From Archangium violaceum (GTDB lineage Bacteria > Myxococcota > Myxococcia > Myxococcales > Myxococcaceae): a stretch of DNA of 64,000 nucleotides. The notes below the pieces were generated by a model. It worked only from the letters and a program-made list of their open reading frames with translations. It was not told where the DNA came from and did not search any database. Position 1 is the stretch's first letter. Each line of letters opens with the position of its first letter. The position numbers and the translations under genes are program-made. The stretch lies in the NCBI RefSeq assembly GCF_016859125.1, contig NZ_CP069338.1, positions 4,899,501 through 4,963,500 of the forward strand. Direction: 5' to 3'. This document shows, in pieces, positions 1-64,000 of this stretch.

Positions 1-1629
1 GTTCGGCGTGGAGGGGCTGTTGTTCGTCACCCGCCGCATCTTGGAGCGGATGAGGGGGAGATCCTTGCGGAGGGCCGACACGAACGAGGAGGGAGCGGTC
101 GGCTCCACGTAGAAGGCGACCGTGGCGCCGGTTGCGTCCGTGACGTAGGCACCGAAATCCTGCAGGGCCTGGGCAACCATCCTGCCCTGCGGCGAGAGGC
201 CCAGCGAGTTGATGTCCACCGAGGGCGGGATGGCGAAGTAGGCCCCCATGGGAACGTGGCCCTTGTAGGTCGTCTCGCTGCCCCAGTCCTGCTCCGTGGC
301 GGGCCAGACGTAGCCCTTCGCCGTGCCGTAACCGTTCGCGTCGTAGCCGCTCGAGCCGCCGCTGTAATAGAGCTGGACGCGGTCCACGGCGACGGCCAGG
401 GCGTGTTGAATCTTCCCCGTGTACTTCGGATGGGTGGGGTCGGTCTCCCAGCCGCGGATGAGCCCGCCAATCGCCGAGCCACCGTAGGCGCGGACGCCAT
501 TCTGCGGCCCGATGCCGTTCCCATAGAGGTCGATCGTGTGATGGCGCCCGGCCTGGTAGGACGTGGATGAGAGCCGCGTGACATCCCAACCCTCATCGAT
601 GCGTGTCCGCGCGGGGTTGATGATGTGCATGTGCTTGTCGCTCCCGCTGGCGATGGGGGCCGACGCGGGGATGTAATAGGCCCCGCTGCGCGAGGAGTCG
701 TTGTAGTCGCGCACCGTCGCCCAGGGGTCGCTGCTGGAGGCGAAGGTGATGGGGTGGGAATAGACGTCCCAGTTGGCCCAGGTGTTGATGGTCATGCCGT
801 TGATGCTGGTGGCGATGAAGTCCTTCGTCGCGGGATCGGTCGTATCCGCGAACGTCGCCCCGGTTCCGATGGGCAGGTTCCAGATGGAGTCCGAGCGGAA
901 CGGCTGCAGCGTGGCGTCGCGGGTGCCGGCCGTGCTGGTGTAGACTTTGAACTCGTCGTAGCGCGCGAGGTTGTCCTGGCTGCCGAGCAGTCCGACGCGG
1001 GTGGCGGTCTGGTGGCTCGAGTCGTTGACCCCGCCCTTCAGCACGCCGTTGATGTAGACGTCGATGCGGTTTCCGGAGGTGCGGACCTCGAGGACGTCAC
1101 CGGCGACGGGCCTCTGGGAGATCTGGAGCGGGAACGTCTGGGTCCCGCCGACGAACTTCGTCAGCATGTACTTCCCGGCGCCGACGTCCGTCGCCAGCTT
1201 CCAGCAGTTGCTCCGGTCGATGAAGCGGAAGGTGAGGCCGGAGTACTCGCCGAGGGCCGCCAGGGTGACCATCACGCGCACGTTGGCGGTGCCGTTGACG
1301 GTGGCGTAGTGGTCGTTCCAGGTCCCGTCATCGGTGGCCAGATAGGCCCTGTTCGACGTGATGCCCCACTTCGCCGTGGAGGGGGTATAGCTCCAGGCCT
1401 GGCCGCCCGTTTCGAGGCTCCCCAGGGTGGTGGTGCTGTTCGCCCGGGTGAACGAGTCGTACAGGTTGGAGTCGGCGAGCGGGGTGCTGGTGCCGCTCAT
1501 CTGGACGAGCTCGTCGGATGTATCGCTCGGAGATGCACCGCCACACGCCGGCCCCAGGGTCATCAGCGGAAGCAGCACGGAGACGGTGGCGAGCCTTCGC
1601 CGTTTGACGTGGAATGGAGTCGGGGCCAT
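1..1629 (-). CDS. LamG-like secreted lipoprotein (C-terminus off the left edge)
   Basis: The frame is open for 543 codons from ATG at 1629 to the window edge, so only the C-terminus is missing. Residues 1-29 are a basic, hydrophobic signal ending in GPAC, a weak lipobox with Cys29, so export and perhaps lipidation are likely. Residues about 55-215 look like a concanavalin/LamG or DUF1080-type beta-sandwich (motifs YDSFTRANS, RIDVYINGVLKGG, RVGLLG), which usually binds polysaccharide. The second half (from FRSDSIWNLPIG) is rich in Gly, Ser and aromatic residues, resembles uncharacterised secreted proteins, and I cannot name its activity. It is divergent from the TenA-like gene at 1718. Function inferred only as a cell-surface or secreted carbohydrate-related protein. 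Confidence 0.75.
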   Translation of the reverse strand, partial: MAPTPFHVKRRRLATVSVLLPLMTLGPACGGASPSDTSDELVQMSGTSTPLADSNLYDSFTRANSTTTLGSLETGGQAWSYTPSTAKWGITSNRAYLATDDGTWNDHYATVNGTANVRVMVTLAALGEYSGLTFRFIDRSNCWKLATDVGAGKYMLTKFVGGTQTFPLQISQRPVAGDVLEVRTSGNRIDVYINGVLKGGVNDSSHQTATRVGLLGSQDNLARYDEFKVYTSTAGTRDATLQPFRSDSIWNLPIGTGATFADTTDPATKDFIATSINGMTINTWANWDVYSHPITFASSSDPWATVRDYNDSSRSGAYYIPASAPIASGSDKHMHIINPARTRIDEGWDVTRLSSTSYQAGRHHTIDLYGNGIGPQNGVRAYGGSAIGGLIRGWETDPTHPKYTGKIQHALAVAVDRVQLYYSGGSSGYDANGYGTAKGYVWPATEQDWGSETTYKGHVPMGAYFAIPPSVDINSLGLSPQGRMVAQALQDFGAYVTDATGATVAFYVEPTAPSSFVSALRKDLPLIRSKMRRVTNNSPSTPN

Positions 1630-1717
1630 TCTTCTTCTCTCCTGTTGGTCGGTTATGACGGGGATTGCTGGATAAACCGGATAAAGTCGGTGAATCAAGA
1701 CTTGACGGAGAGCCCTC

Positions 1718-2386
1718 ATGAAGAAAGCAGCCGAGGTGGTGAAGGAGATCAGCGAGGCGCTCAGGGAAGTGGACGAGCAACTCCGCCACCACCCCTACCC
1801 GGATGCGCTGGAGCGAGGCGTGGTGTCGGTGGAGGCGCTACGGGCCTTCCCGGGTACCCAGTTCCACGTCGCCACGAGTGATCTCCGCTCGATGGCGATG
1901 ATGGTGCAGCGGTTCGGCCACACGCCCGCGGGCGGCTTTCTCAACGGCATCCTGCAGGGCGAGTTCGCGGCGCTGGAGGGCCTGAGGGTGCTGGCCCGCA
2001 AGCTGGGGATGACGCAGGAGGACCTGGAGCGCTACGAGGTGACGCCCGAGGGCTTCGCCTACGCCACCAACATGGCCTGGATGGCGGCCAACGTCTCGGC
2101 GGCGGAGTTCGCGGTGGGCATCCTGGTCAACTTCCCGGCGTGGGGGCTGACGTGCGGCCGCATGAGCCGGGCGCTGCGGGAGCGCTATGGCTTCACGGAG
2201 CAGGAGACGGTGTTCCTGGATGCCTTCGCCAACATGCCCCCACTCGAAGGCGCCGCGCTCCCCATCATCCAGGAAGGACTGGACCAGGGCGTCCCGCCAC
2301 GCCTGCTCCTCCGCGCGGCGCGGTTCTTCCAGGCCTACGAGAAGATGTTCTGGGACGCGATGATGGTGGCGGCCCAGCCCCGATGA
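1718..2386 (+). CDS. TenA / heme-oxygenase-fold family protein
   Basis: A 222-residue all-helical soluble protein. The segment from about residue 55 (SDLRSMAMMVQRFG) through AEFAVGILVNFPAWG (about 130-145) and ETVFLDAFANMPP (about 165-180) has the helical pattern of the TenA/PqqC heme-oxygenase-like fold, whose members include thiaminase II and other small-molecule enzymes. I do not see the classical TenA catalytic Cys context, so the substrate is unknown. The ATG follows GGAG by a normal distance. It stands alone between a divergent lipoprotein gene and the convergent slipin gene, so the neighbourhood gives no hint of pathway. Confidence 0.6.
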   Translation: MKKAAEVVKEISEALREVDEQLRHHPYPDALERGVVSVEALRAFPGTQFHVATSDLRSMAMMVQRFGHTPAGGFLNGILQGEFAALEGLRVLARKLGMTQEDLERYEVTPEGFAYATNMAWMAANVSAAEFAVGILVNFPAWGLTCGRMSRALRERYGFTEQETVFLDAFANMPPLEGAALPIIQEGLDQGVPPRLLLRAARFFQAYEKMFWDAMMVAAQPR

Positions 2387-2405
2387 AGCGCGGTCGCGGG
2401 CGCGC

Positions 2406-3167
2406 TCACTTCGGTTGCATGCCGAGGGCGCGCATCAGCTCCAGGGGGATGGGGATGATGGTCTGGTTTCCGCCCCCGGTGATTTCAACCAGCGTCTGCA
2501 GGTAGCGCAGCTGGAGGGTGATGGGATTGCGGTTGAGCACCTCGGCGGCCAGGGAGAGCTGCTCGGCGGCCTGGTGCTCGCCCTGGGCGGCGATGATCTT
2601 CGCGCGGCGCTCGCGCTCGGCCTCGGCCTGACGGGCGATGGCGCGCTGCATCTCCACCGGCAGGTCGATGTGCTTCACCTCCACGTTGGAGACCTTGATG
2701 CCCCACGGATCCGTGTGGGCATCGAGCACCTTCTGGATTTCACGGTTGATGCGATCGCGCTCGGAGAGGAGTTGGTCCAGCTCCACCTGGCCGAGGATGG
2801 CGCGCAGCGTCGTCTGCGCGAGCTGGCTGGTGGCGTAGAGGTAGTCCTCCACCTGGAGCACGGCCTTGTCGGCCTGGATGACTCGGAAGTAGACGACGGC
2901 GTTCACCTTCACGCTGACGTTGTCCTTGGTGATGACGTCCTGCGGCGGCACGTCGCGCGCGACGGTGCGCATGTCGATGATGACGATGCGCTCGATGAAG
3001 GGGATGATCCACCGGAAGCCGGCGCGCTTGATGCCCACGAAGCGGCCGAGCCGGAAGACGACGCCGCTCTCGTACTCGTTGACGATACGCACGCCGGAGA
3101 TGAAGAGGAGCACGAGGATGCCCAGGGGGATGAGCAGTCCGAGGGCACTGAATAAGAAGTCGGTCAT
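2406..3167 (-). CDS. Slipin / stomatin-like SPFH-domain membrane protein
   Basis: A 253-residue protein with an N-terminal membrane segment (about residues 5-25, [15 protein letters not shown]), then a complete SPFH/Band-7 domain ([12 protein letters not shown] at about 32, [20 protein letters not shown] at about 73) and a coiled-coil tail with [18 protein letters not shown] typical of slipins. Slipins oligomerise at the inner membrane and partner with NfeD proteases, which cleave the hydrophobic C-terminal region. The start is the ATG overlapping the stop of the upstream nfeD gene by 4 bp (ATGA), so the two are translationally coupled. Longer upstream readings of this frame are noise inside nfeD. 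Confidence 0.93.
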
Positions 3168-4504
3168 GGCTTTACCTCGTCGACGAAAAGGATGAGCCCC
3201 TCCACCCGGCGCACCACCACGTGGGCGCCGGGGAGAATGGGCGAGGAAGAGAGGGCGGCCCAGCGCTCGCCATGGACGAACACCTCGCCGCCGGAGGAGG
3301 AGACGGCCTCGAGCACCTGGCCCACCTCGCCCACGAGACCCACGTCCCCGGCGAGCTGGGGCCTGCGGCGGGTCTCGGCGGCGCGGAATGCGAGGTAGAC
3401 GGCGGCCCCGGCGACGAAGACGGCGGTGGGGAACAACGTGCGCAGGGGCACGTGCAGGGGCTGGTCGATGAACCAGTCCGCGTCGAAGCGGTCGATGAGG
3501 AATACGCCGCCGAGCACGAGCAGCACCAGGCCCGCGGCGCCGAGCACGCCGCTGGTGATGAAGAGCTCGGCCACGAGCAGGGCCACACCGAGCAGCAGCA
3601 GGACGATGGCGCCGGTGCGCACGGGCAGCGCCGACGAGGCGAGCAGGGCGAGCACCAGGCACACCACGCCGATGATGCCGGGGGCGAAGAGGCCAGGGTG
3701 GGAGAGCTCCACGGCGATGCAGAGGCCGGCGATGAGGAAGAGGATGTAGACGACGGCCGGCTGGGCGAGGGCGTGGAGGACGCGCTGCGAGAAGGAGGGC
3801 GCGAGCTCCACCACCTGGGCGTTGGCGGTGCGCAGCGTGACGGGCGTGTCGGAGACGGTGACGGTGCGGCCGTCCGCCCACTCGAGGAAGGCTTCCTGGG
3901 TGGGGGTGACGTGCTCGATGACGCGCAGCGCGAGGGCCCTCTCGGCGGGGACGCTCTCGCTCTGGCGCACGGCGCTGATGGCCCACTCGACGTTGCGACC
4001 CCGCTGTTTGGCGATGGCCTCGACGAAGGCGACGGCGTCGTTCTCGATTTTACGGGCCATCTCCTTGCCGCCCGCGGCCTCGGGGTCCTGCCCGGTGAGT
4101 CCGACGACGGGGTGGGCGGCGCCGATGTTGGTGCCGGGCGCCATGGCGGCCAGGTGGGACGCGAGGGTGATGAAGACGCCCGCGCTGCCGGCCCTCGCGC
4201 CCGAGGGCCCCACCCACACGAGCACCGGAATACGGGCCCCGAGGAAGGCCCGGACGATGTCCCGGGTGGACTCGAGCTCACCACCGGGTGTGTCGAGCCG
4301 GACGAGCAGTGCCTGGTGACCGGCCTCCTCCGCACGGCGGACACAATCGACCAGGTAGGCGCTGGAGCCGGCGTCGACCATGCCGTCGAGGACGCATTGG
4401 GAGATGACGGGAGGCGCGGAAGTCTGCGCATGCCCGGTTGCCTGGCCGAGCAGGAGCAGGCCGAGCAGAAGCAGCCCCCACCTCGAATGCCCGAACCGGT
4501 CCAT
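3164..4504 (-). CDS. nfeD: NfeD family membrane-bound serine protease (ClpP class)
   Basis: A 446-residue long-form NfeD. A signal peptide (residues 1-27) is followed by a ClpP/S49-like protease domain in which SGARAGSAG carries the likely nucleophile Ser107; the general-base Lys lies in [13 protein letters not shown] (about 147-152). Next come four or five membrane helices (about 230-360) and a C-terminal NfeD OB-fold ([13 protein letters not shown] to the end). The family cleaves slipin/stomatin partners at the membrane. The gene directly precedes and overlaps its slipin partner. ATG at 4504 is chosen because the signal peptide starts there; the frame upstream has no signal-like start. Confidence 0.92.
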
Positions 4505-4617
4505 CACTCCTCCACTCCTCGAGAATCCACTCGGATCACCTATGCACCGCGGGTCAACGTGTCGCCCGGACTGGGAGTGCATTCGTCCGGCTCCATACGG
4601 CCCGCGTGCTGAACCGC

Positions 4618-5925
4618 TCATTCTTGGACAGCGGACGCTCCCTGCATGAGCGGCTGCTCCGAGCCATTCCCCGCGGGCGCCTGGGGCTGGTTCGTGGAGA
4701 GGGCGTCCAGCAGCCGCAGCTCGTCGAGGAGGAGCCGGGGCATGAGGAATTGCTGGCGGACGCGCTCCCGGCCGCTCTGGCCGAGCGCATGGGCCACCTG
4801 GGGATGACGCAGGAGGTGGAGCAGTGCATCCGCGCACTCCTCGATGCTGTCCACGAGGAGGCCGCCCGTGCCCGGGGGCATCTGCATGGGAATGCCTCCA
4901 ACCCGCCCGGCGACGACGGGCGTGCCCTTCCAGAGGGCCTCGGAGACGACGAGCCCGAAGCCCTCGCGCAGGGACTTCTGGATGACGACGTTGGAGAGGG
5001 ATTGGAAGGCATTGACCTCCACGTTGCCCACGCCGACGAGGTTGGTGAAGACGTGGACGAGGCGGTCGCCTGCCGTCTCGGCGCGCACCGTCTCGTAGAT
5101 GTCCCAGGCCTCGGGGTCATCGAGCGCCATGGAGCTGACGAGGGCGAGCTGGAGGTTGGGGATGCGCTGGCGCACGATCCGGTAGGCGGCGACGACCCCG
5201 AGGGGATCCTTCCACTTGTCGAAGCGGCTGACCTGGGTGACGAGGGGGCGGTCGAGCCGGACGCCGATCCACTCGAGGATGTGCCGGGCGAGCTCCTCGG
5301 GGAGGGCGAGGTTCTTGGGGCTGAGCGGATCGATGGCCGGAGGGAGGATGGCGATGCGGCGGACGGGGAAGCGCGGGGGGATGAAGCCCTCCAGGGTGAA
5401 GACGGCGGCGTCGTAGACGCGCAGGTAGGGCATGAGGAAATCCCAGATGGCGGGATTGGGGTGGGACGTGTCGATGTGGCAGCGCCAGACCCAGCGCGAG
5501 CCGCTGCGGTGGATGAGCCCGGGGATGGCGGCGGGCTGGGGGTCGTGGACGATGACGAAGTCGTAGTCCTCGGCGAGGTGGGGCGCGTTGAGCTGGGCGT
5601 TGCCGAGGTAGAGGGCCTTCTCGGATTCGGAGAGCTCGCCGGGGGCGCCCTGCAGACCGTTGTGGAGGCGCTTGGTGATTTGAAAGAAGGCGTCGTCGCC
5701 GCGGATGATCTTCCACTCGGCCCTCAGGCCGAGGTCCTTGAGCAGGGGAACGCAGGCGCGGAGGATCTCCGAGACGCCGCCGCCATAGGAGGTGGCGTTG
5801 AGGTGGAGGATGCGGGCGCCGCGAAGCCGCCGGGCGACGCGGACGAGCTCGTCGAGCTGCTCATCGGGAGCAACGCCCCGGTAGGTGTCGATGGACCGGT
5901 CACCGATATCGACGACGTCGAGCAT
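4618..5925 (-). CDS. treT: Trehalose synthase TreT-type GT4 glycosyltransferase
   Basis: A 435-residue retaining glycosyltransferase with two Rossmann domains. N-terminal features include HLNATSYGGGVSEIL (about 40-55), VIVHDPQPAAIPGL and RCHIDTSHPN. The C-terminal GT4 signature is KSLREGFGLVVSEALWKGTPV (about 330-350), with the Glu pair that positions the nucleotide-sugar donor. This pattern matches the TreT group, which makes trehalose from ADP- or UDP-glucose and glucose, a stress and sporulation protectant in myxobacteria. A good ribosome site (GGAGG) lies just upstream of ATG 5925. It is monocistronic. The final 20 residues (PQAPAGNGSEQP) are a disordered tail. Confidence 0.85.
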   Translation of the reverse strand: MLDVVDIGDRSIDTYRGVAPDEQLDELVRVARRLRGARILHLNATSYGGGVSEILRACVPLLKDLGLRAEWKIIRGDDAFFQITKRLHNGLQGAPGELSESEKALYLGNAQLNAPHLAEDYDFVIVHDPQPAAIPGLIHRSGSRWVWRCHIDTSHPNPAIWDFLMPYLRVYDAAVFTLEGFIPPRFPVRRIAILPPAIDPLSPKNLALPEELARHILEWIGVRLDRPLVTQVSRFDKWKDPLGVVAAYRIVRQRIPNLQLALVSSMALDDPEAWDIYETVRAETAGDRLVHVFTNLVGVGNVEVNAFQSLSNVVIQKSLREGFGLVVSEALWKGTPVVAGRVGGIPMQMPPGTGGLLVDSIEECADALLHLLRHPQVAHALGQSGRERVRQQFLMPRLLLDELRLLDALSTNQPQAPAGNGSEQPLMQGASAVQE

Positions 5926-6141
5926 GGGGCCTCCTGCCTGGATGGGATGCGGCGTCGAGGAGAAGGTGACGACGGCGGGAGCGGGTGGCGGGAGGGCGTA
6001 TCCCGGCGGGTGGGGAGGGAGGCGATGGGGGGAGCGCCCCTTGGGGCGCGTGCATCCGATGGAAGACGGAGCCGCGGGAAAGCGCGTTGCGGTGGAGGGA
6101 GGGGCTCCCTACGGTGGGACGGATTGCTTCCAGGAGGACGT

Positions 6142-6342
6142 ATGCGCCGTGCCCTGCTCATCGCGGTCGGAGTGACTGTTTCCCTGCTGGCCTGCCGGAC
6201 GACACAGCCACCCGGGACGGAGAACGCGCAGCCCATCGAGGCCCCCGCGCAGCGGGAGGAGATCCAGACGGTCCCGGCGGAGCCGCCAGGGCCCGCGACA
6301 CCGATCACGGCGCCGGACGCTGGAACCGTCCCTCCGAGCTAG
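6142..6342 (+). CDS. Small proline-rich lipoprotein
   Basis: A 66-residue peptide with a clear lipoprotein signal: Met-Arg-Arg, a hydrophobic stretch and an LLAC lipobox with Cys18. The mature part is short and Pro/Ala/Glu rich with no fold evident. AGGAGG at 6132-6137 sits 4-5 bases before the ATG. It faces away from treT and is followed by about 140 bases before the next gene. Function unknown; small tethered lipoproteins of this kind are common in myxobacteria. Confidence 0.6.
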   Translation: MRRALLIAVGVTVSLLACRTTQPPGTENAQPIEAPAQREEIQTVPAEPPGPATPITAPDAGTVPPS

Positions 6343-6485
6343 CCCTCCTCCCTCGCCCTCTGGGAGAGGGCAGGGGTGAGGGTCTGCTCTCTCCCAGCGC
6401 CACCCGGTCGACACGTACGGACCCGCGGACGGACGCACGGCGACGGTGACAGCCGCGATCGGCTGGCGCACAGTGGCGCGCGTCG

Positions 6486-8204
6486 ATGCGGGTACATTCA
6501 TCCCAACACAGTGACGAAACGAGGGCCCGCGGTGCGGCGCTGCTCGCCCTGGTCGGGGCGGTGGTGCTGGCGCTGGGGGTGGGGTGCGCCCGGAGGGTGC
6601 CCGAGGGAGCGCGAGTGGAGACGACTGTCTACATGGCACGCCGGATCCGGACGCTGGACGAGCAGCGGCCGGAGGCGGAGGCGCTGGCGGTGAGGCGGGG
6701 GCGCCTGGTGGCGGTGGGGACGAAGGCGGAGGTGCTGAAGGCGGCGGGCGAGGGGGCGCGGGTCGTCGACTTCGGAAACGCGGTGGTGGTGCCGGGGCTG
6801 GTGGACGCGCACGCGCACCTCGCGGGACTCGGGCGGAGCCTGACGGTGGCGAGGCTGGAGGAGGCGCGCTCGGTGGAGGACGTGGTGCGGCGGCTGGGAG
6901 AGGCGCCATCCACGAGCTTCCAGGGGGACTGGCTGATTGGAAAGGGGTGGGACCAGAACGGGTGGCCGGGCAAGGAGTTCCCCGGCAGGGCCGAGCTGGA
7001 CGCGCGCTTCCCGAACACACCGGTGTACCTGACACGGGTGGACCACCACGCGGCGTGGGTGAACGGCGAGGCGCTGAGGCGAGCGGGGATTACGCGCGAG
7101 ACGCCAGACCCAGCGGGAGGGCGGATCCTCCGGGATGCGAAGGGCGAGCCGACGGGCGTGCTGGTGGACAACGCGATGGACCTGGTGACGCGGGTGGTGC
7201 CGGCGCCGACGGACGAGCAGCTGGAGGCGCGACTGGCGGCGGCGCTGGAGCGGTGCGCGCGGGTGGGGCTGACGGGGGTGCACGACGCGGGGATGGACCT
7301 GCGGACGTTCCGGAAGCTGCAGGCGTGGGACATGGCGGGGCGGCTGCCGGTGCGGGTGTACGCGATGGCGGACGGGCAGGGCGAGGACCGGACGACGTAC
7401 CTGGAGCTGGGGACGTACGGCGGGCGGATGCTGGAGATGAAGGCGGTGAAGTTCCTGCTGGATGGGGCGCTGGGCTCCCGAGGGGCGGCACTGCACGCGC
7501 CCTACAGCGACGCGCCGGAGGAGACGGGGCTGTTGCTGATGGAGCCGCGGGAGCTGGAGGCGAGGACGTGGGCCTTCATGGAGCGGGGCTACCAGGTGGG
7601 CATCCACGCGATTGGAGACCGGGCGAACACGCTGGTGGTGGACACGCTGATTCGAGCGGCGGCGGGGACGGGGACGCAGCCGCTGCGGCACCGCGTGGAG
7701 CACGCGCAGATTCTGAGGCCCGAGGACATCCAGAAGCTGGGAGCGGCGGGGCTGGTGGCGAGCGTGCAGCCGACGCACGCGACGAGCGACATGGGGTGGG
7801 CGGAGGCGCGGCTGGGGGCGGAGCGGCTGAAGGGGGCGTACGCGTGGAAGAGCCTGAAGGAGGCGGGGGCGGTGCTGGCGCTGGGGAGTGACTTCCCCAT
7901 CGAGAACCCGGACGTCCTGGCGGGGCTGTACGCGGCGAGGACGCGTCAGGACGCGGCGGGCAGGCCCGAGGGAGGGTGGCAGCCCCAGGAGCGCCTGTCG
8001 GGTGAGGAGGCGCTGGAAGGCTTCACGGTGGGGCCGGCGTGGGCGTCATTCGCGGAGGAGCGCCGGGGCCGGCTGATGGAAGGGATGGACGCGGACTTCA
8101 CGGTGCTGTCGGTGGACCCGGTGTCGGACGAGCCCAGGAAGCTGGTGGACGCGAAGGTCGTGGCGACGGTGGTGGACGGCCGAGAGGTCTACCGTTCCCC
8201 CTGA
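6486..8204 (+). CDS. YtcJ-type metal-dependent amidohydrolase, lipoprotein
   Basis: A 572-residue member of the amidohydrolase_3 / YtcJ group. The N-terminus has a hydrophobic segment ending GVGC (Cys34), so the enzyme is probably exported and lipid-anchored. Metal-binding and family motifs occur in order: GLVDAHAHLAG (HxH, about 98), TRVDHHAAW, GVHDAGMD, KFLLDGALGSRG, VGIHAIGDRAN, RHRVEHAQI and ALGSDFPIENPD. These enzymes hydrolyse amide or ring C-N bonds of small molecules; the substrate cannot be told from sequence. It is followed 20 bases later by the convergent nhaR-like gene. Confidence 0.88.
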   Translation: MRVHSSQHSDETRARGAALLALVGAVVLALGVGCARRVPEGARVETTVYMARRIRTLDEQRPEAEALAVRRGRLVAVGTKAEVLKAAGEGARVVDFGNAVVVPGLVDAHAHLAGLGRSLTVARLEEARSVEDVVRRLGEAPSTSFQGDWLIGKGWDQNGWPGKEFPGRAELDARFPNTPVYLTRVDHHAAWVNGEALRRAGITRETPDPAGGRILRDAKGEPTGVLVDNAMDLVTRVVPAPTDEQLEARLAAALERCARVGLTGVHDAGMDLRTFRKLQAWDMAGRLPVRVYAMADGQGEDRTTYLELGTYGGRMLEMKAVKFLLDGALGSRGAALHAPYSDAPEETGLLLMEPRELEARTWAFMERGYQVGIHAIGDRANTLVVDTLIRAAAGTGTQPLRHRVEHAQILRPEDIQKLGAAGLVASVQPTHATSDMGWAEARLGAERLKGAYAWKSLKEAGAVLALGSDFPIENPDVLAGLYAARTRQDAAGRPEGGWQPQERLSGEEALEGFTVGPAWASFAEERRGRLMEGMDADFTVLSVDPVSDEPRKLVDAKVVATVVDGREVYRSP

Positions 8205-8225
8205 GGCCGCGCCGCTCGTGAGGCA

Positions 8226-9122
8226 CTAGCCGAACAACCGTGAGCGAGCGGTCTCCGCGATGGCGACGCCCGCCGGATGCCGGAGCCGCCGCTCGACGGA
8301 GATGGCGTAGAAGCATGTCTCGATGTCCTCGGTGCGGCCGATGACGGAGACGTTGAACTGGCGGCAGACCTCGGCCTCGATGACGGAGGGCGCGGCGAAG
8401 AAGCCGCGCCCGCGCTGACCGAAGGCCTTGAGGAGGGCGTAGTCGTCGAAGTCCCCGACGATGATGGGGTGGACGCGCTGGGCGTCGAACCACATCTCGA
8501 GCGAGCGGCGGACGGAGGAGGCCTCGGAGGGGAGGAGCGTGGGGGCGCCATCGAGGGCGCGGGGGAACTCCCTGGCGAGGTGGGCGAGCTTGGGGGCGGC
8601 GAAGAAGGAGACGCCGCACTTGCCGAGCAGGTGATTGAAGGAGCGGACGCTGACGGGCTCGGAGGAGGGGGCGTCGGCGAGGACGACATCGAGCTCGTGG
8701 AGGGCGAGGGAGGCGAGGAGCTGGGGGAGGGGGCCCTCGCGGCAGGTGATGCGGATGTCGGGGGAGACGTCGAAGGCGGGCTCGAGGAGGCGCTCGGCGA
8801 CGAGCTTGGGGATGACGTCGGTGATGCCTACGGCGAAGCGGAGGGGCTGGCCGGAGGGGAGGCCGTTGACGACGTTCTTGAGCTCGTTGCCGAGGCGGAA
8901 GATGTCATCGGCGTAGCGCAGAACGGTGCGGCCGACGTCGGTGAGGACGAGGCGGCGGCCCTGGCGCTCGAGGAGCTTGTGACCGAGCGACTCCTCGAGG
9001 AGCTTGAGCTGGGCGCTGATGGTGGGCTGGGCAAGGTGGAGCTCCTCGCTGGCCTTGGCGATGGAGCCAGAGCGGGCGACGGTCCAGAAGTAGAGGAGGT
9101 GGTGGTAGTTGAGCCAGCTCAC
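8226..9122 (-). CDS. nhaR: NhaR-type LysR transcriptional regulator
   Basis: A 298-residue LysR regulator. The winged-helix N-terminus is NYHHLLYFWTVARSGSIAKA through QPTISAQLKLLEESLG, close to NhaR proteins, which sense Na+/Li+ in enterobacteria. The effector-binding domain (FAVGITDVIPKLVAERLL onward) also follows NhaR. The start is GTG at 9120-9122, giving Ser-Trp-Leu-Asn-Tyr-His-His directly after the start as in relatives; no ATG lies in the right place. No nhaA antiporter gene is adjacent, so the regulated gene is unknown. Confidence 0.85.
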   Translation of the reverse strand: MSWLNYHHLLYFWTVARSGSIAKASEELHLAQPTISAQLKLLEESLGHKLLERQGRRLVLTDVGRTVLRYADDIFRLGNELKNVVNGLPSGQPLRFAVGITDVIPKLVAERLLEPAFDVSPDIRITCREGPLPQLLASLALHELDVVLADAPSSEPVSVRSFNHLLGKCGVSFFAAPKLAHLAREFPRALDGAPTLLPSEASSVRRSLEMWFDAQRVHPIIVGDFDDYALLKAFGQRGRGFFAAPSVIEAEVCRQFNVSVIGRTEDIETCFYAISVERRLRHPAGVAIAETARSRLFG

Positions 9123-9317
9123 GCGAGGGGGCCTCGATGGGGATGACCGGGGATTTAACGGGAATGCACAGAGGGTGCGTGCCGGGAAGGAGGGAAGGGA
9201 GCCGGGCGTGCGAGCGAGGAGGGGGAAGGGAGGGAAGTGGGGTGGAGTTGAAGAACCAGCTTGACGCGAGGGCCGAGTCCCCGTAAATCGCCCGTACTTC
9301 GAGCGGTTGAGCAGCAC

Positions 9318-9390
9318 GCCCAGGTAGCTCAGTTGGTAGAGCAGGGGACTGAAAATCCCCGTGTCGGTGGTTCGATTCCGCCCCTGGGCA
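9318..9390 (+). tRNA. tRNA-Phe (GAA)
   Basis: A full cloverleaf can be drawn: acceptor GCCCAGG (9318-9324) pairs with CCTGGGC (9383-9389), a D-arm with AGCTCAGTTGGTAGAGC, an anticodon stem GGGGA/TCCCC with loop CTGAAAA (anticodon GAA), and a T-arm GGTGG-TTCGATT-CCGCC. CCA is not encoded. From 9347 on, its 3' half is the left copy of a 46-bp repeat whose partner is at 52610, so this tRNA is the integration site of the island and remains intact. Confidence 0.96.
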
Positions 9391-9392
9391 CA
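9347..9392 (+). repeat. Left attachment repeat (attL core)
   Basis: A 46-base direct repeat identical to 52610-52655. It begins in the anticodon stem of tRNA-Phe (GACTGAAAATCC) and ends two bases past the discriminator (GGGCACA). Flanking bases differ on both sides, which defines the limits. This is the usual arrangement for tyrosine-recombinase elements that use a tRNA 3' half and restore the gene. Confidence 0.95.
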
Positions 9393-9409
9393 AAAAGTTG
9401 AATGATTCC

Positions 9410-9446
9410 GGGCTCTTGGGGGACACCTCAAGAGCCCTTGCTTTTT
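9410..9446 (+). terminator. Terminator after tRNA-Phe, supplied by the island
   Basis: Stem GGGCTCTTG (9410-9418) pairs with CAAGAGCCC (9429-9437), followed by TTGCTTTTTG. It lies inside the island. A second terminator follows the right att copy at 52672 and is probably the original one for the tRNA. Confidence 0.75.
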
Positions 9447-9520
9447 GCGGGCTTCGCCGTGAGCCATCCCTGAGCCACTGGCGCACGTAGATTGCGCCAT
9501 GAGCCACCGGGGAGTGCACC

Positions 9521-10573
9521 ATGGGCAAGACCGACATCCGTACTTGGGAAGGCGGGTACATCCGCAAGGACGCCAAAGGTAGGGACGTCTACATCATCCG
9601 GCGGCAAGTAAACGGGCAGCGCGTCACCATCAGCACGCGCGCCCACACCCCAAAGGCCGCCTTCGAGCATCTGCGGCGCTTTGAAGCTGACCCCGAGAGC
9701 TACTGCCCCGAGGGGTCGCGCGTTCGTCAGGCCGTCTACCTCGACGAGGCACTCGCTTTGGAGTTCCTCGTGTGGCTGCGTGACGTGAAGAAGAACTCTC
9801 GCGAGTGGCTGGAGAAGCAGAAGCGCTACCTCGCCTGGTGGGCGGATCAGCTCAAGGGACTGGATCTACGCGGTGGCTCCGGCCCGCGTCGTGTCTCCCT
9901 CACGGAGCACATCCTCCCGGCGCTGGAGCGTGCGCCCAACCGCACCCACCGCATCGCCGTCCTGAAGGCGTTCTACTCCTGGATGCGGAAGGAGAAGCAC
10001 CTGCTCAACGCCAACGAGGACCCGACGTTCCAGACGCTGGTGGTGCCCCAGGCGCGGCCCGAGCAGTGGAAGCGGACCAAGGTGATTCCCCGGGAGCACT
10101 ATCTGCTCGTGCGCGAGCACCTTGCACCGCACTGGCGCGACGGCATGGACGTGCAGGCGGGCACCGGGTGGCATGTCACCGAGGTCATCCGGTTTGCAAA
10201 GGCGGGCAGCATCGAGCCCTACCGGGGGGAAGCCGAGGGCATCGCGGGCGTGCTGGTGTGCCCGCAGACCAAGAGCGGGGAGCCCCTCCGAACGGCGGTG
10301 TCCGCCGAGGCGCTGGAGGCCGGGAAGCGGTTGCTGGAGCGGGGGACCTTCGGTCGCGAGAAATACGGCATGGCGATCAACGCGGCCTGTAAGGTGGCGG
10401 GTATCCCGCCCTTCACCCCGGGACGGTTCCGGCACTCCGTCGCCACCTGGGCCATCGAGAAGGGCGCGGCCCCTGCCAATGTGGCCGCGTTCCTCAATCA
10501 CAAGAGTGCGTCCACCACCCGGAGGTTCTACGCGACGCACGCCGTGCCGACGAAGGTCCCGACCCTGATATAG
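9521..10573 (+). CDS. int: Tyrosine recombinase (island integrase)
   Basis: A 350-residue integrase. It has an N-terminal arm-type region with beta-strands, a core-binding domain (about 75-180, KKNSREWLEKQKRYL) and a catalytic domain (about 195-345). Catalytic features: the Lys strand TKSGEPLRT, box II FRHSVATWAIEKG with Arg and His, LNHKSASTTRRFYATH with a likely His and nucleophile Tyr337. The first conserved Arg (normally TGxRxxE) is His218 here (TGWHVTEV), an unusual substitution. GGGGAG precedes ATG 9521. Its position next to attL marks it as the island's own recombinase. Confidence 0.93.
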   Translation: MGKTDIRTWEGGYIRKDAKGRDVYIIRRQVNGQRVTISTRAHTPKAAFEHLRRFEADPESYCPEGSRVRQAVYLDEALALEFLVWLRDVKKNSREWLEKQKRYLAWWADQLKGLDLRGGSGPRRVSLTEHILPALERAPNRTHRIAVLKAFYSWMRKEKHLLNANEDPTFQTLVVPQARPEQWKRTKVIPREHYLLVREHLAPHWRDGMDVQAGTGWHVTEVIRFAKAGSIEPYRGEAEGIAGVLVCPQTKSGEPLRTAVSAEALEAGKRLLERGTFGREKYGMAINAACKVAGIPPFTPGRFRHSVATWAIEKGAAPANVAAFLNHKSASTTRRFYATHAVPTKVPTLI

Positions 10574-10637
10574 CACCAAGCAACAGGCACCTCGGCTCCA
10601 GGCGGAGACCGGACCCTCCCGGATTTGACGGCGCCAT

Positions 10638-11744
10638 GTGCAACGCGGCTCAATCCGCCCCATGGTTCTACCGGCGCATGCTGCGTTCACCAGCTTTCCG
10701 TCCTCCCGCTGGTTCAGCGCCTTCCAGTCCGACCTGGGTGCTGCCACGCGCGTGCGCGTCGCGTCTGGCTATTTGGATGGTCCTGGGGCGTTGCGGTTGC
10801 GCGAAGCACTACACCCAGGAGTCACGGTGGAGGTGCTCACGTCGTTGAGCGGGTGCAGCCGCGATGCTGCTCAGACCCTCCATGGCATTCGCGGCCTCAC
10901 CTTGCGAGCAACACGCTCGACCGCGTTCCACTGGAAATGCGCTCTTGTCGAGACACCAGATGGCCGCATCCTCTGGGTGGGGTCTGCGAACTTCACTGGA
11001 AAGGGCACTGGCGGCGAGGGCGAGATGATGCTGCGGCTGGCGGGCACGGCGCTCCCCCGCCCCCTTTGGAAGGAGGTGCTTGAGGACTTCCAGCGGCACT
11101 TCGTGGCGGAGAGAACTCTTCAAGGCGAAGCGCTGCTCAAGGCGGTGCAGTCCCTCGTGGAAGACCGCGAGCGGCTCAGCTCCGCAGAGCGCGTCCTATG
11201 CGAGCGGGCGGCGGTAATCGGGAACATGCCCCAGAAGCCGACCGACGCGGCCCAGGACGCTTGGTTCATGATCTGGAAGCGAGAAGAGGCGGACCCGTTG
11301 CTTCAGCAGGTGCTCGAAGAGGCCAGGAGCGCGCACTCCAAATCACACTCCTTCTCCGTGGGAGAACTGCTTTCCGGTGAGCGCAGTTCGCTACGTACAG
11401 GCGCACTCGTGCTCGCGCTCACACAGGATACGGGGCTCTACTCGCTATCCAGAATCCTCAAGTGCCGTGCCTTTATGACCCAACCGGAGCCGCGATACTT
11501 CGTGGTGCTCGAACACCTCGCCCCGGATGTCACGGCCGGGGAGCCTGGCACTGCATTCCGGGAGCTTGAGGCGCTCCGTCGCGCGGAAGGCACCCCTCGG
11601 ATTGCGCCCATGCGGCCGGAGGTGGTTGCTCGTGTCGAGGGCATCTTCCGCCGCCATGCGCAACTCGTGGCGATATCGGCTCTCACGGATGACACGCCCG
11701 TGCCCGCCCCTCACCCGTGGCGTGCGCGTAAGCTCCCGGCGTGA
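10638..11744 (+). CDS. Phospholipase-D-like (HKD-motif) protein
   Basis: About 368 residues; GTG at 10638 or ATG at 10662 could be the start. The N-terminal third (RWFSAFQSDLGAATRVRVASGY, then FHWKCALVETPDGRILWVGSANFT) has one PLD-superfamily HxK...GSANF motif, as in PLD nucleases and in N-terminal domains of helicase/restriction proteins. The rest (LQGEALLKAVQSLVEDRERL...) is alpha-helical and not recognised. One HKD motif implies dimerisation if it is active. It is followed after 19 bases by a second gene that may be a nuclease, so the two could be a small defence pair; that is inference. Confidence 0.6.
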   Translation: MQRGSIRPMVLPAHAAFTSFPSSRWFSAFQSDLGAATRVRVASGYLDGPGALRLREALHPGVTVEVLTSLSGCSRDAAQTLHGIRGLTLRATRSTAFHWKCALVETPDGRILWVGSANFTGKGTGGEGEMMLRLAGTALPRPLWKEVLEDFQRHFVAERTLQGEALLKAVQSLVEDRERLSSAERVLCERAAVIGNMPQKPTDAAQDAWFMIWKREEADPLLQQVLEEARSAHSKSHSFSVGELLSGERSSLRTGALVLALTQDTGLYSLSRILKCRAFMTQPEPRYFVVLEHLAPDVTAGEPGTAFRELEALRRAEGTPRIAPMRPEVVARVEGIFRRHAQLVAISALTDDTPVPAPHPWRARKLPA

Positions 11745-11763
11745 TTCGCGGAGGGAAGAGAAC

Positions 11764-12291
11764 ATGGCGAAGGCGAAAACGGTGAGGAGCGCAGCCGATG
11801 TGCAGGCGCTCCGCGCGACGCTGCGAGCGACGGCAGCCCATGCGCGCAACCAGCTGCGCGCCCTCGTCGAGGCCGACGACATCCTCTCGCGCCTGAAATT
11901 CGAACGCCTGGGGTGCGATCCTCTGGACCTCAACGATAGCCAGAACCTGGCCGAGCAGATCGACCAGCAGGCCACATACGAAGCGGGAGTGGATGCGCTC
12001 GAGATGCTCATGCATCGGCACCCCGACCGAACCTGGAGCTTCGCTCCCGGCGCCCAAAGCATCGGCCACGACATTCAGAGCGACGATGGGAGTGTCGTGG
12101 CCGAGGTTTTTGCCGCAGTAAAGCCGAACAATAAGAACAAGCTGCGGAATGACGTCGAGAAGATTCGCGGTACGCCCGCGCTGTTTCGCTACGTCTTCTT
12201 CCGCTCCCCTGGGCACTCTCTGAGCGAGCGCCAGGACGGAGAAGTCACCGTGGTTTCCCTCGGACCTCGGAGCCACCGCGCTGGGGGCTGA
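11764..12291 (+). CDS. Unknown protein, possible PD-(D/E)XK-like nuclease
   Basis: A 175-residue protein. Residues 1-85 are helical; residues 95-130 (GHDIQSDDGSVVAEVFAAVKP then KNKLRNDVEKIRG) resemble the Asp...Glu-x-x-Lys core of restriction-endonuclease-fold proteins, but the catalytic spacing is uncertain. GAGGGAAGAG just before ATG 11764 is a fair ribosome site. It is co-directional with the PLD-like gene at a 19-base gap, so the two are probably cotranscribed. Confidence 0.5.
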   Translation: MAKAKTVRSAADVQALRATLRATAAHARNQLRALVEADDILSRLKFERLGCDPLDLNDSQNLAEQIDQQATYEAGVDALEMLMHRHPDRTWSFAPGAQSIGHDIQSDDGSVVAEVFAAVKPNNKNKLRNDVEKIRGTPALFRYVFFRSPGHSLSERQDGEVTVVSLGPRSHRAGG

Positions 12292-12314
12292 CACTGCGTT
12301 CCAACCCCTTGGCT

Positions 12315-12719
12315 TTACAGCTTCAGTGCTCGGATGCCGTCGCCAGGGCTGCGCGAGCCTGCGGGGCGAGGCCGTGGTGCGCGCCTCCTCGGTTCCGGCA
12401 TGGTGCTGTCGAAACCCTCTTGGGCGAGCCGCTCCACCTCGGTGGCGGGCACCTTGCGCTTGCCGTTGGCCTTCACCGTCCGGAGCTGGCCCGTTTGGAT
12501 GAGGGAGACGAGGGTGGTGTTCCGGTCGACCCCCAGGCGCCGGGCTGCCTCCCGCTGGCTGAGCAATTGGGCATGGGGATTAGGGCGCCTGCGCGTGGGA
12601 GTCTTCGGGTGTCTCTTCTCGAGCGCGCTGGCGATGGTGGTGAGGGTTGCGTTGATTGCTCGGAGCTCCTCATGGATGCCCTCGATGGCCGAGAGCAGGG
12701 CACTGCGACTTGACGACAC
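12315..12719 (-). CDS. Helix-turn-helix (excisionase-like) DNA-binding protein
   Basis: A 134-residue protein starting at GTG 12719. Residues 1-35 form a helix/coiled coil (AIEGIHEELRAINATLTTI). Residues about 50-95 (LLSQREAARRLGVDRNTTLV through KVPATEVERLAQEG) are a MerR/excisionase-type winged helix. The tail is Arg/Pro rich. It probably regulates island genes or assists recombination directionality, but it lies about 3 kb from attL with no excision genes nearby. It is convergent with the gene at 11764. Confidence 0.6.
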   Translation of the reverse strand: MSSSRSALLSAIEGIHEELRAINATLTTIASALEKRHPKTPTRRRPNPHAQLLSQREAARRLGVDRNTTLVSLIQTGQLRTVKANGKRKVPATEVERLAQEGFDSTMPEPRRRAPRPRPAGSRSPGDGIRALKL

Positions 12720-13103
12720 GACGCCACGTTCGCGCCTGGGTACGCGGGCGCGTCCATCGACGAGGTGCCGGTTCGTCTATCGCGACGTTGCGTCGCGGGA
12801 CCGGCGGCGTGTTCTACCGGAGGCATCCTGTAAGAGCCGGCTCAGGTGCGGCTCCTCCGGGTCAGGCCAACTGCACTGCCATATGCCGAGGTCGGCCCGG
12901 TGGCCTTCCTCGCGCTATGAGTTCGCGGGTCCGGCCGTGCCGCCGGAGCACCGCAGCCTGCATTGCAGGCCCTCGGTTAACGGCCTGCCCGCGTTTCACG
13001 GGAGGCACGTCGTACCTGGGATTAACCAAGACCCCAGGGGGATGCCATCCAAAAAGAGGCGCCGTCAATGCTGACCGGTACCTCCCCTCCTCGAGCTGCG
13101 GGG
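12720..13103. other. 384-base gap, no convincing gene
   Basis: Open frames here look like shadows. The stretch has several strong local inverted repeats, for example GCCTGCATTGCAGGC at about 12956-12970 and a pair around GCCTGCCCGCG...CGGGAGGC (12993-13011). These would make a folded transcript possible, but no known RNA family was recognised. Confidence 0.4.
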
Positions 13104-13274
13104 CTACTGCCAATCGCGATGGGCCCCAATGTCATACGGACTGCTGCTTCCGTACGAACGGCGATTGAACGACTCGGCGCCGCTGAGCTCCTCGGCGACG
13201 ATCAGGAGGACGGCGGCCACAATGCGCCGCGTCATCCGCGAGCGCAGGATGCGCTTCAGGGCTATCCACCACAC
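13104..13274 (-). CDS. Small single-span membrane protein
   Basis: A 56-residue peptide read from GTG 13272-13274. An AAGGAGAGAG ribosome site lies 5-8 bases upstream, and this decides the start. Residues 3-30 (basic ALKRILRSRMTRR then IVAAVLLIVAEELSG) would make one membrane or signal-anchor helix; the remainder is polar. Function unknown. It lies between two minus-strand genes and could share a promoter with the gene at 13366. Confidence 0.45.
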   Translation of the reverse strand: MWWIALKRILRSRMTRRIVAAVLLIVAEELSGAESFNRRSYGSSSPYDIGAHRDWQ

Positions 13275-13365
13275 GGGCTCTCTCCTTCCACCCTGCCGCG
13301 GCAAGACTTCGGGGTTGTGCATCTGGTGAAAGGCGAGAAGCAGCCCGAGGAAGATCGTGGTTCTC

Positions 13366-13797
13366 TTATGGGCTTGGTTGCGTCGGCTCTTCGCGCTTCG
13401 CCTCGGCCTCGGCCTTCGCCAGAAGGCGGCGAAGGTGAATTACGCGCTGGGCCGCCGTCCACGGGCGCAGGCGAACATCGGCGTCACCGAGTTCGTTCTC
13501 GGGGACACTGTTGTGCGTGGCCAGGAGTTCGCGCGGGTCTGTCTCACAGCTCAGCACCCGCCGCAGGTGGGTCATGCGCGCGGTCACGAGCACCAACAGG
13601 CTATTGAGGGCCAGCGGCGTTTGTGCAGCCGTTTCCTCGCTGCCCAGGGACTTCATGGCCAGGAGCTCGGCGAGATTAGCCGCTCCAGTCAGAGCCTCCT
13701 CGATCAACGAGAGTTCTCCGGAAAGTGAAAGCAGCTGCGTGCCCTCGCCGTTGGGCGGCGGGGGCTGCGCGCAGTCGATGACGGTGAGTTCGGTCAT
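13366..13797 (-). CDS. Hypothetical helical protein
   Basis: A 143-residue protein from ATG 13797 (MTELTVIDCAQPPP). After a Pro-rich start, residues 30-85 and 110-135 are predicted long helices (SLIEEALTGAANLAELLAMK, RVIHLRRLLAKAEAEAKRE). No domain recognised. It resembles small island-encoded proteins of unknown role and lies upstream of the small membrane protein on the same strand. Confidence 0.5.
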   Translation of the reverse strand: MTELTVIDCAQPPPPNGEGTQLLSLSGELSLIEEALTGAANLAELLAMKSLGSEETAAQTPLALNSLLVLVTARMTHLRRVLSCETDPRELLATHNSVPENELGDADVRLRPWTAAQRVIHLRRLLAKAEAEAKREEPTQPSP

Positions 13798-14415
13798 GGG
13801 TTGGTCCTCCGCCTCCGGCAGGTTCTTGGAGGCCGGCAAGAGCCCGTGTGCGCGCGTGTGCCAGCGCGCCAGCGGACGATGGTGGTGAAAGGGGACGGCA
13901 GGAGGCGGCTCGCTCCGGGCGGCGCACCGTCGCGTCGCGGAGCTATGTGCCTCTGACCCTTATACCGCCGCTGCTCGCTTCTCTTCGGGGTGCAAGCCCC
14001 TTCGAGCGTGCCGCGGTGCCGGACTCCAGGTTCCAGGACAGGCGGCCAATCATCACGGCTTGCCTCCGGCACGAGAGCTGAGCAAGATGTCCGGTGCAGT
14101 ACGCCCAGTGTGGTTTTTTGTAGTACGCCCAGTAGTTGCCAGTGCAAGCCCGCGTCCCGTGCGCCGCACGGGCTCGCCTTGAGGGGGCTTGGACATAGGG
14201 ACGGCAGGCGTCACCGCCGCCCTACTTGTTGCGCCGACGAGCCGTTGCCCTCATGCGTCGCGCCCTGGCCGCCCATTGCCCCACAGCCAAGAAGATGCGC
14301 CCGCCGCAGCACGCGGACGGTCGAGGTGTGTGTGGCACGCCCAAGGAGGCCCTGATGTCCGGGGCAAAGCCAATGACAACTAATCGGATTTTCAAGAGCT
14401 TTAGAGGATATCTGG
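13798..14415. other. 618-base region upstream of the radical SAM/ATPase gene
   Basis: No gene is supported. It should hold the divergent promoters of the genes at 13797 (minus) and 14416 (plus). It contains a pair of 12-base direct repeats (listed separately) and an A+T-richer stretch at 14365-14415 directly before the start codon. Confidence 0.45.
14098..14133 (+). repeat. Pair of 12-bp direct repeats AGTACGCCCAGT
   Basis: AGTACGCCCAGT occurs at 14098-14109 and again at 14122-14133, 24 bases apart centre to centre (about two helical turns), separated by a T6 run. Spacing on one DNA face fits a protein-binding site. It lies about 280 bases before the radical SAM/ATPase fusion gene. Role inferred only. 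Confidence 0.5.
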
Positions 14416-16776
14416 ATGAAAACCCAAGAGCGGAAGACGGCATTCATCCGCCGGTTTGCGGGGCCGGGTGACGGCTCCGGCATCGTCTGCTTCAAGTTCT
14501 GGCAGCTCGTCCCTGCGATGGGCTGCCCCTTCCGGTGCAGCTACTGCTTCCTCCAGGACCAGCTGTACTTCCGCTTCAATCCGGAGACGCTGGCCGGCCT
14601 CGTCTACACGAACATCGCGGACATGGTGGGCGAGGTGGAGAAGTGGCTCGAGGACCCCATTCCCAAGATGCTCATCGTGGGCGAGCTCCAGGACGGGCTC
14701 GTCTTCGACCCGGCCTACAAGAAGGTGAATGGCACGTCGCTGACGCACCTGCTCGTGCCCCTCTTCGCGGCGCAGACTCGTCACCGGCTCATCTTCCTCA
14801 CCAAGGCCACCACGATTGAAAATGCCCTCGAGCTGCCGCCCACGCCGCAGGTGGTGTTCTCCTGGTCGGTGAACGCCGAGTACATCGGGACCACCTTCGA
14901 GCATGGGGCCCCGCCGCCGTCGGAGCGCTTCGAGGCCGCACGCCGGATGAAGGAGGCGGGCTGGCCCATCCGCTTCCGGCTGGACCCGATGGTGCCGTAC
15001 CCGGGCTGGCAGGAGGGGTACGCGGAGGCCATCGAGCGCATCAACGCGCTGGAGCCGGAGATGGTGACACTGGGCTCGCTTCGGGCCACGTCACCCAAGT
15101 CTCTGCGCAGCGCCGCCGAGAAGAACGGCCGGGACGCCAGCATCTTCGACTACCTCGGCGAGGAGCGCGACGCCTCGGGCTTCAAGTACCGCGTGCCCGA
15201 GGAGGTGCAGCTGGAGATGTTCCGCTTCGCCCTCGACCGTCTTGCGCCTCGGGTGGTGCCGGCCCTCTGCAAGGAGGACGCGGGCCTCTGGCGCCGGCTG
15301 GGCCTGCCCTTCCGGGGCTGCCACTGCCTGCTAGGCGGGCAGGACGCGCTGGTGGACGGGGCGGCCGAGCAGGTGGCGGTGGAAACCGACGTCCTGCCGG
15401 TGCCGTCGACCTTGCCGCTCCCCGGGCCTGAGCTGCACCTGTTGCCGCCGGGCGTGACCAACCCCGGTGAGTGGCCGCTCGCCGATGCTTCCGCCGTGCC
15501 CGACAGCTCCGGCCAGGAGAGGGGGGAGGTGAACCACTCGCCTGCCGAGGGGACGGCCTGCTCGCATGCGCAGTTGCCTCCGGGGCCGTCCGACGATGGT
15601 TCCGCCGCCGTTGCGTCCGCCGCCATGGACCAGTCCGTGCCGGAGGAAATGCCCTCGATTTCCATTGGAGATTCAGGGGCTTGCGAGGAGGGGCAGCACG
15701 CCACTCAGGCGCCGGAGCTCGTGCTTGAGGCGGCGGCGGAACCAAATCCGCACGAGGTGTCCGCTCCCGGTGGCGGTCAGCAAGAGGACGTGGTCGGGCA
15801 CCGGGACCTCCAGGTGTCCCGGAGGGCTGGGGGCCCACGGAGAGGGCTCAAGTCCTGGACGGCTGCGGAGGTGGCCCGTACGACGCCCGCTGAGGTGCGA
15901 TGGATCGCGCGTCCGTGGGTGGCCGAGGGAGCGATCACGATCGTGGACGGCAAGCCGAAGCTGGCCGGCAAGTCCACCTGGGTGGCGCACCTGGTGAAGC
16001 ACGTGCTCACGGGCTCGGAGTTCCTCGACGAGCTCACCACGCGCTCACCCGTGGTGCTCCTCACTGAGGAGCGCCCCGTCACTCTCCGGCGCCTGCTGGA
16101 GCGCGTGGGGATCGCTGATTCCATCGACCTGCACGTCATCTTCTACCAGGACGTGCGACACCTTCCCTGGGATGCGCTGGTAAAGCAGGCGGTCGACAAG
16201 TGCCGAGAAGTCGGGGCGAAGCTGCTCATCATCGACACGCTGGCCCAGTTCAGCGGCATCCCGGAGAGCTCTAGCGGCAAGGCCCTGGACGCCGTCCGGC
16301 CTCTTCAGGCCGCCGCGGAGCAGGGGTTGGGCATCGTCGCCGTCCGCCACGAGCGCAAGAGCGGCGGGGGCGTCGGGGACTCCGGCCGCGGCAGCTCGGC
16401 CCTCACCGGGGCGGTGGACATCATCGTGGCCCTCCAGCGGCCACCCAATCACACGGGGCAGGTGCGCATTCTCCACGCCCTCTCCCGCTACGAGGAGACG
16501 CCGTCCACCCTGACCATCGAGCTCGGGGACGAGGGCTACAGCGTGCGCGAGGGACTCGATATCGAGGCCCAGGACCTCGAGCGCGCCCTTCTTCTCGCCG
16601 TGCCCGACACCGAGGAGGACGCGAAGACGGCCGACGAGCTGATGGATAAGACGGGCCTGAAGAAGACCAAGGCGCGCGAGGCTCTCGCCCGGATGGTGAA
16701 GGAGGGGAAACTCTTGCAGACCGGCACCGGCCGCAAGGGCGCGCCGTATCGCTACTGGCGGCTCGCTACTTCGTAG
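14416..16776 (+). CDS. Fusion of SplB-like radical SAM domain with RepA-type AAA ATPase
   Basis: One uninterrupted 786-codon frame. Residues 25-330 are a radical SAM domain of the spore-photoproduct-lyase-like group: CPFRCSYC gives Cys37, Cys41 and Cys44 for the 4Fe-4S/SAM cluster, and it ends with the typical ALCKEDAGLWRRLGL...GCHCLL. Residues about 335-475 are a low-complexity Pro/Gly/Ala/Glu linker. Residues about 485-700 are a RecA-fold AAA_25/RepA hexameric ATPase: Walker A GKPKLAGKST (Lys519), Walker B KLLIIDTLAQF (Asp607), then AVRHERKSGGG. Residues 720-786 form a winged helix (TADELMDKTGLKKTKAREALARM). RepA-type ATPases unwind plasmid DNA; SplB-like enzymes repair or modify nucleic acid by radical chemistry. 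The pairing in one chain is unusual. Confidence 0.85.
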   Translation: MKTQERKTAFIRRFAGPGDGSGIVCFKFWQLVPAMGCPFRCSYCFLQDQLYFRFNPETLAGLVYTNIADMVGEVEKWLEDPIPKMLIVGELQDGLVFDPAYKKVNGTSLTHLLVPLFAAQTRHRLIFLTKATTIENALELPPTPQVVFSWSVNAEYIGTTFEHGAPPPSERFEAARRMKEAGWPIRFRLDPMVPYPGWQEGYAEAIERINALEPEMVTLGSLRATSPKSLRSAAEKNGRDASIFDYLGEERDASGFKYRVPEEVQLEMFRFALDRLAPRVVPALCKEDAGLWRRLGLPFRGCHCLLGGQDALVDGAAEQVAVETDVLPVPSTLPLPGPELHLLPPGVTNPGEWPLADASAVPDSSGQERGEVNHSPAEGTACSHAQLPPGPSDDGSAAVASAAMDQSVPEEMPSISIGDSGACEEGQHATQAPELVLEAAAEPNPHEVSAPGGGQQEDVVGHRDLQVSRRAGGPRRGLKSWTAAEVARTTPAEVRWIARPWVAEGAITIVDGKPKLAGKSTWVAHLVKHVLTGSEFLDELTTRSPVVLLTEERPVTLRRLLERVGIADSIDLHVIFYQDVRHLPWDALVKQAVDKCREVGAKLLIIDTLAQFSGIPESSSGKALDAVRPLQAAAEQGLGIVAVRHERKSGGGVGDSGRGSSALTGAVDIIVALQRPPNHTGQVRILHALSRYEETPSTLTIELGDEGYSVREGLDIEAQDLERALLLAVPDTEEDAKTADELMDKTGLKKTKAREALARMVKEGKLLQTGTGRKGAPYRYWRLATS

Positions 16777-16792
16777 CGCCACGGGGTGGGGT

Positions 16793-16832
16793 CTACGGCG
16801 AGGACTGGCTTTCGGTCCTCGTCGTAGTCTTT
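16793..16832 (+). terminator. Intrinsic terminator after the fusion gene
   Basis: A 13-bp stem, CTACGGCGAGGAC (16793-16805) with GTCCTCGTCGTAG (16815-16827), one G-U pair, followed by TCTTTCC. It lies 17 bases after the stop and separates this gene from the convergent gene at 16870. Confidence 0.75.
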
Positions 16833-16869
16833 CCGCGTCGACGGTGCCGGCGGTACGGCTTGGTCGGAG

Positions 16870-17289
16870 TCAAATCTGTGCCGCCTTCAGCATCTCATAC
16901 ACAGCCTTGGCCTTCGCGGCCTTCTCCCTCCAGCGCTGGGATTCGGCGTGCAGCCAGGTGTCTCGCGCGAACGACAGCGTTTGCCCGAGAGCGAGCCGGC
17001 GGTGGTAGGCGGCATCCTCTCGGCGCTCGAGCGTCTTGCCGGCGTATTGGAGAGCCCACCAGCCGTCGGTGGTCCATTTGGTGTCGGGGTAGCTGCGCAT
17101 GAGCTTGGAGAAGACCGCGAGCGCCGCGGCCGCAGACGCATCGTCCCGGACCTCGCGAAGCACGCGCAGCTGTTCGTCCCATCGCTGCTGGCCCACGAGT
17201 TCAAGCACGAGCGGCATGAGGGTGCGCGCGCACCAGTCGGCATGACTGAAGGCGTCCTGAATCTCTTTCGGAGTGAGTGCTGGAGGCAT
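16870..17289 (-). CDS. Hypothetical helical protein
   Basis: A 139-residue soluble protein with several amphipathic helices (IQDAFSHADWCARTLMPLVLE, ASAAAALAVFSKLMRSYPDT) that could form a TPR-like stack. No catalytic motif is visible. It ends head-to-head with the terminator of the fusion gene. Third-position GC is normal for the host, supporting a real gene. Function unknown. Confidence 0.5.
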   Translation of the reverse strand: MPPALTPKEIQDAFSHADWCARTLMPLVLELVGQQRWDEQLRVLREVRDDASAAAALAVFSKLMRSYPDTKWTTDGWWALQYAGKTLERREDAAYHRRLALGQTLSFARDTWLHAESQRWREKAAKAKAVYEMLKAAQI

Positions 17290-17417
17290 GCCAGAAGCAT
17301 AGGACGTGAAGCGAGATCGCCTCGTTCACGGGGGCCTCCCGAGGGGTTTGGCCGTTTCGTCCTATGTTTCTATGGGGATTTATTCGGCATTTTTCTCTGA
17401 ATTTCCCCGGAGGACGC

Positions 17418-17594
17418 ATGCACCCAAATTCGTTCACGACGACCATCACCATGCCGCTGGAGCTCCGGGCGGAGCTGGACAAGGTGAAGGCCCAGCACGC
17501 CCGCCGCACCGGCAAGCGGCCGCCCATCAACACTCTCATCCTGGAGGCACTCCAGCAGTACGTGGTGCGTGAGCGCGCCACCGCGGAGGAGTGA
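17418..17594 (+). CDS. Small ribbon-helix-helix-like protein
   Basis: A 58-residue peptide from ATG 17418, preceded by CCGGAGG at 17408-17414. The pattern NSFTTTITMPLELRAELDKVKAQHA then RPPINTLILEALQQYV is a beta-strand followed by two helices, as in RHH (CopG/Arc) repressors and plasmid copy or partition regulators. Its place just upstream of the SF3 helicase suggests a role in replication control; that is inference. The next small gene begins 5 bases after its stop. Confidence 0.6.
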   Translation: MHPNSFTTTITMPLELRAELDKVKAQHARRTGKRPPINTLILEALQQYVVRERATAEE

Positions 17595-17599
17595 GCGCC

Positions 17600-17716
17600 A
17601 TGGGGCTCATCATCCCCTCGGGCTTGAAGGCTCCCATGGTGGACTACGCCATCGCCCCGGCGAAATGCGGCCTGGCCGTGGTGGCGCCGCATCACCCCAT
17701 CATCGAACCCGATTGA
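17600..17716 (+). CDS. 38-residue small protein
   Basis: ATG 17600 follows GGAGGA (17585-17590) by about 9 bases and lies 5 bases after the stop of the RHH-like gene, so the two are probably cotranslated. The peptide (MGLIIPSGLKAPMVDYAIAP at the start) has no recognised domain. Support is the ribosome site, the tight spacing and the normal codon use. Confidence 0.4.
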   Translation: MGLIIPSGLKAPMVDYAIAPAKCGLAVVAPHHPIIEPD

Positions 17717-17730
17717 AACTCTAACAACGA

Positions 17731-17758
17731 AAAAACCCCGGCGGTGGGACGCCGGGGT
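17731..17758. terminator. 9-bp hairpin with flanking A tract
   Basis: ACCCCGGCG (17735-17743) pairs with CGCCGGGGT (17750-17758). A run of six A precedes the stem, so the U-tract appears only in minus-strand RNA; on the plus strand the stem is followed by CACTCACAAC. It could be a bidirectional attenuator between the small genes and the SF3 helicase. Direction uncertain. Confidence 0.5.
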
Positions 17759-17780
17759 CACTCACAACAGAAAAGTCACC

Positions 17781-19712
17781 ATGAACAATCATAGTCAAAA
17801 GAACGCGTCGCTTCAAACGCAGCTCAATACCGCAACCGCAGTGCCGATGAGTGCGCAGAGAAACGCTCAGGGCACCAACCGCAATCAGCACGGGGCGACG
17901 CGTCAGCTCCTGCGGGCGATCGTGGTGGATCCCGTCTACAAGGCCATGCGGGAGCAGGTGGCGCCCTTGACCAACTGCAAGCTGCTGCGCGTGGCGGTGG
18001 AGTCCATCATTGCCGCGATGCCGGAGGAGCCCGAGCTCGGGCGCACGCTGTGCCACCTGCTGCTGTGCACGAAATGGACGCGGAAGCGGCGGGCCTCCAT
18101 GCCGGGGAACTTCGCCGCGACCATCATCGACTCCTACGTGAAGAACGCGCGAGAGGCGGTGGCCCAGGCGCAGCAGAGCGGCAGCCTGAAGCCGCTCGCG
18201 CAGTTCCAGCACATCGACGAGGAGTTCGAGGCGCTGGGGCTGACGCTGCCGGCGAGGCATGTGAAGTCCTCGCCCCAGGAGCGGGTGGAGGCTCGGCTGG
18301 GCATGGTCGGCGAGGACGACATTATGAAGCACCCGCCCGAGGACTTCCTCTTCGATGCGCGGGAGTGCAAGTGGTACCAGCTGAACCGCCGGGGCGAGTG
18401 GATGGGGCCCTACTCGGACACGGCCTTCAGCAACCGTCTGCTGAAGCTGGGCCTGCCGCGCCCCAAGCATGACGTCTTCAAGATGTACGTGGAGCAGTAC
18501 GATCGGGCCGAGCCCCTGTTCGACACCCGCGCGAAGTTCGTCAAGCGCAACGGGGAAGGCATTCGGAACACCTACGTGCGCTCGCCTCTGGTGCCCGAGC
18601 GGGGGACGTGGTTCCGCATCTGGCGGGTGCTGCTCAATCTCGTGGGCGGCAACTACGAGCACCTGGAGTACCTGCTGGACTGGCTCGCCGCGCCGCTCCA
18701 GTCGCTCCACTTCAAGGGACAGCCCCTGAAGATGGGTACGGCCATCATCTTCCACGGGGACGAGGGCTCGGGGAAGGGGACCCTGGAGCGCATCATCTGC
18801 CTCATCTACGGCCGTTGGAACGTGGCCCTCCTCGGCCAGAACGCGCTCGAGAGCCGCTTCCACGAGCAGCTCGTCGACAAGCTGTTCGTGGTGGCCAACG
18901 AGGTCATCTCCTCCACCAACCGCTCGGCCGAGACACAGAACCTGCTGAAGCCCTGGGTGACGGACGAGGAGATTCCGTTGGAGGCCAAGCACAAGGCGGC
19001 CACCAAGGTGCCGAACCGCTTCAACATCATCTTCACCTCCAACGACGAGAAGCCTGTCATCGTGCCGAAGAAGGACCGGCGCTACACCGTCTTCAAGACG
19101 GGCCTCCGGCTTCCGCAGAAGTTGAGCGAGGCCCTGTACGCCGACCTCGACGGGCCGCAGCTCGAGGTGGCGGCGTTCTATTGGCACCTGTTGCACCGGA
19201 AGGTGCGGGTGAAGGTGGGGCAGGTGCTGGACACCGAGGCGCGTCGCGAGGTGCAGGCGGCCACCGCTTCCTCCGACGAGAAGTTCGTCGCCGCTCTCAA
19301 GCAGGAGGGGTGGTGGGCCCTGAGCGCGCCGTGGGCCGACGAGCAGCATCCGAAGCACTCGGGTGACACCGGCTTCAACAAGGTGGTGGAGAACACCAAC
19401 GAAGGGGATGCCGTGCTCACCAGCCGCCTCAGCGAGGTGTACCAGCACTTCTGCCGCCGCAACGCTCTCAAGGCACGTGACTCGGTGCAGCTCGCTAAGA
19501 CGGTCAAGGCGGAGGTTCCCGGCGCGCGGTCCAAGCAGAAGAAACTCGGGGGCGTGCCGCGCCAGATGTGGTTCGGCCTGCCGATGATGCCGCCGGAAAC
19601 GAAGGCTGACGTCATCCCGCTGCCGATGGTGCAGCAGGCCCCGGTGGAACGCACGGAGCGGCCCGCGGAATCGGCGGTGGACGACGCGGACTTCGGGACG
19701 GACGCCGCGTAG
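17781..19712 (+). CDS. SF3 primase-helicase (D5 / DUF5906-like)
   Basis: A 643-residue protein. The N-terminal 30 residues are Asn/Gln/Thr rich. Residues about 180-300 (FLFDARECKWYQLNRRGEW) resemble the D5-N region. The SF3 helicase core has Walker A FHGDEGSGKGT (Lys332), Walker B LFVVANEV, sensor-1 FNIIFTSNDEKPVIV and an arginine finger region KKDRRYTVF. Such proteins are the replicative helicases of phage satellites, phages and plasmids, loading at an origin next to a primase. Here it implies autonomous or rolling replication of the excised island. The C-terminal 100 residues may bind DNA (RLSEVYQHFCRRNALKARDS). A weak ribosome site precedes ATG 17781. Confidence 0.88.
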   Translation: MNNHSQKNASLQTQLNTATAVPMSAQRNAQGTNRNQHGATRQLLRAIVVDPVYKAMREQVAPLTNCKLLRVAVESIIAAMPEEPELGRTLCHLLLCTKWTRKRRASMPGNFAATIIDSYVKNAREAVAQAQQSGSLKPLAQFQHIDEEFEALGLTLPARHVKSSPQERVEARLGMVGEDDIMKHPPEDFLFDARECKWYQLNRRGEWMGPYSDTAFSNRLLKLGLPRPKHDVFKMYVEQYDRAEPLFDTRAKFVKRNGEGIRNTYVRSPLVPERGTWFRIWRVLLNLVGGNYEHLEYLLDWLAAPLQSLHFKGQPLKMGTAIIFHGDEGSGKGTLERIICLIYGRWNVALLGQNALESRFHEQLVDKLFVVANEVISSTNRSAETQNLLKPWVTDEEIPLEAKHKAATKVPNRFNIIFTSNDEKPVIVPKKDRRYTVFKTGLRLPQKLSEALYADLDGPQLEVAAFYWHLLHRKVRVKVGQVLDTEARREVQAATASSDEKFVAALKQEGWWALSAPWADEQHPKHSGDTGFNKVVENTNEGDAVLTSRLSEVYQHFCRRNALKARDSVQLAKTVKAEVPGARSKQKKLGGVPRQMWFGLPMMPPETKADVIPLPMVQQAPVERTERPAESAVDDADFGTDAA

Positions 19713-20125
19713 GTCTCGAATTCACATAAGAGTTTGCCCCGCCCGTCGTGACGGGCCCCTCCAGTTCCTGAGACCTCCTGCGGCCAAACCCAGGAGGTGT
19801 TCCGTGTAGTTGGAGAAGGAGCTGGAGCAGTTTCAGCAGGAGGCGCAGCGGTTGATGGCGGGCCGGCGCAGTGGCTCGCTGCCATTCCCCGAGGCGCTAC
19901 GCGCCTTCGCGGTGCGCCGCAAATTCTTCAAGGCGGCGAAGGGCAGGCGACGACCTCTCCTTGGCCCTTGCCGCAGCCCTGGCGCTATTCGCTGCGCCTG
20001 CTCCCACCCCAAGTGGATCAGGTATGCTTGCCTGGGGCTCATGAGCGGTGGGCCCCCATCACCAAGAGGCAGAGCGAACATTTACTCACCATGCGTAATT
20101 ACCGAACACCCACTGGAGCACAGTA
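19713..20125. other. 413-base gap with a short hairpin and a gene relic
   Basis: GCCCGTC-GT-GACGGGC at 19741-19756 is a 7-bp hairpin 29 bases after the helicase stop and may end its transcript. GGAGG at 19794 followed by GTG-TAG begins what looks like a decayed gene (see the next entry). Nothing else recognised. Confidence 0.4.
19810..19947 (+). pseudogene. Relic of a transposase-accessory-like gene
   Basis: The frame reads LEKELEQFQQEAQRLMAGRR then SGSLPFPEALRAFAVRRKFF, which resembles the N-terminus of helper proteins found with some myxobacterial transposases. A strong AGGAGG site precedes a GTG that is followed at once by TAG, and the frame loses all similarity after about 45 codons. I read it as a decayed fragment; the family assignment is weak. 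Confidence 0.3.
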
Positions 20126-20986
20126 ATGGACCAACACGCCTGGAGCCAGGATGACGACCTCGTCGCCTTTTACCTGTACAAATTCGGTACGGAGCGGCTC
20201 CCGTTTGACATGCCCACCATCGCGGAGCGGCGGGGTATCAAGCCGGAGAGCATGGACATGCGGATCAGAAACTTCGAGGCGTACGCGGGAACAGGCGGAC
20301 TGGTAAATATTGCACAGAAATCCGTGCGGGTCTTCGCGCAGTACAGGGACACCCCCGAGCCCGAGCTTCGGAACCTCGCATTCCCTGAACTGGCCCAGAT
20401 GAATCTTCCAGACATCGCTGAGTACGTGTGGGCAAACAGTCACGTGATCGCATTCGGGGAAGCAAGTGAGTGGGATGCCGCGCTCTTCACCGAGCCGTGG
20501 TGGCAAGAAAGCGGGGCAAGAGAAATAGACTGGGCAGCGTACGGCCCTGGATGGTACTGGTTCCTGTCGGATATGCGGTATGAGGAACTAGCTGAACTCG
20601 ACAGGCCGACGTCGCTTCCCCAGAAAGGCTGCAATATGGGGGCGCTCGTGCGTGAGCACCTGTCTATTTTTGGGCAGGAGTTGTTATGCAAGCCTGATTC
20701 CAGCGGCATGCTCGTGCTGTACAACGGGCACGAGCAACAGGTTTCTTCGCGCGTGCGAGCACATTTCACGCTGGGCAACGACAGGACGGGTGCGCTCGGG
20801 CTGCGGCACTACGGCATCAGCGCACGGCGCTGGGCGCTGCGTGTTTTTTCGAACCCGTGCCTGACGCAGCAGGGCGACGCTGTGTCGCAAAAAATCAGAA
20901 CTCTGATGCAATCGAAAGCCGGGCGCTGTTCAATTGAAAGCGCGTGGAGAGCTGTGCACGGCTGGCCTGTCCTCTGTAAAGAGTAG
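20126..20986 (+). CDS. Protein with N-terminal DNA-binding-like and C-terminal GIY-YIG-like domains
   Basis: A 286-residue protein, noticeably lower in GC than its neighbours. Residues 5-75 (DDDLVAFYLYKFGTERLP, TIAERRGIKPESMDMRIRNF) look like a Myb/HTH-type DNA-binding start seen in several bacterial nucleases. Residues about 150-245 have a GIY-YIG pattern: GWYWFLSD, VLYNGHEQQVSSRVRAHF (the YIG segment with conserved Arg), GALGLRHYGISARRWALRVF. If active, it would be a sequence-directed endonuclease. The YNG in place of YIG and the absence of an obvious catalytic Glu are cautions. It is followed by a strong terminator and is probably monocistronic and recently acquired. Confidence 0.5.
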   Translation: MDQHAWSQDDDLVAFYLYKFGTERLPFDMPTIAERRGIKPESMDMRIRNFEAYAGTGGLVNIAQKSVRVFAQYRDTPEPELRNLAFPELAQMNLPDIAEYVWANSHVIAFGEASEWDAALFTEPWWQESGAREIDWAAYGPGWYWFLSDMRYEELAELDRPTSLPQKGCNMGALVREHLSIFGQELLCKPDSSGMLVLYNGHEQQVSSRVRAHFTLGNDRTGALGLRHYGISARRWALRVFSNPCLTQQGDAVSQKIRTLMQSKAGRCSIESAWRAVHGWPVLCKE

Positions 20987-21027
20987 TAGCTGTCGTGAAG
21001 CTCACGAACTCGCCGCGTGCAGGAGGG

Positions 21028-21058
21028 CGCCTCGGGATGTCGCCGAGGCGTTTTCTTT
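21028..21058 (+). terminator. Intrinsic terminator
   Basis: Stem CGCCTCGG (21028-21035) pairs with CCGAGGCG (21043-21050), followed by TTTTCTTTT. It lies 42 bases after the stop of the gene at 20126 and separates it from the iteron region. Confidence 0.85.
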
Positions 21059-21155
21059 TGGAGGGGGCGGCGGCGCGCTCGCGTAGCCACGGCTGGACGT
21101 GGCGGGCTGCCGAGGTAGGGGCTGAGCGATGGTCCCGGAGGTCCCTCAGGCGGTC

Positions 21156-21480
21156 CCGGTAAGAAGGACGGAGCGGGTGGTAAGGCGTCTCACTCGCAGG
21201 CCCTACTGACCGTCTTACCGCGAGCCCACCTGTAATTTCAGGTGGTTAGGCCGGCATCGCAGGCGGGTAAGGCGGGTAAGGCGTTTGCGCAAGAATCTTG
21301 CTGCTGGCGCAGCGCCCCTCTCCTGGGACGGAGTCTTCAATCTATGGAGGAAATAGGAGTAGACGTCTTACCCGTCTTACCGGAGGGGTAAAGGCCAATA
21401 AATACAATGGTTTAGGTGGCGGTAAGAGGTAAGGCGCTGGTCTGAAGCGAGCCACCTTACCTGCGTTGACGTCTTACCGA
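21156..21480. repeat. Iteron cluster GGTAAGRCG, candidate replication origin
   Basis: GGTAAG-type units occur at 21158, 21179, 21266, 21275, 21421 and 21428 on the plus strand. The complementary CGTCTTACC occurs at 21211, 21364, 21373 and 21470, with a variant (CCACCTTACC) at 21452. Two pairs are exact 9-bp tandem repeats (21266-21283 and 21364-21381). A 7-bp perfect hairpin CCACCTG/CAGGTGG sits at 21226-21245, and an A+T-rich stretch (ATAAATACAATGGTTTAG) at 21398-21415. No gene fits here. Repeated short sites plus an AT-rich segment and a hairpin are what an iteron-regulated origin looks like. The RepA-type ATPase, SF3 helicase and RHH-like genes upstream support this reading. Function is inference. 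Confidence 0.65.
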
Positions 21481-21663
21481 CGTCTGCGGCAGCCCTCCCC
21501 TCCGCAGCAGCACCTCAGCACGTATGCATGCGCCAGCACGCCGTACCTGGCCGCTCCTGAGCCTCGGGGGTTCCCGCTGGCTCCCCCGGCTCCGGACGCG
21601 TCTGCGGCCCGGCCAGGGCCCTCCCAGGGGCTCTCCGAGTCGTCATCACCACGGCAACCGGGT

Positions 21664-21858
21664 GTGGACGTCGTGACCTATATCTTGGGGATGCTCCATC
21701 ACCTCCTCGTCCTCCTCCGCGGCCCCCTGGCCACCGACACCCTCCACCAGCAGCGCGTCCAGTTCGATCTCCTTCAGTCCCAGATGGAGGTCGTGCTCGC
21801 TGGTCTCCGGCGTGGCGATATCTCCATTGAGGACTTCTTGGTGCAGCGGGAGGAGTAG
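21664..21858 (+). CDS. Hypothetical small protein
   Basis: The frame is open from within the iteron cluster to 21858. The part after GTG 21664 (residues MLHHLLVLLRGPL through DISIEDFLVQREE) has a protein-like helix pattern; upstream of it the frame is Pro/Ala/Ser rich and may not be translated. The start is therefore uncertain. No domain recognised. Confidence 0.35.
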   Translation: MDVVTYILGMLHHLLVLLRGPLATDTLHQQRVQFDLLQSQMEVVLAGLRRGDISIEDFLVQREE

Positions 21859-22049
21859 GAATGACGGGTCCCGCGCTTCGTAGGAAATAGCTAGGTTACC
21901 TCTAACGAATACACGCGTCCTCCCCGCGAGACACGTCCGCCCTTCGTGCGCGCGTGGACCCTGCTGGCGTAAGCGGGCGGCGGGGCGGCGGTTTCCGAAG
22001 GAATTAGCATTGCACCGGGCTTCCACTCACTTCGTCCTAATATTCTGGG

Positions 22050-22520
22050 ATGAAACCGAAGACCGTGGAGTCCATCCCAGCCATCTCCAACGTCCACGAG
22101 CTGCCGGTCGTCCGTCCACCTGCGCGCGTTGAGGAAACGACGCCTCGGCTGGCGCTCTCGCCTGTCGAGACCGCGTCCGTGACGCAGCTGCTGGCCGGTG
22201 GCGAGGAGGCGATGCTCGACCACGTCCGTGCCCGGGCAGGGGCCTTCGCCTCGGCAGATGGCGACGGGGTGCGCTTGCGCTCTTTGGCTCGATCCGCAGC
22301 GCTCGCGGAGGTCAACATGGGGCAGCTGGCCGCTCTGCTTTCCGCGGCCCTGTCGCAGCGGGATGAGCCTGGCGCCAAGCTGCTGGACAAGCTCCTCACG
22401 AGCGCCACCAAGCGCTTCACGATGCTGATGGACGAGCTACGTGCGGAACGCCAGGGCGGCCGGCGCAGCGTGCTGGTCGTGGGGGCCGCGCAGCACGTCC
22501 ACGTGGGGGTAGGGGAGTGA
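22050..22520 (+). CDS. Hypothetical island protein
   Basis: A 156-residue protein from ATG 22050. Residues 1-45 are Pro/Val rich and probably disordered; residues 48-140 are helical (VTQLLAGGEEAMLDHVRARA, MGQLAALLSAALSQRD, LLDKLLTSATKRFTMLMDEL). It may be a phage-terminase-small-like or accessory helical protein, but no family is certain. Its stop overlaps the next start by 1 base (TGATG), so the two are coupled. Confidence 0.55.
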   Translation: MKPKTVESIPAISNVHELPVVRPPARVEETTPRLALSPVETASVTQLLAGGEEAMLDHVRARAGAFASADGDGVRLRSLARSAALAEVNMGQLAALLSAALSQRDEPGAKLLDKLLTSATKRFTMLMDELRAERQGGRRSVLVVGAAQHVHVGVGE

Positions 22521-22915
22521 TGGCCATGGACCTGACCAGCTCCGCCCCTCGTCCACGCCGGCCCCGTCGACAGGTGTGGTACCGCGACGACCTGGTTCGG
22601 GTATCCATTGCCGGCCTTCGCGGCCGCTTCACGCCCCAGCGCTTCCGGAGCCTCTCGACGGTGCAGCTCGAGCATGCCGGACACCTCGTCGAGGTTCGCA
22701 TCGTCCAGCAGCCCTGTCCTACCGCGCACGGTGGCGCTCGGCGATGGCTCCTCTGCCCGCGGTGTGGCGGCCGGGCGCAAACGGTCGGGTGCCATCCTGA
22801 GCTCGGCTGGGCGTGTCCTGCGTCGAGGTGCGTAGGTGGGTGGAAAGGGAGGACAAGGCGGACGCTACCCGGCCCGGAGGACGGTGCGCAGGCGGGCGAT
22901 CCTGTCTCCCGTTGA
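22520..22915 (+). CDS. Zinc-ribbon protein
   Basis: A 131-residue basic protein starting at the ATG overlapping the preceding stop (GTG 22517 is an alternative). Residues about 78-108 (LCPRCGGRAQTVGCHPELGW then ACPASRC) hold CxxC...CxxxxC pairs of a zinc ribbon, as in phage/plasmid single-strand or transposase-associated binding proteins. The rest is Arg rich. It likely binds nucleic acid with the upstream partner. Confidence 0.5.
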   Translation: MAMDLTSSAPRPRRPRRQVWYRDDLVRVSIAGLRGRFTPQRFRSLSTVQLEHAGHLVEVRIVQQPCPTAHGGARRWLLCPRCGGRAQTVGCHPELGWACPASRCVGGWKGRTRRTLPGPEDGAQAGDPVSR

Positions 22916-23078
22916 GGTGGACGACTCCTGCACCTGCGCTGGTGCGGGCGCAACCGGCGGCGCATCGAGGTACCCCCTTCGCTAGCCTCGACTACGGAGA
23001 GGGACGGAGCCTCAAAGGGCGCGAAATTTACGCCGTAAAGAATGCGCCCCTGCAGGGCTCCTGCATCGACGTGACGAG

Positions 23079-23213
23079 ATGGAACGGGCGCGCTACCGAG
23101 TATGCGACGTGGTGCTCTCGCGGGAGCGGCCCGAAGAGCGCGTCATCGTCGTTACCTCGCGGCCTGTGACGGGGTCGGGGCGCCGGTCAATCGTTCCGAG
23201 CGTGCGCGGATGA
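23079..23213 (+). CDS. 44-residue small protein
   Basis: Starts at ATG 23079 (MERARYRVCDVVLSRERPEE) and ends with TGA at 23211-23213, which overlaps the ATG of the next gene (ATGATG). The overlap is the main support. No domain is recognised. The ribosome site is poor (GACGAG), so translation is uncertain. Confidence 0.35.
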   Translation: MERARYRVCDVVLSRERPEERVIVVTSRPVTGSGRRSIVPSVRG

Positions 23214-23461
23214 TGGAGGAAGGGACTTGGCTGCTGGCTCATGGTGAAACGCTCGCCGAGCGGGTGAGGGGCGCGGAGCGGCAGCTGGCGTCGCTCTTCC
23301 ACGATCACCTTGCTGCGGTGCTACTCGGGCACGTCCCCCAGCGGCTCGACTTCCGGGACTTCGTCACGCGGATGGACGTGAGCGGCACGCTGGACGGCAA
23401 GTACGAGAAGGACGTGGCCGACGAGCTGCGGCAGTGGTACTCCGACCGCCCGCGAAGGTGA
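23210..23461 (+). CDS. Hypothetical small helical protein
   Basis: An 83-residue protein (MMEEGTWLLAHGETLAERVR at the start) with acidic helices and an RLDFRDFVTRMDVSGTLDGK middle segment. ATG 23210 or 23213 overlaps the preceding stop. Just after its TGA the same frame stays open for another 59 codons with protein-like content (VLELDAVDGAEPMAERMLR, WVEQRALWAELRAP), which suggests the stop may have arisen recently within a longer gene. Function unknown. Confidence 0.45.
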   Translation: MMEEGTWLLAHGETLAERVRGAERQLASLFHDHLAAVLLGHVPQRLDFRDFVTRMDVSGTLDGKYEKDVADELRQWYSDRPRR

Positions 23462-23791
23462 CCAAGCGAGCGCATAGCCCCTGCTGGGGAGGACGGACTG
23501 GCCAGCGTCCTCGAGCTCGACGCCGTCGACGGCGCGGAGCCGATGGCCGAGCGGATGCTCCGGGCGGTGGGCCACGCCGGGAACTGGGTGGAGCAGCGGG
23601 CGCTGTGGGCGGAGCTGCGGGCGCCGGCGGGGTAGATTCGAGCGCCGCCTTCGGGTTTCGCCCCACCCTCACCGAGCCTCGCCGATCTTCATCGCGCTTG
23701 AGCGCTCTCCGTAGAGCGTGATACGGTGGCGCCGCGTCCGAGGTGGGCACGAGCGGGAGTCCTGCGTCTTTCGCCCTGCTGGAGCCGGTCA
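23462..23791. other. 330-base gap before the HTH gene
   Basis: The first half (23462-23634) is the in-frame, protein-like continuation of the preceding gene and has no good start codon. The second half should carry the promoter of the HTH/hsd operon; AGCGCTCTCCGTAGAGCG at 23700-23717 is a short inverted repeat there. Confidence 0.35.
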
Positions 23792-23998
23792 ATGCACGAG
23801 CAAGAGCCCTGGGTGTCGGTGGATGAGGTCGCCAAGCACCTCGGCATCGCCAAGGACACGGTCTACCGGTGGATCGAGTCGAAGTCCCTGCCGGCGCACC
23901 GGGTCGGGCGCCTGTGGAAGTTCAAGCTATCGCAGGTCGACGAGTGGATTGAGGCAGGCGGTGCTGCGGAGCCCGAAGGCAACGAGGAGCAGGGGTGA
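23792..23998 (+). CDS. Excisionase-family helix-turn-helix protein (hsd-associated)
   Basis: A 68-residue MerR/Xis-like winged helix: PWVSVDEVAKHLGIAKDTVY then RWIESKSLPAHRVGRLWKFK. Such one-domain proteins are often the first gene of restriction or BREX-like loci and probably act as transcriptional regulators. ATG 23792 is chosen because the domain starts there; ribosome site GGAG lies 10 bases upstream. The hsdR start is 230 bases downstream on the same strand. Confidence 0.75.
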   Translation: MHEQEPWVSVDEVAKHLGIAKDTVYRWIESKSLPAHRVGRLWKFKLSQVDEWIEAGGAAEPEGNEEQG

Positions 23999-24459
23999 AC
24001 AGAAACTCGACAACACAGCGTCGTCAGCAGCACGGCCGGCGGACAGACGGCAAGAATAACCGCCCCGCGCTCAGGCGACGACGCCTGTCGAGAGCGGCCA
24101 ACCTCGCCCCGGCTGGATTGAACCTGCGTGCGACGCCTGCCTCCCGAACCGTGGGTCGTCGGGCTCGTTGACACGCACGCGAATGCGCATTCGCGAATGC
24201 GCATTGCAAAGACTGAACGAGGCCACCGATGAACTCAGCCGAACGCCAACTCGAAGAGTCGCTCATCTCCAGGCTCGTGGGCCTCAAGTACGAGTACCGC
24301 GAAGATATTCGCGACCGCGATGCCCTCGAACGCAACTTCCGCCAGAAGTTCGAGAAGCTCAACCATGTCAACCTCACCGACGGCGAGTTCAAGCGACTCC
24401 TCGATGAGCTCGTCACCCCGGACGTGTACGAAGCTGCACGCGCCCTGCGAAACCGTGAG

Positions 24460-26199
24460 CCCACCATATTCGCGACGACTGGCTCAAGACATGCATGAAG
24501 GCTGAGGTCGAGCGCGTTGGGTTGAGTTATCGGGCACAAGGCAGAGGAAGCCCGCCCCGGGGCAGCGGGTAGCAAGCAGGAGGAGATGGAGAGGGGAGTG
24601 GGGAGAGTGCGACACGTGAGCTGCAATTGACTCCAGGCAGCTACGTGATGTGCGCTGTGCTCAGCGAGCCCAGCTTCGTCCACAGCTTCTGCCAGAGGCT
24701 GGCCGACTCCCGGCCAATGACCAGCACCACTCTTCTGGCGTGTAACAGCACCCGCGCGGCTACTTTGAGCACCCGCTCGCGCACACGGAGCAGCCCCCAG
24801 CCCTCGCCCGTGGCCTGCTCCATCAGCACGCGCGCGGCGTGCACCAGGTTGTAGGCCAGGGCATTGAGCAACAGGCGTACCTCGTTGTTGGCGAAGGCGT
24901 CGATGGACACCGAGCGCTGGACGGGCGGCTGCCCCCGGTACTTGGACTTGGGCCGTCTGGCCGAGGAGAGCGCCGGGGCCAGCACGTCCATGAGCTCTCC
25001 GAAGTGGCCCTCCGCCGTGCCGCGTTGGCGGTAGTGCTCCAGCAGCGCCTGTGCCGGCATCTGCTCCTTGCTCCAGCTCGTCACCAGCCAGAAGGCGTGC
25101 GGGAAGAGCTCGTCCTTCCTCTCCAGCACTACCAACACCACGCGCCGCGCACGGCTCCAGCCCTGCGCCTGGTACTCCCATTCGTACAGGTGGGTGCCCG
25201 GCTCCCCTGCGGCACTCCCGAATTCATGAAGCGCGGCAGCGCCGCCTCCCGCTGCAACACGCTGGTGTTGCGCACGCGCGCCACGTAGGGCGTGCCTCGC
25301 TCCTCCAGCTTCGCCAGCAGCTTCTCCTCGGGAAAGCCCGCGTCGAAGCGCACCGCCGCCACCTCACACACCTCCTTCTCCACTCGCCCCAGCAACTCGT
25401 CGATGAATTCCAGCGCTCCATTGGCGCTGTGCACGTTTCCCTCGCGCAACCTCACGTCCAGCAGGTCTCCCGTCTCGGCGAGACTGGCGACAATCGGGTG
25501 GTACATGCGTACTCCGTAGTGCCCGTTGTACGCGCTGCCCTCCTGGTGCCCATGCACCTCCACCGGCAACCCGTCCACGTCCACCGTCACCTGCTTGAGC
25601 TTCTGGCCCTTGGGCTGCTGCGCCCTCAGCCTCCGCCCCGTCTGCCACACCAGCGCCTCGTGCAGCACCTTCCGGTTTTCCTCTCGCGCCAACATGGCCG
25701 TCAGCCGCGACAAGGTGGGCTGTGAGGCCAACCCCTCCGCTCCCCCCTCTTTCCCCCTCAGCGGCACGCTGCTCTTGCTGTCCGACACCGCCAACCTCAA
25801 CGCCGCGTCCCTCCTGAGCGCGTCCGCGTCGTCGTGGTCTCTCCACCCTTGCCCCAACAGCAGAAGGTCCGTGCGCACCAACTCCCTCAGCGAGTGGGTT
25901 ATCCGCTTCTCGTCTCGCGTGTCCGTCAACATCTCCCCCAGCCAGCGCGTCAGCCCCAACCGCTCGTCCACCTCCCTCAGCAGCACCGCACCTGCCTCCG
26001 ACGTCAACCGCTCCGCCCTCGCCTCCAGCTTCACGGAGCCGTTGAACTCCAGCCCGAAGTCGTTGAGGATTTCACCCATGACGCGCCTCCTGCCTTGTGG
26101 TGGTGGATGTCTGAACAACACCCCTCTACCACTCGGGAGGTCAGGCGCGTCACCCTCCTTTTCCGGTCATCCTCCTGCACCTCTCGTGAATAAGGCGGG
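24460..26199 (-). mobile_element. IS1380-family insertion, copy 1 (frameshifted)
   Basis: A 1740-bp element flanked by GTGAG at 24455-24459 and 26200-26204. Terminal inverted repeats match 13 of 16: CCCACCATATTCGCGA on the left and CCCGCCTTATTCACGA read inward from the right. It is nearly identical to the copy at 60776-62516 but one base shorter. The insertion interrupts hsdR. Confidence 0.93.
24641..26079 (-). pseudogene. IS1380 transposase, frameshifted copy
   Basis: Same protein as the intact transposase at 60896-62335. Near 25201-25211 a C run is one base short and an adjacent base differs, so the frame shifts after MNSGVP and the first part stops at 25129. The C-terminal part resumes in another frame to the stop at 24641. 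Loss of the C-terminal half of the catalytic domain should abolish activity. A few other substitutions (Ala to Ser, Gln to His near the end) separate the copies, so the duplication is recent. Confidence 0.9.
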
Positions 26200-28999
26200 G
26201 TGAGGCGTTCGTCCGCGACGACGGCACCCCGCTCAACTACACCCTCGTCAACATCAAGGACTGGTGCAAGAACACCTTCGAAGTCGTCAACCAGCTCCGC
26301 ATCAACACCGACAACAGCCACCACCGCTACGACGTCATCCTCCTTATCAACGGAGTCCCCGTCGTCCAGATTGAGCTGAAAACGCTCGGCATCAGCCCGC
26401 GGCGGGCGATGGAGCAGATCGTCGACTACAAGAACGACCCGGGCAACGGGTACACGACGACGTTGCTGTGCTTCGTCCAGCTCTTCATCGTGAGCAACCG
26501 GACGGACACTTGGTACTTCGCCAACAACAACACACGGCATTTCGCCTTCGACGCTGACGAGCGCTTCCTCCCCGTCTACCAGTTCGCCGCCGAGGACAAC
26601 ACGAAGATCACGCACCTCGACGACTTCGCGGATCGGTTCCTGGCCAAGTGCACGCTCGGTCAGATGATCAGCAGGTACATGGTCCTCATCGCCAGCGAGC
26701 AGAAGCTGATGATGATGCGCCCGTACCAGATCTACGCCGTCAAGGCCATCGTCGACTGCATCGAGCAGAACTGCGGCAACGGCTACATCTGGCACACGAC
26801 CGGCTCCGGCAAGACGCTGACCTCCTTCAAGGCATCGACGCTCCTCAAGACGAACGAGAGCATTCACAAATGCCTTTTCGTCGTTGACCGCAAGGACCTC
26901 GATCGCCAAACCCGCGAGGAGTTCAATCGCTTCCAGCAGGGCTGCGTCGAAGAAAACACCAACACCGCGACGCTCGTCGATCGCCTGCTGTCTGACGACT
27001 ACGCCGACAAGGTCATCGTCACCACGATTCAGAAGCTTGGGCTCGCCCTCGACGAGAATAGCAAGCACAACAAGCAGAACGTCGCCCAAGGACGCGTCAC
27101 CTACAAGCAGCGCCTCGAATCTCTCCGCGACAAGCGGATGGTCTTCATCTTCGATGAGTGCCATCGTTCGCAGTTCGGCGAGAACCACAAGGCCATCAAG
27201 GAGTTCTTCCCCAACTCCCAGCTTTTCGGGTTCACCGGCACCCCGATCTTCGAGGACAACGCGACCGTCAAGCAGATCGAGGGCGACGTCGCTACCCTGC
27301 GCACGACGACGGACCTCTTCCAGAAGCAACTCCACGCCTACACCATCACCCACGCCATCGAGGACCGGAACGTCCTCCGCTTTCACGTCGACTACTACAG
27401 ACCGAAGAACGCGCCGGCTCTGAAGCCCGGCCAATCCCTCGCCAAACAAGCCGTCGCTCAGGCCATCCTCGACAAGCACGATGCTGCGACTGGACGCCGC
27501 CGTTTCAACGCTCTGCTGGCGACGGCCTCGATCAACGACGCCATTGAGTACTACGAGGTCTTCAAGAGGCTCCAGGCCGACAGAAGGTCAGCAGACCCCG
27601 ACTTCGTGCCTCTCAAGATCGCCGCGGTGTTCTCCCCGCCGGCAGAGGGCAACAAGGACGTCCAGCAGATCCAAGAGGACCTCCCTCAGGAGAAGGAGGA
27701 CAACCGCCACGACCCTGAGGGCAAGAAGGGCGCGCTCAAGGTGATCATCTCCGACTACAACCAGCAGTACGGCACCAATCACGACATCAACAACTTCGAC
27801 CTTTACTATCAGGACGTTCAGCAGCGCATCAAGGACCAGCAGTTCCCCAACCGCGACCTGCCGCGCCGGGGCGAGGAGAAGATCGACCTCACGATCGTCG
27901 TCGACATGCTGCTCACGGGGTTCGACGCGAAGTACCTCAACACGCTTTACGTCGACAAGAACCTCAAGCACCACGGCCTGATCCAGGCCTTCTCCCGCAC
28001 GAACCGCGTCCTCAACGCCACGAAGCCCTACGGCCACATCCTCGACTTCCGCCAGCAGCAGGACAGCGTCGACACCGCGATCGCGCTCTTCTCCGGTGCG
28101 CAGGCTGATCGGGCCCGCGAGATCTGGTTGGTCGACAAGGCTCCCGTCGTCATCGACAACTTCAAGCAGGCCGTCGCCGACCTTGGCGAGTTCATGACGT
28201 CGCAGGGCCTCGAAGCCAAGCCCGATCAGGTGAACAACCTCATGGGCGACGACGCCCGCGCCCAGTTCATCAAGCGGTTCAAGGAGGTCCAGCGCCTCCA
28301 GACGCAGCTTGACCAGTACACCAACCTTACTGACGAGCAGCGAGCGCAGATTGAACAGGCCCTGCCCAAGGACGAGCTCCGCGCCTTCCGCGGCGTGTAC
28401 CTCGAAACCGCGCAACGCCTGAAGGAGCAGCAGGGGGCCTCTGGAAAGGAGGGCCAGCCTGCGAGCGCCGAGGTCGACCAGCTCGACTTCGAGTTCGTCC
28501 TCTTCGCCTCCGCCGTCATCGACTACGACTACATCATGAAGCTGATCGCCAAGTACTCGGGGCAGGACCCGAAGAAGCTCACGATCAGCCGCGAGCAGCT
28601 CATTGGGCTCATCCAGTCCGACGCCAAGTTCATGGACGAGCGGGACGATATCACCGAGTACGTCCGCTCGCTCAAGGAGGGCGAGGGCCTCGACGAAGCC
28701 GCCATCCGTGCCGGTTACGAGCAGTTCAAGGCCGAGAAGCAGGCCCAGCAGATCGCTCATCTCGCCCATGCCCATCGACTGACGACCGAGTCGCTCTCGG
28801 CCTTCGTTGACACCATCCTCCAGCGCATGATCTTCGATGGCGAGCAGCTCACCGACCTGATGGAGCCGCTCGGTCTCGGCTGGCGCGAACGCCGCGAGCG
28901 CGAACTCGCGCTCATGGCCGACCTCGTCCCCCTCCTGAAAAAGCGGGCCCATGGCCGGGAAATCTCGGGCCTCAATGCATACGAGCATGGGGGGGCACG

Positions 29000-30193
29000 A
29001 TGACGGCTCGCGAGCCATCACGCCTGGTACCCAGGCTGCGGTTTCCCGAGTTCGAGTGCCAGCGCGGGTGGCCGCTTACGACCCTCGGAGCGGTATTGGA
29101 CGAACATGGACTCAAGAGCGACGGCACGTCAGACGTGCACTCGGTGTCGCTTGCCAAGGGCATCGTGCCGCAGGTCGAGCACATGGGCCGGAGCTTCGCT
29201 GCGAGTGACACAGGGCACTACAGCCTCGTCCGGCCTTTTGATGTCGTGTACACCAGAAGTCCGCTCGCTATGTTCAAGCTCGGGATCGTCAAGCAACACA
29301 GAAGAGACTACAACGCAATCGTCTCGCCGCTTTACGGCGTGTTTGCGCCCAAGAACCGACATGTTGGCCTGCTCGTTGAAGCTTTCTTCGAAAGCCCGGC
29401 GCGAGCCTTCCGCTACCTTGATCCTCTCGCACAGAAGGGCGCGAAGAACACCATCCAGCTCTCCAATGAACGATTCCTCTCCGGCTCACTCTACCTGCCG
29501 GAAGACGAGGATGAGCAGCAAAAGGTAGCCGAATGCCTCGGCTCGCTGGACGAGTTGATCGCTGCGGAGGGCCGAAAGCTCGAAGCCCTGCGGCGACACA
29601 AACGAGGGCTGATGCAAGAGCTTTTTCCTCAGGCTGGTGAGCCCCGGCCCCGTCTCCGCTTCCCGAAGTTCTCGGACCCATGGGAAGGGACGACATTGGG
29701 CAAGCAATGCGACAGCATATCGTCGGGCAAAGACAAGAGCGATCCCGATGGTCAATTTGACCTCTACGGTTCGACCGGCGTGATCGGCAAGACCCATCAT
29801 GCGACCTTTACAGACACGGCTCTTTTGGTGGCGAGGGTCGGTGCAAATGCAGGGTTTCTCACCAAGGCGGAAGGGGAGTTCGGTGTGACCGACAACACGC
29901 TTGTCATCAACCTCAAGGACCGTGACAACGTGGACTTCTTTCTCTACTACCTTGAGAATTTCGGACTGAACAAAATGATCTATGGTTCAGGACAACCCCT
30001 CATAACAGGCGGGCAACTTAAAGCGCTGACGTTGTGGGTTCCCGAGAAGAAGGAGCGAGAGCGAATCGCCGGCTGCCTTTCGGTCCTCGGCGCATCTATC
30101 GCGGGGCAATCTCGGAAAGTCGACGCCCTCAAGCGGCACAAGCAGGGTTTGCTGCAGCAGCTCTTCCCGAGGCTGGAGGGCGAGGGGCAATGA
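29000..30193 (+). CDS. hsdS: HsdS, type I restriction specificity subunit
   Basis: A 397-residue subunit with two target-recognition domains (about 10-165 and 215-360) separated and followed by conserved helices (LGSLDELIAAEGRKLEALRR then HKRGLMQELFPQ, and VLGASIAGQSRKVDALKRHK then QGLLQQLFPR). These helices hold the two halves at a fixed spacing and set the bipartite recognition sequence. ATG overlaps the hsdR stop (ATGA) and its own stop overlaps prrC, so the operon is tightly coupled. The recognition sequence cannot be predicted from sequence alone. Confidence 0.95.
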   Translation: MTAREPSRLVPRLRFPEFECQRGWPLTTLGAVLDEHGLKSDGTSDVHSVSLAKGIVPQVEHMGRSFAASDTGHYSLVRPFDVVYTRSPLAMFKLGIVKQHRRDYNAIVSPLYGVFAPKNRHVGLLVEAFFESPARAFRYLDPLAQKGAKNTIQLSNERFLSGSLYLPEDEDEQQKVAECLGSLDELIAAEGRKLEALRRHKRGLMQELFPQAGEPRPRLRFPKFSDPWEGTTLGKQCDSISSGKDKSDPDGQFDLYGSTGVIGKTHHATFTDTALLVARVGANAGFLTKAEGEFGVTDNTLVINLKDRDNVDFFLYYLENFGLNKMIYGSGQPLITGGQLKALTLWVPEKKERERIAGCLSVLGASIAGQSRKVDALKRHKQGLLQQLFPRLEGEGQ

Positions 30194-31389
30194 CCGACGC
30201 CAGCTACGCGGATCTGCCGAGCGTCGCCAAGCACCTTCGGACGCTGCTGGCCGAAAAGGCCCAGAAAAAGCCCGGCAAGAGCCCGTTCATTCTGATCTAT
30301 GCCTTCAACGGCACCGGCAAGACGCGACTGTCCGCCGCCTTCAAGGACCTCGGCAAGGTCATCGACCAACACGGTAAGGTACAGAGCCGCGACACGCTCT
30401 ATTTCAACGCGTTCACGGAGGACCTCTTTTCGTGGGACAACGATCTGGAGAACGACCAGCACCGCACGCTGAAGCTCAACGCGGCTTCCAGATTCTTCGT
30501 CGGGCTGGACGAGCTAGAGCTTGAGACCCGGATCCGCCCGCTATTGAACCGCTATGCGGACTTCGACTTCAAGCTCAACTTTGAGTTTGACCCGGTGACC
30601 GGCAAGATCGCCAGCGCGGAGGTCACCTTCTCTCGGGACGTGCTGAGCGGCGACGGCGACGCTACGAGGCGCGACCAAGTCGACGGCATCAAGATCTCGC
30701 GGGGTGAAGAGAACATCTTTGTCTGGTGCTTCTTCCTCGCCATCCTTCAGCTCACTCTCGATGGAGCGGAGGCATACAAGTGGGTCGAACATGTGTACAT
30801 CGACGACCCGATCTCATCCCTCGATGAGCACAACGCCATCGTCGTCGGAAACCACCTAGTCCAGCTCTATCGCGAGGCACAGCGGCCGATCAAGACGGTT
30901 GTGTCGACGCACCACGCGCTGTTCTTCAATGTCTTGCATTACGAATTGCAGAATCACGTATTCACTCCAATTCAGTTCACGCTCAAGCGCGATCGTCGCA
31001 AGGATGGATACGTTCTTTCAGAACAACAACGTGTCGACACCCCACAGTTCTACCACGTTGCGGCCCTGGCAGATCTGTGGCAGGTGGCCCAGAGCGGGAA
31101 GGCGAGCACGTTCCATTTCAATATCTTGCGCACGGTGCTCGAGAAGACCGCCCTCTTTCTCGGCTACAACCACTTCTCGAAGTGCATCAAGGATGCCGAT
31201 GATGACGCAGATGGCATCCTTCACCAGCGCTTCGTTGATCTGCTGAGCCACGGTAAGTACTCGATGTACGAGCCAACCGAGATGAGTGACGACACGAAGG
31301 GCTACTTCCTCACGATCTTGAAGGGGTTCGTGGAGCGCTACCCATTCAATCCAGAACTGGTACCCGGACCCAACGGAGACACTAAGTAA
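30190..31389 (+). CDS. prrC: PrrC anticodon nuclease
   Basis: A 399-residue protein (E. coli PrrC has 396) that follows PrrC along its whole length. Features in order: LIYAFNGTGKTRLS (Walker A, Lys44), YFNAFTEDLFSWDNDLEND (PrrC-specific box), ISRGEENIFVW (ABC-type signature), HVYIDDPISSLDEHN (Walker B and D-loop), VVSTHHALFFNVLHYEL, then the nuclease region. The catalytic triad is visible: Arg314 and Glu318 in LRTVLEKTALFLGY and His354 in LLSHGKYS, matching E. coli Arg320/Glu324/His356. PrrC cleaves tRNA-Lys in the anticodon loop when phage inhibits the RM complex that normally silences it. It lies between hsdS and hsdM with ATGA overlap to hsdS and 2 bases before hsdM. Confidence 0.95.
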   Translation: MTDASYADLPSVAKHLRTLLAEKAQKKPGKSPFILIYAFNGTGKTRLSAAFKDLGKVIDQHGKVQSRDTLYFNAFTEDLFSWDNDLENDQHRTLKLNAASRFFVGLDELELETRIRPLLNRYADFDFKLNFEFDPVTGKIASAEVTFSRDVLSGDGDATRRDQVDGIKISRGEENIFVWCFFLAILQLTLDGAEAYKWVEHVYIDDPISSLDEHNAIVVGNHLVQLYREAQRPIKTVVSTHHALFFNVLHYELQNHVFTPIQFTLKRDRRKDGYVLSEQQRVDTPQFYHVAALADLWQVAQSGKASTFHFNILRTVLEKTALFLGYNHFSKCIKDADDDADGILHQRFVDLLSHGKYSMYEPTEMSDDTKGYFLTILKGFVERYPFNPELVPGPNGDTK

Positions 31390-31391
31390 GC

Positions 31392-33005
31392 ATGACCGAG
31401 AACAACCAAGCACAGCTCGGAAAGACGCTCTGGACCATCGCTGACCAACTCCGCGGGGCGATGAACGCGGACGACTTCCGCGACTACATGCTCGCGTTCT
31501 TGTTCCTCCGCTACCTGTCGGACAACTACGAGCAGGCCGCGAAGAAGGAGCTCGGGCGGGACTACCCAGACCCGAATGCGATCGGCAACGGAGGGCGGTC
31601 TTCGTTGTCTGTGTGGTACGCCCATAACCCGGGCGATGTGACGGCGTTCGAGAAGCAGATGCGACTCAAGGCCCACTACGTCATCCGGCCCGAGCACCTG
31701 TGGACCAGCATCGCCCACATGGCTCGCACCCAGGACGGAGAACTCCTCAACACTCTCCAGGCCGGGTTCAAGTACATCGAGAACGAGTCGTTCCAGAGCG
31801 CGTTCTCGGGCCTGTTCTCCGAGATCAATCTCGGGTCTGACAAGCTCGGCAAGACCTACGCCGACCGCAACGCGAAGCTCTGCACGATCATCATCAAGAT
31901 CGCCGAGGGGCTTGCGGAGTTCTCTACCGATAGCGACAAACTGGGGGACGCCTACGAGTACCTGATCGGCCAGTTCGCCGCGGGCTCGGGCAAGAAGGCG
32001 GGCGAGTTCTACACGCCGCAGCGGATCTCGGACATCCTCTCCGCGATCGTCACGCTTGACAGCCAGGAGCCGAAGACCGGCAAGCGGAAGCATCTCGCTA
32101 GCGTGATGGACTTCGCCTGCGGCTCGGGCTCCCTGCTGCTCAACGTGCGCAAGCGCATGGGGCCGCACGGTATCGGCAAGATCTATGGGCAGGAAAAGAA
32201 CATTACCACCTATAACCTCGCGCGGATGAACATGCTCCTGCACGGGGTCAAGGATTCGGAGTTCGAGATCTACCACGGTGACACGCTCACCAACGACTGG
32301 GACATGCTCCGCGAGACGAACCCCGCGAAGAAGCCTTACTTTGATGCAGTGGTCGCCAACCCGCCCTTCAGCTACCGGTGGGAACCCACCGAGGCGTTAG
32401 GCGAGGACGTGCGCTTCAAAAACTACGGGCTCGCGCCGAAGTCGGCTGCGGACTTTGCGTTCCTCCTGCACGGCTTCCACTACCTGAAAGACGAAGGCGT
32501 GATGGCGATCATCCTGCCGCACGGCGTGCTGTTCCGGGGTGGCGCCGAGTCCAAGATTCGCACGAAGCTGCTGGAGGACGGGCACATCGACACGGTCATC
32601 GGGTTGCCAGCGAACCTCTTCTACTCGACCGGCATTCCCGTGTGCATTCTGGTGCTGAAGAAGTGCAAGAAGCCCGATGACGTGCTGTTCATCAACGCGG
32701 CCGAGCATTTCGAGAAGGGCAAGCGTCAGAACGTCCTGAGCGACGAGCACATCGAAATGATCATCGACACCTACAAGCATCGCAGGGAGGAGGATCGCTA
32801 CTCCAGGCGGGTGGAGATGGCGGAGATCAAGGAGAATGGTTACAACCTGAACATCTCGCGCTACGTGAGCACGGCCGAGCTGGAGGTCGAGATCGACCTG
32901 GCGGCGACGCACCAGGAGCTGGTGCAGATCGAAGATGAAATCCGCGAGGCGAAGGACCGCCACAACGGCTTCCTCGAACAGCTTGGACTGGCACCGTTGC
33001 CGTAG
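31392..33005 (+). CDS. hsdM: HsdM, type I N6-adenine methyltransferase subunit
   Basis: A 537-residue methylase. The N-terminal HsdM_N domain (TLWTIADQLRGAMNADDFRD, FLRYLSDNYEQAAKKEL) contacts HsdS. The SAM-binding motif I is FACGSGSLL (about 238) and the catalytic NPPF is at Asn323. A C-terminal helix (VQIEDEIREAKDRHNGFLEQ) ends the protein. It methylates both strands of the HsdS target and, with HsdS, may anchor PrrC. ATG starts two bases after the prrC stop. Gene order R-S-prrC-M differs from the E. coli prr locus (M-S-prrC-R). Confidence 0.95.
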   Translation: MTENNQAQLGKTLWTIADQLRGAMNADDFRDYMLAFLFLRYLSDNYEQAAKKELGRDYPDPNAIGNGGRSSLSVWYAHNPGDVTAFEKQMRLKAHYVIRPEHLWTSIAHMARTQDGELLNTLQAGFKYIENESFQSAFSGLFSEINLGSDKLGKTYADRNAKLCTIIIKIAEGLAEFSTDSDKLGDAYEYLIGQFAAGSGKKAGEFYTPQRISDILSAIVTLDSQEPKTGKRKHLASVMDFACGSGSLLLNVRKRMGPHGIGKIYGQEKNITTYNLARMNMLLHGVKDSEFEIYHGDTLTNDWDMLRETNPAKKPYFDAVVANPPFSYRWEPTEALGEDVRFKNYGLAPKSAADFAFLLHGFHYLKDEGVMAIILPHGVLFRGGAESKIRTKLLEDGHIDTVIGLPANLFYSTGIPVCILVLKKCKKPDDVLFINAAEHFEKGKRQNVLSDEHIEMIIDTYKHRREEDRYSRRVEMAEIKENGYNLNISRYVSTAELEVEIDLAATHQELVQIEDEIREAKDRHNGFLEQLGLAPLP

Positions 33006-33893
33006 GTGCACGTCCCGCGCGTCCGCCCCAGCCCCCGACGTCGACGCAGCCACCGCCTCGTCGTAGCGTCCCGGCTCTCGCTCCCGCCGCTGGTTCACAC
33101 GAGGCGCTCTGGGAAGCCCCGATCTCCCGGAGCCCATGACATCCACCACTTGCGCACGCGCCCTCGTCCGGCCTCCTTCGTCGCAAGCTCCCGTGAGGGG
33201 ACCAACTGCTGGCCAGTCCCGCGCCAGTCCCGCACCAGTCTCTGGTCGCGCACGCCCGGCGCGCACAACGCGCCCATGTGCGCGTTGCAGCCCGCAGTGG
33301 CGTCCACGCCCCGGACCACCGTGATCGACGCGCCACGCGCCAACGTGGGCGCCCGTTCGCAGCTCGCGCGGGACAGCGCCCCGATGAGCAACAGTCCGGC
33401 CCCGCGTGGGACAGTTGATCACCCGGTCACCGTTCCGGAGAAAGAGGGTCGGCTGTTAACCAAGTCTCGGCTTCTCTCTCCCCGTGGGCATGAGAAGAGA
33501 GCGCGAACGCCGTCCCGCGCGACCTCGACGCGCCCGTCTTCACGCCCGCGGCGTTCTCTGTGCGAGCGCCGTCCCGACGCACGCGACGCTCGCCGACGCG
33601 CAAACCCTCGGGAAATCAGGGGAGAAAAGGCGAAGCCCCCGAGGCAGGTACCTTGGGGGCTCCGTTAACTGCACCCGTTCACGAAGTTCGCGAACGACTA
33701 GAAATGGCTCGGGAATGGAGACTCGGAGCATTGGCCCTGATGGTGTTTGTGCTCTTGGAGGAGGGGACTTCGCTGCGTGATCAAACACGGCCCCCAAAAG
33801 AAAGCGGGCGCCGTGGACGACGCCTGCCTCCTTGGCACAAGGGGCGCTCACGCCACCCCGGGGCACTGTGCTCGCAGGGCGGTGGCCGTCGCC
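33006..33893. other. 888-base gap after hsdM
   Basis: No gene is convincing. A frame from ATG 33704 (MAREWRLGALALMVFVLLEE) starts like a signal peptide but becomes Arg/Pro/Gly rich and overlaps the end of the minus-strand gene at 33894, so it is probably chance. The stretch 33006-33600 has no features beyond high GC. A strong hairpin is listed at 33634. Confidence 0.4.
33634..33661 (-). terminator. Terminator-like hairpin for the DUF932 gene
   Basis: AGCCCCCGAGG (33634-33644) pairs with CCTTGGGGGCT (33651-33661): an 11-bp stem with one G-U and a 6-base loop. On the minus strand it is followed by TCGCCTTTTC. It lies about 230 bases beyond the stop of the minus-strand gene at 33894. Confidence 0.6.
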
Positions 33894-34871
33894 TTATGTC
33901 GCGAGCCGGATGCGAGCCGTGTCCGCAATGGCCGCCAGCGCTTGTCGCTTCAAGCTGGCCGCCTTGCCCATCCAGATGGACTCAAGGCGCAACGTGTCCA
34001 CGTTCTTGCCCTTAGGGACTCGCGTGTGCCGGTGGTGATCGGCGTACTCGCTGAACGCCTGGAGGGCACCCCACGCGGTGCTGCGGATGGAACCCTCGAG
34101 GCCCCGTCCGGCGTGGAACAGCTCCACGACCTTGTTGCGCCCCTTCATCAGGCGCGGGTGCTCGGTCTCGTCCTGGGGCAGCGGCATCACCACGTCGATG
34201 ACGTTGCGCAGCTGGTGCTCGCTGAAGCGCGTCATGGCGAGGTGGTCGGAGAGCGCCGCGAAACGCTCGTAGCCCTGCACCAAGCGCCGGAAGGCCCTGC
34301 CGGCCTCGTCGAGTCGCGCCTTAGCGCTTGAAGTGTGCAGGATTTGCCACTCCGCCCCGTCCCGCTCCCCGAGCGCGACACCGATGGTGTTCTGGCACAC
34401 CACGCGCGTGGCCACGTTCTTGAGCGTGATGGCCGTGGTCCCGTCGTGCCCCGTGTAGCCGAGCACGTAGCGCTTGATGATGCTCTTGTCTCCCCGGACG
34501 CACATAGGCTCGGGGAGCTCGCCCAATAGCCACCCACGCTCGCCGTGGCGGCCCAGAGTCCCAGCGGTGTGGAAGATGCAGCGCACACCGCCCGCGGCCT
34601 CCACGAGCGTGCGGGCCACGTCCTCGAACTGAATCACCTCGTAGCCCTTGGAGACGGTAGACAGGTACCCGCCGGTGTCCTGTCGGAAGAGGGCCTTCTT
34701 GTCCGGAATGGGCTCATCCATGCCCGGGGCGAAGACGGGCCGCTCCTCTGCCATGTAGAAGCCGGCGGCCTCCACGATGGACTCGTAGTCGGTATTCTGC
34801 GGCAGCTGCGTGCCCAGGCCATGCCAGGGCACCTGACCCACGAAGGCCATTTCTTTGATGTCGTGAGGCAT
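33894..34871 (-). CDS. DUF932 / TIGR03299-type phage-plasmid protein
   Basis: A 325-residue protein with the complete DUF932 pattern: PWHGLGTQLPQN at the start, YLSTVSKGYEVIQFEDVART (about 70-90), VRGDKSIIKRYVLGYTGHDG, TRVVCQNTIGVAL and a C-terminal helical segment ending in GKAASLKRQALAAIAD. These proteins are widespread on phages, plasmids and islands; their role is unknown, with a link to DNA metabolism or anti-defence suggested only by location. AGGAGCACC just before ATG 34871 is a good ribosome site. It is monocistronic with a hairpin downstream. Confidence 0.9.
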   Translation of the reverse strand: MPHDIKEMAFVGQVPWHGLGTQLPQNTDYESIVEAAGFYMAEERPVFAPGMDEPIPDKKALFRQDTGGYLSTVSKGYEVIQFEDVARTLVEAAGGVRCIFHTAGTLGRHGERGWLLGELPEPMCVRGDKSIIKRYVLGYTGHDGTTAITLKNVATRVVCQNTIGVALGERDGAEWQILHTSSAKARLDEAGRAFRRLVQGYERFAALSDHLAMTRFSEHQLRNVIDVVMPLPQDETEHPRLMKGRNKVVELFHAGRGLEGSIRSTAWGALQAFSEYADHHRHTRVPKGKNVDTLRLESIWMGKAASLKRQALAAIADTARIRLAT

Positions 34872-35473
34872 GGTGCTCCTCCTTGTCGATGAGTGAGGGC
34901 GCGCCTCGAGCTCTCGGAACGCGGGCTGGATGGGCCCGTGCCCCGCTCGTTCGCGGTGCGCACCTCTGGATGGGTTGGAGGACTGCGGCGGTCGGTTGGC
35001 CGACGCCAGCAGGGGGAGTCCCTGCCAGGGGCTTATACCGAGGCGTGCACTTCCGATTCGGCGGGGGCGGAACCGCGGCTCTTCGTCTCGTTCATGGCGG
35101 AGGCGGAGCTCTCTTTACCGCGTAAAGAAATGCTCCGGCGTGGCCGTGAATGGCGAGCCGACCCTCCGTGTCTCGCTGCCGCGCACTACGCGATGAGGGC
35201 CACGGTGATGGTTTGAGCCCGGCGTACGGCGAACCACGTGAGCCTTGATATTCGGGGCTGTACGCTACCAGAGGAGTAACCCATGTGTTCTGGCTCCTCA
35301 CGTCACGAAACGCCTTGGCTACCATTCCTCCCCCGAAACCAGGGCTGTGCCGCTCTGACGGGTTGACTAGGGATTGGAACCTTGGCGGTAGTGCTGGGCT
35401 TTCCTTCTGCGATTGGCTGTGTTACCCGTAGCTGCACAATCCAGCCGCAACCCAACACACCGGAGGTGTTGTC
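34872..35473. other. 602-base divergent intergenic region
   Basis: It separates the DUF932 gene (minus) from the lipoprotein gene (plus) and should hold both promoters. One tiny frame, ATG 35283 to 35366 (27 codons) after AGAGGAG, could be a leader peptide, but support is only the ribosome site. No other feature seen. Confidence 0.4.
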
Positions 35474-36088
35474 ATGCCGCGCGTTTCTCCCTCGCGTCGG
35501 ACGGGGACTCGTCTTGCCTCGACTCCCGCCCGCCCCCCCTTGGGCCTTCTCACGCTGCTCTCCCTGGTCCTGCTGTGCCCTGTCGCCTGTGCGAGCAACA
35601 GTCAGCCTCAGGCGTATGCCACCACCCGGGATGCACTCGCGGATCTGGACGAGTTCGGAGCGCTGCTCATGCGGGCGGGGCTTCCTCCGGAGTTGCTGCC
35701 CTCGGGACGCGAGGTGTCCCCGGAGCAGGCCAAGCAGCTCCGGTTGCAGTTTCACCTCTACCCGCTCTATCCGCCCAAGCCCGTGGAGTACGCCCCCTGG
35801 CTCGTCGCGGACGTGCTACTGCTCGACATCACGCTCAAGAGCACCGCCGTTTCCCGGGCCGAGCTGGGTCGTCGCATCCAGGAGTTCAAACCCCTCCTGG
35901 TGCTCCGCCCCGACGGCTACCTCGCTGAGGCGCTCACCGGCAGGGCCGAGCGATGCGTAGGTCCGGTGGAGGTGAAGGACAACACCTACCGCGCTGGCGA
36001 CTACGAGCTGGGCGCCTTCTACAGGCCCGATGAGAACAACGAGCCGCAACCCGTTTCCGTTGGCGGGCAGTCCGCCGCATCCCATTAG
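35474..36088 (+). CDS. SitA-like lipoprotein without toxin tail
   Basis: A 204-residue lipoprotein (signal to about residue 38, Cys in CPVACASN). Residues 130-175 (FKPLLVLRPDGYLAEALTGR then VGPVEVKDNTYRAGDYELGAFY) match the toxin lipoprotein at 42698-44182 (FKSVAVLRPDGYLAWTLNGR, VGPVEWKEEAFRAGSFELGRFY). So this is a paralogue that keeps the conserved delivery part but stops right after it. Related myxobacterial families are TIGR02269-type lipoproteins. It could be an orphan or decoy form. It lies 24 bases upstream of the pseudokinase gene, same strand. Confidence 0.7.
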   Translation: MPRVSPSRRTGTRLASTPARPPLGLLTLLSLVLLCPVACASNSQPQAYATTRDALADLDEFGALLMRAGLPPELLPSGREVSPEQAKQLRLQFHLYPLYPPKPVEYAPWLVADVLLLDITLKSTAVSRAELGRRIQEFKPLLVLRPDGYLAEALTGRAERCVGPVEVKDNTYRAGDYELGAFYRPDENNEPQPVSVGGQSAASH

Positions 36089-36112
36089 CCGCTTCCTCGC
36101 CAAGACTCGTCC

Positions 36113-37276
36113 ATGTCTCGCTCACCTCACGGCCCTGCTGCTCGCATCACCTTCGAGTCCGGTGGCTACCGCTACAGCATCTTGCGCCACCTCGTCACCC
36201 ACCCCCAGTACGACACCCTCCTGCTCGCCTCGCGCCAACACGCGGAGGGTGGGCCCGTCAAGCTGGTGGAGCTCAAGCCCGTGGTGTTGGAGGAGGGCCA
36301 TGAGGGACTGGAGCGCGTGCTCGAGGAGGTGCGGCTCGCCCGTTTCCTACGGCACCCCAACAACATCGCCGCCGTGTACGGGTATGCGGTGCAGAACGAG
36401 CTGCCCTACATCGTCATGGAGCACATGCGCGGCTGCTATCTCCTCACCGCCATGGACGCCGCCGTGGCCGTGGGCCGCCGCCTGTCTCCGGCCTTCGCCG
36501 CCTACGTCGCCGGTGAGGTGGCGGACGCCCTCGACTTCGCGCACCGTGCCGTGGACGAAGCGGGCCGTCCTCTCCACCTGGTGCATCGGGCCGTGGGCCC
36601 CATGCGTATCCGCCTCGGGCGCAATGGTCGCGTCCAGGTCACCAACTTCGGCGCCGCTTATTCGGAGCTGCTGGGCCGCATCCGCTCGCCGGACGGACTC
36701 CTTCGGGGGGACCCGTCCTACATCGCCCCGGAGATTCTCCTGGGCTTCCTCCGGCCCGAGCCGGGCCTGCGTGACGTGCTCACTCCCAGGAATCTCGACG
36801 GACGCGCAGACATATTCTCGGTCGGCTTGGTTCTGCTGGAGATGCTCCTGGCGAGCTACCCCCTCGACCCGCCCGACTCTCTGTGGCGTGACGTGAAGCG
36901 CCGCTTTCCGGCCGAAGTCCGCAGCGAGGTGCCCACCTTCATCAAGCTGGAGACGCTCGCTGACCGCGTGCTGCACTTTGGCCCGGAGGAGGTTCAACGA
37001 GTGGCCGAGGATGTGCCGACGCCGCTACGGCAGATTGTCTCCAAGGCGCTGCGCCCCAACCCAGATGAGCGCTACCAGATCGCGGGCGAGCTGCGCGACG
37101 AGCTGCGCGCCTACCTTCGTGGATTACCTCAACCCTACGGCGCGAAGGAGGCCGAGGAGGAGTTGGCCGAGATTCTCAAGGAAGCCTTCGACCTCGACAA
37201 GCTGGCCGCCCACGCTGGCGTGGAGCGGGGCGTGCTCCCCGTGCCGCCCGACATCGATACCGACGACTTCCACTGA
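36113..37276 (+). CDS. Pseudokinase (Ser/Thr kinase fold)
   Basis: A 387-residue soluble kinase-fold protein. N-lobe: YSILRHLVTHPQYDTLLLAS has no glycine loop; the C-helix and hinge follow (LPYIVMEHMRGCYLL). The catalytic loop reads HLVHRAVGP, with Ala160 where the catalytic Asp should be, and the magnesium loop reads TNFGA, with Asn178 in place of the DFG Asp. GDPSYIAPEILLG and DGRADIFSVGLVLLEML (APE and F-helix) are retained, so the fold is intact. With both acidic residues lost, phosphotransfer is unlikely; a scaffold or allosteric role with the active kinase at 38822 is a reasonable guess. The first XRE gene starts 9 bases after its stop. Confidence 0.85.
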   Translation: MSRSPHGPAARITFESGGYRYSILRHLVTHPQYDTLLLASRQHAEGGPVKLVELKPVVLEEGHEGLERVLEEVRLARFLRHPNNIAAVYGYAVQNELPYIVMEHMRGCYLLTAMDAAVAVGRRLSPAFAAYVAGEVADALDFAHRAVDEAGRPLHLVHRAVGPMRIRLGRNGRVQVTNFGAAYSELLGRIRSPDGLLRGDPSYIAPEILLGFLRPEPGLRDVLTPRNLDGRADIFSVGLVLLEMLLASYPLDPPDSLWRDVKRRFPAEVRSEVPTFIKLETLADRVLHFGPEEVQRVAEDVPTPLRQIVSKALRPNPDERYQIAGELRDELRAYLRGLPQPYGAKEAEEELAEILKEAFDLDKLAAHAGVERGVLPVPPDIDTDDFH

Positions 37277-37285
37277 GAACGCACC

Positions 37286-37708
37286 ATGGCCCAGGTACAT
37301 AAGACACAAGCGAAGCTGGCCCTTCACCTCGGAGCGATGGCACGCGAGGCGCGTGCACGCGCGGGGCTGACGCAGGAGGAAGCGGCTGAGCGCATTGGCG
37401 TGGCGACGGAGGTGTACGGACGCCTGGAGCGTGGCAACATGCTCCCCAGCCTTCCCACGCTCATGCGCCTATGTCGCGCGCTGGCCGTGGATGCGAACCG
37501 GCTGCTGGGTTTTTCGTCCTCGACGCCTCCCGCCTGGCTCACCCTTGAGATTCCCGGTGAAGATGAACCGCCCGCGATGCGCCGTCTTCTTCGCACGGTG
37601 CGCAAGCTGAAGCCGCGCCACCTCGCTGCGCTCAGCAACGTCGCCAGCGCACTGCTGCCCCCTTCGGGCTCGGGGGTCTCACGCACCTCGAAGCGCGCTG
37701 CCTCATGA
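37286..37708 (+). CDS. XRE-family regulator, paralogue 1
   Basis: A 140-residue protein with an N-terminal XRE helix-turn-helix (ARAGLTQEEAAERIGVATEV then YGRLERGNMLPSLPTLMRLC) and a short C-terminal helical region (MRRLLRTVRKLKPRHLAALS). It closely resembles the next two genes, including the C-terminal signature. It follows the pseudokinase gene by 9 bases and precedes paralogue 2 by 13 bases, so all are one operon. A DNA target is not evident. Confidence 0.85.
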   Translation: MAQVHKTQAKLALHLGAMAREARARAGLTQEEAAERIGVATEVYGRLERGNMLPSLPTLMRLCRALAVDANRLLGFSSSTPPAWLTLEIPGEDEPPAMRRLLRTVRKLKPRHLAALSNVASALLPPSGSGVSRTSKRAAS

Positions 37709-37721
37709 GGAACTCGCGGAT

Positions 37722-38129
37722 ATGGACGTGGCATTGAAGAAGTACCTCGGGAAGTCCGCGCGGGCCGCCCGCGTCCACAAGGGCTTCACTCAGGCCGAGG
37801 TGGCTCAACGCGCGGAGCTAGCCGTGGCCGTCTACGGACGCATCGAGCGCGGTGAGATGATGCCCAGCCTTCCGACGGTGCAGCGGCTTTGCCGCGTGCT
37901 GGAGGTGGATGCCAACACCCTGCTGGGGTTTTCATCTCCGACGCCGCCCGCGTGGTTCACTTCACCGCCTCCGAAGGAGAGGCCGGCTGTCCACGAATTC
38001 CTCCGCACGGCACGCCGGATGAAACCTCGCCAGCTCAGAGCGCTGCGGAGCGTGGCCCAGGCCATGCTCACGACGAACTCGAGCACTTCCCGACAGCTCA
38101 CGCTCCCGACGCAGGATGCGCGCTGCTGA
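37722..38129 (+). CDS. XRE-family regulator, paralogue 2
   Basis: A 135-residue protein. The HTH is HKGFTQAEVAQRAELAVAVY then GRIERGEMMPSLPTVQRLCR, followed by LLGFSSPTPPAWFTSPP (identical in layout to paralogue 1) and a helix FLRTARRMKPRQLRALRSVA. Paralogue 1 is the closest relative; paralogue 3 lacks the linker. Likely products of tandem duplication with divergence of the recognition helix. Confidence 0.85.
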   Translation: MDVALKKYLGKSARAARVHKGFTQAEVAQRAELAVAVYGRIERGEMMPSLPTVQRLCRVLEVDANTLLGFSSPTPPAWFTSPPPKERPAVHEFLRTARRMKPRQLRALRSVAQAMLTTNSSTSRQLTLPTQDARC

Positions 38130-38208
38130 CCATGACCCGCCTGAAGCTGGACCGATGAAGGACCCTCACCATCCGGCGTGCGGCATGACGCGCGGAGGAC
38201 TTTGGTAG

Positions 38209-38610
38209 ATGCGACCCATGGAACTCGAACAGCTACAGCCCGAACAGCTCCAGCAATCCCTGGGAGAAGTGGCCCGAGCGGCACGCGAGCGGCTGGGACT
38301 CACTCAGGCCCAGGTGGCGCGCCAGGCCGGAATCGCCGCCAACGTGTACGGCCGCATTGAACGCGGCGGAATGATGCCCGCCGTCCCGACGCTGCGAAAG
38401 CTCGCGCGCACCCTCGGCATCTCCGCGGACGCGCTGCTCGCGTTGAGTTCCGCCGACGTGGCCGCCTCCGTCGATGCGCCCGCACCCGAGGGCAACCTGT
38501 CGCCGGAGCTGCTGCAACTCGTGAGCATGCTGCGCGGGTGGAGCCCCGCGAAGGTGAAGCGGCTGATTCGGGTGTTGAAGGTGCTGGAGAACGCGACCGA
38601 CGACGAGTGA
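38209..38610 (+). CDS. XRE-family regulator, paralogue 3
   Basis: A 133-residue protein with HTH RLGLTQAQVARQAGIAANVY then GRIERGGMMPAVPTLRKLAR and a C-terminal helix LLQLVSMLRGWSPAKVKRLI. A 79-base gap from paralogue 2 makes its own promoter possible. The kinase gene begins 211 bases downstream. Start codon ATG 38209 or the in-frame ATG 38218 (MELEQLQ); the first has no obvious ribosome site. Confidence 0.8.
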   Translation: MRPMELEQLQPEQLQQSLGEVARAARERLGLTQAQVARQAGIAANVYGRIERGGMMPAVPTLRKLARTLGISADALLALSSADVAASVDAPAPEGNLSPELLQLVSMLRGWSPAKVKRLIRVLKVLENATDDE

Positions 38611-38821
38611 GCGGACGCAACGAGATTGGGCTGGAGCCAGGGGCCGAGCTGCACCCGGACTTTGGAGGGGTGCTGGTGTGCGCCGCCCTGGCTCTGGCCG
38701 CTGTACGCGAGGCAAACGCCGGTGCTCCGCGTGGACACGGGCACGCGCCAGGTGCGATCCGAGGAGCGCAACCTGAGAGCCGAGTCGTGCTAGCCTCCAA
38801 CTCCGGAGGTCGACTCATTCC

Positions 38822-40990
38822 ATGCAACTCCCGCCGTTCAAACAGCCCGAGTCCGGGGACATTGTTGGTGACTACCGCCTCACGTCGAGGCTGGGCGATG
38901 GCGGACAGGGGCTCGTCTTCAAGGCCGAACGTGCGGGCCGCTTCTTCGTCATCAAGTTCTTCCGCGCCCGCGAGCTGGACGCATGGGGCCTCATGGAGGT
39001 GTCCATCCTCCAGAAGTTCAAGCACCCCAACATCGTCCGCGTCCGTGGCTACGACCGCTGGCCGGATCCGGACCACGGTTACTTCTACATCGTCATGGAG
39101 TGGGTGGACGGCCTGACGCTGGAGCAGTACGCCCTCACGGAAAACCCGTGTGCCCGCCGGTGCGCGGGCCTCATGCTGACACTGGCCCGCACCCTCGGGG
39201 CGGTGCATCGCAAGAATGTCCTTCACCGTGACATCAAGCGTGACAACATCATCATTCGATCGCGCAACGCGGAGCCGGTGCTGGTGGACTTCGGCATAGG
39301 TGCCGTGGCCGACGCCACCCCGGTGCCCGGCTCCAGCGTGCTTCCACCCGGAACGCAGGAGTACGTGAGCCCCGAGGCGTGGCGCTTCCTCGGGGAGAAC
39401 GCGGGCGAGCCGGTGAGCTACAAGTCCCAGGTGTCCGACGAGCTGTGGGCGCTGGGCGTTACCTTCTACTGGCTCCTCACCAACCGGCTGCCCTTTGGCA
39501 CCCGGCGCAACCCTCTCATGGTGAAGGCGATTCTCGGCACGACTCCTCCGGCCCCGCACGAGTGCAACCCTCGGGTGCCCAAGGCGCTGTCCGACGTGTG
39601 CATGCGCATGTTGGTGAAGGAGCCCGCCGTGCGCTTCCCGGACATGTCGGCGCTGTGCGCAGCGCTCGAGTCGGCGTTGGCCGCGGCCCAGGGCGACGCG
39701 AGCTGGGACGTGCCACTGGGCGACCCGGACGCGCCGGAAGAGGCGATGGCGGACGAGATTCCAGCGCAGGTGCCCTGGGACGAGGAGGAGCTCGCGGTGC
39801 GCAGGTGCTTCGCACTGCCGCGACGCGGACAGAAGAAGCAGGGTGACGAGGAGCGCCGTCCTCCTGTCGTTGCCCCGCCTGTGCTGCCCGCAGCGCCTCC
39901 AAGCCCCGCGCCGGTGGCCGAGGCCCTGGCGGCGCGTATGGCGGCCATATTCCCCGCCCATGCCTGGGAAGGCGTGCCGTTCCCCGAGGAGGAGGTGCCG
40001 GCTCCGCCGTTGCCGGCGGCGCAGGGCTCCGTGGCTCCCGCGCCGGCTGTCGCCGCCTCCCAGGTGGAGGATGCAGGACCCACACGCGAGGCCGCTCCCA
40101 GGCGAGGGCCGTTGAGGCTCGTAGTCTCGCGGGCCTTCCCCACCTTCATGGGCACTCTGCCCGTGCGCGCCGTGGCCCTGGACGGCCTACGCCGGGCGGC
40201 GTTGGTGCTGGTGTTGATGGCAGTGGCGGCTGCGGCCAGCGCGGGCGCGGTGCTTGCCGCCTCTCCCTCCTCTCGGGCAGGAGGCATGGCGCAGCGCCAC
40301 GTTGCACCAGAACCTTTTACGTCCTCCGGCAACAGCCCGACTCTCCACGCCTACCTCGCCCGGGAATTGGCGGTTTGGCGGGAGTCGCCGCAAGCTGGCG
40401 GGAGCGCGGCGCTGTTTTTGCCTCCTACCCCCGCGCCGGCATTCACCACCGCCATGCTTCGCAAAGAAGACTTCAGCGTGAACACCCCCGAGAAGCCCCA
40501 GGCCCGGCGTGCCCGTTTCGCGGAGAAGTGCGTCACTGCGGCCTGCTGCGCCGTCCTCGGCGGTTGCGTTGGCGCGCCCTCGGTGCGCCCGGCTCCGAAG
40601 CCCGAGGCGTGCCCCTCGAGCGCCCTGGACGCCATGGAGAAGCTGCACATCCGTATCGGGCAGGAAGCCGCAGGCTCGTTCCCTGTTGTCGGCGGCACCA
40701 AGCCCGTCCCCGTCAACCAGTTCAGCACGTTCACGCTGGTGGAGCCCTTTGGGGAACTGAGGCCCGGCACCGTGCTCTCCGGGCGCCTTATCTTCGGGGA
40801 GGGCCGCGTCTACGGTCGCTTCACCCAGGCCAAGCAGGCCCAATCGAAGGGCGGACAGACGTACCCCGTCTGCCTGGAGCTGCGGAGCCGGGCCGGGGAG
40901 CTTGGCGTGGAAACGAAGCCGGACGGCGGGCCCGACTCCGCCGTGGTTTCCTCTGCCCAATACGTCAGGGCGGTGGACCGCTTCGAGTAG
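38822..40990 (+). CDS. Membrane Ser/Thr protein kinase with lipoprotein-like C-terminal region
   Basis: A 722-residue kinase. Glycine loop LGDGGQG (25-30), VIK with Lys45, helix-C Glu59, catalytic loop HRDIKRDN (Asp137) and DFG (Asp156) are all present, so it should be active. A Pro/Ala/Glu-rich linker (about 290-445) leads to one membrane helix (RRAALVLVLMAVAAAASAGA, about 460-480). An outside region (about 485-722) includes a CCAVLGGCVGAPSVRP segment that looks like a lipoprotein signal embedded in the chain, then a soluble domain (GSFPVVGGTKPVPVNQFSTF onward). Kinases of this form beside DUF2381 genes are typical of myxobacteria. The embedded signal suggests an ancestral fusion of a kinase and a lipoprotein gene. 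Confidence 0.88.
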   Translation: MQLPPFKQPESGDIVGDYRLTSRLGDGGQGLVFKAERAGRFFVIKFFRARELDAWGLMEVSILQKFKHPNIVRVRGYDRWPDPDHGYFYIVMEWVDGLTLEQYALTENPCARRCAGLMLTLARTLGAVHRKNVLHRDIKRDNIIIRSRNAEPVLVDFGIGAVADATPVPGSSVLPPGTQEYVSPEAWRFLGENAGEPVSYKSQVSDELWALGVTFYWLLTNRLPFGTRRNPLMVKAILGTTPPAPHECNPRVPKALSDVCMRMLVKEPAVRFPDMSALCAALESALAAAQGDASWDVPLGDPDAPEEAMADEIPAQVPWDEEELAVRRCFALPRRGQKKQGDEERRPPVVAPPVLPAAPPSPAPVAEALAARMAAIFPAHAWEGVPFPEEEVPAPPLPAAQGSVAPAPAVAASQVEDAGPTREAAPRRGPLRLVVSRAFPTFMGTLPVRAVALDGLRRAALVLVLMAVAAAASAGAVLAASPSSRAGGMAQRHVAPEPFTSSGNSPTLHAYLARELAVWRESPQAGGSAALFLPPTPAPAFTTAMLRKEDFSVNTPEKPQARRARFAEKCVTAACCAVLGGCVGAPSVRPAPKPEACPSSALDAMEKLHIRIGQEAAGSFPVVGGTKPVPVNQFSTFTLVEPFGELRPGTVLSGRLIFGEGRVYGRFTQAKQAQSKGGQTYPVCLELRSRAGELGVETKPDGGPDSAVVSSAQYVRAVDRFE

Positions 40991-41099
40991 CGCCGTGCGT
41001 GGGTTCGGCCGGCTGGAGGCCGGGCGCCTGGAGGGCAGGGGTGTGGTAGAGGCCGGACTCGTCTTGGCGCTTGCTCGCCCCCATCAAAGTTGACCTCCC

Positions 41100-42050
41100 G
41101 TGCTCCTGGCATCTCCTGTCGGCCTCCTGGCGCTGGCCCTTCTTTCCACTCCCTCGGCCGTGTCCTCGGCTCCCTCTGCGGATGAGTGCGAGGCGGCAAG
41201 CCCTCGTATCGAGCTGGCTGCCATGCCCACCAAGGGACAGGCGCCGGTGGTGTGTATCGGCCCGGGCCTGCCCATCACCTTTCGCTTCGACTCGTTGCTC
41301 CGGCAGGACTCCCTGAACATTCAGGAGCGGGGATGGTTCGAGGATTGGGCCTTGGGACAACAGACGCTCACGCTGGTTCCCCGCGAGAACCTGGTCGCCA
41401 GGAAGCGGACTGAAGTGGAGGTGTGCTTCGCGGATGGTGCCGCGCCCGCGTGCGCCACCTTCGTGCTCGTGGTCCATCCCGGGCTCGGCATGCAGGAAGT
41501 GAAGGTGCTGCGCCAGACGCGCCCCGTGGCGCACTTTCAGCAAGCCGCCAAGGAGGCCGAGGCTGAGGTCCAGCAGTGTCGTGCGGAGGTGCGGCAACTG
41601 CGCGCCGAGCGCGGTGTGCCGGATGGATTGAGCGGCGCCATCGCGTCCGGACTGGTGAATCGCGGCACGGGTGTTGAAAGCAAGGACCTGAGCGACACCG
41701 CTACTGAGAAGGAGGGCAACGCTCTCGCCAAGCACGAAGTCTTCAGCTACCGCGCGAAGGAGCGGGTGGCGGTGGAGGTGTATCTCAGGAACCCGGGAAA
41801 GGAGCCCTGGACGGCGGCGGGCGCGGTACTCCGCGGGCCCAAGGGCGAGGTGCTCAAGCCGCTGCTGCTCTGGCAGCCGGGCGCCATCCTTCCGGCCGCG
41901 CCGGGATACGCACAGGAGAGCGAGCGAGGTCGCGTCGTAGTGGAGATGCTGGCCACGGAGAAAGAGGCCCGGGGGACGTACACCCTCATCCTGTGGGACG
42001 CGGAGCGCCAGCGCACCGTCACCCTCGGCAACGTGACGTTCCCCGAGTAG
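41100..42050 (+). CDS. DUF2381 (TIGR02268-type) secreted protein
   Basis: A 316-residue protein read from GTG 41100. It has a signal peptide (LLALALLSTPSAVSSA) and the Myxococcus paralogous family pattern: PVVCIGPGLPITFRFDSLL, ERGWFEDWALGQQTLTLVP, VEVCFADGAAPACATFVLVV, a helical middle (HFQQAAKEAEAEVQQCRAEV), and a C-terminal beta domain with WQPGAILPAAPG and YTLILWDAERQRTVTLGNVT. Function is unknown; such genes usually follow a kinase like the one upstream, and periplasmic sensing has been proposed for them. It is 109 bases after the kinase stop and convergent with the immunity gene. Confidence 0.9.
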   Translation: MLLASPVGLLALALLSTPSAVSSAPSADECEAASPRIELAAMPTKGQAPVVCIGPGLPITFRFDSLLRQDSLNIQERGWFEDWALGQQTLTLVPRENLVARKRTEVEVCFADGAAPACATFVLVVHPGLGMQEVKVLRQTRPVAHFQQAAKEAEAEVQQCRAEVRQLRAERGVPDGLSGAIASGLVNRGTGVESKDLSDTATEKEGNALAKHEVFSYRAKERVAVEVYLRNPGKEPWTAAGAVLRGPKGEVLKPLLLWQPGAILPAAPGYAQESERGRVVVEMLATEKEARGTYTLILWDAERQRTVTLGNVTFPE

Positions 42051-42084
42051 GTACTGCCACCGCAGTGGCCCGGCTCGACCAAGT

Positions 42085-42693
42085 TCACTGCCGGCCGAGA
42101 CGCTCGGAGACCGCACGGAGCATCGCCCCCAGACGGTTGAAATCCACCGTGGTGACGATGCCTCCCTCCAGCACCCGCTGGAGCTCTGCCCAATCATCGA
42201 TGAGAGAGCCCACGCAGAGCGACGGCTCCTTCTGGAACTCGGTCCACTCCGGGGGCTCGACAACCCAATAGTAATCCATGTCGTCGATCTCCAGGGCACT
42301 GACGCCTGCCTGCTGGAAGTGCTCGACAAGTCTTGTCAGGAGGAGGGGGAGTTGCCGCAAATGGATGTCGATGCGCACGGCATTGCTCGCCCCAGGAGTC
42401 GAGGTGGAAGGCTCGAGGATGCGGTCGGAGACGACACGGAGCACAGCCCCCAGGCGCTCGAAATCAACTGAGGTGGGCGTGCCGCCCTGGCGCACCCGCT
42501 GAATTCCTGCCCAGTCCTCTAGGAGAGAGCCCACGGACAGCTTGGGCTCCTGGTGGAACTCGGTCCACTCCGGGGATCTGACAACCCAATAACGGTCCAT
42601 GTCGTCGATTGTCAGGACGTCGATGCCAAGCTGCTGATACCCCTCGACGAGTTTCGTCAGGGCCAGAACCAACTGTTGTAAACGAAATTGCAT
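42085..42693 (-). CDS. Immunity-like protein with two tandem copies of one domain
   Basis: A 202-residue protein. Residues 1-95 and 107-202 are copies of one about-95-residue domain: VEGYQQLGIDVLTIDDMDRY then WVVRSPEWTEFHQEPKLSVG in the first, and VEHFQQAGVSALEIDDMDYY then WVVEPPEWTEFQKEPSLCVG in the second. The GSLLEDWAGIQRV and GSLIDDWAELQRV parts also match. It follows the toxin lipoprotein by 4 bases, the standard place for a cognate immunity gene. Domain doubling may reflect selection against two toxin variants or a dimer in one chain. No enzymatic motif is seen. Confidence 0.75.
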   Translation of the reverse strand: MQFRLQQLVLALTKLVEGYQQLGIDVLTIDDMDRYWVVRSPEWTEFHQEPKLSVGSLLEDWAGIQRVRQGGTPTSVDFERLGAVLRVVSDRILEPSTSTPGASNAVRIDIHLRQLPLLLTRLVEHFQQAGVSALEIDDMDYYWVVEPPEWTEFQKEPSLCVGSLIDDWAELQRVLEGGIVTTVDFNRLGAMLRAVSERLGRQ

Positions 42694-42697
42694 ACGC

Positions 42698-44182
42698 TCA
42701 ACCGCCCCCGTTCAACGCCAGCAGCGCTTCTTCGACTTTTCTCAGCTCCCCACGCTGCTTCGTCAATTGCTCCTCCACTTCTTCGATTCGTCCCGAAATG
42801 ATCTTCCGTTGAATTTCAGGAGGCTGGTTCTTGAGCTTTCCAAGATTATCGTTGGCGAAGGGATCAGTACGGTACTCCAGCAGCTTCTTCTCATGCTCCT
42901 CTATCAGCTTGATGAAGCTTCTTCTTGATTTTTCGAGTTGCGCTCTCGTCAAGCTCAAGTAGGGATTCTTGCTTTTACTCCCCGGGGGCTGGTCATCCTT
43001 GCTGGCCATGTGGAGGATGGAGATGGTGCCCACGCCCACCTCCAGCGTGGTCGTCACCGTGCCCGCTGACACCGCCACCGTCCTTACCGCCAGCAGGCCA
43101 TCTGCCGAGAGGGACAGCACCGGCATGGTGACCTCCAGCCCGCCCAACGTCCGCGTCAGCGTGCTGGCCGTGCCCCCCGCCGTGCCCAATGTGAGGATAA
43201 GGTTCGTCGCCAGTTTCGAGACCGCCTTCACCTGCTCGCCCCGAGTCATGTACCGGAAGCGCTCGAGGTACTCCGGCGAGGAGGCGATGAGGGCCGCAAC
43301 CCCCGCCGGTAGGTGTCGCAGCGAAGCGATGCTGTCCGACGGATGGGAGAGCAGCTGGCCCACGGCGTGGTACAGGTCGACATATGCCTCCTGTGCCCCA
43401 TCCAGTGTGCGGCTGATGTAGTCGGCGTCGTCATACACCTCGGCCAGTGGGGGCCCTTCCATGACGGGGCGCAGTTGCGCGTCCGCCTGCCGGAAGACCC
43501 AACCGCTGACAGTGTAGAAGCGCCCGAGCTCGAAGGAGCCAGCGCGGAAGGCTTCCTCCTTCCACTCCACCGGCCCCACCTTCTGCTGCGTGCGTCCGTT
43601 GAGCGTCCAGGCCAGGTAGCCGTCCGGCCGGAGCACGGCCACGCTCTTGAATCGCTCCACCCGGCGCAGCAGCTCCTCGCGGGAGACTTCCCCTCCCTCC
43701 AGCACCTCACGCAGCAGGTGGCAGACGGCCATGCGCGGCGGGAACGAACCCAGCGTCACGGGCTTGTTCAGCAGCACCGTCAGCACCCGGGCCGCCCCCT
43801 GGGGCGTGAGGGGAGCGCCTCGCGGGGGCTCGTCGTTGACGTTGTCCAGGCCCGCGAGCAGCAGCAGGTACTCGAAGGCGTCCGCCTGCCTGGCCCCGCT
43901 GGCCACCGCGCGCACGGCCACCTCGGCCGGGCTCACCATGGCCACCTCCGTGCCCTGCACGCGCTCACCCCGTCGGCGGAGCAGCCGAGTGGGTGCATTC
44001 GAGCCCGTGACCGCGTACTGGGCGTGACCACGCACCTCGCCCGCCAACCCGGGAGAGGCACGCGGGTTGCGGTCCAGAAGCATGCCGCGTCCCGCAGGTG
44101 GCGTCACCGTGATGCAGCCGGTGGACAGCACGACGGCCCCAAGCACCAGGGCCACCCACTTCCGCGCCAGCTCAGCGAGCAT
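42698..44182 (-). CDS. SitA-like lipoprotein polymorphic toxin
   Basis: A 494-residue protein from ATG 44182. LSTGC (Cys23) is a good lipobox. Residues 24-230 carry the conserved lipoprotein region shared with the gene at 35474 (VLRPDGYLAWTLNGR, VGPVEWKEEAFRAGSFELGR). Residues 235-380 are Gly/Ala/Ser/Thr rich with hydrophobic repeats (LILTLGTAGGTASTLTRTLG), perhaps for membrane passage. The C-terminal 110 residues (SLTRAQLEKSRRSFIKLIEE then DPFANDNLGKLKNQPPEIQR) form a separate charged domain resembling C-terminal modules of polymorphic toxins. The overall design matches SitA lipoproteins of Myxococcus, delivered by outer-membrane exchange. Its activity is not assigned. It overlaps the upstream OMP gene by 11 bases. 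Confidence 0.75.
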   Translation of the reverse strand: MLAELARKWVALVLGAVVLSTGCITVTPPAGRGMLLDRNPRASPGLAGEVRGHAQYAVTGSNAPTRLLRRRGERVQGTEVAMVSPAEVAVRAVASGARQADAFEYLLLLAGLDNVNDEPPRGAPLTPQGAARVLTVLLNKPVTLGSFPPRMAVCHLLREVLEGGEVSREELLRRVERFKSVAVLRPDGYLAWTLNGRTQQKVGPVEWKEEAFRAGSFELGRFYTVSGWVFRQADAQLRPVMEGPPLAEVYDDADYISRTLDGAQEAYVDLYHAVGQLLSHPSDSIASLRHLPAGVAALIASSPEYLERFRYMTRGEQVKAVSKLATNLILTLGTAGGTASTLTRTLGGLEVTMPVLSLSADGLLAVRTVAVSAGTVTTTLEVGVGTISILHMASKDDQPPGSKSKNPYLSLTRAQLEKSRRSFIKLIEEHEKKLLEYRTDPFANDNLGKLKNQPPEIQRKIISGRIEEVEEQLTKQRGELRKVEEALLALNGGG

Positions 44183-45500
44183 GCTCCACCCCCAGTCCCA
44201 GGGACGCGAAGGCGCCGGGGCGCAGCGTCCCGTCCGGTGTCGGGAACAGCAACGTGCCGCCTTGGCCCACGGCGTACATCCACCCGCCAAAGCGCCAACG
44301 CACCTCGCCCGAATACAAGTAGCGCGCCTCCGGTTTGCCCACTCCGGTGGCGAGCGCGCTGACGGCCACCTCCACGCGCCGCTCGGCCAGCTGCGCCGCG
44401 AGCCGCCCGTCCACGTCCACGCGTCCCCAGGTAAACGCCTCCACCCCCACGGAGAGGTGCAGGTGTCGTTGCCGCAACCCGCCCAGTCGCACCGCATCCC
44501 ACCCCACCACCGCCTCGCCGTACACCGAGAAGCCGTTGGGAAAGGGCGCCTCTACGACTGGCAATCCGGAAGGGCCCGCCACGCGGAAGCGCGCCAGCTC
44601 GTAGTCCGGGCCGAAGAGGCCCTGGCGGAAGCCTCCGTGCTGCCCTCGCACCTCGAGCCGTAGCCGTGCGTCCAACGTGGGCGTCACCGCATCCGCACCC
44701 ACGCCGGCCACCGCGCCCCATGCCCCGCCCACGCCCGGACGCCCACCCCAGCCGGCCAGCACGTGCAGCTCGTAGCCCGGGCGCACCACCACCACCGCCG
44801 TTCCATCCAGGTGCGCCAGCGTCACCTGGGGCGAGTGGCCTCCGGCTCGCCCCCAGTCGTGCACCGCGGACAGAGCCAGCGTGTAGCGCCCCGGCTGCTC
44901 CTGCGGGCCCGTGAAGAGGTGTGCCAAGTCGAGCGCCACCTCCGCGCCCATGAGGTGCGCGCCCAGCACATCCGAGGAGAACGCCTCCGCGTAGAGGGGG
45001 CCCAGCGTGCCGGTGAGAAAGGCTCCAGCCGGGTGGTAGTCCGGATTGGAGCGATTCGAGTACCGCCGTACCAGGTGCCCGGAAAGGAGGCTGTAGCTGT
45101 CGAGGGCGCCCGCCCACAGCCCCACCGGAGAGGCATCCGAGCCCAGCTTGAGCGCACGCACCAGCTGCCCCCAGTCCGAGAGGCTGTCCCAGTCCTCGCG
45201 GCGCACCCACCCGACGCCCGGAGCTCCGCCACCCAGCCGCAGCCGCACCGGAGCGCCCAGGTTGACGCCGAGCTCCTCGCCGCCGTCCAGCACCAGCATG
45301 GGGGTCAATTGGACATAGCGCTCCACGCCGCCTGTCCCGCCACCCGGCAGCAGCGCAAACCCGGTGGCCTCCAGGCGCGCCAGGTAGTGCAGGCGTCTGG
45401 CCGAGGATGCTGGGAGCGGTGGCTCCATTGCCCCATCGGGCGGGTTATCGGGCCCTTCCGCCTGAGAGAGGAGCAGTAGCACCAGCAGCGTGGATGTCAT
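44172..45500 (-). CDS. Outer-membrane beta-barrel-like protein upstream of toxin
   Basis: A 442-residue protein with a short signal peptide (MTSTLLVLLLLSQAEG) and many alternating strands (VQLTPMLVLDGGEELGVNLG, VVVVRPGYELHVLAGWGG, GFSVYGEAVVGWDAVRLGGL) rich in aromatic belts, ending in SLGLGVEHAR. This is typical of outer-membrane barrels, though the last residue is not Phe/Tyr as in classic BAM substrates. It is the first gene of the toxin operon and could be the SitB-like accessory factor for delivery; that link is inferred from position only. ATG 45500. Confidence 0.65.
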   Translation of the reverse strand: MTSTLLVLLLLSQAEGPDNPPDGAMEPPLPASSARRLHYLARLEATGFALLPGGGTGGVERYVQLTPMLVLDGGEELGVNLGAPVRLRLGGGAPGVGWVRREDWDSLSDWGQLVRALKLGSDASPVGLWAGALDSYSLLSGHLVRRYSNRSNPDYHPAGAFLTGTLGPLYAEAFSSDVLGAHLMGAEVALDLAHLFTGPQEQPGRYTLALSAVHDWGRAGGHSPQVTLAHLDGTAVVVVRPGYELHVLAGWGGRPGVGGAWGAVAGVGADAVTPTLDARLRLEVRGQHGGFRQGLFGPDYELARFRVAGPSGLPVVEAPFPNGFSVYGEAVVGWDAVRLGGLRQRHLHLSVGVEAFTWGRVDVDGRLAAQLAERRVEVAVSALATGVGKPEARYLYSGEVRWRFGGWMYAVGQGGTLLFPTPDGTLRPGAFASLGLGVEHAR

Positions 45501-45821
45501 CAGCGCCTCCGATGGATGACGCCCATTCTATCGGGTGGCCCTGACAAATCCGGACAGACTGGACAGCGCGGGCAAAAAGCGCCTCGTGTCGTAGGGTCCG
45601 TAACCCAACAGCACTGGTCACCTGAGGCCGATCGATGAACCCCCGGTGCAGAAGGGGAGCGCATGCCCCTCGCGCCTGCTGGCCCCTCCTCAGCCCCGGC
45701 TCAGAGGTGCGCTGACACTCCGTACATCCACTGACCTCGCGCGAGAGCACCTCGGGACTAAAAATGCCGGGGGCTCGTGGGCCATCACCGGCATGCAGCT
45801 GCGAGAGGGCGGGGGAGCGCG
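45501..45821. other. 321-base gap upstream of the toxin operon
   Basis: Contains no supported gene. It should hold the promoter of the beta-barrel gene (minus). TGACAAATCCGGACAGACTG at 45541-45560 stands out as A/T-richer than its surroundings, but no -10/-35 pair is convincing. Confidence 0.35.
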
Positions 45822-46487
45822 TCAGGGCGCACGCGTCTCGGGTGCGGTGCTTCCGTTGCCCTTGCGCCTGCCGTTCGGGGAGGGCTTCTTGCCGGTCTCC
45901 TCCTGCTTGCTCGGAGTCGTAGCGGCGATGCGCTGGCGCCCAGGCACGGCGAAGACCTCTCCCCGGTCCTTCCCGTGGAGAAACTGCTCCACCGCATCTT
46001 GGCGACGCGCCAGGTCCGCCACGGCCTCGCGCAACTCCTCGCCGAGCGCCCGCGTCTCGCTGCGCTGGGCGTCGAGCTGGCCCTCGAGCTCGGCCATGGA
46101 GGTGATGACCTCCGACTGCGCCTCGTTGATGAGCACCCTGAAATCGCCCATCGTCTTGGTGTTCATCGCGGTCAGCTTGTCCAGCAGCTCGGCGTGCTTC
46201 TTATCGAGCTCGCTAGGAGCCAGCTGGCCGTGAAGGTTTTTGAGCGACTCGGCCGTCTTGAGCACGCCCGCTGCGTCCTGGAGGTGCTCCTGCTTCCGCT
46301 CCTTGGGGTCGGGCTCTTCGTCCGAGAGCCAGCGGCTGATGCTCTCGCGGTTGACGTAGCCCACGACGCCCAAGGTGGTTGCAGCTGCGACGGCGATCTT
46401 GCCGAGGTTGTTGGCGATGATGGGGAGGAAGACCAAGAGGAGCTCCTTGAGGTTGGTGCCCGGGAGAAGTTCCCGGTACTTGCTCAT
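45822..46487 (-). CDS. Membrane protein with coiled coil
   Basis: A 221-residue protein from ATG 46487. Residues 15-45 (LKELLLVFLPIIANNLGKIA then VAAATTLGVVGYV) are one or two membrane spans. Residues 55-190 are strongly charged coiled coil (AELDKKHAELL-type heptads, SMAELEGQLDAQRSETRALG). The tail is Lys/Pro rich. It may be an adaptor at the inner membrane. No family assigned; GTG 46493 is an alternative start. Confidence 0.55.
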   Translation of the reverse strand: MSKYRELLPGTNLKELLLVFLPIIANNLGKIAVAAATTLGVVGYVNRESISRWLSDEEPDPKERKQEHLQDAAGVLKTAESLKNLHGQLAPSELDKKHAELLDKLTAMNTKTMGDFRVLINEAQSEVITSMAELEGQLDAQRSETRALGEELREAVADLARRQDAVEQFLHGKDRGEVFAVPGRQRIAATTPSKQEETGKKPSPNGRRKGNGSTAPETRAP

Positions 46488-46750
46488 ACCCACCGGCGCC
46501 CTCGGATTTCGGAAGATGGATCACCGCTATACGTATCGTCATGTAGGCGCCGGGCCCCGGGCGCACCCGGAGCCTGCCGCTTCCCGGGACCGCGGGCGCG
46601 TTCAAACGGGGTCGCGGATGAGCATTTGAATGCCGGTGCGCTCCCTGAGGAGCCCTGCTTCGCATTCTCCGTAGGGCGCACTACGCTCGGGCTCGTGAGC
46701 TATTGCATGGTGCAAAGCCGTGGCCAGCATGAGCGGGAGGCCCGGGGGAC

Positions 46751-48052
46751 ATGCTGACCTTCGCGATGACGGACACGGGGGAGGTCTTCGGCATCGGGGA
46801 TGCGCTCGAGCTCCGGCGTACCGGTGGGCGGCCCCCACCCGTGCTCTGCCCAGTGTGCCGCAAGTACCTCATCGCGAAGCTGGGAGAGAAGGTCTCCCAC
46901 CACTTCGCCCACCAGCCCAACGTGGACCCGTGCTTCGGCTCGACAGGCGAGGGGGAACTCCACATCTCCGCGAAGCTGCTGCTGCTGCGCTCGCTCCAGA
47001 AGATGGCCGACGAGGGGCAGGAGCTGAGCATCACCCGTCCCTGCCGCGGCTGTGAGGCTCCCATCACCGCTGCCGCGCTTCAGCTCCTGCCTGGTGACCG
47101 CGCCGAGGTGGAGGTGTGGCTCGACCCGGCCCGGACGCTCAAGCCAGACCTGACGCTCTGGCGCGGCGAGGAGCGCCTCGCGCTGCTCGAAGTCCTGGCG
47201 ACGCACGCTTGTGGGCCGGAGAAGCTTGCGGCGCTCGAAAGGCATGGCGTCCTCATGGTGGAGGTCGAGGCCCGGACCATCGTGGGCGAGGGAGGGCACG
47301 CGCCGTGGGTCAGGCCCGCACCCCTTCCGTTCAGGAAGGCCCTCGGCCTCCGGATGCGGGAGCAATGTGACGAGTGCCGCGCCGAGGAAGAATCGCGCCG
47401 ACGGCAGCGCGAGGATGCCGAGGCCGAGCGCAGGCGAGAGGAGGAGCTGGAAGAGCAGGAGCGGCTCGCGCCGCGCCTCGACGTGCGGGCCCACTGCTGG
47501 GTGCATATGTACCTGGAGAATGGTGTCCGGAGGGACCTGCTCTTCATCCTCGTCCAGCACTGGGACAAAGGGGAAATCACCCACGCGGAGCTGCATGAGT
47601 ACAAGAACAGGCGGGTCCTCCAGCGCTGGGAGGGAGCGCTGGCGCAGGATTTCTGGCCTCTTCTCGAGGAGGCGAAGGTGGCTGCCCGGAAGTACTGCCG
47701 CAAGTCGCCAACCAACCCCTGGGTGCAGGTGGACACGCACGGTGGGTTCGAACTCGGTGAGGTGGAAGAGGAGCCGTTCCAGCGCTTCTGGTGGAGCGTC
47801 AAGCAAGCCCGGTGGGTCAAGATCGAGTTCCAGAGGGGCTTGCATCACCGGCTGCGCGTCTCCCCCGAGGCCATCGAGCGGCAGATCCAGTCGGGCCGCA
47901 TCCGGCAAATCGAAGTGAAGGTCTTTGCCAACTCCAAGAAGGTCACCACTGCGCTCGATGCGGAGGGCGTGGAGCGCTTCGAGAAGTGGCTCCGGCAGAG
48001 GAATGGAGGAGGGCTACCGCAGAGATGGGGACGCAGGTATAGGGACGACTGA
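46751..48052 (+). CDS. CoiA-like protein (zinc finger plus nuclease-like domain)
   Basis: A 433-residue protein. Residues 30-55 have the CoiA-type zinc finger CPVCRKYLIAKLGEKVSHHF followed by AHQ. Residues 130-175 (KPDLTLWRGEERLALLEVLA) fit the PD-(D/E)XK nuclease core found in competence protein CoiA. Residues 215-240 are a charged coiled coil. CoiA-like proteins act with RecA in DNA uptake and recombination, and truncated relatives occur in defence islands. It is divergent from the membrane protein at 46487, 263 bases apart. Confidence 0.75.
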   Translation: MLTFAMTDTGEVFGIGDALELRRTGGRPPPVLCPVCRKYLIAKLGEKVSHHFAHQPNVDPCFGSTGEGELHISAKLLLLRSLQKMADEGQELSITRPCRGCEAPITAAALQLLPGDRAEVEVWLDPARTLKPDLTLWRGEERLALLEVLATHACGPEKLAALERHGVLMVEVEARTIVGEGGHAPWVRPAPLPFRKALGLRMREQCDECRAEEESRRRQREDAEAERRREEELEEQERLAPRLDVRAHCWVHMYLENGVRRDLLFILVQHWDKGEITHAELHEYKNRRVLQRWEGALAQDFWPLLEEAKVAARKYCRKSPTNPWVQVDTHGGFELGEVEEEPFQRFWWSVKQARWVKIEFQRGLHHRLRVSPEAIERQIQSGRIRQIEVKVFANSKKVTTALDAEGVERFEKWLRQRNGGGLPQRWGRRYRDD

Positions 48053-48149
48053 GCTGCGTGGACCGCGCGGCCTTGTTTGCCAAGGGAGCGCCCGCCTCCA
48101 TTCCCGGGCCCACGATGAGCATCATGGGCTTGCTCCGGTTACGTGGACC

Positions 48150-49907
48150 TTATTTCAGACCGGGTGAGGTTTCGCGGATCAACTCGCGCCAGCGGGAGGT
48201 TTTGCGATCGAGTTCGCGGCGGAGCTTGACCGCTTCATCGCTCTCACTGAGTCCCGTGCTTTCAAGCGCTGCCACCAGGTTCGCAGCCGCATCAACGCGC
48301 CTCGGGTCCAACTCGAGTACCCGGCGGAAACATGGGATGGCCGCGTGGAAGCGCTTGGCGAACAAGTGGTTCACTCCTCGAGTGAAGTGGAAGTGGTCCC
48401 ACTTGCTCGCGACCGGCTCCGCCTGGGCGAACGCCTCCTCGGCATCCTCGTATCTCCCGGCGTTCGAGAGAATGATGCCGATCTCGGTCGGGGGTCGGTC
48501 CCAATCGGGGGCCAGACGCGCAGCTTCCATGCAGTGGTGGAGGGCCTCGGTCAGGAACTGGTTCTGTCCAGGTGAGACCGTATGCCCGAGGTAGGCCCCC
48601 AACGTGTAGTGATGTCCGGCATCCGAGGGGTCCCACTGCACTGCGATCCGCATGTGCTCGATGGCCGAGCGGAGATCTCCTCGTGAGAACGCATCTCCCG
48701 CCTGGCTGGCGCGGTTCCGTGCTTTGAACTCCGGTGGTCCGGAAAGCGTGACGACGTGGGCTCCCTCGGGTGGTTGTGCGTCGTAGCCGCCCATCCGCAA
48801 CAGCATCTCGCGGATGAAGGGCATCATCTGCTGGGCCTTCTTGGCGGGAATCCTGAGCTCCTTCGCGATGGGCTCACCTGCGAAGGGAATCGCCCCCAGT
48901 TGCTTGGCCCACGCGTTCAGGCGGTTGTGCCAGGGTCCCGGCAGGGCGAGCAGATCGTTCATGACCTCCTGATGGAACCGTGCCTTTTCGGCCAGACGGT
49001 CACACAGCATCTGGCCAAGCTGCGAGTGGGCGCCGCGGTGGATGATATCGAGCAGCTTGCCCCGGCGCTCAGTCCGGCCAAGGTCCACGGTCAGCAGCAC
49101 GTCGCTCGTCAGGCGCGCCGTGGTTTCGAACGCCTTGATGAAGTCATTCAGCCGCTCCTCGCCAATGAGGCCGGCGAGCCGGGAGCGGCACGCGGCGGCT
49201 CCAGCAGCGAGACGAAGCCGGGTGTTCAGTTCTTCCGCAGGCACTCCCGCCTTCGCTGCCAGGGCATCGGAAAGGAAGGCGAGATTCTCGTTGCTCGGCT
49301 CGCTCTTCCCTGTACGCCACGAGTCCATCGTGTTCTTGGAGACGCGTGCCAGCTTCGCCAGCTCGGCCACCGTGACGCTCTTCCCTCCAAGCTTGTTCAT
49401 CACGCGGCGGAAGACATCGCGTTCGATCCAGACGGGGCGGAATGTGGGCTGCTGGCCGTGCTCGATTCGCAGGACCTGGTACGCCCCCCAGCGAATGCCC
49501 GCATCCAGGGTGTAGAGGCGCAGGAACGGGATGGGGGCGTCGCGCTTCTCGGTGATGGGAAAGCTCAGGCTGTTCATCAACGCCGCGAGCTCGTCCCACC
49601 GTTCGGCTGCTTCACGGGTCACCGCGAGAGCCCAGGCAACCGGATCGAATTCGGTGGCGGGGAGCACGTCCGTGGGCACGAGCGCCGCGGGGAACATGGC
49701 CTCCACCAGCGTTTTCAGCACCGCGTCGAACTTCTCCCTGGCGACCGCCACGTCATCATCGAAGACGCGCTGCGCGGTCTTGTAGCTGAAGTCCTCGGCG
49801 TTCCGGAGGAAGCCCTTCAGCCGGAGGAACTCGGCCGCCTCACCCAGGAGTCGGCCACTTCGCGGGTACTCGATGCCCGAGCCGCTCGGAAGATTGAAGT
49901 AGCTCAT
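48150..49907 (-). CDS. HTH and TPR regulatory protein
   Basis: A 585-residue protein. The HTH is at about residues 180-205 (VTVAELAKLARVSKNTMDSW). The C-terminal part (about 385-560) is a series of TPR units (HHYTLGAYLGHTVSPGQNQF, EIGIILSNAGRYEDAEEAFA, FTRGVNHLFAKRFHAAIPCF). Such HTH-TPR proteins act as signal-responsive regulators. The start is taken at ATG 49907, since the upstream GTG 49922 has no spaced ribosome site. Regulated genes unknown; the next gene upstream is a small protein at 49967. Confidence 0.7.
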   Translation of the reverse strand: MSYFNLPSGSGIEYPRSGRLLGEAAEFLRLKGFLRNAEDFSYKTAQRVFDDDVAVAREKFDAVLKTLVEAMFPAALVPTDVLPATEFDPVAWALAVTREAAERWDELAALMNSLSFPITEKRDAPIPFLRLYTLDAGIRWGAYQVLRIEHGQQPTFRPVWIERDVFRRVMNKLGGKSVTVAELAKLARVSKNTMDSWRTGKSEPSNENLAFLSDALAAKAGVPAEELNTRLRLAAGAAACRSRLAGLIGEERLNDFIKAFETTARLTSDVLLTVDLGRTERRGKLLDIIHRGAHSQLGQMLCDRLAEKARFHQEVMNDLLALPGPWHNRLNAWAKQLGAIPFAGEPIAKELRIPAKKAQQMMPFIREMLLRMGGYDAQPPEGAHVVTLSGPPEFKARNRASQAGDAFSRGDLRSAIEHMRIAVQWDPSDAGHHYTLGAYLGHTVSPGQNQFLTEALHHCMEAARLAPDWDRPPTEIGIILSNAGRYEDAEEAFAQAEPVASKWDHFHFTRGVNHLFAKRFHAAIPCFRRVLELDPRRVDAAANLVAALESTGLSESDEAVKLRRELDRKTSRWRELIRETSPGLK

Positions 49908-49966
49908 GTCGTTTCGCCTCACGGAGGAGCCAGCGGCGATGCCGCTGGCCCCATCCGGGTTCGCTC

Positions 49967-50149
49967 CTACTTCTTGTTGCCGTTCGTGGCCTTGCTGCCG
50001 CCCGTGGCCGGTTGACCGCCCTGGTAGTTGGGATGCTGCGGGTTCATCTGACCGCCCCGATTCCCGTTGTTGTAGTGGTAGGCGGGGTTGTTCGGGTTCT
50101 TGATGATGGACCGGTGGTCGTTCGGGGTGTGGTTGCTCTTCCTACCCAT
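49967..50149 (-). CDS. Small Asn/Gly-rich protein
   Basis: A 60-residue hydrophilic protein (MGRKSNHTPNDHRSIIKNPN at the start, then NPAYHYNNGNRGGQ). ATG 50149 is preceded by CACGGAGAGA, a good ribosome site. The start, with conserved NDHRS...NPNNPAY, is found in small proteins of several bacteria, but no role is known. Likely intrinsically disordered. Confidence 0.6.
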   Translation of the reverse strand: MGRKSNHTPNDHRSIIKNPNNPAYHYNNGNRGGQMNPQHPNYQGGQPATGGSKATNGNKK

Positions 50150-50732
50150 TGTTCTCTCCGTGCAGCTTTGACTGGTGACGTCCGCGCCCCATGCGCGAAC
50201 GCCGCCATGGAGCCAGAGAGAGCGCCCCCGGACGACCCAAGTCCGGTGGACATCGGGAAAAGCCCAGTACTTACAGTAGCTTCAGTAAGCATTGGGACTC
50301 GGACCACTGCGGAAGTTGAGCCCGTGGGCGCCCGATGGACGGGCCCTCCCATGTGCCGTCAGTGTGCCGTACCAGCGCGGATTCAGGGGGACGAGGTGGC
50401 ACGGGGTAGGACAGGGCGGGACGACGAATCCGAGATCAAGGGGATGGCGGGTAAAGGCGCGTCCTGCCTGAGGTTTTCCATCCCCCCGTACCGGGTTCGA
50501 ATCCCGCCCTGGGCACTCCGAATGAGCCTCCAAGCCCTTGAGATTTGGGGCTTTTCACTTCTACGGGCCAACTCACCGAGGCGACGAATTCCTGAGGGGA
50601 CAGCTCTTCCGTGGCTAGGCCCACGCGTGACATGCCCCTTACGCGACTCAGTGCGGAGGTGCCCACACCTACGTCGCCGTGGGCAGAGCCGAAAACCGGA
50701 GCAGTGTGCTCTTTCAGGGTAACGTCCTTCCG
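50150..50732. other. 583-base region with a tRNA-end relic
   Basis: No gene. It contains the 23-base tRNA 3'-end-like segment at 50494-50516 and should contain the promoter of the GHKL gene at 50733. The rest has host-like composition without a credible frame. Confidence 0.5.
50494..50516 (+). repeat. tRNA 3'-end-like relic, possible old att site
   Basis: Matches the end of tRNA-Phe at 20 of 23 bases (GGTTCGA...CCCTGGGCAC). No D-arm or anticodon arm precedes it, so it is not a tRNA gene. Position and sequence fit the scar of a second integration event at the same or a related tRNA end; the region from here to attR (2.1 kb) holds one complete gene. Confidence 0.5.
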
Positions 50733-52502
50733 ATGGCAAAAACCGCTCGATTCCAGGTTGACCCCAGGCTGGCGGTGCTGCTGGGAGAGGGATACCGCTC
50801 GACCGAGCAGGCTCTCAGAGAGTTGATCGACAACGCGTGGGACGCGGACGCATCACATGTGAATGTCACTCTCCCGGCGGAGATGACGGGAGACCCCATC
50901 ATCGTTGAGGATGACGGATGCGGGATGACCGAGGAGGAGCTCAGGAGCGAGTACCTCAAGGTTGCCAGCGACCGACGCAGTCGGAAGGGGGAGGTGTCGC
51001 CGCGCTGCAAGCGCCCGATCAAGGGCCGTAAGGGCATCGGGAAGTTTGCCGGGCTCATGGCCGCGAACACCATGTTGGTCCGCACGCAGGCACACGGGAC
51101 ACGCACTGAACTACGGGTGCGCAAGGAGGACCTATTCGAGCCCGGTCAGGACCTTGAGAACATTGACCTCCCGCTCCAGACGGAGCCTTGCCAGCAGGGA
51201 GCACACGGCACGACGATCATCCTGCGCGACCTCAACCAGGGACTCGCGTTTCCGAGCCCGGAGCGGCTGCGGGAGTTGCTGGTCCTTGAGTACGGGCGCG
51301 AGGCGGGATTCACTGTACGCGTTAATGGGGAGCCGCTCGCTGTTGAGGACGTTCCCGGCGAGAGCTTCGTGGAATCTGTCCAACTGCCGGGCGTAGGCTC
51401 CGTCCGGCTACGTTTCACCATCGCGGATGGTAAGAAGCCACTGAAGCTCAAGCACTCTGGAGTCGCGGTGCGCGTGGATGGCAAGGTGGTGGGCAAGCCT
51501 GCGTACTTTGGCCTCGATGAGGACGAAGACATCCCGTCCAAGTTGCTTAAGCGCATTTACGGTGAGGTGCAGGCCGATGGGCTCGCCGACGACGTCACCG
51601 TGGATTGGGGGGCGTTCGTCGAGAACAGTACCCGCTTCCGTATGATGCAGTCTTGGTTGAAGGACCAGTTGAAGCAGAAACTCCAGAGGGTCTTCAGCCA
51701 TGAGGTGAGCTTGGCGAAGGCCCGTCGGCAGGCCGAACTCAATCGGCGTCTTGCCGGAATGCCGGAGCACCGCCGACGTCTGGCCCAGGCGGCGGTGGAG
51801 CGCGCCCTGAGCAAGTTCTACGGCGAGAGCGAAGAGCGCAAGGATACAGTTATCAACGTCATGCTCGATGCCTTCGAGCGTGACGAATATTGGATCGTCG
51901 TGCAAGCCATCGAGGGTGCGAGGCACGCCGGGGTGGCCACCTTCGCTGACGCATTGGCCGACTTCGGCTTGGTGGACATGGCGTTGATGGCCCAGCAGGC
52001 CCAGCGCCGTCTGGAAGTGCTCGACCGGCTCGATGAGCTTATCGCCAACCCGGGGACCCTTGAGAGGCAGATGCACCAAGTCATCGAGCATAACTTGTGG
52101 CTGCTCGGGTCCGAGTACGCGATATTGGCCTCTAATCGAACGCTTGCGTCCATCGTGGAGCAATGGGCCGGGCGCGAGTTTGCTGGTGACCGCGCCTCGC
52201 GCCGCCCGGACCTACTCCTGTGCGAGGACGTCCGGATGCGGCATGTGGTCATCGAGTTCAAGCGTCCCTCGCACGCCATCAACCGGGACGACGAGAACCA
52301 AGCGGTGAAGTACTGCGATGATCTGCGACATACCTTCGACAATCTCGAAATCCTTGTTGTGGGAGGGCGGCGCGATGCGTCCGTAGACCCGCGGCGAAAC
52401 ACTGAGGGGCTGCGTGTTCTGTCCTACTCTGCACTCGTAAGCGCCGCACGCACGCAGCTCCAATGGCTCGTCGGCCAGCTGGCGTCTGCTCGGAACGTCT
52501 AG
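50733..52502 (+). CDS. GHKL ATPase with PD-(D/E)XK (Shedu-like) nuclease domain
   Basis: A 589-residue protein from ATG 50733. GHKL motifs: N-box ELIDNAWDADA (Asn34), G1 EDDGCGM (Asp61), G2 GRKGIGKFAG (Lys104), G3 GTTIILRDL. A helical middle (about 290-470) follows. The C-terminal part from about 490 has RRPDLLLCEDVRMRHVVIEF then KRP, a clear D...ExK core like the Shedu (DUF4263) nuclease domain. ATP-driven dimerisation of a GHKL domain coupled to a nuclease is a MutL- or MORC-like design. It lies alone between a tRNA-end relic and attR, as cargo of the right end. A role in anti-phage or DNA quality control is inference. Confidence 0.8.
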   Translation: MAKTARFQVDPRLAVLLGEGYRSTEQALRELIDNAWDADASHVNVTLPAEMTGDPIIVEDDGCGMTEEELRSEYLKVASDRRSRKGEVSPRCKRPIKGRKGIGKFAGLMAANTMLVRTQAHGTRTELRVRKEDLFEPGQDLENIDLPLQTEPCQQGAHGTTIILRDLNQGLAFPSPERLRELLVLEYGREAGFTVRVNGEPLAVEDVPGESFVESVQLPGVGSVRLRFTIADGKKPLKLKHSGVAVRVDGKVVGKPAYFGLDEDEDIPSKLLKRIYGEVQADGLADDVTVDWGAFVENSTRFRMMQSWLKDQLKQKLQRVFSHEVSLAKARRQAELNRRLAGMPEHRRRLAQAAVERALSKFYGESEERKDTVINVMLDAFERDEYWIVVQAIEGARHAGVATFADALADFGLVDMALMAQQAQRRLEVLDRLDELIANPGTLERQMHQVIEHNLWLLGSEYAILASNRTLASIVEQWAGREFAGDRASRRPDLLLCEDVRMRHVVIEFKRPSHAINRDDENQAVKYCDDLRHTFDNLEILVVGGRRDASVDPRRNTEGLRVLSYSALVSAARTQLQWLVGQLASARNV

Positions 52503-52609
52503 CGAAACCGGTCACCGGTGAGCCACTCCTGAGCCACTTCCCCGGCCACGGACGGCCATTCCTGGCCACTCTTCCCTCGGAAATGGCGGCTAATGCCCCC
52601 GAAAATCGC

Positions 52610-52655
52610 GACTGAAAATCCCCGTGTCGGTGGTTCGATTCCGCCCCTGGGCACA
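52610..52655 (+). repeat. Right attachment repeat (attR core)
   Basis: Identical 46 bases to 9347-9392. The bases before it (GAAAATCGC) show no acceptor or D-arm, so this is only the tRNA 3' half left by integration, not a second tRNA-Phe gene. The original tRNA terminator follows it. Confidence 0.95.
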
Positions 52656-52671
52656 TCATCACAAAGGATTC

Positions 52672-52709
52672 AAAGGGCGTTGGGCTCCGGTCCGACGCCC
52701 TTTCTTTTT
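52672..52709 (+). terminator. Original tRNA-Phe terminator displaced to the right of the island
   Basis: AAAGGGCGTTGG (52672-52683) pairs with CCGACGCCCTTT (52692-52703) and is followed by CTTTTTG. Before integration it would have lain about 20 bases after the tRNA, which now uses the terminator at 9410. Confidence 0.75.
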
Positions 52710-52903
52710 GCCCATGGCGCTCGTGGGCAAAATCGAGCAACCCCCACACGTTCTCCCCTATGGAGGTAGAGGACGATGGGCGAGGGCACGAGCAAGAGCC
52801 AAGACTACGCGGAGACATGGGAGGGCGGGGTTAAGCACTCGGCGGACCACACCTTCCGCGTGAGGGAGGAGGCATTCAGCGTCGCGTTCCGGGAGGTGTA
52901 GAC

Positions 52904-53284
52904 ATGGGACGCAACACGGAGAAAGTGGACGCAACGCTCGCGAGGGCCGCGGCAAGCAACTACTGGACGGAGGCCGAAGCGCAGGCGGTGCTCGAGGCCT
53001 ACGAGGCGAGCGGTTTGTCGGTGGGGGAGTTCGCCCGCCGCCATGGGCTTACGCCGCAGCGGCTGAGGTGGTGAAAGAAGCGGCGCGCCGAGGAGGCGGC
53101 CCCGACGCTCTCGTTCGTCCCGGTGCACGTTGCGGCGCCGCCGACGCCAGAAGCCCAGCGGGCACCACCGTGCGCAGCCAGCATGGAGGTGCTACTGGCC
53201 AGGGGTCGGCGCATCCGAGTGGAGCCCGGCTTCGACGTGGACGCACTGGCGCGGCTGGTGAGGGCGCTGGATGAGGCATGCTGA
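52904..53284 (+). pseudogene. tnpA: IS66 tnpA with in-frame stop
   Basis: 127 codons with a TGA at codon 57 (53072-53074) where relatives have Trp (RLRW-stop-KKR instead of RWWKKR). Before it: MGRNTEKVDATLARAAASNY, then WTEAEAQAVLEAYEASGLSV and a helix-turn-helix EFARRHGLTPQRLRW. After it the frame continues to the normal end (ALARLVRALDEAC) and overlaps tnpB. A single G to A change explains the stop. Confidence 0.85.
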
Positions 53285-53799
53285 CGCTGCCCTCCTCGGT
53301 ACGTATCCACCTGGCATGCCAGCCCGTCGACATGCGCAAGTCCTTCGATGGGCTCTCCTTGTTGGCGCGACAGGTACTGCGAGAGGACCCCTTGAGTGGA
53401 CACTTCTTCGTCTTCTTCAACCGCACGCGCGACATGGTGAAGGTGCTGTGGTGGCACTCCGGGGGCTTCTGTCTCTTCTCCAAGAGGCTGGAGAAGGGCA
53501 GCTTCCGCCTGCCGCGTCAGCTGCCGGAGGAGGCGGGCGCCGTGACGCTCGAGGCGGTGGAACTGACGCTGCTGCTAGGGGGGATTGATTTGAAGGCCAG
53601 CGTCCGTCGGCCGCGCTGGCAGCCCCCCACCTCTGGTGTCACCTGTGTGAGAAAACCTCTTGCGTTGAGGGGCCGGGCCATGGCTCATGTCTCGCGGCAT
53701 GAGCGGCCAGGCCTCCGGCAAGAAGAGGACGGACGTGCAAGGCGTGGCGGCGCTGCTGCGCACGCTGCTGGCCGAGGGCCAGGACGAGCAGGCCATTGA
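53278..53799 (+). CDS. tnpB: IS66 TnpB accessory protein
   Basis: The usual Orf2 core is complete: SSVRIHLACQPVDMRKSFDG, LFVFFNRTRD-like FFVFFNRTRDMVKVLWWHSG, GFCLFSKRLEKGSFRLP, ELTLLLGGIDLKASVRRPRW. Relatives end soon after RWQPP; here the frame runs on about 55 codons, overlapping the tnpC start, probably because the original stop was lost. Without TnpC it has no known function. Confidence 0.75.
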   Translation: MLTLPSSVRIHLACQPVDMRKSFDGLSLLARQVLREDPLSGHFFVFFNRTRDMVKVLWWHSGGFCLFSKRLEKGSFRLPRQLPEEAGAVTLEAVELTLLLGGIDLKASVRRPRWQPPTSGVTCVRKPLALRGRAMAHVSRHERPGLRQEEDGRARRGGAAAHAAGRGPGRAGH

Positions 53800-54080
53800 G
53801 CTGGTGGTGGAGCTGCTGACGCAGCTGGTGGAGAAGAATACCGAGTTGGAGCTGAGCCTGCTCAAGGCGATGCGCCAGCGGTTTGGCCGCACCAGCGAGA
53901 AGCTGTCGGCCGAGCAACTCTCGCTGTTTCTGACACAGCTGGGGCAGTAGGACGCTGGTGCTCATCAGGCGCAGGTGGCGGCGCCTGGCGCCGGGGACGC
54001 TGGCGTCGCGCAGGGCGCTCCACCTGCGTCCGAGCCGCCGAACAAGGAGTCGCGGAAGAAGGAGCGCAAGGGACACGGAC
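53687..54080 (+). pseudogene. tnpC: Truncated IS66 tnpC (transposase)
   Basis: The N-terminal part only: VELLTQLVEKNTELELSLLK then AMRQRFGRTSEKLSAEQLSL, a recognisable IS66 leader. A TAG at 53948 interrupts it, the frame resumes (PPNKESRKKERKGHGR), and the gene ends where a second IS66-type end begins. The DDE catalytic domain is gone. Confidence 0.8.
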
Positions 54081-54082
54081 GG

Positions 54083-54185
54083 GTAAGCGCTCGGCGGACC
54101 ACACCTTCTGAGAGAGAGGAGCCGTTCAGCGTCGTGGTCCAGGAGGTATGGACATGGGACGCAACAAGGCAGAAGTGGGCTTGCC
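54083..54185 (+). mobile_element. Left-end fragment of a second IS66-type element
   Basis: GTAAGCGCTCGGCGGACCAC at 54083-54102, then a leader and ATGGGACGCAACA at 54154, match the left end of the element at 52830 (GTTAAGCACTCGGCGGACCA...ATGGGACGCAACA). Only about 100 bases remain. A second element evidently inserted into tnpC of the first and was deleted except for its left end. Confidence 0.75.
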
Positions 54186-54203
54186 CCGGTGCGGAGGAGT
54201 TGA

Positions 54204-54250
54204 AAAGCCCAGGAGGCTCGCGGACTTCCAGCGAGAGGCTCCTGGGCTTT
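54204..54250. terminator. Strong bidirectional terminator
   Basis: A 12-bp perfect stem AAAGCCCAGGAG (54204-54215) with CTCCTGGGCTTT (54239-54250), flanked by A run and TTTT. It lies 20 bases past the minus-strand stop at 54271 and ends the toxin cassette transcript. Confidence 0.85.
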
Positions 54251-54270
54251 GGCTTTTCCCACATCAACCT

Positions 54271-54972
54271 CTAAGACTTTCTTTTGAGAAATTTTAGCGC
54301 TTTCTCTTTCGCTTTCCCGACATCGCCAGTAATCTCTCCCTCGTCGATGTCTTCGCGCATCCCGAAGCGCTTGTTCAAGATGTCCTGCAAAGTGATCAAG
54401 ATGCTGGCGAGAACATCTTCATCCCGCTCCTGTTCGAGCCCGCGCAAGAGGCTCTGGACCGCTTGATCCTTGCATTCGGGAATACGGTAGAACACCTGGT
54501 AATGGGCCGTGGCCGCATCCGAGCGGACTGTGGGAGCCGGGTCCTCGAGCAAACGCTGCTCCAGTTTCCCCAGGTCGTCTAGGGTACCAACCCATCCGAG
54601 CACAAAAGTGGCGACATGACGTATCTCTTCATGGGGGCTTCGGAGCATTCGAAGCGAGTATTCTCGTGCCGCACTGCTTTGCATGAGCCCGAGAATGAGC
54701 ACGACGTCGGCAAGCATTTCCGGGTTCTTCTCTTGTTCTAGCTTTTGGAGAAGAAACTTCTCTCCCACGGCACCTCTCTGGGAGAACGCATCGCGAATAA
54801 TACCTCGGAAAAGTTCGTTGTCGCGATGGCGCAGCAGTTCGTAATGGAATCCAACGACCTCGGACTCGTCCGACCCGAGGAGGCGCTGCGCAAACGCATG
54901 CTGCGTCTCTGGATCAGTAGATGGGTCATTGAGTGCTTGGAATTCACGCTCCAGTTCCTTGATGCTGCTCAT
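54271..54972 (-). CDS. HEAT-repeat protein, probable immunity
   Basis: A 233-residue helical protein built of HEAT-like pairs (LLQKLEQEKNPEMLADVVLI, MLRSPHEEIRHVATFVLGWV, TVRSDAATAHYQVFYRIP, LLRGLEQERDEDVLASILIT). GC is well below the window average. It directly follows the HNH toxin gene, and HEAT-repeat proteins are frequent immunity factors for polymorphic toxins, so it is likely the antidote. Start ATG 54972 (MSSIKELEREFQALN). Confidence 0.7.
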   Translation of the reverse strand: MSSIKELEREFQALNDPSTDPETQHAFAQRLLGSDESEVVGFHYELLRHRDNELFRGIIRDAFSQRGAVGEKFLLQKLEQEKNPEMLADVVLILGLMQSSAAREYSLRMLRSPHEEIRHVATFVLGWVGTLDDLGKLEQRLLEDPAPTVRSDAATAHYQVFYRIPECKDQAVQSLLRGLEQERDEDVLASILITLQDILNKRFGMREDIDEGEITGDVGKAKEKALKFLKRKS

Positions 54973-55010
54973 GGATGCTCCTGTGGTTTTCAAGGTGGGA
55001 TGCTTGCTCG

Positions 55011-55622
55011 TTATTTCTTTTTGGGTGGGTACTTGTGATACGTAGGACCGCACTTCTTGTGCTCACGCCTGTGGGCAGCGGTAGGCAGGGTCTCCATATT
55101 CCATGCTTTATCGAGCGTACAGCGTCTGGAATGGGGCAACGTGTAGAGTGGAATCTTGTGAGAGACCTCATAGCCTTTTGGGACTTGCTCGCCCTTGGTC
55201 TTCAAGATAAAGGCCCGCGCAGTGGCGTCCAGCTTGCTCTTTGGATCTGCCGCATCTCTCAGGAGGGTCTTCTTTACTTCTGATTTCAGGCGATAGTATT
55301 TGCAGTCGTGGTTGTCACGGCCACACAGTGGGCATTTGCCCTTCTTGTTGCATTTTTGTTGGCTCTTCTTCTTGTCTTTGCTGAACTTATCTCGCGACTT
55401 CTTGGCGGCATCCGCAGTCTTTTTAGCCGTTTTCTGGGCGGCCTTCTTCGCAGCTTCCTGGGCGGCCTTCTTGGAAGCTTCCTGGGCGGCCTTTTTCGCT
55501 TCTTCCTGGGCGGCTTTCTTGGCCGTTTCCATGGCGGCCTTCTTCGCAGCCTCCTGGGCGGCCTTCTTCGCAGCCTCCTGGGCGGCCTTCTTCGCAGCCT
55601 CCTGGGCGGCCTTCTTGGCCAT
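55011..55622 (-). CDS. HNH-like nuclease toxin with KAAQEAAK repeats
   Basis: A 203-residue protein from ATG 55622 (GTG 55655 is possible). Residues 3-66 are eight copies of a KKAAQEAA unit, a Lys/Ala-rich helix. Residues 105-203 hold a zinc pair CPLCGRDNHDC and an HNH-type core: GYEVSHKIPLYTLPHSRRCT then NMETLPTAAHRREHKKCG, with His, Asn and His in order. Such domains cut DNA or RNA in secreted toxins. A second start at 55680 (MIKSTGAFSGGTAQDNITTN) is in a frame one base off, which suggests a frameshift removed an N-terminal delivery part. Confidence 0.7.
   Translation of the reverse strand: MAKKAAQEAAKKAAQEAAKKAAQEAAKKAAMETAKKAAQEEAKKAAQEASKKAAQEAAKKAAQKTAKKTADAAKKSRDKFSKDKKKSQQKCNKKGKCPLCGRDNHDCKYYRLKSEVKKTLLRDAADPKSKLDATARAFILKTKGEQVPKGYEVSHKIPLYTLPHSRRCTLDKAWNMETLPTAAHRREHKKCGPTYHKYPPKKK
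55425..55616 (-). repeat. Eight 24-bp tandem repeats within the toxin gene
   Basis: Units of 24 bases such as GCGGCCTTCTTCGCAGCCTC(CTGG) encode KKAAQEAA. Three units at 55545-55616 are nearly identical; the others diverge. Slippage within this tract would change helix length and may explain the frame shift at the start of the gene. Confidence 0.85.
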
Positions 55623-55758
55623 TTGTTGTAATATTATCCTGAGCAGTGCCCCCACTGAAAGCTCCCGTCGACTTGATCATTCCCGGTAATGGTTGAGAAA
55701 TTGCTTGAGATATGTCATTTGTTTGTGTGTTGATGTTTTGTTTCGTGCAAGCCCGGAT

Positions 55759-56112
55759 TCAGTCGTCCTCAATGTACAATTGAGAGTCCATGAACTCGAT
55801 CAATGCATCAAGCTGTTCCTCGGGATCGGTTCCAGGTGTTCTCAGAAATGCGGCAATACGCGGAGTGTCGGCAAGCGTGGGGACTGTTGCCAGTGCTAAA
55901 CAGGCGTATTGAGCAATTCCAAGATCACTCTCGATCCCATGTCTGCCGGCGCACTGCGTCGCCTCTTTGATATATTTCAATAGCTGTTCTTCATCCAGTT
56001 CTGCTGTCTGCTCTGGTAGTTCTTCGCGCAGGAAATGCATGAGGCGCAGGTGGAAATCCCGTTCGGCAACAGCGTCGAATGCATTGAGTTGTTCTCGGCG
56101 AATGATGAACAT
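55759..56112 (-). CDS. Small protein of T6SS/polymorphic-toxin loci
   Basis: A 117-residue acidic helical protein (MFIIRREQLNAFDAVAERDF at the start, then HLRLMHFLREELPEQTAELD). The starting motif and helix pattern are the same as in small proteins found next to PAAR/DUF4150 toxins in type VI loci of myxobacteria and proteobacteria, where they probably act as adaptors. GC is low. It lies about 140 bases upstream of the toxin frame on the same strand, so the three genes form one cassette (adaptor, toxin, immunity). Confidence 0.6.
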   Translation of the reverse strand: MFIIRREQLNAFDAVAERDFHLRLMHFLREELPEQTAELDEEQLLKYIKEATQCAGRHGIESDLGIAQYACLALATVPTLADTPRIAAFLRTPGTDPEEQLDALIEFMDSQLYIEDD

Positions 56113-56329
56113 GGCTCGGCGGCTCCCTTGAAAATGTATGTGTGAGTGAATTGCCTCATGGGCCTGAGGTTGCTGGTCAATATCTTCCTGGTTGATTTTT
56201 TTTGTTTATGGAAAATTACAGCCAGGCGGGAGGGCTCGTTCCGACATTTTACCTCCAAGAAATAAATCGGGGAATGGGATATCTGGCTAGCCTCTGCCCC
56301 CTGCCGTCAACTCGGAAGAGGGCGGGGCC

Positions 56330-56559
56330 ATGTCTCGTAGTCGCTCGCGCTGGGGTGCCGTGCTGCTGCTCACGTCCGCCTGCGTCACCGTGCCCAGGCC
56401 GCGCCCGGACCCGCCTCCGGGGAAGGCTCGGGCGAGGCCGTCTCGCAGAACGTGCGCACGGAGCCGGACACCCGGTTTCGCTCCTTCCTCACGCCGCCGG
56501 AGTTGATGAAGCGGATCGAATCCTCGCCGGTGCATTACCTCATCCAGGACCGAGCATAG
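56330..56559 (+). pseudogene. Degenerate small lipoprotein gene
   Basis: It starts MSRSRSRWGAVLLLTSACVT (lipobox TSAC), then shifts frame within about 25 codons. The conserved-looking end (RTEPDTRFRSFLTPPELMKR) is in another frame and stops at 56557-56559. Read as a once-intact lipoprotein with a one-base frameshift near 56415-56430. Function unknown. Confidence 0.4.
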
Positions 56560-56714
56560 GCTGCATGGGAGCCCTGTTGCGGGCGAGGGCCTTGTCCAGG
56601 AGGGCCGCGCGACATGCATTGGACGGTGCAGGAGGGCTCCGAGGAAGCCCGCACGTCGCGCCCAGGCACACCCCTCCCCTGCGCGGGCGACCGGTCGCCT
56701 TGGGCTCAGAGAGG

Positions 56715-57066
56715 GAGCACATCCCTCAGTCGTGCGTCACTCCCACAGCGCCTGCTGCGGTGGCCCCTGGCAGGTGCCTGGGGAGGGGGCAACTCGGGCA
56801 GGAAAGACGTGAGGTTCGTCCTCGGTGGAGGAACCAGGCTGGCCAGCCGGCGGGAGCAGCTCCATCCCGGTGAAGAGCAGGTACGTCGTATCGTCCGGCA
56901 GCGGGCTCTTCATTCAGTAGGCGACGCGGCCATTCTCCGCTCGTGACAAACGCTCCAGCGTCAGGTGCACCGCGCGCAGGAAGAGGGTGAGGCGTCGGAG
57001 AGCAGTCTCGCATCCTTCAGCAGCATCCACCGCACCCGGTGCGGAAATGACAGCGTCCACTGCCGT
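56715..57066 (-). mobile_element. Decayed IS91-family transposase fragment
   Basis: In pieces of shifted frame on the minus strand: RQWTLSFPHRVRWMLLKDAR (57060-57001), LTLFLRAVHLTLERL, RMKSPLPDDTTYLLFTGMEL and RRLASLVPPPRTNLTSFLPE. These are the order and motifs of IS91-type (zinc-binding, Transposase_32) transposases. At least two frameshifts and a stop make it inactive. Its edge lies at the end of the lipoprotein gene at 57066, whose last codons (HVP) look like the IS91 VPVRQW start. Confidence 0.65.
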
Positions 57067-57719
57067 TAGGGCACGTGTGGCAGCACCCGCTCCAGGGACT
57101 GGAGGCGCTCGGCGGTGAGGGGGAGCGGGGTCTTGCTGGCGAAGGACTCCTCGGCGAGCCGGGCCGACTTGAAGCCGAGCAGCACCTGGGCGGCCTGATC
57201 GCCCCGGCGATCCATGGCGGCGGCGGAGCCGTCCAGGAGGATGACATGGTTGGTGTCACCCTTGCGCCGTGCGAGGCCTCCGACGACGCGCGCCTCCCGA
57301 GGCGGAGTGTCGTAGGTGTTCTGGATGATCTCATCCCAGCCGTCCTGCGCGGGAGGGTGGGCGGAGAGCTTCACGGGGAGGGCGAAGTCGGGACGGGTCT
57401 GCTTCCAGGCCTCGGCGAGGGCACGCTCGGCGGAGGTGCCGGGCACCTCGAGCAGCGTGAGGCGGAGCTCCCGTTCGGGGTCCTCGAGCAACAGCCGCCC
57501 GTGGTCCTCGGTGACGTACCAGCCGGCGGACACGGTGAAGGGGATGCTGGAAGCCGTCCGCATGGGTGTGGCCGCCTCGAGCTTCCAGGCCCGCGCGGCG
57601 GAGGCCGGGGGCGCGGAGGCGGTGGCCTGGGGCGTCGGGGTGGAGGACGGCGGAGTGACGGTGGTACTGGCTGCGGTACACGAGGTGAGCAGCAGGAGGG
57701 GAAGCGCGCGAATGCGCAT
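57066..57719 (-). CDS. Lipoprotein, probably truncated serine-hydrolase N-domain
   Basis: A 217-residue lipoprotein: LLLLTSC (Cys14), a Pro/Thr/Ala spacer, then a domain (FTVSAGWYVTEDHGRLLLED, LSAHPPAQDGWDEIIQNTYD, RKGDTNHVILLDGSAAAMDR) that in relatives precedes a beta-lactamase-type serine-hydrolase domain. That second domain is absent; the gene ends in bases that belong to an IS91 remnant. It is probably a truncated gene, though the remaining domain could still be secreted. Confidence 0.6.
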   Translation of the reverse strand: MRIRALPLLLLTSCTAASTTVTPPSSTPTPQATASAPPASAARAWKLEAATPMRTASSIPFTVSAGWYVTEDHGRLLLEDPERELRLTLLEVPGTSAERALAEAWKQTRPDFALPVKLSAHPPAQDGWDEIIQNTYDTPPREARVVGGLARRKGDTNHVILLDGSAAAMDRRGDQAAQVLLGFKSARLAEESFASKTPLPLTAERLQSLERVLPHVP

Positions 57720-57952
57720 GGACGGAAGACTCCGGTCGGAGAGAAGGGGGTGGCCGCGATAACGCACGGGCGCGAGCCCGATTGCCTCGCGAGCGCCCCA
57801 TGCCGCCGATAAGCCCGGGGAAGCCGAGGCGTCCGCTCCCTGGGAGGTAAGTGTCTGCAGAGGAACAGTGCCGCTCAGGGCGAGAAATCGAACGTCGGCT
57901 CGCGCGTCGAGCACTTGAGTGCTCGAAACCTGGCGCGGTATGCGAATCGAAT

Positions 57953-58381
57953 ATGGAAACCAACCTGCTTCATCGGGGCCGTCTCATCGACCATCTCCAC
58001 CTGGTCGTGCGAGATCTCGCAGTGAGCAAGCGCTTCTACTCGGCCATTCTCGGCGCGCTGGGCATTCCCCTCGGCGGAGAAGGCGCGGACTACTTCTGGG
58101 CGGACGAGCTGTTCGTATCCTCCGAGAGCTCTCGCGCGGCGGCCGGAGCGCTGACCGGTCGAGCGCACTTCGCCTTTCAGGCGGCATCTCGCGAGGCCGT
58201 CGAGCGCTTCCACGTCACTGGCCTGGAGAATGGCGGCCGGGACCACGGAGCTCCGGGCATCCGTCCCTACCATCCCGGCTACTACGCGGCCTTCCTGCTC
58301 GACCCCGATGGAAACAACGTGGAAGCGGTGTTCCATGGGCCCGCGAATCGAAGTGCCGAGTCGATCGTCGTGAAGTTTTGA
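57953..58381 (+). CDS. VOC (glyoxalase-like) family protein
   Basis: A 142-residue protein of one beta-alpha-beta-beta-beta repeat pair: LIDHLHLVVRDLAVSKRFYS (metal His), VSSESSRAAAGALTGRAHFA, and YHPGYYAAFLLDPDGNNVEA (metal Glu in the last strand). VOC enzymes are small isomerases, dioxygenases or resistance proteins. The substrate is unknown. Start ATG 57953 (METNLLHRG). It is followed after 10 bases by the membrane protein gene. Confidence 0.88.
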   Translation: METNLLHRGRLIDHLHLVVRDLAVSKRFYSAILGALGIPLGGEGADYFWADELFVSSESSRAAAGALTGRAHFAFQAASREAVERFHVTGLENGGRDHGAPGIRPYHPGYYAAFLLDPDGNNVEAVFHGPANRSAESIVVKF

Positions 58382-58391
58382 AGGTGCTCTC

Positions 58392-59537
58392 GTGAGATTC
58401 GGTAGCTACGGTTGGCGACTCGAAGGGACGCGGTTGACCATCCGGCGTGAGCGCGGAGCGCGGGAGATTGGGTTGGGTGTGCTCGGGCTGCTGCTGGCCA
58501 CCGGCATCGGTCTGGTGATGAGGTGGGCGACGTTGGACGTCCAGGGGTTGCTGCTCCTGGTCCTCTCGGCCAGCTACGGCGTGAAGCAACTGCTGAGCGT
58601 GTGGCGGGTCACCCTCTACGGAGAGGCGAGGCGGGTCGTCTCGACGTGGGGACTTGGCGTTCCGCTCGTGAGGCGGACGAAGGGGCTCGGGGAGTTCGAG
58701 CGCGTGGAGGTCATCACCCCGGCCAGTCGACCCGAGGGGCGCGAGAGCTTCTCTCGCTGCGAGGTGCGGCTCGCCGGAGCGGGCGCGTCCCCTTTGCGTC
58801 TGGCCGACGGCAACGATGAGGGCGAGGCGCTCGCGCTGGCGGAGGCCGTGGCTCGCCTCGCTATCCTGCCGCTGCGGGTGGATGAGGGTCGGGCGCGCCC
58901 CCTGGATGAGTCCCAGGCCGCGGCTCCGGCCCAGGCGCTGGCGGCGTCCTCCGCCGAGCCCGAGGTACCGCGCTCCCTCCCTGGGGATAGCCGCATCGTG
59001 GTGCGGCAGGAGGGGAACCAACTGGTGGTGGAGCTGCCCGCCCCCGGTTGGACCGGAGGGTTCCTGCCCCAGGCCATCGCGGGTGGAGTGCTGGTGGCGG
59101 TGACGCTTGGCTTCTTCACGTACGCCTTCTGGCATCGCGCCGCGCTGAGCTCCGTGATGGGCGCCATGCTCATGCTGCCCCTGATGACGGGCGGAATGGG
59201 CGGCTTCTTCCTGTGGACTGCCTGGACGGGGGCTACCGCCGCGTGGCGCATCACCGCGTCCCGGCCGGGGCTGGAGTTGGTGCGGTTCGGGAGCGGAGAG
59301 GCGCGGCCAACGCGGATTCCGCTGGAGCACATCCGGGACGTGGACGTGCGTCTCCACTCGGAGGGAGGCCCCAGGGTGGGGGTGAGCAGCGAGCCCACGT
59401 CGCCCATGCTCATCATCGACCGGACGCAGGGCGGACTGGTGGCGCTCGGGGTGGGCCTGCCACGCGAGGAACTCGAGTGGGTGGCGGATCGCCTGCGCCA
59501 GGTGCTGGCCGAGGTGCGGCGCCAGCGCACGGGGTAG
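58392..59537 (+). CDS. Membrane protein with two PH-like domains
   Basis: A 381-residue protein from GTG 58392. It is a tandem duplication of [two membrane helices plus a bacterial PH-like beta domain]: helices at about 25-68 (LGVLGLLLATGIGLVMRW, GLLLLVLSASYGVKQLL), then a beta domain; helices at about 225-285 (FLPQAIAGGVLVAVTLGFFT, SSVMGAMLMLPLMTGGMGGF), then GLELVRFGSGEARPTRIPLE onward. Function unknown; such proteins may be membrane stress sensors. It probably shares a transcript with the VOC gene. Confidence 0.75.
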   Translation: MRFGSYGWRLEGTRLTIRRERGAREIGLGVLGLLLATGIGLVMRWATLDVQGLLLLVLSASYGVKQLLSVWRVTLYGEARRVVSTWGLGVPLVRRTKGLGEFERVEVITPASRPEGRESFSRCEVRLAGAGASPLRLADGNDEGEALALAEAVARLAILPLRVDEGRARPLDESQAAAPAQALAASSAEPEVPRSLPGDSRIVVRQEGNQLVVELPAPGWTGGFLPQAIAGGVLVAVTLGFFTYAFWHRAALSSVMGAMLMLPLMTGGMGGFFLWTAWTGATAAWRITASRPGLELVRFGSGEARPTRIPLEHIRDVDVRLHSEGGPRVGVSSEPTSPMLIIDRTQGGLVALGVGLPREELEWVADRLRQVLAEVRRQRTG

Positions 59538-59559
59538 CGGACCGACGGGCTCGGGGCGT

Positions 59560-59950
59560 CTACGTTGCCTTTCCGGGAGTGCGCATGGCTCCGAGGACGA
59601 GCTCCCGGAAGAAGCGCGCTCCCTCATCGGCATGGGTGCGCTCGTGCCAGAGGAGGTGCATCTGAAAAGGCGGTGGGGCCACGGGCAGCTCGACAATCCG
59701 CAGGGGGAGGTGTTGGGCGAGTGCCTCCGCCACGAGGCGCGGCAAGCCGGCGAGCAGCGCTGGGCACCACCAGGGAAACGGACCGCCGCAGGCCATGCCG
59801 CTGGAAGAAACCTTCGATGAAGCGGTGCCCCACTTCTGGCCCTTCGATGGAGAGCCAGATGTCCACGTACAGCATCCACCTGTCCACTGGCGAGTCCATC
59901 GGTGGCCTCGAGTTGCTTCTCCAACGCCGACATCTCCTCGTCGAGCATGG
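59560..59950 (-). pseudogene. LysR regulator C-terminal fragment
   Basis: Frames on the minus strand recall a LysR effector domain: MSALEKQLEATDGLASGQVD, LSIEGPEVGHRFIEGFFQRH then GLRRSVSLVVP, and PLRIVELPVAPPPFQMHLLW then HERTHADEGARFFRELVLGA. They lie in three different frames, so at least two frameshifts are needed, and the DNA-binding half is absent. The stop is at 59560-59562. Confidence 0.6.
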
Positions 59951-60775
59951 ACCGTGTAGGGCAGGTCGGGACCCATGGACTTCCGGGGGCCCAAAAGCAC
60001 CGCCGTCCCGAAAGGACTCATGGGGATTCCCCGGGGTTCCACGCCTGGTCCTGATGGCATCTGCTCATCCTGATGGGAGCTGTTCAATATCTTCTCAGAT
60101 TTCATTCAGTCGTCGACGAGAGCTTTGGTGTCAGTGTCCGAGTGCTCTCCAGGTGGAGTGATCCACCGGCTCTGCGAGTGCCCAACGGTCCTCGTGCTCC
60201 AGCCATCGTGCGACGCCAGCGTACCTCCAAGGCTTCTCCGGTGCGGTCCGGGTCAGCACGAATGCGGTTTCCGCCGGGCGGCGATCTTCGATGCGTAGGT
60301 TCAGGCGATCGGGTTCGGTAAGGGTTCCCTTTTCGGTCACACAGAGAAAGAGATGGCCATTGATGCGCCCGGTTTTCGGCGGAGAGGGCAGCTCGAAGGC
60401 ACGAGCGGTCTCCTCATCCGTCATCCGTTCGCCCGTGGCGGGTCCGAGTTTCGCGGGTGGAATCACTTCGACGAGAAGGGCAACGGGGACCACATCCTCC
60501 GTCGCCTCGAAGGACGGCCGCGCCGGATTGTCGGAGCGCAGCATCCACCGGTCGCCTTCTCGGATGATTCGCTTGACCTGGTACCCATAGCCCGCCGCAT
60601 CCGGCACTTGCACGAGTGCCACCTTGCCCTCGACCGCGCCGATACCCGCGGCTCGGGCGTAGCGCATCACGAGCCAATCACCGTCTCGAATCGGTCGCTC
60701 GCCTCCGTCCATGGAATCGCCGAACGCGCGTACCGCGAACAGCCCTTCGCCAGTCGTTTGGACTGGCAGGCTCAC

Positions 60776-62516
60776 CCCGCCTTATTCACGAGAGGTGCAG
60801 GAGGATGACCGGAAAAGGAGGGTGACGCGCCTGACCTCCCGAGTGGTAGAGGGGTGTTGTTCAGACATCCACCACCACAAGGCAGGAGGCGCGTCATGGG
60901 TGAAATCCTCAACGACTTCGGGCTGGAGTTCAACGGCTCCGTGAAGCTGGAGGCGAGGGCGGAGCGGTTGACGTCGGAGGCAGGTGCGGTGCTGCTGAGG
61001 GAGGTGGACGAGCGGTTGGGGCTGACGCGCTGGCTGGGGGAGATGTTGACGGACACGCGAGACGAGAAGCGGATAACCCACTCGCTGAGGGAGTTGGTGC
61101 GCACGGACCTTCTGCTGTTGGGGCAAGGGTGGAGAGACCACGACGACGCGGACGCGCTCAGGAGGGACGCGGCGTTGAGGTTGGCGGTGTCGGACAGCAA
61201 GAGCAGCGTGCCGCTGAGGGGGAAAGAGGGGGGAGCGGAGGGGTTGGCCTCACAGCCCACCTTGTCGCGGCTGACGGCCATGTTGGCGCGAGAGGAAAAC
61301 CGGAAGGTGCTGCACGAGGCGCTGGTGTGGCAGACGGGGCGGAGGCTGAGGGCGCAGCAGCCCAAGGGCCAGAAGCTCAAGCAGGTGACGGTGGACGTGG
61401 ACGGGTTGCCGGTGGAGGTGCATGGGCACCAGGAGGGCAGCGCGTACAACGGGCACTACGGAGTACGCATGTACCACCCGATTGTCGCCAGTCTCGCCGA
61501 GACGGGAGACCTGCTGGACGTGAGGTTGCGCGAGGGAAACGTGCACAGCGCCAATGGAGCGCTGGAATTCATCGACGAGTTGCTGGGGCGAGTGGAGAAG
61601 GAGGTGTGTGAGGTGGCGGCGGTGCGCTTCGACGCGGGCTTTCCCGAGGAGAAGCTGCTGGCGAAGCTGGAGGAGCGAGGCACGCCCTACGTGGCGCGCG
61701 TGCGCAACACCAGCGTGTTGCAGCGGGAGGCGGCGCTGCCGCGCTTCATGAATTCGGGAGTGCCGCTGGGGGAGCCGGGCACCCACCTGTACGAATGGGA
61801 GTACCAGGCGCAGGGCTGGAGCCGTGCGCGGCGCGTGGTGTTGGTAGTGCTGGAGAGGAAGGACGAGCTCTTCCCGCACGCCTTCTGGCTGGTGACGAGC
61901 TGGAGCAAGGAGCAGATGCCGGCACAGGCGCTGCTGGAGCACTACCGCCAACGCGGCACGGCGGAGGGCCACTTCGGAGAGCTCATGGACGTGCTGGCCC
62001 CGGCGCTCTCCTCGGCCAGACGGCCCAAGTCCAAGTACCGGGGGCAGCCGCCCGTCCAGCGCGCGGTGTCCATCGACGCCTTCGCCAACAACGAGGTACG
62101 CCTGTTGCTCAATGCCCTGGCCTACAACCTGGTGCACGCCGCGCGCGTGCTGATGGAGCAGGCCACGGGCGAGGGCTGGGGGCTGCTCCGTGTGCGCGAG
62201 CGGGTGCTCAAAGTAGCCGCGCGGGTGCTGTTACACGCCAGAAGAGTGGTGCTGGTCATTGGCCGGGAGTCGGCCAGCCTCTGGCAGAAGCTGTGGACGA
62301 AGCTGGGCTCGCTGAGCACAGCGCAAATCACGTAGCTGCCTGGAGTCAATTGCAGCTCACGTGTCGCACTCTCCCCACTCCCCTCTCCATCTCCTCCTGC
62401 TTGCTACCCGCTGCCCCGGGGCGGGCTTCCTCTGCCTTGTGCCCGATAACTCAACCCAACGCGCTCGACCTCAGCCTTCATGCATGTCTTGAGCCAGTCG
62501 TCGCGAATATGGTGGG
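60776..62516 (+). mobile_element. IS1380-family insertion, copy 2 (intact)
   Basis: A 1741-bp element with inverted ends CCCGCCTTATTCACGA (left) and CCCACCATATTCGCGA (read inward from the right), flanked by CTCAC at 60771-60775 and 62517-62521. It is the source-like intact relative of the copy in hsdR, and lies in the helicase-S24 gene. Confidence 0.93.
60896..62335 (+). CDS. IS1380-family transposase, intact
   Basis: A 479-residue DDE transposase (ATG 60896 after AGGAGG). N-terminal DNA-binding part: MGEILNDFGLEFNGSVKLEA. Catalytic core: QVTVDVDGLPVEVHGHQEG (first Asp), EVAAVRFDAGFPEEKLLAKL (second Asp region), and YRQRGTAEGHFGELMD (Glu in the YREREN-like motif) before NNEVRLLLNALAYNLVHAAR. 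The family moves by cut-and-paste and makes 4-5 bp target duplications. Expression is likely since the frame is complete. Confidence 0.93.
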   Translation: MGEILNDFGLEFNGSVKLEARAERLTSEAGAVLLREVDERLGLTRWLGEMLTDTRDEKRITHSLRELVRTDLLLLGQGWRDHDDADALRRDAALRLAVSDSKSSVPLRGKEGGAEGLASQPTLSRLTAMLAREENRKVLHEALVWQTGRRLRAQQPKGQKLKQVTVDVDGLPVEVHGHQEGSAYNGHYGVRMYHPIVASLAETGDLLDVRLREGNVHSANGALEFIDELLGRVEKEVCEVAAVRFDAGFPEEKLLAKLEERGTPYVARVRNTSVLQREAALPRFMNSGVPLGEPGTHLYEWEYQAQGWSRARRVVLVVLERKDELFPHAFWLVTSWSKEQMPAQALLEHYRQRGTAEGHFGELMDVLAPALSSARRPKSKYRGQPPVQRAVSIDAFANNEVRLLLNALAYNLVHAARVLMEQATGEGWGLLRVRERVLKVAARVLLHARRVVLVIGRESASLWQKLWTKLGSLSTAQIT

Positions 62517-64000
62517 CTCACGCGCTCTGCCTCTGGAGCGCTCTCTAGCGCCACGGAGAGGGTGGCTGCTCCCGCCGCGGCACGGATGCTTGGGAATGCC
62601 ACGAGCGTTCCCCTCTGAGAGAGGGGTATCACCTCCGCTTCGACGGGGGCCACGCTCCAACCATCAAGTCCGGGAGTGAAGCGGACGTGGAACGCCGTGC
62701 CCGGCAGACCCACCGTGGGACCGAACCAACGCCGCAGCAGGTCCGGCAATGTGTTGCGATCCGTTCCCACCGGCCGTGCCACATTGCAGAACTCCTTGGC
62801 CATCCGGAATCGCCAGGGACTGCCATCCGGCAGCCTCACGTCCGTCTCGCCCTCTGGCAGGTCCGTTCGTTTCGTGCGTGATGGCAGCTTGATGATGGGG
62901 TCTCGCGCGTTTCGAATGATCTTGGCTTCGAAGGCAGACCCGAGCGTCTCCATGCGCTGCCGGGCGCGGTACTGCGCGAGACGGTAGTCCACCAGCTCGC
63001 GTGTCAGGTTCAGGAATGCTTCCCCCTCACTCTCGGAGATGGGGAGACGTGGAACGAACCGATTTGCCTCCACCCGGAACCACGGGCCTCCAACCCACGC
63101 CTGGACCGGATTGTCCTTCCAGTATTTGAGGAAGGTTTCCGGCTTCGGGTTGCGCCAGTCCTCTCCCAGCGCCTTGACTCCTTCGATGTCCCTCAGCAGC
63201 TCCGGCGAACGCCGCAGGATGGCCAGGCTGCGTTCGGCCAGTTGCGGAAGCGGCATGCCCACTGCCAGCGCTCCGGCTTCGAGCAGCGCCTCCAGCGACA
63301 CCATCTTGAAGCTCTTGGTCATCTGCGTGGTTTCGAGCTCATCGAACCACTTCGCTCCGGCTTCCAGGGCGCGGGTCTCCTCCGGAGTCAGGTCTCCCTC
63401 GCTCCGCACGAAGGGCAGCCATCCCCCATGTTCGTCACGCAACGTGGCAGGTCGATACCCCATCCGGTACAGCTCTCCCGCGGTGGGCCTCCTCCCCCAG
63501 GTCTCCCTCAGTTCGCGGTACACCCGCTCCACTTCACCGCGCCCGCTCGGCAATAGCTTCGCCAGCAGTTCCTTGGCCTCCAATTCCACCTGAACCGAGC
63601 AGCCCGGAGGTAGTTCGGGAGCCTTTCCATCCACGAGGAAGTCGCGCAGCGATAGCCGTTCCGTTGCATTCGCCAGTACCAGCAGTGCGCGCACCCGTTC
63701 CAGGAACACCCGGTGGTTGCCGACGAAATCGATGACCGTGACCGCTGGTTTGCCCTCGACCTTGCGGAGCCCGCGTCCGAGTTGCTGCAGGAACACCACG
63801 GGCGATTCCGTGGGCCGCATCATCACCACCCGATCCACGCTCGGCACGTCCACGCCCTCGTTGAAGAGGTCTACCGAGCAGACCGCGTCCAGCTCGCCAC
63901 CCGCCAGCTTCCGAAGCGCCTCCGCCCGGTCATCCGAGCCTTGCGCCGAGTGCACGGCCATGACCCGAATGCCCCTGCCCTTCAGCCAATCCTTGACGTA

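Follow-up and report, generated by a model that had tools for sequence, protein, structure and literature searches.

At the end of the 64,000-nucleotide stretch of Archangium violaceum DNA that we have analysed (hereafter, the window), a partial SF2 helicase and an S24 peptidase of the LexA type are found on either side of a transposable element, which raises two questions: whether the two parts belong to one gene and, if they do, what a self-cleaving peptidase might be doing on such a motor.

The helicase half (62471-64000, minus strand) and the S24 half (60131-60775, minus strand) flank an insertion sequence of the IS1380 family, of which both membership features are present, i.e. an IS1380 transposase and a short target-site duplication (Table 1). 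The element together with one duplication measures 1746 bp, or 582 codons, and since this is a multiple of three, the two halves are located in one frame. The initial annotation had proposed a single gene split by the insertion, and this proposal is borne out by the CTCAC duplications, by the frame that is kept across the element, and by the single-frame orthologues that occur elsewhere. In the host genome, a single contig of 12.68 Mb, the same element occurs at about two dozen places, most of them more than 97% identical, and each of the other copies that we have inspected has its own 5-bp duplication. A recent insertion is probable, given how little the copies of the element differ and that neither gene half has lost its open frame; the copy of the gene in the window is broken by the transposon and is probably dead.

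Table 1. Features of the split gene and of the inserted element; positions are those of the window unless residues are given.
Feature	Position	Strand	Evidence or remark
IS1380-family insertion sequence, 1741 bp	60776-62516	+	splits the nuclease-motor gene
IS1380 transposase ORF	60854-62335	+	NF033539, 1.3e-89
Target-site duplication CTCAC, copy 1	62517-62521		direct repeat bounding the element
Target-site duplication CTCAC, copy 2	60771-60775		direct repeat bounding the element
HIT	residues 14-102, outside the window		Pfam
PLD nuclease (PLDc_2)	residues 169-297, outside the window		Pfam
First SF2 lobe (ResIII)	residues 338-491, outside the window		Pfam
C-terminal RecA-like lobe of the SF2 motor	63614-64000	-	Pfam Helicase_C, residues 567-664
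SF2 motif NEGVDVP	63862-63842	-
SF2 motif QQLGRGLR	63787-63764	-
Helical coupler, SauUSI-like	62942-63613	-	two-domain match of orthologue model to 7clg, Z 9.4
B3-type DNA-binding domain	62654-62941	-	orthologue-model match to plant B3, Z 6.6-7.3; profile A5
RAAAG, predicted LexA-type self-cleavage site, between last Ala and Gly	62570-62584	-
S24 (LexA/lambda CI-type) peptidase	60449-60775	-	PF00717, 1.1e-7; Z of the orthologue model 14.1 (lambda repressor) and 14.0 (LexA)
Catalytic Ser codon, GDSM	60713-60715	-
Catalytic Lys codon, VKRI	60572-60574	-
Short SRA-like domain, C-terminal end of the protein in the window copy	60131-60448	-	fold match to ScoMcrA/UHRF2 SRA, Z 5.5-6.7; DUF3427 profile, E 2e-4

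Past the edge of the window, the gene extends for another 1.75 kb, as far as genome position 4965255 (L009:5471-8755), and with the neighbouring DNA read, the helicase half is an open reading frame of 1094 aa, about a dozen of which, at the C-terminal end, are encoded by the insertion. A nuclease domain had been guessed to lie beyond the edge, and reading there has given both a HIT and a PLD domain. The S24 assignment, with its Ser and Lys, is upheld by Pfam, with both residues present; the description as a helicase joined to a peptidase holds for the fusion, but not for the composition, as the protein is a SauUSI-like nuclease-motor with S24 placed between the motor and the DNA-reading domains, and the extra C-terminal domain that had been noted is indeed present, its SRA-like fold having been missed. 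The architecture is HIT - PLD - SF2 motor - coupler - B3 - S24 - short SRA-like domain, to which additional readers may be joined; the window copy is without the C2 and C3 domains, and no C2 remnant was found below its stop codon. The LexA-type cleavage motif RAAAG, which had been overlooked, is located 37 residues before the catalytic Ser in the empty-site reading of the gene.

Among solved structures, SauUSI gives the best match to the whole chain (7clg, 2e-73), and the following SauUSI-type features are present: a PLD domain with HxK and GSSN, directly followed by the SF2 motor and then by a helical coupler. Like SauUSI (PLD-SF2-coupler-SRA/DUF3427), the protein has these three elements in the same order, and a putative SRA-type domain at its C-terminus; unlike SauUSI, it has an additional N-terminal HIT domain, an inserted B3 and S24, a shorter SRA-like domain, and optional C2 and NEco-like domains. 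The best PADLOC match is the type IV restriction model mREase_IV (4.9e-95), which spans the PLD domain and the motor. The protein also resembles PbeA (an HKD nuclease-SF2 helicase linked to Dnd; PMC10853773) in combining an HKD/PLD nuclease with an SF2 helicase (1e-34), but PbeA has no S24 and no PbeBCD partners were noticed beside the window gene; identity with PbeA was rejected, since mREase_IV scores far better and there is no conserved neighbour family.

The domains of the second half of the chain were assigned from a fold model of the close orthologue L079 that spans its residues 691-1409 (mean pLDDT 84.5), by means of a second-look structural alignment. Residues 353-490 of the model match the lambda repressor in its RecA-bound form (8gmu, Z 14.1) as well as LexA (Z 14.0), with the cleavage region included, and the coupler together with the SRA-like domain matches SauUSI 7clg (Z 9.4), while residues 244-345 match B3 DNA-binding domains (Z 6.6-7.3) and residues 493-589 match SRA domains (ScoMcrA Z 6.7, UHRF2 5.8), values below 8 being weak alone. 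The SRA-like domain is short (~100 residues) and falls below Pfam detection of DUF3427, yet it matches the DUF3427 SRA profile (E 2e-4, probability 46%); in the sister protein L171, Pfam places S24 at 1135-1260, directly followed by DUF3427 at 1269-1408 (1.2e-17), and the SRA assignment is further supported by the profile match and by this order.

The C3 domain of the longest orthologues, modelled separately, resembles the N-terminal 5-methylcytosine-binding domain (NEco) of EcoKMcrA (6r64, Z 15.2, 137 residues, rmsd 2.9), which strengthens the reading as modification-dependent restriction and would put a further reader of modified bases on the far side of the cut; unlike in EcoKMcrA, this domain is fused to a PLD-motor enzyme and not to an HNH nuclease. 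The C2 domain (~120 aa) had no match, as no row of the model search covered it, but this search was hardly a test of it.

The peptidase shares with LexA, lambda CI and UmuD the S24 fold (Z 14), an Ala-Gly or Cys-Gly pair 32-40 residues before the Ser, and a Lys general base; unlike them, it has no helix-turn-helix repressor domain, and it is proposed to control a nuclease-motor instead of a promoter or a polymerase. Identity with LexA itself was rejected (NCBIfam TIGR00498, score 18.5 against a cut-off of 110.95).

We have searched for intact genes with a query from the S24 half that begins downstream of the predicted cleavage site and is thus blind to the cleavage motif: 32 of the 145 genomes of the order gave matches, with helicase and S24 in one uninterrupted frame at 24 loci. 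A scan of genome contigs has yielded 38 loci, many of them reading HIT-PLD-SF2-MID-S24-C1(-C2-C3) in one frame, from Myxococcota as well as from metagenome assemblies of Planctomycetota and Holophagales (Acidobacteriota); the nearest orthologues with named records belong to Myxococcus, Pyxidicoccus and other Myxococcaceae. Full-length single-frame orthologues number 40 in all, 23 of them obtained with the cleavage-site-blind query, and every one keeps the PLD HxK, GSSN, Walker A, motif VI, the spacing from AAAG to GxSM and the Lys motif; the HIT motif is found in 38, and the DExH pattern is missed in six, which may reflect the strictness of the pattern only. In the alignment of the cleavage-site-blind rows (A1), A-A-A-G, Ser and Lys are invariant down to 43% identity; LRAAAG was one of the two seeds of the genome-contig scan, so the conservation of AAAG among those loci is biased and not independent. 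Fused genes of this kind, intact in many genomes, rule out both a chance match and two separate genes, the latter named by the initial annotation as a refuting case, and the Ser/Lys pair, on whose conservation the initial annotation had let its proposal hang, is intact in 40/40.

Such conservation also bears on two rival readings. A non-catalytic scaffold, in which the S24 fold serves dimerisation or DNA reading and cleavage plays no part, is highly improbable: the protein L074 (genome G082), where a nucleoside phosphorylase and a kinase are fused to B3, S24, SRA-like and C2 domains, does carry a dead S24 between B3 and the SRA-like domain, with Ser, Lys and Ala-Gly all lost, but none of the 40 nuclease-motor orthologues has lost the cleavage site, the Ser or the Lys. 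Constitutive maturation, i.e. a single signal-free cleavage upon folding that would give a two-chain enzyme, agrees with the conserved catalytic residues and is nevertheless quite improbable, as the fold match is to the RecA-responsive LexA, lambda CI and UmuD, and spontaneous cleavage of LexA is slow at neutral pH. Judging from the predicted domains of L074, the reader module can move to other effectors.

The position of S24 within the chain is seen by comparison with sister proteins: L171 reads HIT-PLD-SF2-B3-S24-DUF3427 (Pfam; B3 by profile), and since L169, L170 and L172 have this same order without S24 (in L170, HIT is in an overlapping frame), S24 sits between the motor-B3 part and the SRA reader. 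Two further proteins differ: the Pseudoalteromonas plasmid protein L117 (WP_282338348.1) reads PLD-SF2-coupler-S24, lacks an SRA domain and has ACG at its cleavage site, while the Neptunomonas MAG protein L115 has SF2 followed by a C-terminal S24 with an ACG site, and a different N-terminus that by eye is PD-(D/E)XK-like. Together with L171 and L173, these form a second class of S24, whose cleavage site reads VAC-G or IAC-G. By predicted domain content, S24 has been joined to nuclease-motors of more than one type. In the helicase tree, the AAAG-type enzymes form a group of their own with support of 92/99 (not starred), to which neither L117 nor the DUF3427 sisters belong; the branch of L115 is very long, so that its placement is unsure.

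That S24 takes the place of the target-recognition domain in L117 and is C-terminal in L115 would suit a role in targeting, where S24 mainly docks the nuclease onto RecA-coated DNA and cleavage then unloads or frees the motor. S24 proteins do bind RecA filaments (solved complexes 8gmu, 8gms and 8trg), but the B3 and SRA-like domains of most members already give DNA recognition, and we regard this role as improbable.

Our best explanation of the whole, for and against which we are evenly divided, is a single-chain, ATP-driven restriction nuclease of the SauUSI kind, made self-limiting by RecA-triggered S24 cleavage. The readers would locate modified foreign DNA, the motor would translocate and PLD dimers would cut, as in SauUSI; RecA-ssDNA filaments would build up through DNA damage or because the enzyme itself attacks the chromosome; S24 would then cut the chain between Ala and Gly within LRAAAG, parting HIT-PLD-motor-coupler-B3 from S24-SRA(-C2-NEco) and thereby uncoupling target recognition from the motor; the new -LRAAA end of the motor fragment may act as a ClpXP degron, as in LexA, and the result would be restriction alleviation that is built into the enzyme. 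The end -LRAAA has some likeness to the ClpXP degrons of LexA-like proteins.

The architecture, the domain order, the place of the cleavage motif and the conserved active sites are observed, whereas the steps of this scheme are inferred and differ in strength: judging from S24 membership, autocleavage probably occurs and its stimulation by RecA is somewhat more likely than not, while the outcome is an even call for switching the enzyme off, and possible, though doubtful, for switching it on. Switching off is judged more likely than switching on, because recognition would be uncoupled, because damage-linked shut-off is established for EcoKI, and because LexA-like degrons occur at the new C-terminus. 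In SauUSI, it is the reader that activates the ATPase, with the coupler as the connection between them (PMC7913695); the helicase-nuclease HsdR of EcoKI undergoes damage-linked proteolysis (PMC4231737, PMC11109961), and in LexA-like proteins ClpXP degrons are located directly at the site of cleavage, on the C-terminus that it creates (PMC5742171). As in type I restriction alleviation (ClpXP on EcoKI HsdR, PMC4231737), what we propose is a damage-linked proteolytic shut-off of a helicase-nuclease; the protease of EcoKI is external, whereas the S24 enzyme carries its own self-cleaving domain.

The ACG class and L117 fit the switched-off model incompletely: the idea of an Ala-Ala degron is not general, since the second class ends in VAC or IAC before the Gly, and cleavage of L117 cannot sever a modified-base reader, since its S24 directly follows the coupler and there is no SRA domain. 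The short SRA-like domain of the other members may not have kept a base-flipping pocket. The opposite switch, in which the S24-reader half keeps the enzyme inactive until phage-raised RecA filaments trigger self-cleavage and free an active PLD-motor, as an abortive or last-line defence, is compatible with the same order, HIT-PLD-SF2-coupler-B3-S24-SRA. UmuD is a precedent for activation by cleavage, the S24 that replaces the target-recognition domain of SauUSI in L117 could be a lid, and B3, which cleavage leaves on the motor side, could go on binding DNA. We consider this switch unlikely, as the frame that stays open beside the insertion (62471-64000 plus upstream) encodes a predicted fragment much like the cleaved product, which the host tolerates, and as activation of the SauUSI ATPase needs the reader (PMC7913695).

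Returning to control by cleavage, no LexA-like box was found upstream of the window gene, which makes post-translational control more likely; among 14 upstream regions, no SOS box was found except for one generic CTG-N10-CAG, a result that is weak for the myxobacterial form of the box.

Restriction nucleases need restraint from killing their host, and to our knowledge the known controls of restriction are external (ClpXP on HsdR) or act at the level of assembly or transcription. We lean slightly towards the view that these proteins are a family of self-cutting restriction enzymes, in which a RecA-responsive peptidase of the LexA type lies between the motor-nuclease and its readers, and DNA damage resets or arms the enzyme post-translationally. 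If this is true, a restriction endonuclease would join repressors and polymerase subunits among the proteins under RecA-controlled autoproteolysis, and the self-cleaving peptidase at the motor-reader joint would tie nuclease activity directly to the RecA signal within one protein. Although S24 peptidases and type IV restriction enzymes are each known, we have found no description of a fusion of the two that puts a self-cleavage site between motor and readers, either in the 5.4 million open papers searched or in PMC7159879, PMC10853773 or PMC12707154. Intact natural enzymes are available in Myxococcus, Sorangium, Nannocystis, Planctomycetota and others, among them L085 of Myxococcus vastator AM301 and L081 of Pyxidicoccus caerfyrddinensis, with the S24-less sisters as ready controls.

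Lastly, we have looked at where these genes occur. Two scans of viral contigs and one search of phage records gave no viral relative that carries the S24 part, so a viral origin is rejected; across the loci there is no conserved operon partner or defence neighbour, with synteny among close relatives only, and no member is known to us to have a phage-defence phenotype. Of the 195 genomes surveyed in the phylum, 46 have DUF3427 (SauUSI-type) enzymes and 33 have the B3 domain of the S24-nuclease family, a spread that is patchy, by analogy with that of defence genes.

The SauUSI-like nuclease-motor family seems to be accompanied by nucleotide hydrolases, which in S. aureus and in Hymenobacter are encoded before the SauUSI-like gene; the HIT domain is fused to the nuclease-motor in Myxococcota, whereas in Hymenobacter a separate HIT gene likewise precedes the SauUSI-like gene. 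The GTG start of many of the orthologues (loci L048-L067) is directly preceded by a TAGGGT-like element, an arrangement similar to that of leaderless transcripts.

The combination of a nuclease-motor with an S24 domain also occurs in the protein of a Neptunomonas locus, L115, where the N-terminal domain is unlike that of the window family and S24 is located at the C-terminus; its relative in L118 (39% identity) is without S24 and is followed by a subtilase-like ORF. The reader module, i.e. the B3, S24, SRA-like and C2 domains, is carried by a quite different effector in L074, where it is fused with a nucleoside phosphorylase and a protein kinase, and where S24 is catalytically dead.

The nuclease-motor gene seems to be frequently lost, as one would expect of a costly defence gene: in genome G080, a big internal deletion brings HIT onto the S24 tail, while the copy of genome G015 contains frameshifts. 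These two damaged copies, which come in addition to the window gene, are in L061 and L057. The IS1380 element that splits the window gene was found at 24 places in a search of the genome, three of them partial.

Features of the window and of the compared loci
Feature	Location	Strand	Remarks
IS1380 element, second full copy	window 24454-26204	minus	same element as the gene-splitting one; own 5-bp duplication
SF2 helicase with C-terminal S24	L115:1576-4665	plus	Neptunomonas MAG; predicted cleavage at ACG
L115 relative	L118:4869-7430	plus	MT836124.1, faecal contig labelled phage
PNP_UDP_1, protein kinase, B3, S24, SRA-like, C2 fusion	L074:8635-12009	minus	genome G082
(deoxy)NTP pyrophosphohydrolase gene	L178:1568-1960		S. 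aureus
(deoxy)NTP pyrophosphohydrolase and HIT genes	L121:3004-5251		Hymenobacter
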